Shown: one piece after another, positions 1 to 33,523 of the stretch | How the letters are laid out: each line of letters opens with the position of its first letter | Position numbering within the stretch: position 1 is the first letter of the stretch | DNA from: Flavobacteriaceae bacterium | Lineage (GTDB): Bacteria; Bacteroidota; Bacteroidia; Flavobacteriales; Flavobacteriaceae | Direction: 5' to 3' | Length of the DNA: 33,523 nt | NCBI GenBank assembly: GCA_013043825.1 | Contig: JABDNM010000003.1 | Span: 1-33,523, forward strand | Notes under the pieces: generated by a model | What the model saw: only the letters and a program-made list of their open reading frames with translations | Databases searched by the model: none | What the model was told of the DNA's origin: nothing | Position numbers and translations under genes: made by a program

Positions 1-1219
1 GTTGCTCGACTGCCCTGCGGTTGTAACGCACCGGTAATATAGCGCGAGGATGCATGGTTCTTTTGAACTCGATCAAACCATTCTTGATCATGATAAGGTG
101 ACGCATTACCTTGATCCCCCCGGAGGTTGAGCCTGCAGAACCGCCCAAAAACATCAAGCCAAAGAAAAATATTGTAAGAAAGGGAGTCCAGGCAGTAAAA
201 TCGGCGGTGACGAATCCGGTTGTAGTGACGATAGCCATTACCTGAAACATTCCGTGACGAAAGGCACTTTCGAACTCACCCCAGACGGCAGGATGATGCA
301 CGGTAGACGTTGCAACATCTGCTTCGAAGTAGATAAAAAGAACTGCCGTAATGGTTAGGCCAATGATAAAATAGGAATAGGCCCTGAACTCTTCATCTTT
401 CAGAATCTTACTGAATTTCGTTTTAAATGCAAAGTAGCTCAACACGAAGTTTGTTCCTGCCAGGAACATAAAGACCATAATAATATATTGAATAAGTGGC
501 TGGTCGTTCCAATGTGCAATGCTATCATTTTTTGTTGAAAATCCACCTGTGCTCAAGGTACTTAACGAATGGTTGATAGCATCGAAGAAACTCATGCCAG
601 CAACCTTCAGCAAGATAGTCTCCACAACCGTATATCCCACATAGATGAGCCAAAGTCGTTTGGCAGTATCGGTTATTCGGGGATGCAACTTATTGGCATT
701 GGGGCCGGGAGCTTCCGCAGCAAACAACTGCATTCCACCAATTCCCAACAACGGTAAAATCGCGATCGCCAGGACAATAATACCCATTCCTCCAATCCAG
801 TGGGTAATGCTACGCCAAAACAAGATCCCTTTAGGAAGGCTTTCAATATCGCTTAAGATGGTCGCCCCTGTAGTTGTGTATCCGCTCATAGTCTCGAAGA
901 AGGCATCGGTGAAGCTGGGTATGGCTCCGGTCACCACGTACGGAATGGTTCCAGTGAGCGACATAAAGATCCAGCCGAAGGTGACTATGATATAACCTTC
1001 ACGTTTGTCCAGTTCTTTTTGGTGATTCCGTGTCGCCAGCATGAAAAGACTTCCCGCTACCAGAGTGAGAAGCCCGGAAACAACCATTTTTTCGCCTACA
1101 CCATCACTATAGGCAAAACTCACTATGGAGGCCAATAGCATGAACCCACCATTTACCAGGAGCAACAGTCCCAGCAGGTGAAAAATGATCTTAAAATTGA
1201 ACCTGGAAACCGATTCCAT
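1..1219 (-). CDS. trkH: Trk-type potassium uptake protein TrkH (3' end missing)
   Basis: This is the membrane channel subunit of a Trk potassium importer, which works with the cytoplasmic gating protein TrkA encoded just upstream. The gene begins at 1219 and leaves the window at base 1, so about 406 residues are present and the last pore segment is missing. The visible part is strongly hydrophobic and contains three of the four expected selectivity-filter loops: TTTGAT near residue 115, LSTGGFS in the middle, and TTTGFVT further on. The C-terminal visible stretch has the GGSAGSTSGGIK loop typical of TrkH/KtrB. The start ATG overlaps the trkA stop in the string TAATG, which implies translational coupling in a trkA-trkH operon. 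The family call is firm; only the missing end is unseen. Confidence 0.93.
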   Translation of the reverse strand, partial: MESVSRFNFKIIFHLLGLLLLVNGGFMLLASIVSFAYSDGVGEKMVVSGLLTLVAGSLFMLATRNHQKELDKREGYIIVTFGWIFMSLTGTIPYVVTGAIPSFTDAFFETMSGYTTTGATILSDIESLPKGILFWRSITHWIGGMGIIVLAIAILPLLGIGGMQLFAAEAPGPNANKLHPRITDTAKRLWLIYVGYTVVETILLKVAGMSFFDAINHSLSTLSTGGFSTKNDSIAHWNDQPLIQYIIMVFMFLAGTNFVLSYFAFKTKFSKILKDEEFRAYSYFIIGLTITAVLFIYFEADVATSTVHHPAVWGEFESAFRHGMFQVMAIVTTTGFVTADFTAWTPFLTIFFFGLMFLGGSAGSTSGGIKVMRHLIMIKNGLIEFKRTMHPRAILPVRYNRRAVEQ

Positions 1220-2568
1220 TATATAAAGAGTTTCTCGACTTTCTTGATGGATTGTGGCAGACAGCATACTACAATACGATCTCCACCATTGATCCGGAAA
1301 TCGCCCAGGGCTATCATCCCAATACCATCGCGGATCACACCACCAATGATCGCAGATCTGGGAAATTCGATCTCGCGAACCATCAAATCGCAGACTTCAG
1401 AAGTAGGTGAAACCACAAACTCTAGAAGCTCTGCGTTCATATTATTAAGTTTGGTCATGGCCACAACTTCCCCTTTCCTTACATGACGAAATATATGATT
1501 GGCCGCAAGTAACTTCTTATTGATGAGGGTATCGATCCCGATGGAATGCGATAGTTGAAAATAATCCATATTCTCTACCAGCGCGATGGTTTTTTTAACC
1601 CCTTTGGATTTTGCCACCAGGCATGACATGATGTTGGTTTCACTATTGCCAGTGACCGAGATAAAGGCATCCATGTTTTGAATAGATTCCTCCTGTAGTA
1701 GTTCCACATTCCTCCCGTCGCCATTGATTACGAGACAACCCGGGATATCGTCGGCGATCTCGAAAGCTTTCTCTTTATTGTTCTCAATGAGTTTTACATT
1801 GAATTTACTCGCACAAAGTTCGGTGGCCGTTTTGAAGCCAATATTACTTCCGCCCAGGATCATCACATTCTTGATCTCCTCTTTGACCTTCCCCGTGAGT
1901 TTATATATTTCATCCACACCAGGAGCTGTGGTCGTAAAATAAACCTGGTCACCCTCCTTGAACATAGTATCTCCCCTGGGAATAAGCGTATACTGCGTCC
2001 CAAAACGTTGTATGGCGATTGGAACATATTCTAGATCCGGGTATAATTCACCAACCTCCCGCACAGATTTTCCCACAAAAGCGGCGGTTCGTGACAGTTG
2101 GAGTCCTATCATAGTAAGTGCCCCATCTTCAAATTCATAGGTGTCGTTAAACCCACTTTGGTTGAGCAGAAGTTCGATTTCGGCGGTTGCCAGGGATTCG
2201 GGTGAGATCAATTCATCGATACCAAATTTTGTGAAACCAACGGCGTCTTTATTTTCTATGAATTCGGAATTGCTTATTCGTGCGATGGTTCTCTTGGCCC
2301 CCAGTTGCTTCGCGAGAACACATACGGTGATATTCGTAGTTTCTGAAGAAGTAACGGCAATTACCAGGTCGGTTCCATCCACGGCAGCATCTTTTAATAC
2401 CTGAATCGATGTGGCATCACCCCGAACCACCCGGATGTCCAAATGAGTATCGGCATAAGCCAGAGATTCACGGTTGATGTCAATCAGTGAAATATCTTGG
2501 GACTCGAAAGAAAGGAGTTTTGCTAAATGAAAGCCCACCTCGCCGGCACCGGCTATGATAATTTTCAT
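1219..2568 (-). CDS. trkA: Trk system potassium transporter TrkA
   Basis: This peripheral subunit binds nucleotides and gates the TrkH potassium channel. I place the start at the ATG at 2568, giving 449 aa, the usual TrkA length. The frame stays open for 80 codons further upstream, but that stretch is not TrkA-like and runs across the promoter. Two RCK halves are visible. The first has the Rossmann motif GAGEVGF at residues 7-13 and the acidic D30 at the end of beta 2, followed by a TrkA-C domain at roughly 140-222. The second has GGSNIGF near residue 239 and its own C-terminal domain. A TACCTTTG element at 2594-2601 on the same strand is the likely promoter. It is transcribed away from ubiE and is coupled to trkH. 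Confidence 0.94.
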   Translation of the reverse strand: MKIIIAGAGEVGFHLAKLLSFESQDISLIDINRESLAYADTHLDIRVVRGDATSIQVLKDAAVDGTDLVIAVTSSETTNITVCVLAKQLGAKRTIARISNSEFIENKDAVGFTKFGIDELISPESLATAEIELLLNQSGFNDTYEFEDGALTMIGLQLSRTAAFVGKSVREVGELYPDLEYVPIAIQRFGTQYTLIPRGDTMFKEGDQVYFTTTAPGVDEIYKLTGKVKEEIKNVMILGGSNIGFKTATELCASKFNVKLIENNKEKAFEIADDIPGCLVINGDGRNVELLQEESIQNMDAFISVTGNSETNIMSCLVAKSKGVKKTIALVENMDYFQLSHSIGIDTLINKKLLAANHIFRHVRKGEVVAMTKLNNMNAELLEFVVSPTSEVCDLMVREIEFPRSAIIGGVIRDGIGMIALGDFRINGGDRIVVCCLPQSIKKVEKLFI

Positions 2569-2593
2569 AAAATTTAGTAAGCGATAAGTACGG

Positions 2594-2627
2594 CAAAGGT
2601 ACAAATTTCGAAGTACCAAAAAACAAA
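2594..2627 (-). promoter_or_regulatory. Predicted trkA promoter
   Basis: On the minus strand there is a TACCTTTG element (2601-2594) matching the Bacteroidetes -7 consensus TAnnTTTG. A TTTG (2627-2624) lies 22 nt upstream as a candidate -33 element. It sits about 25 nt before the trkA ATG. This is motif evidence only. Confidence 0.6.
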
Positions 2628-2714
2628 AACAAATTTCACCAACACAGTGCGCTGAATTAAACTTACCATCCTGATTCGAGCATCGATCCATGCAATTTTC
2701 TTTGAAAAAGTCCG

Positions 2715-2722
2715 TAGCTTTG
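2715..2722 (+). promoter_or_regulatory. Predicted ubiE -7 element
   Basis: TAGCTTTG matches TAnnTTTG and lies 35 nt before the ubiE start. I see no well-spaced -33 TTG. The 2569-2757 gap therefore holds divergent promoters for trkA and ubiE and nothing else I recognise. Confidence 0.5.
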
Positions 2723-2757
2723 CAGCCTGTTTTAGGACCCGTTGGTTCGTCCATGCT

Positions 2758-3489
2758 ATGAAAAAGAAGATCACTCCTTACAAACATTCCGAGGCCGGTA
2801 AGAAACAACAGGTTGAAGAAATGTTCGATACTATTTCGGGAAATTACGACGGCTTGAACCGGGTGATCTCCCTGGGGTCCGATTTGAAATGGAGGCGACG
2901 TGTGTTAAAATTGGTCAAGTCGAAAAATCCGGATTCAATCTTGGACATCGCAACCGGAACCGGGGATCTCGCCATTAAATTTGCTGAAAATATCAATGCA
3001 ACGCGCATCGTTGGCCTCGATCTTAGTGAGGGGATGCTTTCGATGGCACAAAAAAAGGTAAACGGCACCCGGTTGGAAAACAAGGTGAAGTTTATAAAAG
3101 GTGATAGTGAATCCCTGCCTTTCGAGGATGAGTCGTTCGATGTCATTACCGTTTCCTTCGGAATAAGAAACTTCGAAAACCTGGAAAAAGGACTCTCAGA
3201 AATTCGAAGAGTGTTGAAAACAGGGGGGTTATTCGTTATTTTGGAAACTTCGGTGCCACAAAAATTTCCATTCCGCCAGGGATATTTTATGTATACTAAA
3301 GGAATTCTTCCTATTATTGGCAGATTATTTTCACGGGATAAAGTGGCTTATCGCTATTTAAGTGAAAGCGCTTCAGTTTTCCCACATGGAAAAACCCTCA
3401 ACAATATTTTGAGTAAAATTGGGTTTATAGACATTGAAAATAGACCGCAAACCTTTGGTGTAGCAACCATTTATATTGCTTCCAAATGA
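2758..3489 (+). CDS. ubiE: Demethylmenaquinone methyltransferase (UbiE/MenG)
   Basis: This SAM-dependent methyltransferase performs the last step of menaquinone synthesis, methylating demethylmenaquinone in the cytoplasm. At 243 aa it has normal family length. The signature YDGLNRVISLG lies near residues 30-40, the SAM-binding loop LDIATGTGDLA near 62-72, and the conserved FGIRNF segment near 139. The near C-terminal motif with YRYLSES is also present. The next gene starts inside the stop codon (ATGA at 3486-3489), so the two are probably co-translated. A ubiE-porT pairing is, to my knowledge, common in flavobacteria and supports both calls. Confidence 0.94.
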   Translation: MKKKITPYKHSEAGKKQQVEEMFDTISGNYDGLNRVISLGSDLKWRRRVLKLVKSKNPDSILDIATGTGDLAIKFAENINATRIVGLDLSEGMLSMAQKKVNGTRLENKVKFIKGDSESLPFEDESFDVITVSFGIRNFENLEKGLSEIRRVLKTGGLFVILETSVPQKFPFRQGYFMYTKGILPIIGRLFSRDKVAYRYLSESASVFPHGKTLNNILSKIGFIDIENRPQTFGVATIYIASK

Positions 3490-4199
3490 TTATGAAGAAA
3501 GCTATTCTTATTCTAGGGTTCCTCCTACTTGCGCAAAGTATTGAGGCTCAATTATTCAATAAAGAACGCCTGGCCAACCTGGAGACCTTCGACAACCGCT
3601 TTCTATCCTGGGGGTACTTCCTTGGTTTCAATTTCTACGACTTTAAGCTTGAATACGAGCAGCAGTTCACCGACATGAACACGGATATCCTGGTTCAAAC
3701 CCAAGGTGGATTCAATGTTGGGCTTATCGGGGATATGCGCGTTAATCGATATATGAACCTTCGCCTGGAACCGGGACTTTACTTCACGCAGCGCACGCTA
3801 GATTTTCCAAATTTTGAAGAGGAAAGGGATCGTTTCCGACAAGTAAAATCGACCTATATTCATGTTCCTCTCCTCATGAAGTTTTCGACCAAACGCCTCA
3901 ATAACTTCAAACCGTTCATCGTCGTGGGAGTTTCACAGTCGTTCAACTTGAGCAGCAACGAGACCAACCCGGAAGACAATAATGAAGGGCAATTCAGGAT
4001 GACAAGGCGCACCGGTTATTTCGAACTTGGATTTGGAATCGATTTTTACCTCTTTTACTTTAAGTTCACCCCATCCATTCGCGGTGTTTTTGCGACCAGC
4101 GATGAATTGGTGCCCGATGATGACCCTGCCAGTCCATGGACCTCGAACATCAGTTCGTTGGAATCCCGTGGGATCTTCATCAATTTTACTTTCCAGTAG
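3486..4199 (+). CDS. porT: PorT/SprT-like outer-membrane protein of type IX secretion
   Basis: This is a 237-residue protein with an N-terminal signal peptide (MKKAILILGFLLLAQ, ending before QLFNKER) followed by alternating hydrophobic strands, an outer-membrane beta-barrel pattern ending in phenylalanine (FINFTFQ). PorT/SprT proteins are needed for the type IX secretion system and gliding in Bacteroidetes. The assignment rests on length, barrel character and the position directly behind ubiE; I see no catalytic motif to test. The ATG at 3486 overlaps the ubiE stop, and an ATG at 3492 is an equally good start. The 3' end overlaps the convergent methyltransferase gene by 14 nt. The NHL protein at 21633 carries a type IX sorting domain, which fits a working system. 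Confidence 0.75.
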   Translation: MIMKKAILILGFLLLAQSIEAQLFNKERLANLETFDNRFLSWGYFLGFNFYDFKLEYEQQFTDMNTDILVQTQGGFNVGLIGDMRVNRYMNLRLEPGLYFTQRTLDFPNFEEERDRFRQVKSTYIHVPLLMKFSTKRLNNFKPFIVVGVSQSFNLSSNETNPEDNNEGQFRMTRRTGYFELGFGIDFYLFYFKFTPSIRGVFATSDELVPDDDPASPWTSNISSLESRGIFINFTFQ

Positions 4200-4914
4200 T
4201 TCTTCGGAATTCACTTAGCAATACGGCCGTTGCAGTAGCTACGTTTAGGCTTTCCGGGGCATTTGAACTCCCGAAAGCGGGAATCGTTATCTTGTGCTGA
4301 ACGAAGGGCATCAATGGAGATGATATACCATTGGCCTCGTTGCCCAATAGCAGTATAGCCGCAGGAGGTAATGCTTTGGTATATACATTTGTGCCATCCA
4401 TGACCGCGCCGTAAACGGGTAGCCTTGTACGCTCAAAGAGTTCCGGCAGCGCCCCGTAATACAAGGTTACCCTTGCAATGGAACCCATGGTCGCCTGGAC
4501 CACTTTTGGGTTGTAGCAATCCACCGTGTCCGGGGAACAATACATCTGTTGAACTCCAAACCAATCGCACAACCGGATGATCGTACCCAGATTTCCTGGG
4601 TCTCGAACCGCATCCAGTGCTACCGTAAGGACTTTTGGTTGAATCGTCTTTTGCTTCGGGATGTTGAAAACCGCAAGGTGGGTATTGGGATTTTTGAGGG
4701 CGGAGACCTTTTTTAAATCGGCAACAGATACTATTTGCTCCAATTCAGCCAGATCTGGGTGGCTTTCACTCGCATACAATGCTTCCAATTCGAGTCCCGA
4801 ATCCAGCAGATCCATGATGATTTTTGGCCCTTCAGCAAGGAAGAATCCGCTTTTGTCTCGGTACTTTTTATGCTGCAAGCCCGTTATTAATTTAATTTGG
4901 CTTTTGCTTATCAA
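4186..4914 (-). CDS. SpoU/TrmH-family RNA methyltransferase
   Basis: This SAM-dependent 2'-O-ribose methyltransferase of the SPOUT class probably acts on rRNA or tRNA; the exact target nucleotide cannot be read from the sequence. Of the 242 residues, about the first 95 form the small RNA-binding domain that precedes SpoU domains in RlmB-like enzymes. The catalytic half shows motif 1 (VRDPGNLGTIIRLCDWFG), motif 2 (LLLGNEANGISS) and motif 3 (SSNAPESLNVATATAV), which form the knotted cofactor site. The start is a TTG at 4914: an in-frame stop lies at 4935-4933 with no ATG or GTG between, and the conserved SKSQIKLI start follows directly. It is divergent from tamL with only 37 bp between and overlaps porT at its 3' end. 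Confidence 0.85.
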   Translation of the reverse strand: MISKSQIKLITGLQHKKYRDKSGFFLAEGPKIIMDLLDSGLELEALYASESHPDLAELEQIVSVADLKKVSALKNPNTHLAVFNIPKQKTIQPKVLTVALDAVRDPGNLGTIIRLCDWFGVQQMYCSPDTVDCYNPKVVQATMGSIARVTLYYGALPELFERTRLPVYGAVMDGTNVYTKALPPAAILLLGNEANGISSPLMPFVQHKITIPAFGSSNAPESLNVATATAVLLSEFRRTTGK

Positions 4915-4922
4915 ATTTATCC

Positions 4923-4930
4923 TATTTTTG
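4923..4930 (+). promoter_or_regulatory. Predicted tamL -7 element
   Basis: TATTTTTG matches TAnnTTTG and lies 21 nt before the TTG start of the TamL-like gene, inside the 37-bp divergent gap. A TTTG ending at 4899 gives a 23-nt spacer. On the opposite strand TAAATTTG (4919-4912) also matches but overlaps the methyltransferase start codon, so it may be chance. Confidence 0.5.
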
Positions 4931-4951
4931 AATTAGAGAAACACAAACTCC

Positions 4952-7507
4952 TTGACTCGAAGCCTCACAAAAATATCATTAATTTTAGGATTAACGGTAT
5001 TGCTCGTTTCCTGTAATGCTGTGAAACGCCTGAATGAGGACCAGCTGCTACTTACCAATAATACGATTATTGTCGATGGGAAAAAGATCAAAGAGAATGA
5101 ACCCTACTCCCTACTCGCTCAAAAGCCAAATCCACGTATTCCCGTTTTGGGCATTCCCTTGGGTTTACACATTTATAACCTCGCCGAACCGCATCCGGAT
5201 TCTACTTACCAGGATTGGTTGAACCGCAAACCCAACCGTGAAGCAAGACTCAACAAATTACTTTCTAAGAAGCAAGTATATGGTTTGGGAAGAAGTAAAT
5301 CCAACTTCAACGAGTGGTTAAAACGCACCGGAAGTGCCCCAGTGATTATCGACGAAAAAAAGAGCAAGAAATCGCTCGCCCAATTACAGCGATATTATGC
5401 TACCCAGGGATGGTTTAACGTCACCGGTGATTACTCGGTTCGGAAAGATTCAACCCGAAAGAAAAGGGGTTCCCTTACGTACCGCTTGAACAAGAGAAAG
5501 CCCTATTTCATCGATTCAATTTCAGAAAAAATAAGTTCTCCTGTTGTCGATTCATTGTATCAAAGAAGTCGCCGAAATACGTTTATCATTCCGGGTGAAC
5601 AATACGACGCGGCCAATTTTGTAAATGAGCGGGACCGACTTACCATTCAATTTCGAAATTCCGGATTGTATTATTTTGACCAGGACTACATTGGCTTTGA
5701 AGCAGATACGAATGGCACGGGACACAAAGTCCTGATCGATTATTTGATCCCGGACCGAAGGATCTCCCAAGGAGATAGTACCACCACCGTTCCATTTCAG
5801 GTCCACAAGATCAACGAAGTTCGCATCTTCACAGATTATACCTTTTCAAATCGAAACAAGCCATTACAGGATTCGGTGAATTTTAAAGGCTATCGTCTTT
5901 TCGGATATGAAGAATTGAAGTATAAGCCCAAGGCGATCACCGATGCCATCTCCATTAGCCCGGGAGAGATATTCAGGGACATCGATCGAACACTTACCTA
6001 CAGGCAGCTGGTGGAATTGCGAAATTTCAGATATCCCAACATTAGCTACCAGGAGGACCCACGGGATTCTACGGGAACTGGTTTGATATCGACCATATTG
6101 CTTACCCCCAGGAAAAAATACACCCTGGATTTCAATTTCGATGCGTATACTTCCACCATTCAGCAATTCGGAATTGGATTCAGTACTACGTTTTTAATTC
6201 GGAATATTTTCAAAGGTGCCGAAAACCTGGAGCTTTCTGCGCGAGGCAGCGTGGGATCGTCCAAAGACAACGCCGATGCCGATAGCAGTTTCTTCAATAC
6301 CTCGGATGTTGGTGTGGATGCACGACTTACTATACCAACCATCCTCTTCCCGTTGAACACAGATAAGATCATTCCGAAGTATATGTCACCCTTTACCTCC
6401 TTAAGCATAGGATTGAATACACAAAACAATATAGGATTGGACAGACAAAGCTTCAACGGAATATTTCGTTATAGATGGAAGCCTACTACCATTCGTACCA
6501 ACGCCTTTGAATTGGTCAATGTGCAATATGTTAGAAATTTAAATACTTCCAACTACTTTCGAGTATATCCAACATCCTATTCGCGTCTCAATGAGATCGC
6601 CGCTGAAACCAACTATGATTTTGAAGGAGAGAATATGGAATTGGGCATTCCAGATGAGGCCAACAACTTCATAGAACAGGCACTCGACCCAAACGGGGGT
6701 CTTACGCTTTCCTTGGAGCTTTTGGAGGAAGTAAGAAGCCTGGACCAACGCAAGGAACGACTCACTGAGGACAATCTTATTTTTGCTACGAGTTTTACCT
6801 GGACCCGTGACAGTCGTGAAAACATCTACGATAACTCGTTCTCTAGGTTTCGGTGGAAGATCGAATCGGCAGGAAATTTACTGTCGTCGCTTTCCTCGGT
6901 AGCAAACTTATCGCAGAACAAGGACGGTGAGTCCAAGGTCTTTGGGGTTGTTTACTCTCAATATGCCAAGGTAGAAACAGATTATATAAAACACTGGGAG
7001 GTGGGAGAGAATTCCATTTTCGCAATTCGTGGTTTTGGGGGTGTGGCTATACCCTACGGCAACAGCAGCAGTATTCCCTTCACTCGAAGTTATTTTGCCG
7101 GTGGAGCCAATGATAATAGGGGTTGGCGAGCCTATGATCTGGGTCCCGGGAGTAGTGGTAGCATCCTGGATTTCAATGAAGCCAATTTGAAGCTGGCATT
7201 CAACACAGAATACCGATATACCATTTTAGGAAGTTTTAAAGGAGCTTTCTTTATAGACGCTGGCAATATCTGGAATATCAAAGATGATATAGAAGACCCC
7301 GCCTTTCGTTTCGATGGTTTTGGAGACCTGAAGGAGATCGCGATCGCTTCGGGTTTCGGGTTGCGTTACGACTTCGGTTTTTTTGTCCTGAGATTTGACG
7401 TTGGTTTTAAAACCTATGACCCTGCCCGCGTGGAAGGAGAACGTTGGTTCAAAGATTACAACTTCGCCAATTCGGTATTCAATATTGGTATAAACTATCC
7501 CTTTTAA
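4952..7507 (+). CDS. tamL: TamL-like lipoprotein, BamA/TamA (Omp85) family
   Basis: This is a large outer-membrane assembly protein of 851 aa. The N terminus has a lipoprotein signal with the lipobox LVSC (cysteine at residue 21), so the mature protein is lipidated, as known for TamL of Bacteroidetes. It carries POTRA-like segments over roughly the first 400 residues and an Omp85 barrel over the rest. The barrel contains GFGLRYDFGFFVLRFDVGF near the end and finishes with an aromatic residue (INYPF), the usual barrel signal. TamL is thought to act with TamB in envelope biogenesis. The start is a TTG at 4952: an in-frame TAG lies at 4934-4936 and no ATG precedes the lipobox. The long soluble part is typical of the clade. 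Confidence 0.85.
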   Translation: MTRSLTKISLILGLTVLLVSCNAVKRLNEDQLLLTNNTIIVDGKKIKENEPYSLLAQKPNPRIPVLGIPLGLHIYNLAEPHPDSTYQDWLNRKPNREARLNKLLSKKQVYGLGRSKSNFNEWLKRTGSAPVIIDEKKSKKSLAQLQRYYATQGWFNVTGDYSVRKDSTRKKRGSLTYRLNKRKPYFIDSISEKISSPVVDSLYQRSRRNTFIIPGEQYDAANFVNERDRLTIQFRNSGLYYFDQDYIGFEADTNGTGHKVLIDYLIPDRRISQGDSTTTVPFQVHKINEVRIFTDYTFSNRNKPLQDSVNFKGYRLFGYEELKYKPKAITDAISISPGEIFRDIDRTLTYRQLVELRNFRYPNISYQEDPRDSTGTGLISTILLTPRKKYTLDFNFDAYTSTIQQFGIGFSTTFLIRNIFKGAENLELSARGSVGSSKDNADADSSFFNTSDVGVDARLTIPTILFPLNTDKIIPKYMSPFTSLSIGLNTQNNIGLDRQSFNGIFRYRWKPTTIRTNAFELVNVQYVRNLNTSNYFRVYPTSYSRLNEIAAETNYDFEGENMELGIPDEANNFIEQALDPNGGLTLSLELLEEVRSLDQRKERLTEDNLIFATSFTWTRDSRENIYDNSFSRFRWKIESAGNLLSSLSSVANLSQNKDGESKVFGVVYSQYAKVETDYIKHWEVGENSIFAIRGFGGVAIPYGNSSSIPFTRSYFAGGANDNRGWRAYDLGPGSSGSILDFNEANLKLAFNTEYRYTILGSFKGAFFIDAGNIWNIKDDIEDPAFRFDGFGDLKEIAIASGFGLRYDFGFFVLRFDVGFKTYDPARVEGERWFKDYNFANSVFNIGINYPF

Positions 7508-7522
7508 ACCGTTTAAATTTGT

Positions 7523-7530
7523 TATTTTTG
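7523..7530 (+). promoter_or_regulatory. Predicted fbaA -7 element
   Basis: TATTTTTG matches TAnnTTTG, 18 nt before the aldolase ATG and just after the tamL stop. It suggests that fbaA-accD has its own promoter. Confidence 0.5.
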
Positions 7531-7548
7531 TTAGCTAAATAAACCACT

Positions 7549-8616
7549 ATGAGCCACAGTATTTCGCCCGGCGTTATCACGGGAAAAGATGTTCAAAAAA
7601 TACATCAACTTGCCAAGGAAAAAGGATTTGCCATGCCAGCTGTTAATGTAGTTGGATCCAATACCATCAATACAGTGCTTGAGACGGCAAAGGAATTGAA
7701 CGCACCGGTGATCATACAGTTCTCAAATGGGGGGGCTCATTTCAATGCCGGAAAGGGCTTATCCAATGAAGATCAGAAAGCAGCTATTGCCGGTGGAGTA
7801 GCCGGGGCAAAGCATATTCATGAAATGGCAAAAGCATACGGAGCAACAGTAATCCTTCATACCGATCACTGTGCTAAAAAATTATTGCCCTGGGTAGATG
7901 GATTGTTGGATGCCGGTGAAGTTCATTACAAACAAACTGGTCAGTCACTCTACAGTTCGCATATGCTGGACTTGAGTGAAGAACCCATAGAAGAGAATAT
8001 TGAGATCTGTAAGAGATACCTCGAGCGCATGTCTAAGATGGAAATGACTTTGGAGATCGAGTTAGGAATTACAGGGGGTGAAGAAGATGGAGTCGACAAT
8101 ACCGATGTGGATAGTTCTAAATTGTACACCCAACCCGAGGAGGTGTCGTATGCGTTTGAAGAATTGATGAAAGTAAGTGATCAATTTACCGTTGCTGCGG
8201 CCTTCGGAAATGTCCACGGAGTATACAAGCCGGGAAATGTGAAACTCACCCCAATTATCTTGAAGAATTCACAGGAGTACGTCCAGAATAAATTCAATAC
8301 GGGTCACAATCCAATTGATTTTGTTTTTCACGGTGGAAGTGGCTCGAGTGTAGCAGAAATTCGTGAGGCTATTGGATATGGGGTGGTTAAAATGAATATC
8401 GATACCGATCTTCAGTTTGCATTTACTGAAGGAATTCGAGACTATATGACCGGGAACATCGATTACCTGAGAACACAAATTGGAAATCCCGATGGTGATG
8501 ACATTCCGAATAAAAAATACTACGACCCGCGTAAATGGTTACGAGAAGGGGAACTTACGTTCAAAAAACGATTGATCGCAGCTTTCCAGGATCTCAATAA
8601 TGTGAACACCCTCTAA
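7549..8616 (+). CDS. fbaA: Class II fructose-bisphosphate aldolase
   Basis: This enzyme catalyses reversible cleavage of fructose 1,6-bisphosphate to dihydroxyacetone phosphate and glyceraldehyde 3-phosphate, in the cytoplasm. The 355 residues match the zinc-dependent class IIA form. The HTDHC motif gives the catalytic aspartate D106 and zinc ligand H107. Further expected ligands are H223 (GNVHG) and H261 (VFHGGSGS), and the phosphate-binding NIDTDLQ loop follows. It is preceded by its own -7 element and followed after 18 nt by accD, so the two are probably co-transcribed. Nothing is missing or unusual. Confidence 0.96.
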   Translation: MSHSISPGVITGKDVQKIHQLAKEKGFAMPAVNVVGSNTINTVLETAKELNAPVIIQFSNGGAHFNAGKGLSNEDQKAAIAGGVAGAKHIHEMAKAYGATVILHTDHCAKKLLPWVDGLLDAGEVHYKQTGQSLYSSHMLDLSEEPIEENIEICKRYLERMSKMEMTLEIELGITGGEEDGVDNTDVDSSKLYTQPEEVSYAFEELMKVSDQFTVAAAFGNVHGVYKPGNVKLTPIILKNSQEYVQNKFNTGHNPIDFVFHGGSGSSVAEIREAIGYGVVKMNIDTDLQFAFTEGIRDYMTGNIDYLRTQIGNPDGDDIPNKKYYDPRKWLREGELTFKKRLIAAFQDLNNVNTL

Positions 8617-8634
8617 CAAGACAAACTCCTCATT

Positions 8635-9501
8635 ATGGCTTGGTTTAAAAGAACAAAGAAGGGAATACAGACCCCTACCGAAGAAAAAAAAGATGTACCA
8701 AAAGGATTATGGTACAAATCTCCTACCGGAAAGATCGTAGATGCGGAGGAACTGGAAAAGAACTTTTATGTAAGCCCCGAAGACGGATATCATGTTCGCA
8801 TTGGTAGTAAGGAATATTTTGAGATCCTCTTTGATGATAATAAATTTACCGAGTTGGATAAGAACCTCACCTCCAAGGATCCACTAGAATTCGAAGACAA
8901 CAAAAAATATACAGATCGACTTAAGGCCGCACAAGAGAAGACTGGTTTAAAAGATGCTGTTCGAACGGCGGTTGGGAAGTCAATGGGTGAGAATTTGGTA
9001 ATTGCCTGCATGGATTTCAGTTTTATTGGTGGCTCCATGGGATCTGTGGTGGGAGAAAAGATAGCTCGTGCTGCAGACTATGCCTTAAAAAATAACACCC
9101 CTTTCCTCATCATTTCAAAAAGTGGGGGCGCCCGTATGATGGAAGCAGCATTGTCTTTAATGCAGTTGGCTAAAACCAGTGCGAAGCTTGCACAATTGGC
9201 GGAGGCTAAAATCCCCTATATTTCACTTTGTACAGACCCCACAACGGGAGGTACCACTGCATCGTTTGCCATGTTGGGTGATATCAATATCAGTGAGCCG
9301 GGTGCGTTGATCGGATTTGCCGGTCCTCGCGTTGTAAGAGATACTACGGGTAAAGAATTACCTGAAGGATTTCAGACTGCAGAATTTGTGCAGGATCATG
9401 GCTTCCTGGATTTTATCAGTCATCGCAAAGACCTGAAGCGAAACATCAACCTCTATCTGGATTTGATCCTAAATAGGCCGCTTCGGGAAAAGACAGCATA
9501 A
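8635..9501 (+). CDS. accD: Acetyl-CoA carboxylase carboxyltransferase subunit beta
   Basis: This subunit, with AccA, moves the carboxyl group from carboxybiotin to acetyl-CoA to give malonyl-CoA for fatty acid synthesis. Its 288 residues fit the family, and the crotonase-like core is intact: [14 protein letters not shown], the oxyanion loop [25 protein letters not shown] and [11 protein letters not shown]. The N-terminal region aligns with the AccD zinc ribbon (GLWYK... and YVSPEDGYH), but all four cysteine positions are replaced: S29, G32, S47 and D50. The zinc site is therefore lost although the surrounding fold sequence is kept. I recall the same loss in other flavobacterial AccD proteins, so it is probably a clade trait and not damage here. 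Confidence 0.95.
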
Positions 9502-9550
9502 AAAAGCGCCCCGAATCGACAATTTGCATGTCGGCAGGGACGCCTTCCTT
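9501..9550. terminator. Terminator hairpin between accD and the lipoprotein gene
   Basis: Left arm 9506-9512 (GCGCCCC) pairs with 9537-9543 (GGGACGC) with one mismatch, and an inner TCGACA/TGTCGG partly pairs. A-rich and T-rich flanks make it a plausible shared terminator for accD (plus) and the convergent lipoprotein (minus). Confidence 0.55.
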
Positions 9551-9575
9551 CCATAAAAAAAACTAACCAACCTAC

Positions 9576-10406
9576 TTAGTTTAGAATAATGGTGATCTCC
9601 ACCCCGTTTACGGTGAGGATCGCGATGTTATCGCAGGTACCATCTCCAAAATCCAAGTTTCCATTTCCATTGTTTCTTGTGATCTCAATCTCTCCACTTA
9701 CAAAGTGTGGACAAGTTGCTTCTCGACGTAATGGCACAGTAACCAGGGCATCATGGGTAAATCCTGTACTCACTTCGATCTGGCGATCTCCTGTGATCAA
9801 AAATACATTATCCATCCAGGTACCACTTCCAACACCTTCGATCCATTCAGCCACACGGGTACCGGTAACATTGGCTATAACTCCGCTAGGGAATGTAATT
9901 TGAAGATCTTTGTTCACCGTTGACTGTGGATTTCCGTTTGCGTTGTTTCGTTCACGATAGATAGTGGCGCCGCCGGCTACTTCCTTGCTATTATAGGTGA
10001 AGTCTTCAAAAACGACTGTAATAGTCCTGGTACCGGCCACTACGGGGCCATAGGTTAAATTAATGATCCCAGAAACGATCGCGCCGTTGTTCAATTGGCA
10101 ACCAAAGCCAAAATCGAGCGTAACGAAGGTCACACCGTTCTCAAAACTGATGGTGATGGTTACACAATCGGTAAATAAACTGGCAGTTCTGCCATCGTCT
10201 TCTTCATTTTCGGCATAGGCCATTTCAACAATACTTAGCACTTCATCGGTTGTCATTTCTGCCTCGGCAGTTTGCCTGGTCTGATCGGCTGTAATCGCCG
10301 GAGATTCGTCAGCGACCGTGGCAGTTTCATCCTTGCTACAAGACGTAACGAGTAATGAAATTGACAAGATGGTCAGCATTCCAATTTTCAATCCAAAAGA
10401 TTTCAT
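9576..10406 (-). CDS. Lipoprotein of unknown function, paralogue 1
   Basis: I do not recognise a named family. The 276-residue protein has a lipoprotein signal with lipobox LVTSC (cysteine near residue 23), then a low-complexity acidic/threonine-rich linker, then a domain rich in beta strands with many glycine and asparagine residues. Cysteines recur in DCVTITI, FGCQLNNGAIVSG, ATCPHFVSGEIEI and GTCDN. All four are also in the neighbour at 10551-11372, with the same spacing of blocks, so the two genes are tandem duplicates. It is likely exported and anchored by lipid. The gap to the neighbour contains a terminator, so the pair may be transcribed separately. Confidence 0.8.
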   Translation of the reverse strand: MKSFGLKIGMLTILSISLLVTSCSKDETATVADESPAITADQTRQTAEAEMTTDEVLSIVEMAYAENEEDDGRTASLFTDCVTITISFENGVTFVTLDFGFGCQLNNGAIVSGIINLTYGPVVAGTRTITVVFEDFTYNSKEVAGGATIYRERNNANGNPQSTVNKDLQITFPSGVIANVTGTRVAEWIEGVGSGTWMDNVFLITGDRQIEVSTGFTHDALVTVPLRREATCPHFVSGEIEITRNNGNGNLDFGDGTCDNIAILTVNGVEITIILN

Positions 10407-10501
10407 AGTGTTTATATTTAAGAGTTTTGTGCTTCTATGACTGCGGATTAAGTGAAAGGTTTAATTTTTTGTTAAAATTTTTTATTCTATTGTCCAAAAA
10501 C

Positions 10502-10529
10502 AAAAAAAGCCACTCGGATGGAGTGGCTT
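10502..10529 (-). terminator. Rho-independent terminator behind lipoprotein paralogue 2
   Basis: AAGCCACTC (10507-10515) pairs perfectly with GAGTGGCTT (10521-10529) around a 5-nt loop. Read on the minus strand it is followed by a run of T (10508-10502). It lies just after the stop codon at 10551. Confidence 0.88.
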
Positions 10530-10550
10530 AAATTTCAGTATTAATAGGTG

Positions 10551-11372
10551 CTACAGGAAAATTGGATAGTCTGTACCGTTGATGTTAATGACGGCATTAT
10601 TATCACAAGTTCCGGGTCCGTAATCCAGAGATCCGGTAAAGCCATCTTGTGTGACCTCGATTATTCCACTTACGAAATAAAGACAATTCAGTTTTCTCAC
10701 GAGTGTTTCAACCACTTCGCCATTTCGTTCAAATCCATTCGAAAATGTAGTATTCCAGTTCCCGTTGATGTGATACACATTATCCAACCAGGTTCCGGAG
10801 CCTATTCCTTCAACCCATTCGGCTATCCGCAATCCGGTACGCGTAGCGGTTACTGCGGTGTTTGGAAAACTTACCACGATGGTCTCATTCACCGTTGAAG
10901 ATGGATTTCCGTTCGAATTGGAAATTTCACGTAATATCTCTCCTCCGCCTGTAACTCCGTTTCCATTATATGTGAAGTCCTGGAAGCTGTAATCGATGGT
11001 CCGCGTTCCTTCAACAATAGCTCCATATTCCATCAAAATGACACCGGACACTATTGCCCCGTTGTTCAACTCACAGGAAGCCCCAAAATCCAGGGTTATT
11101 GTGCCGCCATTGCCATTGGAATTGATCGTGATCACCGTACACTCTGGAAATAATGAGACAAGGGGCGAACGCCCATTCTCTCCTTCCTCATATCCGTTTT
11201 CCAGAATATTGAGGGTTCCATCTACGGTAGCGTCGGTCTTAGCCGCCAGAACAGCATTCTCTGCCGAAAAATTGACCGTGGTTTGATTATCGTCGTCCTT
11301 ATTACATGCTGTAAGTAAAATACTTAAGCCGAACGCACAGGCAAGGCCTGTTCTTATCAGAATTCTTTTCAT
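10551..11372 (-). CDS. Lipoprotein of unknown function, paralogue 2
   Basis: This 273-residue protein is paralogous to the gene at 9576-10406. I start it at the ATG at 11372, which begins MKRILIRTGLACAFGL and reaches the lipobox LLTAC; the frame opens 11 codons earlier without signal-peptide character. After a short acidic linker come the same blocks as in the paralogue: TLDFGASCELNNGAIVSG, EGTRTIDYSFQDFTYNG, SNGNPSSTVNE, LRIAEWVEGIGSGTWLDNVY and PGTCDN. The four cysteines are conserved. This region reads as beta-rich and probably forms one compact extracytoplasmic domain. No catalytic motif is seen and the function is unknown. It has its own downstream terminator. Confidence 0.8.
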   Translation of the reverse strand: MKRILIRTGLACAFGLSILLTACNKDDDNQTTVNFSAENAVLAAKTDATVDGTLNILENGYEEGENGRSPLVSLFPECTVITINSNGNGGTITLDFGASCELNNGAIVSGVILMEYGAIVEGTRTIDYSFQDFTYNGNGVTGGGEILREISNSNGNPSSTVNETIVVSFPNTAVTATRTGLRIAEWVEGIGSGTWLDNVYHINGNWNTTFSNGFERNGEVVETLVRKLNCLYFVSGIIEVTQDGFTGSLDYGPGTCDNNAVININGTDYPIFL

Positions 11373-11479
11373 GTTTGGTAAATTTGGGTTATTACTTGGT
11401 GCCAAATAAACGAAAAATTCGGAATTTAAGTATTTGAAACTTAACTTATTTTAACAACGGGATTGTCAAGAAGTTTTTT

Positions 11480-11487
11480 TACTTTTG
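11480..11487 (+). promoter_or_regulatory. Predicted rpsO -7 element
   Basis: TACTTTTG matches TAnnTTTG and lies 57 nt before the S15 ATG. This also argues against translation from the TTG at 11485, which lies inside the element. Confidence 0.6.
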
Positions 11488-11544
11488 CAGCCTAATTACC
11501 ACGAAGGTAGTTGGGTACATAAAAATCATTTAAATAATATTGGC

Positions 11545-11814
11545 ATGTATTTATCACCAAAAGAGAAAGAAAAGATCTTTAAAAAGCACGGAAAGTCCGC
11601 CAAGGACACGGGCTCTGCAGAAGGTCAGATCGCGTTGTTCACCCATCGAATCGATCACTTAACAAAGCATTTAAAAACCAACCACAAGGATTATAACACC
11701 GAACGATCCCTGGTGAAGTTGGTAGGAAAACGACGCTCGTTACTTGATTACCTCATGAAGAAGGATATTATGAGATACCGTGCGATCGTTAAAGAATTAG
11801 GATTACGTAAGTAA
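11545..11814 (+). CDS. rpsO: 30S ribosomal protein S15
   Basis: This primary 16S rRNA-binding protein of the small subunit is 89 aa from the ATG at 11545 (MYLSPKEKEKIFKKHG), exactly the normal length. The frame is open upstream to a TTG at 11485, but those 20 codons cover the promoter and are not S15-like. The conserved core is present: GSAEGQIALFTHRIDHLTKHLK, then HKDYNTERSLVKLVGKRRSLLDYL and the C-terminal RYRAIVKELGLRK. It is followed by a terminator and then pnp, the same rpsO-pnp order as in many bacteria, including Escherichia coli. Confidence 0.97.
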   Translation: MYLSPKEKEKIFKKHGKSAKDTGSAEGQIALFTHRIDHLTKHLKTNHKDYNTERSLVKLVGKRRSLLDYLMKKDIMRYRAIVKELGLRK

Positions 11815-11825
11815 GAATATAGTAG

Positions 11826-11848
11826 AGGGGGCTTTTTTAGCCCCTTTT
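11826..11848 (+). terminator. Terminator behind rpsO
   Basis: GGGGGCT (11827-11833) pairs with AGCCCCT (11839-11845) around a 5-nt T loop, followed by more T. Read-through into pnp may still occur, since I see no TAnnTTTG in the pnp leader. Confidence 0.8.
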
Positions 11849-11858
11849 ATGTTTTTTT

Positions 11859-11875
11859 CTGAAGAAATTCTTCAG
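11859..11875 (+). promoter_or_regulatory. Palindromic hairpin in the pnp leader
   Basis: CTGAAGAA and TTCTTCAG face each other around a single A, a near-perfect 17-nt palindrome just after the rpsO terminator. It could be an RNA hairpin or a protein-binding dyad. Confidence 0.4.
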
Positions 11876-11967
11876 ATTAACAGAAAAGCTACCCTTAGGT
11901 TTTTCATTGGTCACCACAACAACACAACAACGAACGGTTCGAAGACCGGGCCGAGACCAAATGAATT

Positions 11968-11992
11968 GTACTCAAGCCACTGCTTGTAGTAC
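11968..11992 (+). promoter_or_regulatory. Stem-loop just upstream of pnp
   Basis: GTACT pairs with AGTAC and CAAGC with GCTTG, with one bulged T and a CACT loop: ten base pairs in 25 nt. The structure ends 19 nt before the pnp ATG, so it could affect ribosome access or offer a site for PNPase self-control. The structure is seen; the role is inferred. Confidence 0.45.
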
Positions 11993-12011
11993 GTAATGAA
12001 AAACAATAATA

Positions 12012-14228
12012 ATGATACCTAAAGTATTTAAAGAGGTCATTGACCTTGGTGACGGTAGAGAGATCTCTATCGAAACCGGAAAATTAGCCAAGCAGGCACA
12101 TGGCTCTGTCGTGGTGCAATCTGGTAAATGTATGATGCTTTGTACCGTAGTTTCAAACTACGAACAAAAGGACCTGGATTTTCTCCCTTTAACAGTAGAT
12201 TACCGTGAAAAATTTGCAGCATCCGGACGTTATCCCGGAGGTTTCTTTAAAAGAGAAGCAAGACCAAGTGACGGGGAAATTTTGACCATGCGCCTTGTAG
12301 ACCGTGTATTACGTCCACTATTCCCAAAAGACTATCACTCGGAAACCCAGGTGATGATCCAGCTTATGTCTCATGATGATGATGTCATGCCTGATGCTAT
12401 GGCTGGACTAGCAGCCTCTGCGGCGATTCAATTGTCGGATTTCCCATTCGAATGCGCTATTTCTGAATGTAGAGTGGGTCGTGTGGATGGTAAATTAGTG
12501 ATCAATCCTACCCGTGCTCAATTGCTGGAAAGCGATATCGATATGATGATAGGTGCGTCTGCAGATTCTGTGATGATGGTGGAAGGCGAAATGAAAGAGA
12601 TCTCGGAAGAAGAAATGACCGAAGCTATCAAATTTGCCCACGAAGCCATCAAGGAGCAGGTTGCCGCGCAAATGCGGTTGGCAGATGCCTTTGGAAGAAA
12701 AGAAGTTCGTGAGTATGAAGGTGCTGCGGAAGACGAAACCCTGGAGAAGAAGATCCACGACATGGCTTACGATAAAGTATATGCTGTGGCAAAAGCAGGA
12801 TCATCCAAACAGGAAAGAAGCCTGGCATTTTCAGAGATAAAGGAAGAGATTAAAGCTACCTTTTCTGAAGAAGAATTGGAAGAAATGGGAGACCTGGTTT
12901 CCAACTATTACTATAAAGCCGAAAAAGCGGCGATTCGTGACCTTACATTGAACGAAGGATCACGATTGGACGGAAGAAAGACCGATGAAATAAGACCGAT
13001 CTGGTGTGAAGTGGACTATTTGCCATCTACACATGGCTCGTCCGTCTTTACACGTGGGGAAACTCAGGCATTGGCAACCGTGACCCTGGGAACTTCACGA
13101 GAAGCCAATCAAATCGATATGCCTTCTTTTGAAGGAGAAGAAACATTCTACCTCCACTATAACTTCCCTCCGTTTTGTACTGGAGAAGCAAGACCTATCC
13201 GTGGAACTTCCAGAAGAGAAGTAGGACATGGAAATTTGGCGCAGCGCGCACTTAAAAATATGATCCCGGAAGATTGTCCGTATACTGTACGTGTGGTTTC
13301 TGAAGTGTTGGAGTCCAATGGTTCCTCATCCATGGCGACCGTTTGTAGCGGAACCATGGCCTTGATGGATGCAGGGGTTCAAATGACAAAACCAGTATCG
13401 GGGATCGCTATGGGTTTAATTTCCGACGGAGATTCTGGTAAATATGCTGTACTGAGTGATATTCTTGGAGACGAGGATCACCTGGGAGATATGGACTTCA
13501 AAGTAACCGGTACTGCCGATGGGATAACAGCCTGTCAAATGGATATTAAGGTGAAAGGACTGAGCTATGAGATCTTGGTCAATGCCTTGAAACAAGCCAG
13601 AGATGGAAGACTTCATATCCTTGAAAAATTGACTGAGACTATTGCAGCTCCTAATGCAGACGTTAAACCTCATGCCCCGAAGATGGTTACTACAACTATC
13701 CCGAATGAGTTTATCGGTGCTCTTATAGGACCTGGAGGTAAAGTAATTCAGGAACTTCAGAAAGAAACCAAAACTACGATCGTGATCAACGAGGATCCGG
13801 TGACGGAAGAAGGGATCGTTGAGATCCTGGGAACAGACCAGGCTGGTATCGATGCTGTTCTGGCGAAGATTGACTCCATAACTTTCCAACCGGAGGTAGG
13901 AAGCATTTATGAAGTTCGAGTGATCAAGATGCTCGACTTTGGCGCGGTGGTAGAATATGTGGAAGCACCCGGAAACGAGGTCTTACTGCATGTTTCTGAA
14001 TTAGCCTGGGAACGCACCGAAAACGTGAGTGACGTAGTGAATATGGGTGATGTGTTCGACGTGAAGTACTTTGGACTAGACAAACGTACTCGCAAAGAGA
14101 AGGTGTCTAGAAAGGCATTGTTGCCAAAGCCGGAAGGATATGTCGATCGCCCAAAACGTGACGATCGCGGGAATAATCGTGGTCGCGATAATCGCGGACG
14201 TGACAACCGAAATCGAGACCGAAAATAA
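12012..14228 (+). CDS. pnp: Polyribonucleotide nucleotidyltransferase (PNPase)
   Basis: This trimeric 3'-to-5' exoribonuclease degrades RNA using phosphate and is a main part of mRNA turnover. The 738 residues show the standard order: a first RNase PH-like domain ([17 protein letters not shown], then [11 protein letters not shown]), an alpha-helical linker, and a second RNase PH domain. The second contains [15 protein letters not shown] and the catalytic acidic run [19 protein letters not shown]. These are followed by a KH domain ([16 protein letters not shown]) and an S1 domain ([20 protein letters not shown]). The tail is rich in Arg, Asp and Asn ([16 protein letters not shown]), a common flavobacterial extension that may help RNA binding. 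The leader of about 160 nt is structured, and a strong terminator follows. Confidence 0.97.
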
Positions 14229-14291
14229 GCCCGTATCACTTGATTTCAGTTGACTCATCGTTTAACTGACACCAGTTGATAACTAATTGTT

Positions 14292-14320
14292 AAAAAAGGC
14301 CACCCTTGGGTGGCCTTTTT
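14292..14320 (+). terminator. Rho-independent terminator behind pnp
   Basis: GGCCACCC (14298-14305) and GGGTGGCC (14308-14315) form a perfect stem with A before and a T run after. Confidence 0.92.
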
Positions 14321-14542
14321 CATTTGATTTAAATTGTCCTTAACTCGATAACTCGTTTATTTTCAAGACATTGATTTAGCTAATTCGTTGAAACGGGAAG
14401 TATTAAAGTGTTAAAGGTTCGCCATTTCTCTCCCTAAATTATCCCAAAAAATATCCAATTTACAACCAGTGCACTAAATTGATACTAATTAACAATAGCC
14501 TAACCCATCCCCAGCGGTCTAAGCTACTCTAAACCAGTCGAT
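14321..14542 (+). other. Non-coding gap between pnp and the small heat shock gene
   Basis: No convincing ORF, TAnnTTTG element or CIRCE-type inverted repeat is visible in this AT-rich stretch. It must carry the promoter of the following gene, but I cannot place it from motifs. Confidence 0.5.
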
Positions 14543-14953
14543 ATGGACAATTTAGTAGTATATTCCAATCAAAACGGAAATCCAAAACCGATTTCAAAAA
14601 CCTCTGAATCACAGAAAATTAAAAGCACTTTACGAGCCTGCAGTGTTGTAGTGGCCAATTTCTACGAAAACCATCATATGTATGAAATAAATATCATGGC
14701 CACCGGGTTTAAAGCCAAGCATTTTCAAATTCATGTAGTAGATGATATACTCATCATTAAAGCGAGGAAACGATTCAACAAAGATGAGTTTATCGACATG
14801 TTCAGGGGAAAATTCAATCTGAATTCCTTCAGCAGAAGGTTCCGGTTACCTGGAGAAGTTGATAGTAATCAGATCGAGTATGTATACAAGGAAGGAGTGT
14901 TAAAACTAGTACTCCCTAAGCGGGATTTTCCGCATTCACAAAAAGCTGACTAA
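14543..14953 (+). CDS. Small heat shock protein (Hsp20/alpha-crystallin family)
   Basis: This is a 136-residue, ATP-independent holdase-type chaperone. The alpha-crystallin domain covers roughly residues 45-130. It contains YEINIMATGFKAKHFQIHVVDD, LIIKARKR, then FSRRFRLPGEVDSNQIEYVYKEGVLKLVLPK, where GVLKLVLPK is the conserved A-x-x-x-n-G-v-L pattern with G and L kept. The N-terminal 40 residues are variable and polar. The C-terminal tail is short and lacks a clear I-x-I/V motif, so oligomer assembly may differ from the classical type. The gene stands alone with a terminator on each side. Confidence 0.85.
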   Translation: MDNLVVYSNQNGNPKPISKTSESQKIKSTLRACSVVVANFYENHHMYEINIMATGFKAKHFQIHVVDDILIIKARKRFNKDEFIDMFRGKFNLNSFSRRFRLPGEVDSNQIEYVYKEGVLKLVLPKRDFPHSQKAD

Positions 14954-14974
14954 TCTTTTCGCCCTCAACTTGCA

Positions 14975-15004
14975 AATGCCTTTCGATTGAAAGGCATTTT
15001 TTTA
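14975..15004 (+). terminator. Rho-independent terminator behind the Hsp20 gene
   Basis: AATGCCTTTC (14975-14984) and GAAAGGCATT (14989-14998) form a perfect 10-bp stem with a GATT loop, followed by a T run. In the reverse direction the T run is weak. Confidence 0.92.
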
Positions 15005-15019
15005 TTCCGGTAATTCAAT

Positions 15020-15517
15020 CTAAAAGCGTTTCCCAATGGAAACTCCTAATCGAGGGAATACCTCACTAATCACGTCGGTATTCAGGAAATTTCTTCCTGC
15101 TCCCCCAACGATCTCGGCCACCCAACCAGTTTTGGTAAGGAACTTCCCTCCTACGGCCAGTCCCGGTCCAAACCCCATTTCTTCCATGGAACTATTATCG
15201 TTGCGTTCTTCAGAAAAAACACCCACATTGCCCTCAACGAAAAAACCTGCGGCACGTTTTTGTCCGAAATACAATCGATAATACGGGATTGCAATTACAC
15301 TGTAATCGATGTCCTCATCGATGGCAAATGCAACCGAAAGTCCAACAGCCCCACCATCGTCTATCACACGCTCGTAGGTGATTTCGGGTAAACCGGCAAT
15401 GGCGTATCCCATGTTGATCTTGATTTCATTCTGCCCCTCAATGGTTGATTGGCTGGATGTTTGAGAAAGAATCAGGGTCGAATAAAACAGTAGCAAAGCG
15501 GACAAAATTGTCTTCAT
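15020..15517 (-). CDS. Small outer-membrane beta-barrel protein, function unknown
   Basis: This 165-residue protein has an N-terminal signal peptide (MKTILSALLLFYSTLILSQ) and then repeated amphipathic strands: EIKINMGYAIAGLPEITYERV, VGLSVAFAI, AIPYYRLYFG, AAGFFVEGNVGVFSE, GFGPGLAVGGKFL, WVAEIVGGAGRNF. It ends in RLGVSIGKRF with a terminal phenylalanine, the usual signal for barrel insertion. The size suggests an eight-stranded barrel of the OmpA/OmpX class. Similar small proteins in flavobacteria are often annotated only as DUF3575-like or porin-like; I cannot assign a substrate. It is convergent with the Hsp20 gene. Confidence 0.75.
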   Translation of the reverse strand: MKTILSALLLFYSTLILSQTSSQSTIEGQNEIKINMGYAIAGLPEITYERVIDDGGAVGLSVAFAIDEDIDYSVIAIPYYRLYFGQKRAAGFFVEGNVGVFSEERNDNSSMEEMGFGPGLAVGGKFLTKTGWVAEIVGGAGRNFLNTDVISEVFPRLGVSIGKRF

Positions 15518-15782
15518 AGGATCGATTTTAGGATTTACACGAAATTAGTCAGGTTCTTGAACCTATTAAAATTATTTCAATAAAAATTTGAATTATCGAT
15601 TTTTATTACCTGAAATCACTTGTAATCGTTGAATTTCTGGATAATAGCAACACAATGAAACTGTACAATACATGACAAATTCAAACAGCTTTTCAACAAA
15701 AGATTAGGTTTTTTGGAAAAAAGTTGTACTTTGCAGTTTGTAGGATTATTCCTTCATATTAACAAAAGTAGTCACGCCCCCG

Positions 15783-18494
15783 ATGAAAACACTACTCAAT
15801 CGTTTTAAAACGAAGAACGAGCTTGTTGGTATTGATGTAGATTCTCCAAAGGACACTAGAGGTTCCTTTATTGAATTCTTCATCGACAAAGGCTCCTATA
15901 ACTTCCAGCGAGAGCAAATAAGCATTCGTCTGGAAGCTTTTCAATTTCCTGAAAATGAGTATTGGGCGAACCTCTGTTTGGTCAAGTTTTACCTTGAAAT
16001 AGAGGATCACCTGGTTGTAAAAGACCCAGGATTTACAGGTGGCGCTTCGCAATTACGTGCTGATATTAAGACGAATTTCCCTGAAATAGCCGCTAGTGAA
16101 GCATTTCTTCCACTCTTTGAAGAAAAGAAAAACCAGGAGATCCTATTGGTATGCAATTTGTTGAAATTTCTTCTCACAGGTTTCATAGATGACCCGAAGT
16201 CTGAATCTAAGGCCTCACGATGGCTGGAGGTACTAAAATATCGACTCAAAGAAAGGACCAGCGATGAATTGGTTCAGCAAATTAATACGCTAACTAAGCT
16301 TCGAGATCATTCAAAAGAGATCTATAAAGACTTTGTAGACTCCTTCGGATTCGAATGGACCAACGAAATTATTGATAAGCAACACCAAGCATTCATTGAA
16401 TTTTATCCAAGCTTAAACATAAGCCGAATGTTGCAAGAGTACAATCCAATTGAACATACTGAAATAGATGTGCCAAAACCCAGAATGGCAGCCATCAAGG
16501 CCGTTAAAGGTGATCACAAGAAGCAGTCGTCACAACTAATTAACAAGCGGTCGATCATCGAACATATATTAGATGGGTTTGTAGTGATCAACAGAAAAGG
16601 TAATATACTGGATTATAACCGTAATACCCTTGAAATACTTGGTCTGAGTGAAACCAGCGTGAAACGTAACTCAATTTTCGATTTCTTTCCCTTCGAATTT
16701 ACAACAAGCTTCAAGGCAGATTTCAATAAAACCGATCCTGCCACACCCAACCAGGTGATCGGTCGCAGGCATGAAATTGTACTTGAAAGAACGGGTAATG
16801 AGGTGGTGGACTACGAAATTGCAGTTACAAATAATTATTCCGAAGGGGAGGACACCTATACCCTTCTGTTGAAAAATATTACAGATAAACGGGATACTAT
16901 AAAAGCGATCAACGAGGCCAAGGCCAATGCCGAACGAACTGCTAAAGCGAAATCGACATTCTTGTCGAATATGAGTCACGAAATTCGCACACCTCTGAAC
17001 GTGATCCTGGGACTTTCTGAAATCATCAAGAAGAGTGATCTCGAGGATACCACCTTGCTGCGTAAGAATGTAGATGGGATCGACTTTTCTGCTAAGAACT
17101 TGCTCTCCATTGTAAACGACATTTTAGATTTCTCGAAGATCGAAGCGGGTAAATTGACTATCCAATCCATCGATTTCAACCTCAAGAAGCTTGTAGCAAG
17201 CTTGTCGGATGGCTTTGAGATAAAAGCCAGGGAAAAAGGGTTGAATTTGATCTACGAAATCGATAAAAACGTCCCAGATGTTGTGATTGGGGACCAGTAC
17301 AGGCTTAACCAGATCCTGTCTAACCTCATCAGTAATGCGATAAAATTTACCAAAAGCGGTCAAATTTCAATCTCGGTATCGAATGTGGCTGCAAAGGGCG
17401 AACAATTGCAACTTCAATTTAAGGTCCAGGACTCAGGGATCGGGATTGCGGAGGATAAATTGGATAAGATCTTTGAAAGTTTCTTCCAACTCGAGGACCA
17501 GGAGTCGCTGAAGGAAACGGGAACCGGTCTAGGGCTTGCCATTACTAAAGAATTGATCAAACTGCAACATGGAACACTCCATGCCACCAGCGTGGTTGGA
17601 GAAGGATCTACCTTTGAGTTTACTTTGCCTTTTGTGAAAAGTAAGTTGAAAGGCATCGCGACCAAGGTAACCAAGCAGGAACGCGAAATTGCCAAATTGG
17701 AAGGCCTGAAAGTCCTGGTTGCCGAGGATAATAAAATGAATCAATTCTACATCAACCAATTGCTGCATAGCTTTAAAGTAGATGTAGATATAGCCGAAAA
17801 TGGTCAGGAAGCAGTAGAGATCTTTGAAAGAGCCGACTTCCACTACGACCTGGTTTTAATGGATATGCATATGCCGTTCATGAATGGGATAGAGGCTATT
17901 ACTGAAATTCGTTCCACCAAAAAATACCGACAGAAAAAAGTGCCCATCGTTGCCTGTTCGGCCGATGTGTTCCCTGAAGCACGTAAAAACGCTATTAAGG
18001 CCGGCATCGATTTTTATCTTACCAAACCGTTGAATGAGGACGCTGTCAAAGAAGTACTCTTCTGGTTGATCTCGGACCAAGTGGCCGATCCAACGATAGT
18101 TTTGGATGAACTTTCCAAGAAGAAAGACAACGAGTCTCGTAACAGTAGTGTAGATATGACCCTATTGAAGGAGACCTTTGATAATGACGAAGAATTTATC
18201 ATCGAACTCCTTGAAGTATTTGTCAAAACCACCCCTGAGGACTATAAAAGTTTGCGAACCTGTATGGATCGCGAATACTATGTGCGTGCTAGTTCACTAG
18301 CCCATAAAATGAAGTCCAGCTTCATGAATTTGGGAATGACCACTCATGGGCATCATCTACAAATTATAGAATCCAATGTGGCCACCAAGGATGGATTGGA
18401 AGAAGCCAAGAAACACATGACTGCCTTCAGTAATATGTACACCAAAGCACTTCTGGAAGTAAATATTCTCCTCATTGAACTAAAACAGAAGTAA
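15783..18494 (+). CDS. Hybrid sensor histidine kinase with receiver and HPt domains
   Basis: This 903-residue signalling protein combines a full phosphorelay in one chain. Residues 1-250 match no domain I recognise and lack membrane segments, so the protein is probably cytoplasmic. A PAS domain covers about 255-370. HisKA follows with the phospho-accepting histidine H399 in SNMSHEIRTPLN. The ATPase domain has N518 in the N box (LISNAIKF), DSGIG near 550 and GTGLGLAITK near 580. The receiver has phospho-acceptor D694 (VLMDMHMP) and K748. The HPt domain has H841 in SLAHKMKSSF. The final DNA-binding partner is not in the window. It lies directly upstream of the primary sigma factor gene, but 204 nt separate them and I infer no functional link. 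Confidence 0.92.
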   Translation: MKTLLNRFKTKNELVGIDVDSPKDTRGSFIEFFIDKGSYNFQREQISIRLEAFQFPENEYWANLCLVKFYLEIEDHLVVKDPGFTGGASQLRADIKTNFPEIAASEAFLPLFEEKKNQEILLVCNLLKFLLTGFIDDPKSESKASRWLEVLKYRLKERTSDELVQQINTLTKLRDHSKEIYKDFVDSFGFEWTNEIIDKQHQAFIEFYPSLNISRMLQEYNPIEHTEIDVPKPRMAAIKAVKGDHKKQSSQLINKRSIIEHILDGFVVINRKGNILDYNRNTLEILGLSETSVKRNSIFDFFPFEFTTSFKADFNKTDPATPNQVIGRRHEIVLERTGNEVVDYEIAVTNNYSEGEDTYTLLLKNITDKRDTIKAINEAKANAERTAKAKSTFLSNMSHEIRTPLNVILGLSEIIKKSDLEDTTLLRKNVDGIDFSAKNLLSIVNDILDFSKIEAGKLTIQSIDFNLKKLVASLSDGFEIKAREKGLNLIYEIDKNVPDVVIGDQYRLNQILSNLISNAIKFTKSGQISISVSNVAAKGEQLQLQFKVQDSGIGIAEDKLDKIFESFFQLEDQESLKETGTGLGLAITKELIKLQHGTLHATSVVGEGSTFEFTLPFVKSKLKGIATKVTKQEREIAKLEGLKVLVAEDNKMNQFYINQLLHSFKVDVDIAENGQEAVEIFERADFHYDLVLMDMHMPFMNGIEAITEIRSTKKYRQKKVPIVACSADVFPEARKNAIKAGIDFYLTKPLNEDAVKEVLFWLISDQVADPTIVLDELSKKKDNESRNSSVDMTLLKETFDNDEEFIIELLEVFVKTTPEDYKSLRTCMDREYYVRASSLAHKMKSSFMNLGMTTHGHHLQIIESNVATKDGLEEAKKHMTAFSNMYTKALLEVNILLIELKQK

Positions 18495-18497
18495 ACA

Positions 18498-18514
18498 CTA
18501 CAAATCCTTTGTAG
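18498..18514 (+). other. Short hairpin behind the histidine kinase gene
   Basis: CTACAAA and TTTGTAG form a perfect 7-bp stem with a TCC loop, 4 nt after the stop. No T run follows, so it may be an mRNA 3' structure and not an intrinsic terminator. Confidence 0.35.
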
Positions 18515-18698
18515 GAGTGCGAGTAGAGCCTTGAGATCCATTCGATAAACGAACCGTATATCCCTTTAAAAACCAGGGCTTAACGATTTTTTCCGACAGA
18601 AATGTTAAAAAAAGATAGTATTTGTGTAACATTTACTGTCGTTTCTGCGTATAACCCAGTACGAAAGGAAAAATTAAACTTAAAGCAACAACACCTTA

Positions 18699-19562
18699 AT
18701 GAGACAACTTAAGATCACCAAGCAGGTAACCAATAGGGAAACTGCTTCATTGGACAAGTACCTACAGGAAATTGGAAAAGTTGACTTAATCACCGCAGAC
18801 GAAGAAGTAGAATTGGCACAGCGCATTAAAGCGGGTGACCAACGTGCTTTGGAGAAATTGACCAAAGCGAACCTTCGTTTCGTGGTTTCGGTAGCAAAAC
18901 AGTACCAAAATCAGGGATTAACCCTTCCCGATCTTATCAACGAAGGGAACCTTGGGCTTATTAAAGCTGCACAACGTTTTGACGAAACCCGAGGATTTAA
19001 ATTTATTTCCTATGCCGTTTGGTGGATTCGACAATCGATTTTGCAGGCTTTGGCCGAGCAGTCACGAATTGTGCGACTTCCATTGAATAAAATTGGAAGT
19101 ATTAACAAGATAAACAAAACCTTTGCATTCCTTGAGCAGGCGCATGAGCGTCCGCCTTCTGCCGAAGAGATTGCCAAGGAATTGGATATGACGATCAACG
19201 ACGTGAAAGAGTCCATGAAAAATTCGGGCCGACACGTTTCTATGGATGCTCCTTTAGTAGAAGGAGAAGATTCGAATCTATACGATGTTTTACGTAGTGG
19301 AGAATCTCCCAATCCAGATCGCAGCCTCTTGCATGAATCACTTCGTACCGAAATCGAGCGGGCATTGGAGACATTGACTCCTCGGGAAGCCGATGTGATC
19401 CGTCTTTACTTCGGACTGGGGAATCAACACCCTATGACACTTGAAGAGATAGGAGAAACATTTGATCTCACGCGTGAACGAGTGCGACAGATCAAAGAGA
19501 AAGCAATCCGTAGATTGAAACATACATCCAGAAGTAAGATCTTGAAGACTTACCTGGGATAA
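18699..19562 (+). CDS. rpoD: Primary RNA polymerase sigma factor (sigma-70 family)
   Basis: This is the housekeeping sigma factor. At 287 aa it is much shorter than the proteobacterial form. Region 1.1 is absent, and the protein starts almost directly with region 1.2 ([27 protein letters not shown]), as known for Bacteroidetes SigA. Region 2 contains [18 protein letters not shown] and [13 protein letters not shown], which contact the -7 element and melt DNA. Region 3 follows at 120-210, and region 4 has [16 protein letters not shown] and [18 protein letters not shown], the helix-turn-helix that contacts the -33 element. The clade factor is known to read TTG/TAnnTTTG promoters, and such motifs recur in this window. 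Two hairpins follow the gene. Confidence 0.95.
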
Positions 19563-19570
19563 CCGCAACA

Positions 19571-19600
19571 AACAGTTACAAAATATAACTGTTCGTTTTT
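19571..19600 (+). terminator. First hairpin behind rpoD
   Basis: AACAGTTA (19571-19578) and TAACTGTT (19586-19593) form a perfect 8-bp stem followed by CG and a T run. It is AT-rich and weaker than the second hairpin. Confidence 0.6.
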
Positions 19601-19613
19601 TGATTGATGAATG

Positions 19614-19640
19614 ACCTCCGGTTGATTACCGGAGGTTTTT
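19614..19640 (+). terminator. Second, stronger terminator behind rpoD
   Basis: ACCTCCGGT (19614-19622) and ACCGGAGGT (19628-19636) form a perfect 9-bp stem with a T run. Confidence 0.9.
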
Positions 19641-19681
19641 CATTGGACAATTTTGTAAGCCAATGTGCAAACAATTATTCC

Positions 19682-19689
19682 TACATTTG
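19682..19689 (+). promoter_or_regulatory. Predicted rpe -7 element
   Basis: TACATTTG matches TAnnTTTG and lies 16 nt before the rpe ATG, giving a very short leader. Confidence 0.55.
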
Positions 19690-19705
19690 CTAAAATTAAT
19701 GCCTA

Positions 19706-20365
19706 ATGAGCAAGACCCTTATTGCACCTTCCATTCTAGCGGCCGATTTTGCGAATCTGCAACGGGACGTTGAATTGATCAATAACAGTGATGCAGATTG
19801 GTTTCATATAGACATCATGGACGGGGTTTTTGTCCCGAATATCTCTTTCGGAATGCCTGTACTTCGGGATATTGTAAAGCATGCCAAAAAACCAATCGAT
19901 GTACATCTTATGATCGTAGAGCCAGACCGATACGTGCAGCGATTTGCAGATCTGGGCTCGACAAATCTCACAGTACACTATGAAGCCTGCACACATTTAC
20001 ACCGAACTTTACAGGCGATCAAAGCTGCCGGGATGAAAGCCGGAGTGGCATTGAACCCTCATACCAACATCGGATTGTTGGAAGATGTGATCCATGATAT
20101 CGACCTGGTGTGCCTAATGAGTGTTAATCCCGGATTCGGAGGCCAAAGTTTTATCGAAAACACCTTTGACAAGGTCATGGCTCTTCGGCAATTGATCGAT
20201 GCAATGGGAGCAAATACACTCATCGAGATCGATGGAGGAGTTACCAACAAAAATGCGGCGGCATTAGTCGAGGCAGGCGCGGATGTTTTGGTGGCCGGAA
20301 GTTATGTCTTCAAAAGTGATGACCCTGTTGCCACAATTCGCGGTTTGAAAGAACTTACCGCATAG
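19706..20365 (+). CDS. rpe: Ribulose-phosphate 3-epimerase
   Basis: This pentose phosphate pathway enzyme interconverts D-ribulose 5-phosphate and D-xylulose 5-phosphate. The 219 residues form the expected TIM barrel. Visible motifs are APSILAADFANL at the start, HIDIMDGVFVPN (metal-binding H and catalytic D), VHLMI, MSVNPGFGGQSF (phosphate loop), IEIDGGV (second catalytic aspartate) and ADVLVAGSYVF (phosphate binding). All active-site positions are kept. It has its own -7 element and is isolated by the rpoD terminators upstream. Confidence 0.96.
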   Translation: MSKTLIAPSILAADFANLQRDVELINNSDADWFHIDIMDGVFVPNISFGMPVLRDIVKHAKKPIDVHLMIVEPDRYVQRFADLGSTNLTVHYEACTHLHRTLQAIKAAGMKAGVALNPHTNIGLLEDVIHDIDLVCLMSVNPGFGGQSFIENTFDKVMALRQLIDAMGANTLIEIDGGVTNKNAAALVEAGADVLVAGSYVFKSDDPVATIRGLKELTA

Positions 20366-20416
20366 TTATTTCCTATCAAAATCTGGTCTAGATTTATAAT
20401 CCGAGACCTAACTTAG

Positions 20417-20448
20417 TTGCTACCAAGGCAAAGCATAGCCTATATTTG
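20417..20448 (+). promoter_or_regulatory. Predicted promoter abutting the AraC-type gene
   Basis: TTG (20417-20419), a 21-nt spacer and TATATTTG (20441-20448) match the flavobacterial consensus in both sequence and spacing. Only 3 nt separate the element from the ATG at 20452, so the transcript would start at or just after the start codon. Confidence 0.55.
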
Positions 20449-20451
20449 TAT

Positions 20452-21543
20452 ATGGCTCAATCCCCTTCATTCGACACGTGGACATCCGGCTTTCTCATCG
20501 CCGTGGCCATGGGGTTGTTTTTATTCATCCTACTAATTACGGGAAGAAATCGAAGGAATTATCCCATCGCTTTTTTTGTCCTGTCGTTTTGTGTGATCTT
20601 ATTCCAATATGTATTGTACTGGACTCGGTACGAACTGGAGTTCCCATATTTAATGTTGCTTCCTGCTGCTTGTTACTATACTACCGGGCCACTGCTTTAC
20701 CTTTATTTCCTTCAATTATATAAAAAGGAAATTAGCTTTAACTATGGGCTTCACTTCCTTCCTGCCTTTGTGCTACTTGTTCCGAACGTTGGAATGTGGC
20801 TGCGCTATCTGCAATGGACCGATGCAGGCATACCCCTACTCTGGTTAGCCCAAAAGCCCTGGTTTCAGATCATTCATATGAGCATCTATGCGCTCCTGGT
20901 GATATTACTGGTACAACGAAACAAGGGATTAAAAAACCAATACACCCGGCTAAGACATACATGGGGGCTAACACTTTCTGGTCTTTATGTGGTGTTTATC
21001 CTGGCCCTGGCATCCTATTACATCCTGGTTCGGTTTCCATTTTTTAACAGTCAGTGGGATTATATGATCTCTATCACGATGAGCATTTCGATCTATGCTA
21101 TTGGCTATTTTATCTTCAAACAGCCGGCAGTGTTCGACGGAGAGTTTTATACCCAACTTTTCCTTCCGGATGAAAACAAAAAGGAAAGTCTTGAGGATAC
21201 ATTGATGAACGAACTTTACAAGAATGTCACCAATTATATGGAGCAGAAAAAACCCTATATTGACAATGAACTTCGACTGGTCCAGCTGGCAGATCAGCTT
21301 GGATTTTCCGCTCATTTACTTTCGAAGGTCATCAATAAGAAGTCTGGGATGAATTTCAATAAGTTTGTGAACGAATATCGATTGCTTGAAGCAGAACGCT
21401 TACTTCAGAAAACATCTTCACCCAGTATCAAGAGCGTGTATTTTGATGTTGGTTTTAATAGTAAGGCAGCATTTTACAATGCGTTTAAAAAGAAACATAA
21501 CTGCACTCCTTCAGAATTCAGGATGAACGCCGGCGTGTCTTGA
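20452..21543 (+). CDS. Membrane-anchored AraC-family transcriptional regulator
   Basis: This 363-residue protein has an N-terminal half containing about seven hydrophobic membrane segments (for example FLIAVAMGLFLFILLI and IIHMSIYALLVILLVQ) joined to a C-terminal AraC-type DNA-binding domain. The helix-turn-helix region reads LVQLADQLGFSAHLLSKVINKKSGMNFNKFVNEYRL and IKSVYFDVGFNSKAAFYNAFKKKHNCTPSEFR, with both HTH motifs intact. This 7TM-AraC architecture is frequent in Bacteroidetes; the signal sensed is unknown. The frame is open to a TTG at 20446, but that codon lies inside the -7 element, so the ATG at 20452 is preferred. The neighbouring NHL protein could be a target, but that is only a guess from proximity. 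Confidence 0.85.
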   Translation: MAQSPSFDTWTSGFLIAVAMGLFLFILLITGRNRRNYPIAFFVLSFCVILFQYVLYWTRYELEFPYLMLLPAACYYTTGPLLYLYFLQLYKKEISFNYGLHFLPAFVLLVPNVGMWLRYLQWTDAGIPLLWLAQKPWFQIIHMSIYALLVILLVQRNKGLKNQYTRLRHTWGLTLSGLYVVFILALASYYILVRFPFFNSQWDYMISITMSISIYAIGYFIFKQPAVFDGEFYTQLFLPDENKKESLEDTLMNELYKNVTNYMEQKKPYIDNELRLVQLADQLGFSAHLLSKVINKKSGMNFNKFVNEYRLLEAERLLQKTSSPSIKSVYFDVGFNSKAAFYNAFKKKHNCTPSEFRMNAGVS

Positions 21544-21632
21544 TTTATAAAATAAGGAGTAGCGATTTATAATTACGAACCGTTTCCAGTCTGTTTTTAC
21601 TGAAATTAGTATATCAATTTAAATCCTATTCT

Positions 21633-22748
21633 ATGAAGACTTTAAAATTACTTACACTACTTGGCTTCTGCCTCCTGAGTATAAATCTGGTTGCTCAAAA
21701 TTATTATACTTACGTGAGTGATGCGGCCAATTTCACTTCAGGGCCTTATCAAATTGTTCAATTCGATACCAATGGCGAAAACCCGGTTGTATACATTGAC
21801 GATCAACTGGCATGGCCCCAGGATATTCTTTTTATTGAAACGCAGGACGTGGTGCTGGTTTCCAATTTGAACAGTGGAAGAATTACCAAATACAATTCAA
21901 CCACCGGTGTGTACATCGAAGACTTTGCACAGGTAGCAGGCGGCCCAACCAGAATGAAAGTTGGCGATGACGGACTACTCTACGTGATACAATGGAGCAA
22001 TTCGAATAACAAAGTATTGCGATTTCAATTAGATGGCACTTTTGTAGATGAGTATACAGACATGGGTGTTGTGCAAAGCATTGGTGTTGATTGGGACGAT
22101 TCGGGAAATCTGTATGTCTCTTCCTTTGCTGGCGGAACGGTTACCAAATTCGATCCCAATGGCGATTTCGACAGTGTACACGTAAACACCAACTTATCCG
22201 GGCCTACCAACGTAGAAATTGAAGGCGGAGTAATGTATGTCCTTGACTGGAACGCCGGGAAGTGTGTACGATTCAATGCAAATGATGGAAGTTATATAGA
22301 CGACTTCATCACAACCCTCACGAATCCCGAAGGCCTTGCATTTTTACCCAATGGCGACCTGCTCATTGGAGATAATGGCACGAATTCGGTGCGTCGCTTT
22401 GATAGCGCGGGAACCGATCTGGGAGATTATACAACAGGCGGCGGTTTGTTGACACCCAATGCCGTGGTACTGCGGGACGAAATTTTTTTGTCGGTGAACG
22501 ATAACCTTCCACCCGGTGCATTTATAAGTCCAACGGTAGGAGATCGATTTCAATTCGATCTCAGCTATCTTGGTCAACTGGAGGAAATTCGTGTGTATTC
22601 AGTAACTGGAACCTTGATCACGACCGTTCAGTTTGAAGACCAATCTAGCTGGAATGCACAGTATTTAGCAGAAGGAATTTATATTATGGTGGCTAGTTCA
22701 ACGTCTGGCCAAAAGAGTACTCAAAAGATCATCATCGATCACGACTAG
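21633..22748 (+). CDS. Secreted NHL-type beta-propeller protein with type IX sorting domain
   Basis: This 371-residue exported protein has a signal peptide (MKTLKLLTLLGFCLLSINLVAQ) followed by propeller repeats of about 40-45 residues. Each repeat carries an xxLYVxxxxxxxVxxF pattern, for example DGLLYVIQWSNSNNKVLRF, GNLYVSSFAGGTVTKFD, GVMYVLDWNAGKCVRF and GDLLIGDNGTNSVRRFD. About the last 80 residues form a type IX C-terminal sorting domain: RVYSVTGTLITTV, then LAEGIYIMVASS and STQKIIIDHD. Such domains route cargo through the PorT-dependent system and are removed on export. No catalytic residues are apparent; a binding or scaffold role is possible. It is followed by a strong terminator. Confidence 0.85.
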   Translation: MKTLKLLTLLGFCLLSINLVAQNYYTYVSDAANFTSGPYQIVQFDTNGENPVVYIDDQLAWPQDILFIETQDVVLVSNLNSGRITKYNSTTGVYIEDFAQVAGGPTRMKVGDDGLLYVIQWSNSNNKVLRFQLDGTFVDEYTDMGVVQSIGVDWDDSGNLYVSSFAGGTVTKFDPNGDFDSVHVNTNLSGPTNVEIEGGVMYVLDWNAGKCVRFNANDGSYIDDFITTLTNPEGLAFLPNGDLLIGDNGTNSVRRFDSAGTDLGDYTTGGGLLTPNAVVLRDEIFLSVNDNLPPGAFISPTVGDRFQFDLSYLGQLEEIRVYSVTGTLITTVQFEDQSSWNAQYLAEGIYIMVASSTSGQKSTQKIIIDHD

Positions 22749-22765
22749 TTGATGTTTTGTTTCTG

Positions 22766-22804
22766 AAAGTCCGCTGTCCAAAAATGGACAACGGACTTTT
22801 TTTA
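22766..22804 (+). terminator. Rho-independent terminator behind the NHL gene
   Basis: AAAGTCCG pairs with CGGACTTT and TGTCC with GGACA inside it, with one C-A mismatch and an AAAAAT loop, followed by a T run: a 13-bp stem. Confidence 0.92.
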
Positions 22805-22840
22805 TGTGACTGAATCGTTTTTCCAAGCATTAGAAAATCG

Positions 22841-22848
22841 TAATTTTG
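22841..22848 (+). promoter_or_regulatory. Predicted -7 element abutting ypdA
   Basis: TAATTTTG matches TAnnTTTG and ends 3 nt before the ATG at 22852, the same layout as at 20452. No good -33 TTG is seen at 17-23 nt. Confidence 0.4.
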
Positions 22849-22851
22849 GAC

Positions 22852-23829
22852 ATGCAGAAAAAATTGGATGTCTTAATCATTGGAGGTGGCCCCATTGGTA
22901 TTGCCTGTGCACTCGAATGTAAGAAGAGAGGCCTGTCATATGTGGTGTTGGAAAAGGGTGCTTTAACCAATTCCTTGTACAACTATCCATTAAATATGAC
23001 TTTTTTTTCCACTTCGGAAAAGCTGGAGATCGATGATATTCCGTTTATCAGTAACAACGCCAAGCCAAATCGAAATGAAGCGCTGGAATACTATCGGCGG
23101 GTTGCTACGTCCAATAAATTGAATATCAATCTTTATGAAAAGGTGGTGGCAGTCAAAAAGGTGAAAGATTTGTTCGAAGTAACTTCAGAAAAAAGAACCT
23201 ATCATCCCAACAACCTGATCGTAGCCACTGGCTTTTATGACCTTCCAAAACTTCTGAATGTTCCCGGAGAGGATCTTTCCAAGGTGTCTCACTATTTCAA
23301 GGAAGCGCATCCGTATGTGATGAAGAAGACCATTGTTGTAGGAGCCAGTAATAGCGCTGTGGATGCAGCCCTGGAGATTTGGAGGAAGGGAGGTGATGTC
23401 ACCATGGTAGTACGAGGACCTCAAATTGGCGAACGAGTGAAGTATTGGGTTAGACCGGATATTCTGAATCGGATCGAGGAAGGGAGTATCAAGGCCATTT
23501 TTAATGCAGAATTACAAGAGATTCTTCCTTCCCAGGTCATTATCAAAACTCCGGAAGGTTCACACACACTGGTAAATGATTTCGTATTAGCGCTGACCGG
23601 TTACAGACCGAATTTTGAATTCCTCAGAGAGCTGGGGATTGAGCTTTCTTCAAATAAGCAGATACCTTCTTACAATGAGGAAACTATGGAAAGTAATGTT
23701 GAAGGTCTGTACCTGGCAGGAGTGATCTGTGGCGGTATTGAGACCCATAAATGGTTTATCGAAAACTCAAGGATCCATGCCAAAATGATCTTAGAGCATA
23801 TTTCTAAAGTCAATAACCCGCAAAATTAA
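22852..23829 (+). CDS. ypdA: YpdA-like flavoprotein (putative bacillithiol disulfide reductase)
   Basis: This 325-residue FAD/NAD(P)H-dependent oxidoreductase is of the YpdA/Bdr type, a family shown in Firmicutes to reduce oxidised bacillithiol. The FAD-binding motif IIGGGPIGIACALE lies near residues 9-22 and the NAD(P)H motif VVGASNSAVDAALE near 160-173. The late segment VEGLYLAGVICGG closes the flavin site. There is no CxxC redox pair as in thioredoxin reductase, as expected for this family. The frame opens at a TTG at 22846, but that codon lies in the -7 element, so the ATG at 22852 is chosen. If the call is right, the organism probably makes bacillithiol. The 3' end overlaps the convergent peptidase gene by 20 nt. 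Confidence 0.85.
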   Translation: MQKKLDVLIIGGGPIGIACALECKKRGLSYVVLEKGALTNSLYNYPLNMTFFSTSEKLEIDDIPFISNNAKPNRNEALEYYRRVATSNKLNINLYEKVVAVKKVKDLFEVTSEKRTYHPNNLIVATGFYDLPKLLNVPGEDLSKVSHYFKEAHPYVMKKTIVVGASNSAVDAALEIWRKGGDVTMVVRGPQIGERVKYWVRPDILNRIEEGSIKAIFNAELQEILPSQVIIKTPEGSHTLVNDFVLALTGYRPNFEFLRELGIELSSNKQIPSYNEETMESNVEGLYLAGVICGGIETHKWFIENSRIHAKMILEHISKVNNPQN

Positions 23830-24646
23830 AATTGAGGAGTTTACGGGTATAATTGTAAAGTTTCGGAAAGTGTGATTTGAAATCTTTGGGGGATTCAAAG
23901 AAGTATTCGGTAAGTACTGCCATGAACTCATATTGATTCGTGAATGCATACGCCCGGAAGAACTGTGTTTCATCCAATTTGTCCTTCACTTCTTTATGTG
24001 TGAGTTGTTTTAGGATATTCTGAAATTGTTTCGCAAATCGTGTCGAATCGAGATCACGACTTTTCCGAGCTTCCAGCTGCATCGCGTGCATGAATTCATG
24101 AATTCCCAAGTTTCGGTTGTCGTTCGTAATCTGGTACCCTTCCTCGAAATCCTTCCAAGATAATACAAGGGCCCTCCCATGTGGATTGAATTCTCCTTTG
24201 TGACGCGAGTCATTGATCTTACTGTAAAACTCATCGGGATATACTAGGATGTATTGAATCAACGCATAATCATAATTTCTTCTACCAAAACTTAGCATAC
24301 ATCCTACAGATGCGATAAGGATTTTCATCCTGTCTGTGACCTCAATTCCCTCCCTGCCAATGAATTTCTTTTCGGAGATGAATGTAGCCACCCGGTGTTC
24401 AAACTGTCGTTTTTCCTTTTCGGTGAGCTTGGAGTAAAATGAAAAGTCCTTCTCTAAGATAGTTCTTTGGGCTTCATTTAGTTTTTTAAAGACAAAGTAA
24501 TGTCGATATAGTGGCCGATCGTACCTGCTTGCATACCAATTCTCAAACACCCGGAAGAGAAAGAAAGCAAACCCCAAAAGGACAATGATGTAGGCGTAGG
24601 GTGCCAACCATGTAGCATTATCGTCTGGTTGTAGAAATAACATCAT
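23810..24646 (-). CDS. M90/MtfA-like zinc peptidase, membrane-anchored
   Basis: This 278-residue protein has one N-terminal membrane segment (YAYIIVLLGFAFFLFRVF), unlike soluble E. coli MtfA, followed by the peptidase domain. The zinc motif HEFMH (H183, E184, H187) and the later glutamate in NQYEFMAVLTEYFFE (about E240) are the three ligands and the catalytic residue expected of the gluzincin M90 family. E. coli MtfA binds Mlc and has aminopeptidase activity; the substrate here is unknown. I start at the ATG at 24646, since the open frame upstream begins only at a TTG. The gene is convergent with ypdA and overlaps its end. Confidence 0.85.
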   Translation of the reverse strand: MMLFLQPDDNATWLAPYAYIIVLLGFAFFLFRVFENWYASRYDRPLYRHYFVFKKLNEAQRTILEKDFSFYSKLTEKEKRQFEHRVATFISEKKFIGREGIEVTDRMKILIASVGCMLSFGRRNYDYALIQYILVYPDEFYSKINDSRHKGEFNPHGRALVLSWKDFEEGYQITNDNRNLGIHEFMHAMQLEARKSRDLDSTRFAKQFQNILKQLTHKEVKDKLDETQFFRAYAFTNQYEFMAVLTEYFFESPKDFKSHFPKLYNYTRKLLNFNFAGY

Positions 24647-24729
24647 ATAAGAGTTGGGCAAAGCAAGATAGTGATTATTTAGAAACCGCTTATTATCAGT
24701 AACTAACGAAAAAAACTGATGCTTTAGTA

Positions 24730-25260
24730 TTACTTGCCGCCTTCTCCCTTAAATTGCTGCGATGGGTTCTTAAATAGTACGTTAAAGGTGGTTAAACTTC
24801 CGTAGCAACGTGTAATATATTGCTGAAGATCGATCTTATCCTGTTCTTCAAGCACTTTACTGGAATTAATCTTTTGTTCCATGACGCGAAGCCGGTCTCT
24901 GAGCATCACGATCTTGTGAAAAAAAGTGTTAATAGGTATCTCCTTGTCGGAAAGATTCGGATCCTTCGGTTTTAATACCATAATTCCACCTTTATACTTG
25001 TCGGCTATAGGAACAATCTCAGAAACGTCGCTCCATTTTTTCAGAAGATCCCGCAGGCTGCGCTCAACTTCGTAAAAGCTAACGGTATCGAGGTCGTCGT
25101 CGGAAGCTTCGATCACTTCGAACTCCTCGTCCACTGAAATAGTTTCCAAACCATGTTCAATAAACGTTACCCAATACATCTTCGAGTCTACGTTGGTTAC
25201 TACTCCCTTACCATGCTCGGGGTGATTGATTCGCGACCCAATTCCAAGTATTCTATCCAT
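24730..25260 (-). CDS. Unknown protein with N-terminal Tudor/SH3-like motif
   Basis: I do not recognise this 176-residue protein as a named family. Its first 50 residues read GSRINHPEHGKGVVTNVDSK...WVTFIEHGLETI, the G-x-x-V-x-H-P-x-x-G-x-G-x-V pattern seen in the RNA-polymerase-binding Tudor folds of CarD, Mfd and the UvrD/PcrA C terminus. The remainder is charged and helical (residues about 60-165), with LRDLLKKWSDVSEIV and MLRDRLRVMEQKINSSKVLEEQDKIDLQQYI, the latter possibly a coiled coil. No signal peptide is present, so it is cytoplasmic. It lies 83 nt upstream of the M90 peptidase gene and could be in the same transcript. Confidence 0.7.
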   Translation of the reverse strand: MDRILGIGSRINHPEHGKGVVTNVDSKMYWVTFIEHGLETISVDEEFEVIEASDDDLDTVSFYEVERSLRDLLKKWSDVSEIVPIADKYKGGIMVLKPKDPNLSDKEIPINTFFHKIVMLRDRLRVMEQKINSSKVLEEQDKIDLQQYITRCYGSLTTFNVLFKNPSQQFKGEGGK

Positions 25261-25350
25261 ATCTTTTTTCTGAAAAGTAAAAATAGGAACTTTATCAGGA
25301 AGTTAAAAAGGTTTCGAAGGTCATTCATTTATTTTACTTCCGAAATTATG

Positions 25351-25358
25351 TATCTTCG
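25351..25358 (+). promoter_or_regulatory. Weak -7 element before yqeY
   Basis: TATCTTCG differs from TAnnTTTG at one base (C for the third T), 24 nt before the yqeY ATG. Confidence 0.3.
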
Positions 25359-25382
25359 CATTCCATTTACAAACTAGCTGTC

Positions 25383-25832
25383 ATGAGCCTATCGACACAG
25401 ATCACAGAAGCGATGAAGGAAGCCATGAAATCGAAAGATTCCATGAGTTTGCAGGCCTTGCGGTCCATCAAATCGGCGATCTTACTGGCTCAAACGGAAA
25501 CGGGAGCAAAAGAGGAATTGAGTACTGAACAAGAGCTGAAGATTCTGCAAAAGCTGGTGAAGCAACGCAAGGATAGTGCATCCATCTTTAAAGAACAGGG
25601 CAGGGATGACCTGGCCGAACCCGAACTTGAGGAAGCCAAAGTGATTCAACAATTCCTTCCCGAACAAATGAGCGAGGAGGATGTAGCCAAGGTAGTCGAT
25701 GAGATCATTGCACAAACTGGCGCAAGTTCGATGAAGGACATGGGAAAGGTAATGGGTATGGCGAACGGGCGGTTAGCAGGAAAAGCAGATGGTAAAACCA
25801 TTTCGGGAATTGTAAAACAACGATTAAGTTAA
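25383..25832 (+). CDS. yqeY: GatB/YqeY domain protein
   Basis: This 149-residue protein is of the YqeY family, related to the tail domain of GatB, the amidotransferase subunit that contacts tRNA. The pattern is complete: ITEAMKEAMKSKDSMSLQALRSIKSAI at the start, then LVKQRKDSASIFKEQGRDDLAEPELEEAKVIQQFLPEQMS, and the C-terminal MGKVMGMANGRLAGKADGKTISGIVKQRLS. Its role is not settled; a tRNA-related function is suspected from the GatB similarity. In flavobacteria yqeY often lies near ftsZ, as here, though convergent. A tRNA-Arg gene begins 5 nt after its stop, so the two may share a transcript. Confidence 0.9.
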   Translation: MSLSTQITEAMKEAMKSKDSMSLQALRSIKSAILLAQTETGAKEELSTEQELKILQKLVKQRKDSASIFKEQGRDDLAEPELEEAKVIQQFLPEQMSEEDVAKVVDEIIAQTGASSMKDMGKVMGMANGRLAGKADGKTISGIVKQRLS

Positions 25833-25837
25833 AACTA

Positions 25838-25911
25838 GGCCGCGTGGCGCAACTGAATAGCGCATCAGATTTCGGCTCTGAGGGTTGGGGGTTTGAATCC
25901 CTCCGCGGTCA
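25838..25911 (+). tRNA. tRNA-Arg, anticodon TCG
   Basis: All arms fold. The acceptor is GGCCGCG with CGCGGTC (one G-T pair at 2-71), T8-G9, the D stem is GCGC/GCGC, the anticodon stem TCAGA/TCTGA with loop TTTCGGC, the variable loop GGGTT and the T stem GGGGG/CCCTC with loop TTTGAAT. The discriminator is A73. The anticodon TCG (25872-25874) reads CGA and, after wobble modification, other CGN arginine codons. A20, an arginine identity base in E. coli, is present. CCA is not encoded. The D loop has G18-A19 and the T loop has U56 in place of C56, a paired change. It is 74 nt long. Confidence 0.93.
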
Positions 25912-25920
25912 CGAATAAAT
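25901..25920 (+). repeat. tRNA-tail direct repeat, copy 1 (end of the tRNA-Arg gene)
   Basis: CTCCGCGGTCACGAATAAAT covers the last 11 nt of the tRNA gene and the 9 nt after it. An identical 20-nt copy lies at 26116-26135. Confidence 0.95.
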
Positions 25921-25978
25921 AAAAAACCTGGACGTAAAATCGAGCTTGCTTGAATTTTTTAGTTCAGGTTTTTTATTT
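25917..25978. terminator. Long hairpin just behind tRNA-Arg (probable terminator)
   Basis: A 14-nt arm at 25917-25930 (AAATAAAAAACCTG) pairs perfectly with 25965-25978 around a 34-nt loop. The 3' arm carries a T run, so it can act as a terminator for yqeY and the tRNA. The large loop looks like an insertion into a simpler hairpin. Confidence 0.7.
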
Positions 25979-25984
25979 TCAAAG

Positions 25985-26059
25985 CGGAGCTTTGAGGGAT
26001 CATGAGTGAAACGAGTAATCCCAACTAACATAGACCGCGTCGGGTTCAAACGCCGGGCG
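25985..26059 (+). repeat. 75-nt repeat R, copy 1
   Basis: It begins CGGAGC and contains GGGATCATGAG, ATCCCAACTAACATA, GACCGCGT and GGGTTCAAACGCC. The last 48 nt (26012-26059) are identical to 26254-26301 in copy 2, and the first part differs at a few bases. GGGAT and ATCCC within it can pair. GACCGCG is complementary to the acceptor 3' strand of tRNA-Arg. Confidence 0.9.
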
Positions 26060-26075
26060 CTAGCTGGCCCCTCGC

Positions 26076-26100
26076 GTGATTTGTCCACCGGACAAATCAT
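26076..26100 (+). repeat. Perfect hairpin between the repeat units
   Basis: TGATTTGTCC (26077-26086) and GGACAAATCA (26090-26099) form a 10-bp stem with a 3-nt ACC loop, extended by a G-T pair. It lies in the 56-nt linker found only between copy 1 of R and copy 2 of the tRNA tail. Confidence 0.8.
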
Positions 26101-26115
26101 ACTTCGCTCGGTCCT

Positions 26116-26135
26116 CTCCGCGGTCACGAATAAAT
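26116..26135 (+). repeat. tRNA-tail direct repeat, copy 2
   Basis: Identical to 25901-25920, but not part of a complete tRNA gene: no anticodon or T arm precedes it. Confidence 0.95.
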
Positions 26136-26219
26136 CAACAAAAAGTTGAGCCATGAGCGAGTTCCAAAAAAGGAGCTCGCTTCTTTTTTGGATATTGCAA
26201 GTGGATCTTTTGTTGATTT
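26132..26219. repeat. Nested hairpins following tRNA-tail copy 2
   Basis: The outer arms AAATCAACAAAA (26132-26143) and TTTTGTTGATTT (26208-26219) pair perfectly. Inside, TCCAAAAAAG (26163-26172) pairs with CTTTTTTGGA (26183-26192). It occupies the same place in unit 2 as the hairpin at 25917-25978 does in unit 1, but with unrelated sequence. Confidence 0.75.
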
Positions 26220-26225
26220 TCAACA

Positions 26226-26301
26226 CGGAGCGCTCTAGGGATCATGAGCAACGCGAGTAATCCCAACTAACATAGACCGCGTCGGGTTCAAACGCCGGGC
26301 G
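26226..26301 (+). repeat. 76-nt repeat R, copy 2
   Basis: Second copy of the 25985-26059 repeat, with 48 identical nucleotides at its 3' end (26254-26301). The sequence after it is unrelated to that after copy 1. Confidence 0.9.
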
Positions 26302-26323
26302 TTCATTAACCATCTTATAAACG

Positions 26324-26357
26324 AAAAACCCCCGATCTCAAAGAGATTCGGAGGTCT
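26324..26357 (-). terminator. Rho-independent terminator behind ftsZ
   Basis: On the minus strand ACCTCCGAATCTC pairs with GAGATCGGGGGT (one mismatch, one bulge, AAA/TTT loop), followed by a T run at 26328-26324. It lies 48 nt after the ftsZ stop and closes the division cluster. Confidence 0.88.
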
Positions 26358-26404
26358 TCAGAAATAAAGTAACGGGTATTACTTTCTATAGGTTAAGCTT
26401 CTTG

Positions 26405-28447
26405 CTAGTCTACGTTATCATGCAGGAATGAGTTGTTGGAACGGAGGTCGATATCATCATCGTCGTCTGTATTTACAGATGTGCGGGAAATATTCGTATC
26501 CTCGCTGTCTTCCGATTCATCTAAGTCGATCCCCATTCGTTTATAGGCGGGTTCCTTTTCAATTTCATCGATCTTGGCGGCAGAGTTCCTAAACTTATAA
26601 TTGAATTCCTTCATTTTTTTCTTCCGCTCTTCGGTTCGATCTTTCAAAAGTTGCGAGATAGGGGTATTCAAAGGATCGGCGGGTTCACTCTTGTCAGATT
26701 CTGTTTCTGGGGCATCAACGGTCTTGGTCTCGAATTTCAATTCTTCCTCGGTCAATTCCTCCTCTAAAGATTCAGGCTTGGCGTTCATAAGATTATCTTC
26801 GACTTCCTGATAATCGTCCAGGCTATAACGTTTTACCCCTTCTTCGGTGATCTCGGTGATGGGAACGATCTCGATGGGATCTGTAACTTCTATATCTTCT
26901 AGATTACGGACGATGCGCTCGGGGTCCACTTCTTCTTCAACTTTGATCTCTGAGGTCACGGTAGTTTTCTCCGGCGTTGTATTTACAGGTAAGTCGAACA
27001 TTAGCATTTGTTCCTCCATCTCATCGACTTCTGCTTTTGTAGAATGCACTTCGGTAAACCCTTCAGTCTCTCTCTTTCGTTCCCCTTCTACGATCACGAA
27101 ATTCTTTACATCGATATCGTTGATATCGATCTGTTCAAATTCGGCTAAATAATGAATGTCGAGCAAGGTAGACTCTACCTGGATGTTTCGAATCAACTTT
27201 GTAGTTTCAATATATCCTTCAAATGGTAACTCTGTTTGCTCTTCTTCCGTTTCTTCAACATCTATCTTGGTTTCAACCTTATCCACTGCTCCGGCAGCCT
27301 CATCTTCAAACAAGGTATGTCGAATAACAGGTTGTTCCTTTTGAACCTGGGCCGGAACTTCCACCACCGCCGGCTTGGACATTAATTCGTGCTCTGCTTT
27401 CTGTTCATCTTCCAGGGTGTGAATAATTCGCTTTGCCTCAGTATTCACGATCTCGTCCTGCTGTTCGGCATTGAATCCAGTGGCTATGACGGTAATTGCG
27501 ATAGCACCTTCCAAACTGGAGTCCTCTCCTACCCCCATAATAATGTTGGCACTGTGGCCCGCTTCGGTTTGAATGTGGTCACTGATCTCGCCAATCTCAT
27601 CGATGGTGATCTCTTCAGTTCCGGATACGATGAGTAAGAGTACATTTTTGGCTCCTTTGATCTTGTTATCGTTCAACAAGGGTGAATCCAAGGCCCTGGA
27701 GATGGCTTCATGTGCTCGATTCGATCCACTGGCCTGCGCACTACCCATGATGGCGGTGCCACTATTGGCAAGAACGGTTTTCGCATCGCGAAGGTCAATG
27801 TTTTGAGTATAGTGGTGTGTAATTACTTCAGCGATCCCACGAGCGGCAGTGGCTAGTACTTCATCGGCTTTGGAAAAGCCGGCTTTAAATCCCAGATTAC
27901 CATATACCTCGCGCAATTTATTGTTGTTGATCACAATGAGTGAATCACAATTCTCTCGCAATTTCTCTACGCCTATTTGTGCCTGATCATTTCTAATCTT
28001 TCCTTCGAACTGAAAGGGAATCGTAACAATCCCTACGGTAAGTACATCTAGTTCCTTCGCCATTTTAGCAATAATCGGAGCCGCACCTGTTCCTGTACCA
28101 CCTCCCATACCGGCGGTTATGAAAATCATCTTGGTATTGGTCATGAGCATGTTCTTGATGTCCTCAAGACTTTCCATGGCCGACTGTTCTCCTATCACCG
28201 GGTTTGCACCTGCACCTAATCCTTCGGTGAGAGAGACGCCTAGCTGGATCTTTATGGGAACCGGACTGTTTTCCAACGCCTGCGCATCGGTGTTACAGAT
28301 AACAAAATCCACACCTTTTATCCCTTGGCTGAACATGTGGTTGATCGCATTGCTACCTCCCCCACCAACTCCAATAACCTTGATCACGTTTGATTGGTTC
28401 TTTGGCAGGTCGAAAGCAATGTTATCAAATTCTGTTTTGCTGCTCAT
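26405..28447 (-). CDS. ftsZ: Cell division protein FtsZ with long acidic tail
   Basis: This tubulin-like GTPase forms the division ring. The GTPase core is intact: GGGGSNA at residues 28-34, NTDAQAL near 52, the tubulin signature GGGTGTGA at 115-122, and the synergy loop region around NIDLRDAKTVLAN. The total length is 680 aa, far more than about 390 in many bacteria. Roughly residues 335-680 form a very acidic, probably disordered linker rich in Glu, Asp and Thr. The extreme C terminus (IDLRSNNSFLHDNVD) replaces the classical FtsA/ZipA-binding peptide and resembles the tail I recall from other flavobacterial FtsZ proteins. It is the last gene of the division cluster, 77 nt after ftsA. Confidence 0.96.
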   Translation of the reverse strand: MSSKTEFDNIAFDLPKNQSNVIKVIGVGGGGSNAINHMFSQGIKGVDFVICNTDAQALENSPVPIKIQLGVSLTEGLGAGANPVIGEQSAMESLEDIKNMLMTNTKMIFITAGMGGGTGTGAAPIIAKMAKELDVLTVGIVTIPFQFEGKIRNDQAQIGVEKLRENCDSLIVINNNKLREVYGNLGFKAGFSKADEVLATAARGIAEVITHHYTQNIDLRDAKTVLANSGTAIMGSAQASGSNRAHEAISRALDSPLLNDNKIKGAKNVLLLIVSGTEEITIDEIGEISDHIQTEAGHSANIIMGVGEDSSLEGAIAITVIATGFNAEQQDEIVNTEAKRIIHTLEDEQKAEHELMSKPAVVEVPAQVQKEQPVIRHTLFEDEAAGAVDKVETKIDVEETEEEQTELPFEGYIETTKLIRNIQVESTLLDIHYLAEFEQIDINDIDVKNFVIVEGERKRETEGFTEVHSTKAEVDEMEEQMLMFDLPVNTTPEKTTVTSEIKVEEEVDPERIVRNLEDIEVTDPIEIVPITEITEEGVKRYSLDDYQEVEDNLMNAKPESLEEELTEEELKFETKTVDAPETESDKSEPADPLNTPISQLLKDRTEERKKKMKEFNYKFRNSAAKIDEIEKEPAYKRMGIDLDESEDSEDTNISRTSVNTDDDDDIDLRSNNSFLHDNVD

Positions 28448-28524
28448 ATTGTTTTATTTTGTGAGGTTGGCCACTGCAATTGCAGCGATTTATTTTCTTA
28501 TTGATTGTTCTTTTTTACCACTGT

Positions 28525-29865
28525 CTATTCGGCATTATCTAAAAACTCCTTAAACTTCTCGGCCCACTTATCGAAAAAACGCTTTCGCTCCTTTGGAGTT
28601 TCATTTTCATCAATCGATTCATCCTCCCCCAATGGTTCGACGCCATGTTGATCTGCAACCGTATTGGTCGCTCCCATCGAGCGTTTCATTTGTAAACTTC
28701 GCTCTTTACTTTCCAGGCTGTTCATGACCAATCCCACCGCAGTCGCATACATGGGACTGGTTGTTTCACTATCGCTATCTCCCGCCAAATGTTCGTTGGG
28801 GTAGCCAACACGTGTATCCATACCGGTAATGTATTCTGCTAGCTGCTTTAAGTGCCTTAATTGCGACCCGCCACCGGTAAGAACGATTCCGGCGATCAAT
28901 TTTTTCTTTTGCTCCTCGTGGCCGTAATTCTTAATCTCGAGGTATACTTGTTCCACGATCTCGACAACACGGGCATGAATGATCTTTGATAGATTCTTCA
29001 AAGTGATCTCCTTGGGTTCTCTACCTCGCAATCCGGGGATAGAAACGATCTCGTTGTCCTTATTCTCACCGGGCCACGCAGACCCGAATTTTATCTTCAA
29101 CAACTCTGCCTGCTTCTCAATGATAGAACAACCTTCTTTGATATCTTCGGTAATAACATTACCACCAAACGGGATAACCGCCGTGTGACGTATGATACCA
29201 TCTTTGAAAATCGCAAGGTCGGTGGTTCCCCCACCAATATCGATCAAGGCAACTCCAGCTTCCTTCTCTTCCTGACTTAGCACCGCGTTCGCAGATGCCA
29301 GGGGTTCCAAAGTGATTCCCGATAGCTCCAGACCTGCGCTTTTCACACAACGCCCAATATTTCGGATGGAAGAAACCTGTCCAACAACTACATGAAAATT
29401 GGCCTCAAGTCTACCCCCGTACATTCCAATGGGTTCTTTGACTTCGGCTTGACCATCGACTTTAAAGTCCTGCGGAAGGACATGTATAATCTCCTCGCCA
29501 GGCAGCATGACCAATTTGTGAACCTGGTTGCATAAGCGGTCAATATCATCTTCGTCGATCACAACTTCACTGTCGTTTCGGGTGATGTAATCACTATGCT
29601 GTAGGCTACGAATATGCTGGCCGGCAATACCCACAACTACATCTGTGATCTTCATTCCAGAAGACACCTCCGCATCTTGTATGGCTTGCTGAATGGACTG
29701 AATGGTCTGGGTGATATTATTCACCACTCCACGATGAACGCCCAAACTTTTGGATTTGCCTATTCCAAGGATCTCCATTTTTCCATAATCGTTCTTCCGA
29801 CCGATCATCGCCACGATCTTCGTGGTCCCAATATCCAATCCAACTGCAATATTTTTTTGTTCCAT
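28525..29865 (-). CDS. ftsA: Cell division protein FtsA
   Basis: This actin-like ATPase links FtsZ polymers to the membrane. The 446 residues include phosphate-1 loop VGLDIGTTKIVAMIG at the start, the inserted 1C/SHS2 region at roughly 85-165, phosphate-2 VALIDIGGGTTDLAIF, and the adenosine motif LTGGGSQLRHL. The C-terminal end, RKRFFDKWAEKFKEFLDN, can form an amphipathic helix, the expected membrane-targeting segment. It starts 3 nt after the ftsQ stop, so the two are translated together. The 77-nt gap before ftsZ shows no TAnnTTTG on this strand. Confidence 0.95.
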   Translation of the reverse strand: MEQKNIAVGLDIGTTKIVAMIGRKNDYGKMEILGIGKSKSLGVHRGVVNNITQTIQSIQQAIQDAEVSSGMKITDVVVGIAGQHIRSLQHSDYITRNDSEVVIDEDDIDRLCNQVHKLVMLPGEEIIHVLPQDFKVDGQAEVKEPIGMYGGRLEANFHVVVGQVSSIRNIGRCVKSAGLELSGITLEPLASANAVLSQEEKEAGVALIDIGGGTTDLAIFKDGIIRHTAVIPFGGNVITEDIKEGCSIIEKQAELLKIKFGSAWPGENKDNEIVSIPGLRGREPKEITLKNLSKIIHARVVEIVEQVYLEIKNYGHEEQKKKLIAGIVLTGGGSQLRHLKQLAEYITGMDTRVGYPNEHLAGDSDSETTSPMYATAVGLVMNSLESKERSLQMKRSMGATNTVADQHGVEPLGEDESIDENETPKERKRFFDKWAEKFKEFLDNAE

Positions 29866-29868
29866 GCC

Positions 29869-30585
29869 CTACTTTTTTGTGGCTACCACCTGATTCCCGA
29901 ACTCGAGATTGACCAGCCGATATTCTTGAAGCGATTTATCTTTTTTCGCCTTGTGATAAAAGGCCTTGTAATTCTGAAATTTCCGTTCGATATGCTCCAA
30001 TTTTCCGAAGATCACCTTATGCTCCTGCTTTCTCATCTTTAAATCCACCCTGCCGTCGCTATACAAGTGTAATCCTACCACCCCTAATCTCATGAACTCA
30101 TCATCTCGTATCTTTAATAACAACGGGGTGAGCTCTGTAAAATTATTTTTAGACGATCCCGAAATCAAGGGTACCCGGGCGGCATAAACTGCTGAAAGTG
30201 GCATTTTTTTTCCGTCCTCATCCACATAATAGTTGGGTGATGCTGAAACGCGACCGATGGGATTTCGTTGCTCAATCTCTGCCCCTAACGTTCCGTCAAC
30301 CGTTACAAATACTTGGGCTTTGCGTACCATCGAATTTTGCAACAACCTGGATTCCATCTCCTTCAAAACTAAAGTTTCTTTAGCGATGCTCGTAAGACTG
30401 TCATTATTTTGTATTAACAATTTATTAACCGTGGAAAGCGTGATAAACGGACTGTTTTCATCGGTAAATTCAACCTTGAGATCACTTAGCTTCCGCTTGG
30501 AGTTCCTTTCCAAGGTAAACCCATACAAAAGCCCCATAGCACCTAGTGCAAGCACGATTTTTATGGTCCACCAATTACCCTTCAT
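29869..30585 (-). CDS. ftsQ: Cell division protein FtsQ
   Basis: This bitopic division protein is 238 aa with one N-terminal membrane helix (WTIKIVLALGAMGLLYGFTL) followed by a periplasmic part. A POTRA-like segment begins at LKVEFTDENSPFITLSTVNKLL. The FtsQ/DivIB domain contains VRKAQVFVTVDGTLGAEIEQRNPIGRV and YYVDEDGKKMPLS, both typical. The assignment is supported by position between murC and ftsA. Its start lies 11 nt inside the end of murC, a strong overlap implying coupled translation. Confidence 0.92.
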   Translation of the reverse strand: MKGNWWTIKIVLALGAMGLLYGFTLERNSKRKLSDLKVEFTDENSPFITLSTVNKLLIQNNDSLTSIAKETLVLKEMESRLLQNSMVRKAQVFVTVDGTLGAEIEQRNPIGRVSASPNYYVDEDGKKMPLSAVYAARVPLISGSSKNNFTELTPLLLKIRDDEFMRLGVVGLHLYSDGRVDLKMRKQEHKVIFGKLEHIERKFQNYKAFYHKAKKDKSLQEYRLVNLEFGNQVVATKK

Positions 30586-31927
30586 CTTGCAAGAATTTTA
30601 CAATTTTATCTACTTCTTCTCCTATATCACCAGCTCCGACCAAAAGTTTGACCCTGCATCTCGAATTTTGCACCATTTCAGGTAGCCCCGCCTTGGTTAC
30701 CAATTGTTTCGATGGAACGGTTATTCTTCGACACAATTCCTGTGAGTCAATACCTGTTATAGGCATTTCCCTGGCAGGATAAATATCCAGCAGCAATACC
30801 TCATCGAATTTGCTTAAACTCTCTGCAAACCCATCCATGAAATCACGCGTTCGACTGAATAAATGAGGCTGAAAAACAATTAGTTTTCTGTCCTCCGGGT
30901 ACATTTCCGAAACGGCCTGATGGAGGGCATTGATCTCTGTAGGATGATGAGCATAATCATCGATGACAACCAGATCACTGGATTTGATACGATAGGAAAA
31001 TCTACGTTGAACACCTCGGAATGATTGTAAAGCTTTGGGCAGACAGGGAGTTGGGGTTCCCGCAGAAATTGCCATGCCCAAAGCTGTTACCGCATTTTGT
31101 AGGTTGTGGTGTCCAGGGATTAAAAATCTTAAATCTTCAATGGTACCATTGGGTGTCACCAGGTCGAACATATATTCTCCATCATCTATCTTAATATTTC
31201 TTGCTTCAAAGTTCGCTGGTTCGTTAATACCCACCGATTGACCTTCAAAGTCGAGTCCTTTTTTATAGAACAAGTTTTCTTTCTTCGGAATTAGCCGCGC
31301 AAATTCCCTGAAGGAGTCCTCCAGTGAGGTGGCATTGCCGTAAATATCCAGATGATCTGCATCTGTCGAAGTAATGCATGCAACGTCCGGCCTAAGTTGC
31401 AGGAACGATCGATCAAATTCATCGGCTTCAACCACTGTGATTTCCGTACCCTTACTTATAAAATTGGAATCGTAATTTTCGGCGATCCCTCCCAAAAAAG
31501 CAGTGACTGGCATATCACATTCGGCGAGTAAGTGCCCCAGTATTGCCGACGTTGTCGTCTTGCCGTGTGTACCCGCAACGGCGAGACAAAATGTATCCCT
31601 TGTTACATCGCCAAGTAACTTGGCTCTTTTGACCACCTTATAGTTGTTCTCTCTAAAATATCGCAGGATGTTATTTTCGTCGGGAATAGCCGGTGTGTAA
31701 ACTACCAGTGTTTCTTCAGGTTTTAATTGTCTTTCAACGTTGGAAACCTCATCGATAAAAGTAACATCCATACCCTCCCGAATCAATTCGTTGGTAAGCT
31801 TTGTGGGGCTGCGATCGTATCCCTGAACCTGCTTCCCGAGCAAATTCATATAGCGCGCCAATGCACTCATTCCAATGCCGCCTATACCGACAAAGTAAAA
31901 TTGCGATATGTCTTTTAGTGCGTTCAA
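30575..31927 (-). CDS. murC: UDP-N-acetylmuramate-L-alanine ligase
   Basis: This cytoplasmic ligase adds L-alanine to UDP-MurNAc, the first amino acid of the peptidoglycan stem. The 450 residues carry the Rossmann-like [14 protein letters not shown] near residue 15, the ATP-binding loop [13 protein letters not shown] near 117, and the C-terminal [10 protein letters not shown] segment. The start is a TTG at 31927 whose codon overlaps the murG stop as TTGA; no ATG occurs in frame before the conserved Rossmann loop. It overlaps ftsQ at its 3' end by 11 nt. Confidence 0.95.
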
Positions 31928-33030
31928 GGTGTCAATAATTTTTGGATCTCAATTACAATATCTTTCGTCGCATTTGGGCGCGCCATTTTTTTAATGTTTT
32001 CTGAAAGTCGCTTTTGCAAAGCTTCATCTTCAAGCAATCCCTTGACCAGCGGTCGAAAATTTTGATCTGCCTCCCTTTCTTTCAACAGGAGTGCAGCATT
32101 TTTTTCTGAAACCGATAGCGCATTCTTAGTTTGATGATCTTCCGCCACATTGGGTGATGGTATGAAGATCACAGGCTTTCCCACCAGGCATAATTCAGAT
32201 ACCGACAAGGCTCCCGCTCTGGAAACGATTATATCTGCCGCGGAATAAGCCAGGTCCATTCGGTTTAAAAAGGCATGTACCCGCACCTTATCATTAGTCT
32301 TTTTACTGTACTCTTCGTAATAGTATTTACCACATTGCCAGATAAGTTGCAATCCTGCTCCGTCCAAGAAATCGAGAGATTCATCGATCAATTGATTGAT
32401 CTTCCTTGCACCCAGGCTTCCTCCCAATACCAACATTGTTTTCGTATTGGCATTCAAGCCAAAATAGGTGATGGCCTCTCCCTTAAGATTCGAGATATCC
32501 AGCAGGTCCTGGCGAACCGGGTTACCGGTAAGCACAATCTTTTCCGAAGGAAAAAAACGCTCCATCCCCTCATAGGCTGTACAAATTGTATTTACTTTGG
32601 AACTTAGCCATTTGTTAGTGATCCCGGCATGACTATTTTGCTCCTGGATAAGACAGGGAATTCTATTGGACGCTGCAGATCGAAGCAATGGTGCGCTCGC
32701 ATAGCCACCAGTCCCGATGGCCACATTTGGCTTGAAAGCGCGAATGATCTTCCTGGACTTCAATAAACTGGATATCAACTTGAATGGAAACATTAGATTC
32801 TTTAAGCTGAGACTTCGCTGCAAACCAGAGATCCACAACCCTTCGATCTTAAATCCCGCCTGAGGGATCTTCTCCATTTCCATTCTATCTTTTGCACCAA
32901 CGAAAAGAAACTCGGCGTTATGGTAGGTGGACTGGAGTTCACGGGCTATGGCTATAGCGGGATAGATATGGCCCCCGGTGCCTCCTCCGGAAATAATAAA
33001 TCTGTATTTTGATTCAGTTGAATTGATAAT
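31924..33030 (-). CDS. murG: Undecaprenyl-PP-MurNAc-pentapeptide GlcNAc transferase MurG
   Basis: This GT28 glycosyltransferase makes lipid II on the inner face of the membrane. The essential loop [17 protein letters not shown] is encoded at about 32992-32942, upstream of the first ATG in frame (32883), so the start must lie before it. Between the in-frame TAA at 33046-33044 and the loop there is no ATG, GTG or TTG; ATT at 33030 is the most plausible start and gives 368 aa, the normal length. Later motifs are present: [34 protein letters not shown] and [11 protein letters not shown]. It begins 47 nt after the ftsW stop and overlaps murC by 4 nt. The function is firm; the start is uncertain. 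Confidence 0.88.
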
Positions 33031-33077
33031 TAATCTTCTTAGTTATTCGTTCATATTATATCACCGCTTTGTAAATC

Positions 33078-33523
33078 TTATAAGGCTTCACTTAATATAT
33101 CCAACGGATTTTCCTCTTGTTCTTCTTTAATTTGAATTTCCCGCTTCGCACTTACGCTCAATATCATTCCAATAGCCAGGCATGTCATCCAAATGGAGGT
33201 ACCACCGCTACTTATCAATGGGAGAGTTTGACCTGTGACAGGGAAAAGCTCCACCGCAACACCCATATTGACCAACGCCTGAAATATGATGGGTAATCCA
33301 ATCCCTATCACCAATAGCTTCCCGAACAATGAGGTGCTCTTATGCGCAACGATCACCAACCTAAACAGCAATAACAAGTAAAGCAACAGCAGGAAAAATG
33401 CTCCTACAATTCCAAATTCCTCGACGATGATCGCATAAATAAAATCTGAAGAGGACTGGGGCAGGAAATTTTTCTGAATACTTTTACCAGGGCCCTGACC
33501 GGTTATGCCTCCCGAAGCTATGG
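33078..33523 (-). CDS. ftsW: FtsW-type lipid II polymerase (5' end missing)
   Basis: This SEDS-family glycosyltransferase polymerises lipid II at the septum. Only the C-terminal 148 residues are inside the window, as the gene enters from the right edge. They contain ITGQGPGKSIQKNFLPQSSSDFIYAIIVEEFG, the hallmark SEDS segment, then hydrophobic helices and LFPVTGQTLPLISSGGTS with the conserved P-x-x-SxGG loop. The cytoplasmic tail is acidic. Position directly before murG in the division cluster favours FtsW over RodA. The 47-nt gap to murG has no visible promoter. Confidence 0.92.
   Translation of the reverse strand, partial: IASGGITGQGPGKSIQKNFLPQSSSDFIYAIIVEEFGIVGAFFLLLLYLLLLFRLVIVAHKSTSLFGKLLVIGIGLPIIFQALVNMGVAVELFPVTGQTLPLISSGGTSIWMTCLAIGMILSVSAKREIQIKEEQEENPLDILSEAL

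Follow-up and report, generated by a model that had tools for sequence, protein, structure and literature searches.

The locus analyzed here raises the question of why an intact tRNA gene is followed by a second copy of its own 3' end, and how the array of repeats and hairpins behind it came into being. The window, i.e., the whole stretch of DNA that was analyzed, comprises 33,523 nt and originates from a Flavobacteriaceae bacterium (G000; G and L numbers denote genomes and loci throughout), whose genome consists of 257 contigs and is 82.5% complete. The tRNA-Arg(TCG) gene is intact and was identified at 25838-25912 on the plus strand by ARAGORN and by the Rfam family RF00005. The yqeY gene (25383-25832, plus strand; Pfam PF09424) ends 5 nt upstream of it, and the order at the locus is yqeY, tRNA-Arg(TCG), two units and then the convergent ftsZ gene (26405-28447, minus strand; TIGR00065 and Pfam). 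Both protein genes serve as syntenic anchors, and the end of ftsZ is syntenically similar in the congener G005. The encoded FtsZ has a length of 680 aa, with about 340 residues located outside the part matched by the FtsZ model. At the gathering level, Rfam reports the tRNA and an S15-Flavobacteria ribosomal protein leader (RF03161, 67.9 bits; 11480-11547, plus strand) in the window and nothing else. No Rfam family other than tRNA was detected in the array; the remaining matches with E ≤ 5 are below the gathering scores.

The array consists of two units behind the tRNA-Arg, each with a copy of the tRNA tail, a strong hairpin and a repeat. Unit 1 (25901-26115, plus strand, 215 bp) contains the tail that completes the tRNA, a type-1 hairpin, the repeat R and a palindromic core. 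Unit 2 (26116-26301, plus strand) contains the displaced tail, a type-2 hairpin and R. The original prediction had placed an array with a recurring 20-nt tail here, and both the array coordinates and the recurrence are borne out: the tail with its flank, CTCCGCGGTCACGAATAAAT, is found exactly at 25901-25920 and at 26116-26135 (both plus strand). The first copy comprises the last 12 nt of the tRNA-Arg and GAATAAAT and thereby forms the 3' end of the intact tRNA; the second is its exact duplicate. Hairpin 1 (25917-25978, plus strand) is terminator-like according to folding and covariation and has a T-rich 3' arm. Its outer stem had been given as 14 bp but measures 16 bp (25918-25933 paired with 25962-25977). 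The outer stem of hairpin 2 has a length of 12 nt (26132-26143 with 26208-26219). Hairpin 2 (26132-26219, plus strand) consists of an outer and an inner stem, and its inner part (26155-26182) scores terminator-like. A small palindrome, CAAAGCGGAGCTTTG, is located at 25980-25994 (plus strand) and is also present behind the tRNA-Arg of several relatives. A search of the source genome with up to three mismatches gave six matches to it, one of which is the window; one further match that was inspected lies in apparently coding sequence.

The two copies of R are located at 25995-26059 and 26237-26301 (both plus strand). R has a length of 65 nt; the copies agree at 61 of 65 positions (94%), and the last 48 bases are identical. 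Within R copy 1, the 3' end of the tRNA-Arg recurs in inverted orientation at 26033-26054 (minus strand; 19 of 22 aligned bases, one gap), and R copy 2 holds a second such inverted tail at 26275-26296. The alignment of the inverted tail scores 24; the 95% level of shuffled sequences is 16, and the highest score among 2000 shuffles is 24 as well. Reading it as a direct copy of the 5' end was rejected (score 12 versus 24). The core of unit 1, CTGGCCCCTCG...GTCCACCGGAC...GGTCC (26064-26114, plus strand), includes a palindrome at 26077-26099. Among 99 genomes, its pattern occurs only in the window and at a tRNA-Leu of G003; looser versions were seen by eye at tRNA-Gln and tRNA-Asn. For R, a DNA search of the source genome (82.5% complete) returned only the window and its own hairpins on the other strand. 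An exact 23-mer of R had no match in the genome_contigs collection, in which the source genome is possibly absent, and a degenerate R-hairpin pattern matched this window only, among the 99 genomes. Tandem Repeats Finder reported no array in the window. A repeat family defined by R, with the 48-nt core as the shared item, was rejected, as the searches with R were empty outside the window. What is copied at a given tRNA is the tail of that tRNA, which is why R itself is not found elsewhere.

One explanation for the array is that its units are tandem terminators under selection, which owe their maintenance to termination rather than to mobility and shield the tRNA-Arg against the convergent ftsZ. 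The folds of both hairpins are much more stable than those of shuffled sequences, with -24.9 kcal/mol for hairpin 1 (25912-25982, z -6.8) and -39.4 kcal/mol for hairpin 2 (26128-26222, z -7.2). The smaller palindromes are similar to shuffles in this respect (25978-26021, z -1.9; 26218-26265, z +0.2; 26034-26129, z -2.0). A stable hairpin with a T-run, as in intrinsic terminators, is present, and a scan of the plus strand for the terminator consensus reported the inner part of hairpin 2 and did not report hairpin 1. Across six tRNA-Arg loci, which were picked by hand from 30 tRNA-Arg genes with four other good matches left out, 97.9% of the cells in the outer stem of hairpin 1 are paired. Two-sided changes occur in 11 of the 16 pairs, a value reached by none of 500 shuffles, and pairing drops to 41-61% if the partners are slid by 1-3 columns. 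In these six chosen loci, the hairpin is conserved as a structure and not as a sequence. This part of the original prediction stands; the two hairpins show no relationship to one another in sequence, but homologues of each were found at tRNA-Arg genes of other species, one set from outside and one from within the genus. Structure and T-rich arm fit a terminator with fast sequence turnover between similar flanks. The folding, the covariation in the chosen loci and the convergent ftsZ speak for selected terminators, but tail copies, inverted tails, upstream head copies and nuclease ORFs would be left unexplained, and the congener G005 has one unit only. As the reason for the array, selection for termination appears improbable. 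Terminator function as such can be compatible with an invasion of the tRNA gene or with plain duplication.

The arrangement is not restricted to the tRNA-Arg of the window. Downstream copies of the tRNA's own 3' end (at least 12 nt, reaching within one base of the tRNA boundary) were found for 6 of 18 tRNAs in the source genome, which is incomplete and in which some flanks are short, for 6 of 32 in G003 and for 1 of 38 in G019. Upstream copies of the own 5' end are present at 3/18, 4/32 and 0/38 tRNAs, respectively. Pairing tRNAs with the flanks of non-cognate tRNAs as a control gave 1/284, 0/950 and 0/1358 for tails and 1/284, 1/950 and 0/1358 for heads. The tRNA-Val array of G019 was missed by the tail test because ARAGORN called its broken copy a tRNA, which was then masked. 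Direct repeats of at least 16 nt within 600 nt downstream were detected for 8/18, 15/32 and 4/38 tRNAs of the three genomes and upstream for 2/18, 3/32 and 1/38, whereas no such repeat was detected in 41 window slices or in 76 slices taken 900-1500 nt downstream. The architecture, unlike its letters, recurs, and the array is not a lone duplication. A single local duplication had been named as the finding that would speak against a tRNA-borne repeat family in Flavobacteriaceae; instead, copies of the own tRNA occur at other tRNAs of G000, G003 and G019, with 0-1 cases per 284-1358 control pairs. The predicted tandem growth was likewise observed in relatives. Tandem repeats whose boundaries differ are present in L005, L008, L014, L020 and L026. 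At the tRNA-Ser(tga) of the source genome (L083, contig C224), a copy of the tRNA-Ser 5' end is located about 1.2 kb upstream and a tail copy downstream; the ORF after the 5' copy resembles, by eye, a GIY-YIG domain with an insertion.

For the origin of the two hairpins, their blocks were compared with 29 loci from relatives, which contain 30 tRNA-Arg genes. Ranked by their match to the unit-1 block, the top seven are all from other genera, namely G016 (69/75), G019 (64/79), G013, G032, G020, G033 and G017 in this order, with those of G020 and G017 sitting at Arg(acg). In genomes of the same genus, at most the last 18-27 nt of this block match. The four best matches to the unit-2 block, in contrast, are all from the same genus (G005, 83/97; G008, 80/97; G003, 75/86; G004, 41/48). 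In G001, G002 and G007, also of this genus, the match to the unit-2 block is not above shuffles and neither block is matched well. The congener G005 carries an identical tRNA-Arg with one type-2 unit between the same neighbours and no unit 1. Unit 1 would thus be the incoming cassette, and the original 3' end of the locus would be unit 2. The hairpins alone carry information in this regard, as the tails do not differ. G005 retains a piece of the inverted tail, which aligns over 13 nt only, and of the core, so that it may be a reduced array instead of a never-invaded site. Both hairpin types could also be ancestral, with one lost in the congeners. Since R is 94% identical despite the differing hairpins, unit 1 is not a simple foreign block, and conversion or duplication would be needed in addition. 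Occupied and empty alleles at one site, a feature of SegB-like homing, were found upstream of the tRNA-Arg. A nuclease element occupies this site in G003 and G004, the end of YqeY in G003 being read by eye, and the gap between YqeY and tRNA-Arg is only 5-11 nt in G000, G005 and G008, which represents the empty site. The corresponding gap in G001 is 156 nt.

We lean towards the interpretation that the array in the window is a nuclease-less case of a family of self-restoring elements which invade tRNA genes. A unit of this family would comprise a duplicate of the end of the tRNA in question, with a new terminator downstream of it, and a palindromic segment. On entry into a tRNA gene, the copy carried by the unit would complete the tRNA and its terminator would end the transcript, and the original tRNA end with its terminator would be displaced and persist as a remnant further downstream. 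The tRNA-Arg of the window would now be completed by unit 1, and unit 2 would be the displaced native end. The drive might come from a GIY-YIG enzyme that makes a double-strand break in the tRNA gene, which would be repaired by copying from, or by recombination with, a unit-bearing allele. Such a repair would also explain the tandem growth. As the window array is without a nuclease, the enzyme would have acted in trans at this locus or would have been lost. Cleavage, mobility, action in trans and the succession of events at the tRNA-Arg are what we infer from these sequence comparisons.

An integrase att site is classically recognised by direct repeats of the 3' end of a tRNA, which are present at this locus. 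The tail repeats could be attL/attR-like scars of a genomic island. However, no integrase or transposase was found among the 25 of 64 listed window ORFs that were tested against Pfam (5 of the 25 matched no family), the units have a length of only about 200 bp, and copies of 5' ends occur upstream of tRNAs as well. An ordinary integrase target is very unlikely.

The enzyme proposed to drive the invasion of tRNA genes is absent from the window array but is found at other tRNA genes of the same genome. At the fMet gene, the tRNA terminator is succeeded by a GIY-YIG ORF, behind which a palindrome, another tRNA tail with another terminator and the beginning of a further ORF are located. At a tRNA-Ala (contig C54), the GIY-YIG ORF is of the upstream type and lies between a truncated tRNA head with a palindrome and the intact tRNA, and at a tRNA-Asn it lies beyond two tail copies. 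Nuclease-bearing arrays of relatives were found at Met, Arg, Val, His and Asp, the Asp stretch being without an intact tRNA. The GIY-YIG catalytic domain, also a SegB-like feature, was detected in tRNA-linked ORFs that all lie outside the window (PF01541, 52.3 and 60.7 bits at a cut-off of 22.6). In the downstream-type arrays L088, L096 and L059, the T-run of the tRNA terminator directly bears an ATG of the nuclease (TTTTTTTATG), and read-through would be needed for its expression.

The linkage was quantified for 76 short GIY-YIG hits, chosen among the matches listed, with neighbouring copies in one array counted apart; this choice excluded long frames of the UvrC or exonuclease type, a frame of 249 aa and a pseudogene containing six stops. 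A tRNA is present within 1.5 kb of 25 of these hits (21 separate places), always on the same strand, and a tRNA or a fragment near 31, compared to fragments in 0 of 12 control windows. In a tree that omits seven proteins shorter than 70 aa and two duplicates, 21 of 22 tRNA-adjacent proteins are on one side of a branch with a support of 92/80, L048 being outside. Two others are found with them, a fragment row and a row cut by the start of its contig. Near the other 45 of the 76 hits there is no tRNA or fragment, and nearly all of those in the tree are on the other side. One of the other clade, L089 (contig C30 of the source genome, hit 16501-16716), has several GTCAGTTCGAGCGCAGTCGAGAAC repeats around its GIY-YIG ORF and no tRNA; it is possibly a separate palindrome-plus-GIY-YIG system. 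Of the 12 tRNAs with tail copies in G000 and G003, 9 have no GIY-YIG hit adjoining.

One nuclease group, of the upstream type, was used for a scan of GTDB species genomes, and the best 80 of 407 candidates are referred to as the named set. At least four of its 80 loci (L236, L240, L248 and L274) match contigs of G003, G004, G002 and G019, so it is not fully independent. A tRNA on the same strand within 700 nt is present in 76 of these best 80 loci and one on the opposite strand in none. With intact tRNAs masked, a partial copy (at least 14 nt) of that tRNA was found in 57 of the 80, compared to 18 of 3736 non-cognate pairs. The best 80 are mostly from Flavobacteriaceae and other Bacteroidota. 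Outliers with a tRNA are from Ignavibacteria/Melioribacter, one Neomarinimicrobiota and one Magasanikbacteria, and one Scalindua record is without a tRNA. The nuclease lineage tracks tRNA identity, with 23 changes compared to a shuffled mean of 44.5 and none of 200 shuffles as low; this test drops two too-short loci and four without tRNA from the named set, and in the other set it omits proteins shorter than 70 aa and tRNAs more than 480 nt away, which removes L048. Near-copies contribute to this clustering, and the trees, computed from about 100 columns, contain many unresolved forks and four Leu rows that do not cluster. A lineage that follows tRNA identity is as expected of site-specific homing enzymes. 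In a collection of viral contigs, one relative of the upstream-type nuclease was found (L313, IMGVR_UViG_3300037608_000191), compared to the 407 candidates in genome_contigs.

A common break point was also seen among the truncated head copies. In 16 of 23 head copies of the named set, the tRNA breaks at nt 21-22. Fourteen of the 16 are Arg(tcg/acg) or Ala and two are Arg(cct); they are not independent, because they are largely Arg/Ala and seven are from six Arenibacter loci. In 14 of these 16 copies, a palindrome begins with CCCGCCCG. A perfect palindrome of at least 7 bp is located at the break in 10 of 23 head copies and 5 of 23 tail copies, compared to 10 of 400 random places, and palindromes at the break are enriched, not universal. 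A search with the palindrome pattern gave 12 hits, of which ten are in tRNA head copies, one in a tRNA-Gln tail copy and one is unrelated; the TA site in these hits is partly built in, as the search pattern began with TA. In several arrays of relatives, inspection by eye shows that the broken copy has a palindrome where its anticodon arm would be. In L095, L051 and L116, ARAGORN calls a tRNA-SeC beside a tRNA-Val. By eye, the call in L095 is a tRNA-Val copy with a palindrome in place of the anticodon arm, and all three are likely false annotations. In general, truncated copies can be called tRNA genes, some of them as tRNA-SeC by ARAGORN, which should be considered in genome annotation.

These observations also bear on the possibility that local tandem duplication alone has formed the arrays. 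Palindrome-prone DNA would be duplicated by slippage or unequal recombination, the hairpins would diverge or be converted, and the GIY-YIG ORFs would be passengers. This is consistent with the tandem repeats of differing boundaries in five loci, with the identity of R between the units and with the many arrays that are without a nuclease. It does not account for the copies of the own tRNA, which extend to its first or last base, or for the position of the break in the head copies, which is nt 21-22 in 16 of 23 (mostly Arg/Ala, several from close relatives). In addition, repeats are present in 0 of 117 control slices, the unit-1 hairpin is foreign-like, and one nuclease group is near-completely linked to tRNAs. 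We consider duplication alone to be rather unlikely, though clearly ahead of selected terminators.

Returning to the invasion of tRNA genes, a more general form of it is evenly balanced in our view. Bacteroidota and some other phyla may host a large, so far undescribed class of minimal mobile elements with a one-domain GIY-YIG enzyme, the lineages of which would mostly be bound to particular tRNAs. These would break tRNA genes and carry the missing part, either the 5' head or the 3' tail with a terminator, and would leave truncated, often palindrome-marked copies behind. Arrays without a GIY-YIG ORF would be passengers, and the arrays would record invasions, including transfers between genera. 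If this is true, many of the unexplained repeats around flavobacterial tRNA genes can be read as scars left by a drive-like element, and a role emerges for small orphan GIY-YIG ORFs.

A literature search, covering titles and the openings of abstracts with few subscription papers and preprints, gave no description of bacterial chromosomes in which GIY-YIG ORFs occur together with partial copies of tRNAs. The family of tRNA-gene elements is apparently undescribed so far. In REP/RAYT systems, palindromes are located next to a small DNA enzyme, the RAYTs being HUH transposases. The elements described here differ from these in that the enzyme is a GIY-YIG nuclease and the palindromes lie within tRNA copies. 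Like bacterial group I introns with homing endonucleases, some of which are found in tRNA genes, they are small, some carry a nuclease gene, they reside in tRNA genes and they may be phenotypically neutral (PMC3984707). Group I introns are spliced from the RNA, whereas here the copied part of the tRNA would restore the gene. SegB of the phages T4/T6 is a free-standing GIY-YIG homing endonuclease next to tRNA genes and can drive the tandem amplification of tRNA-nuclease segments through recombination (PMC13096335). A GIY-YIG enzyme adjoining tRNA genes is common to both cases, and for SegB nuclease-dependent tandem repeats with parts of tRNA and nuclease are described; in that phage system, however, a full-length tRNA gene is amplified under selection, whereas the copies found here are chromosomal and partial (PMC13096335).

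The closest similarity is to the mobile ORFs (mORFs) of fungal mitochondria, which carry a foreign gene 3' end, in Allomyces at atp6 and in Glomus sp. at atp6, atp9, cox2 and nad3, and which are recognised by a foreign-like inserted gene end and a native-like displaced end (PMC3630166). There, an inserted copy supplies the end of the host gene, whose native end has been moved downstream; the displaced end resembles close relatives and the inserted end is divergent, and an endonuclease ORF lies in between, of the GIY-YIG type in the atp9 case (PMC3630166). In the window, an end that completes the gene and an end downstream of it were found, the latter being assigned as native from the relatives of the hairpins. 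The hairpins also show the contrast between a native end similar to near relatives and an inserted end similar to distant ones, from which R departs. An endonuclease ORF inside the unit is absent in the window and present at fMet of G000 and in relatives, and because of this absence the window array is not counted as a member of the self-restoring homing elements. In contrast to the mORFs, the hosts here are bacterial tRNA genes, a terminator is carried, many broken copies contain palindromes, 5'-end versions exist and the unit in the window is nuclease-less. If our interpretation is true, self-restoring homing is a strategy not only at protein genes of fungal mitochondria but also at tRNA genes of bacteria, and these elements do by restoration of DNA what introns and inteins do by splicing.
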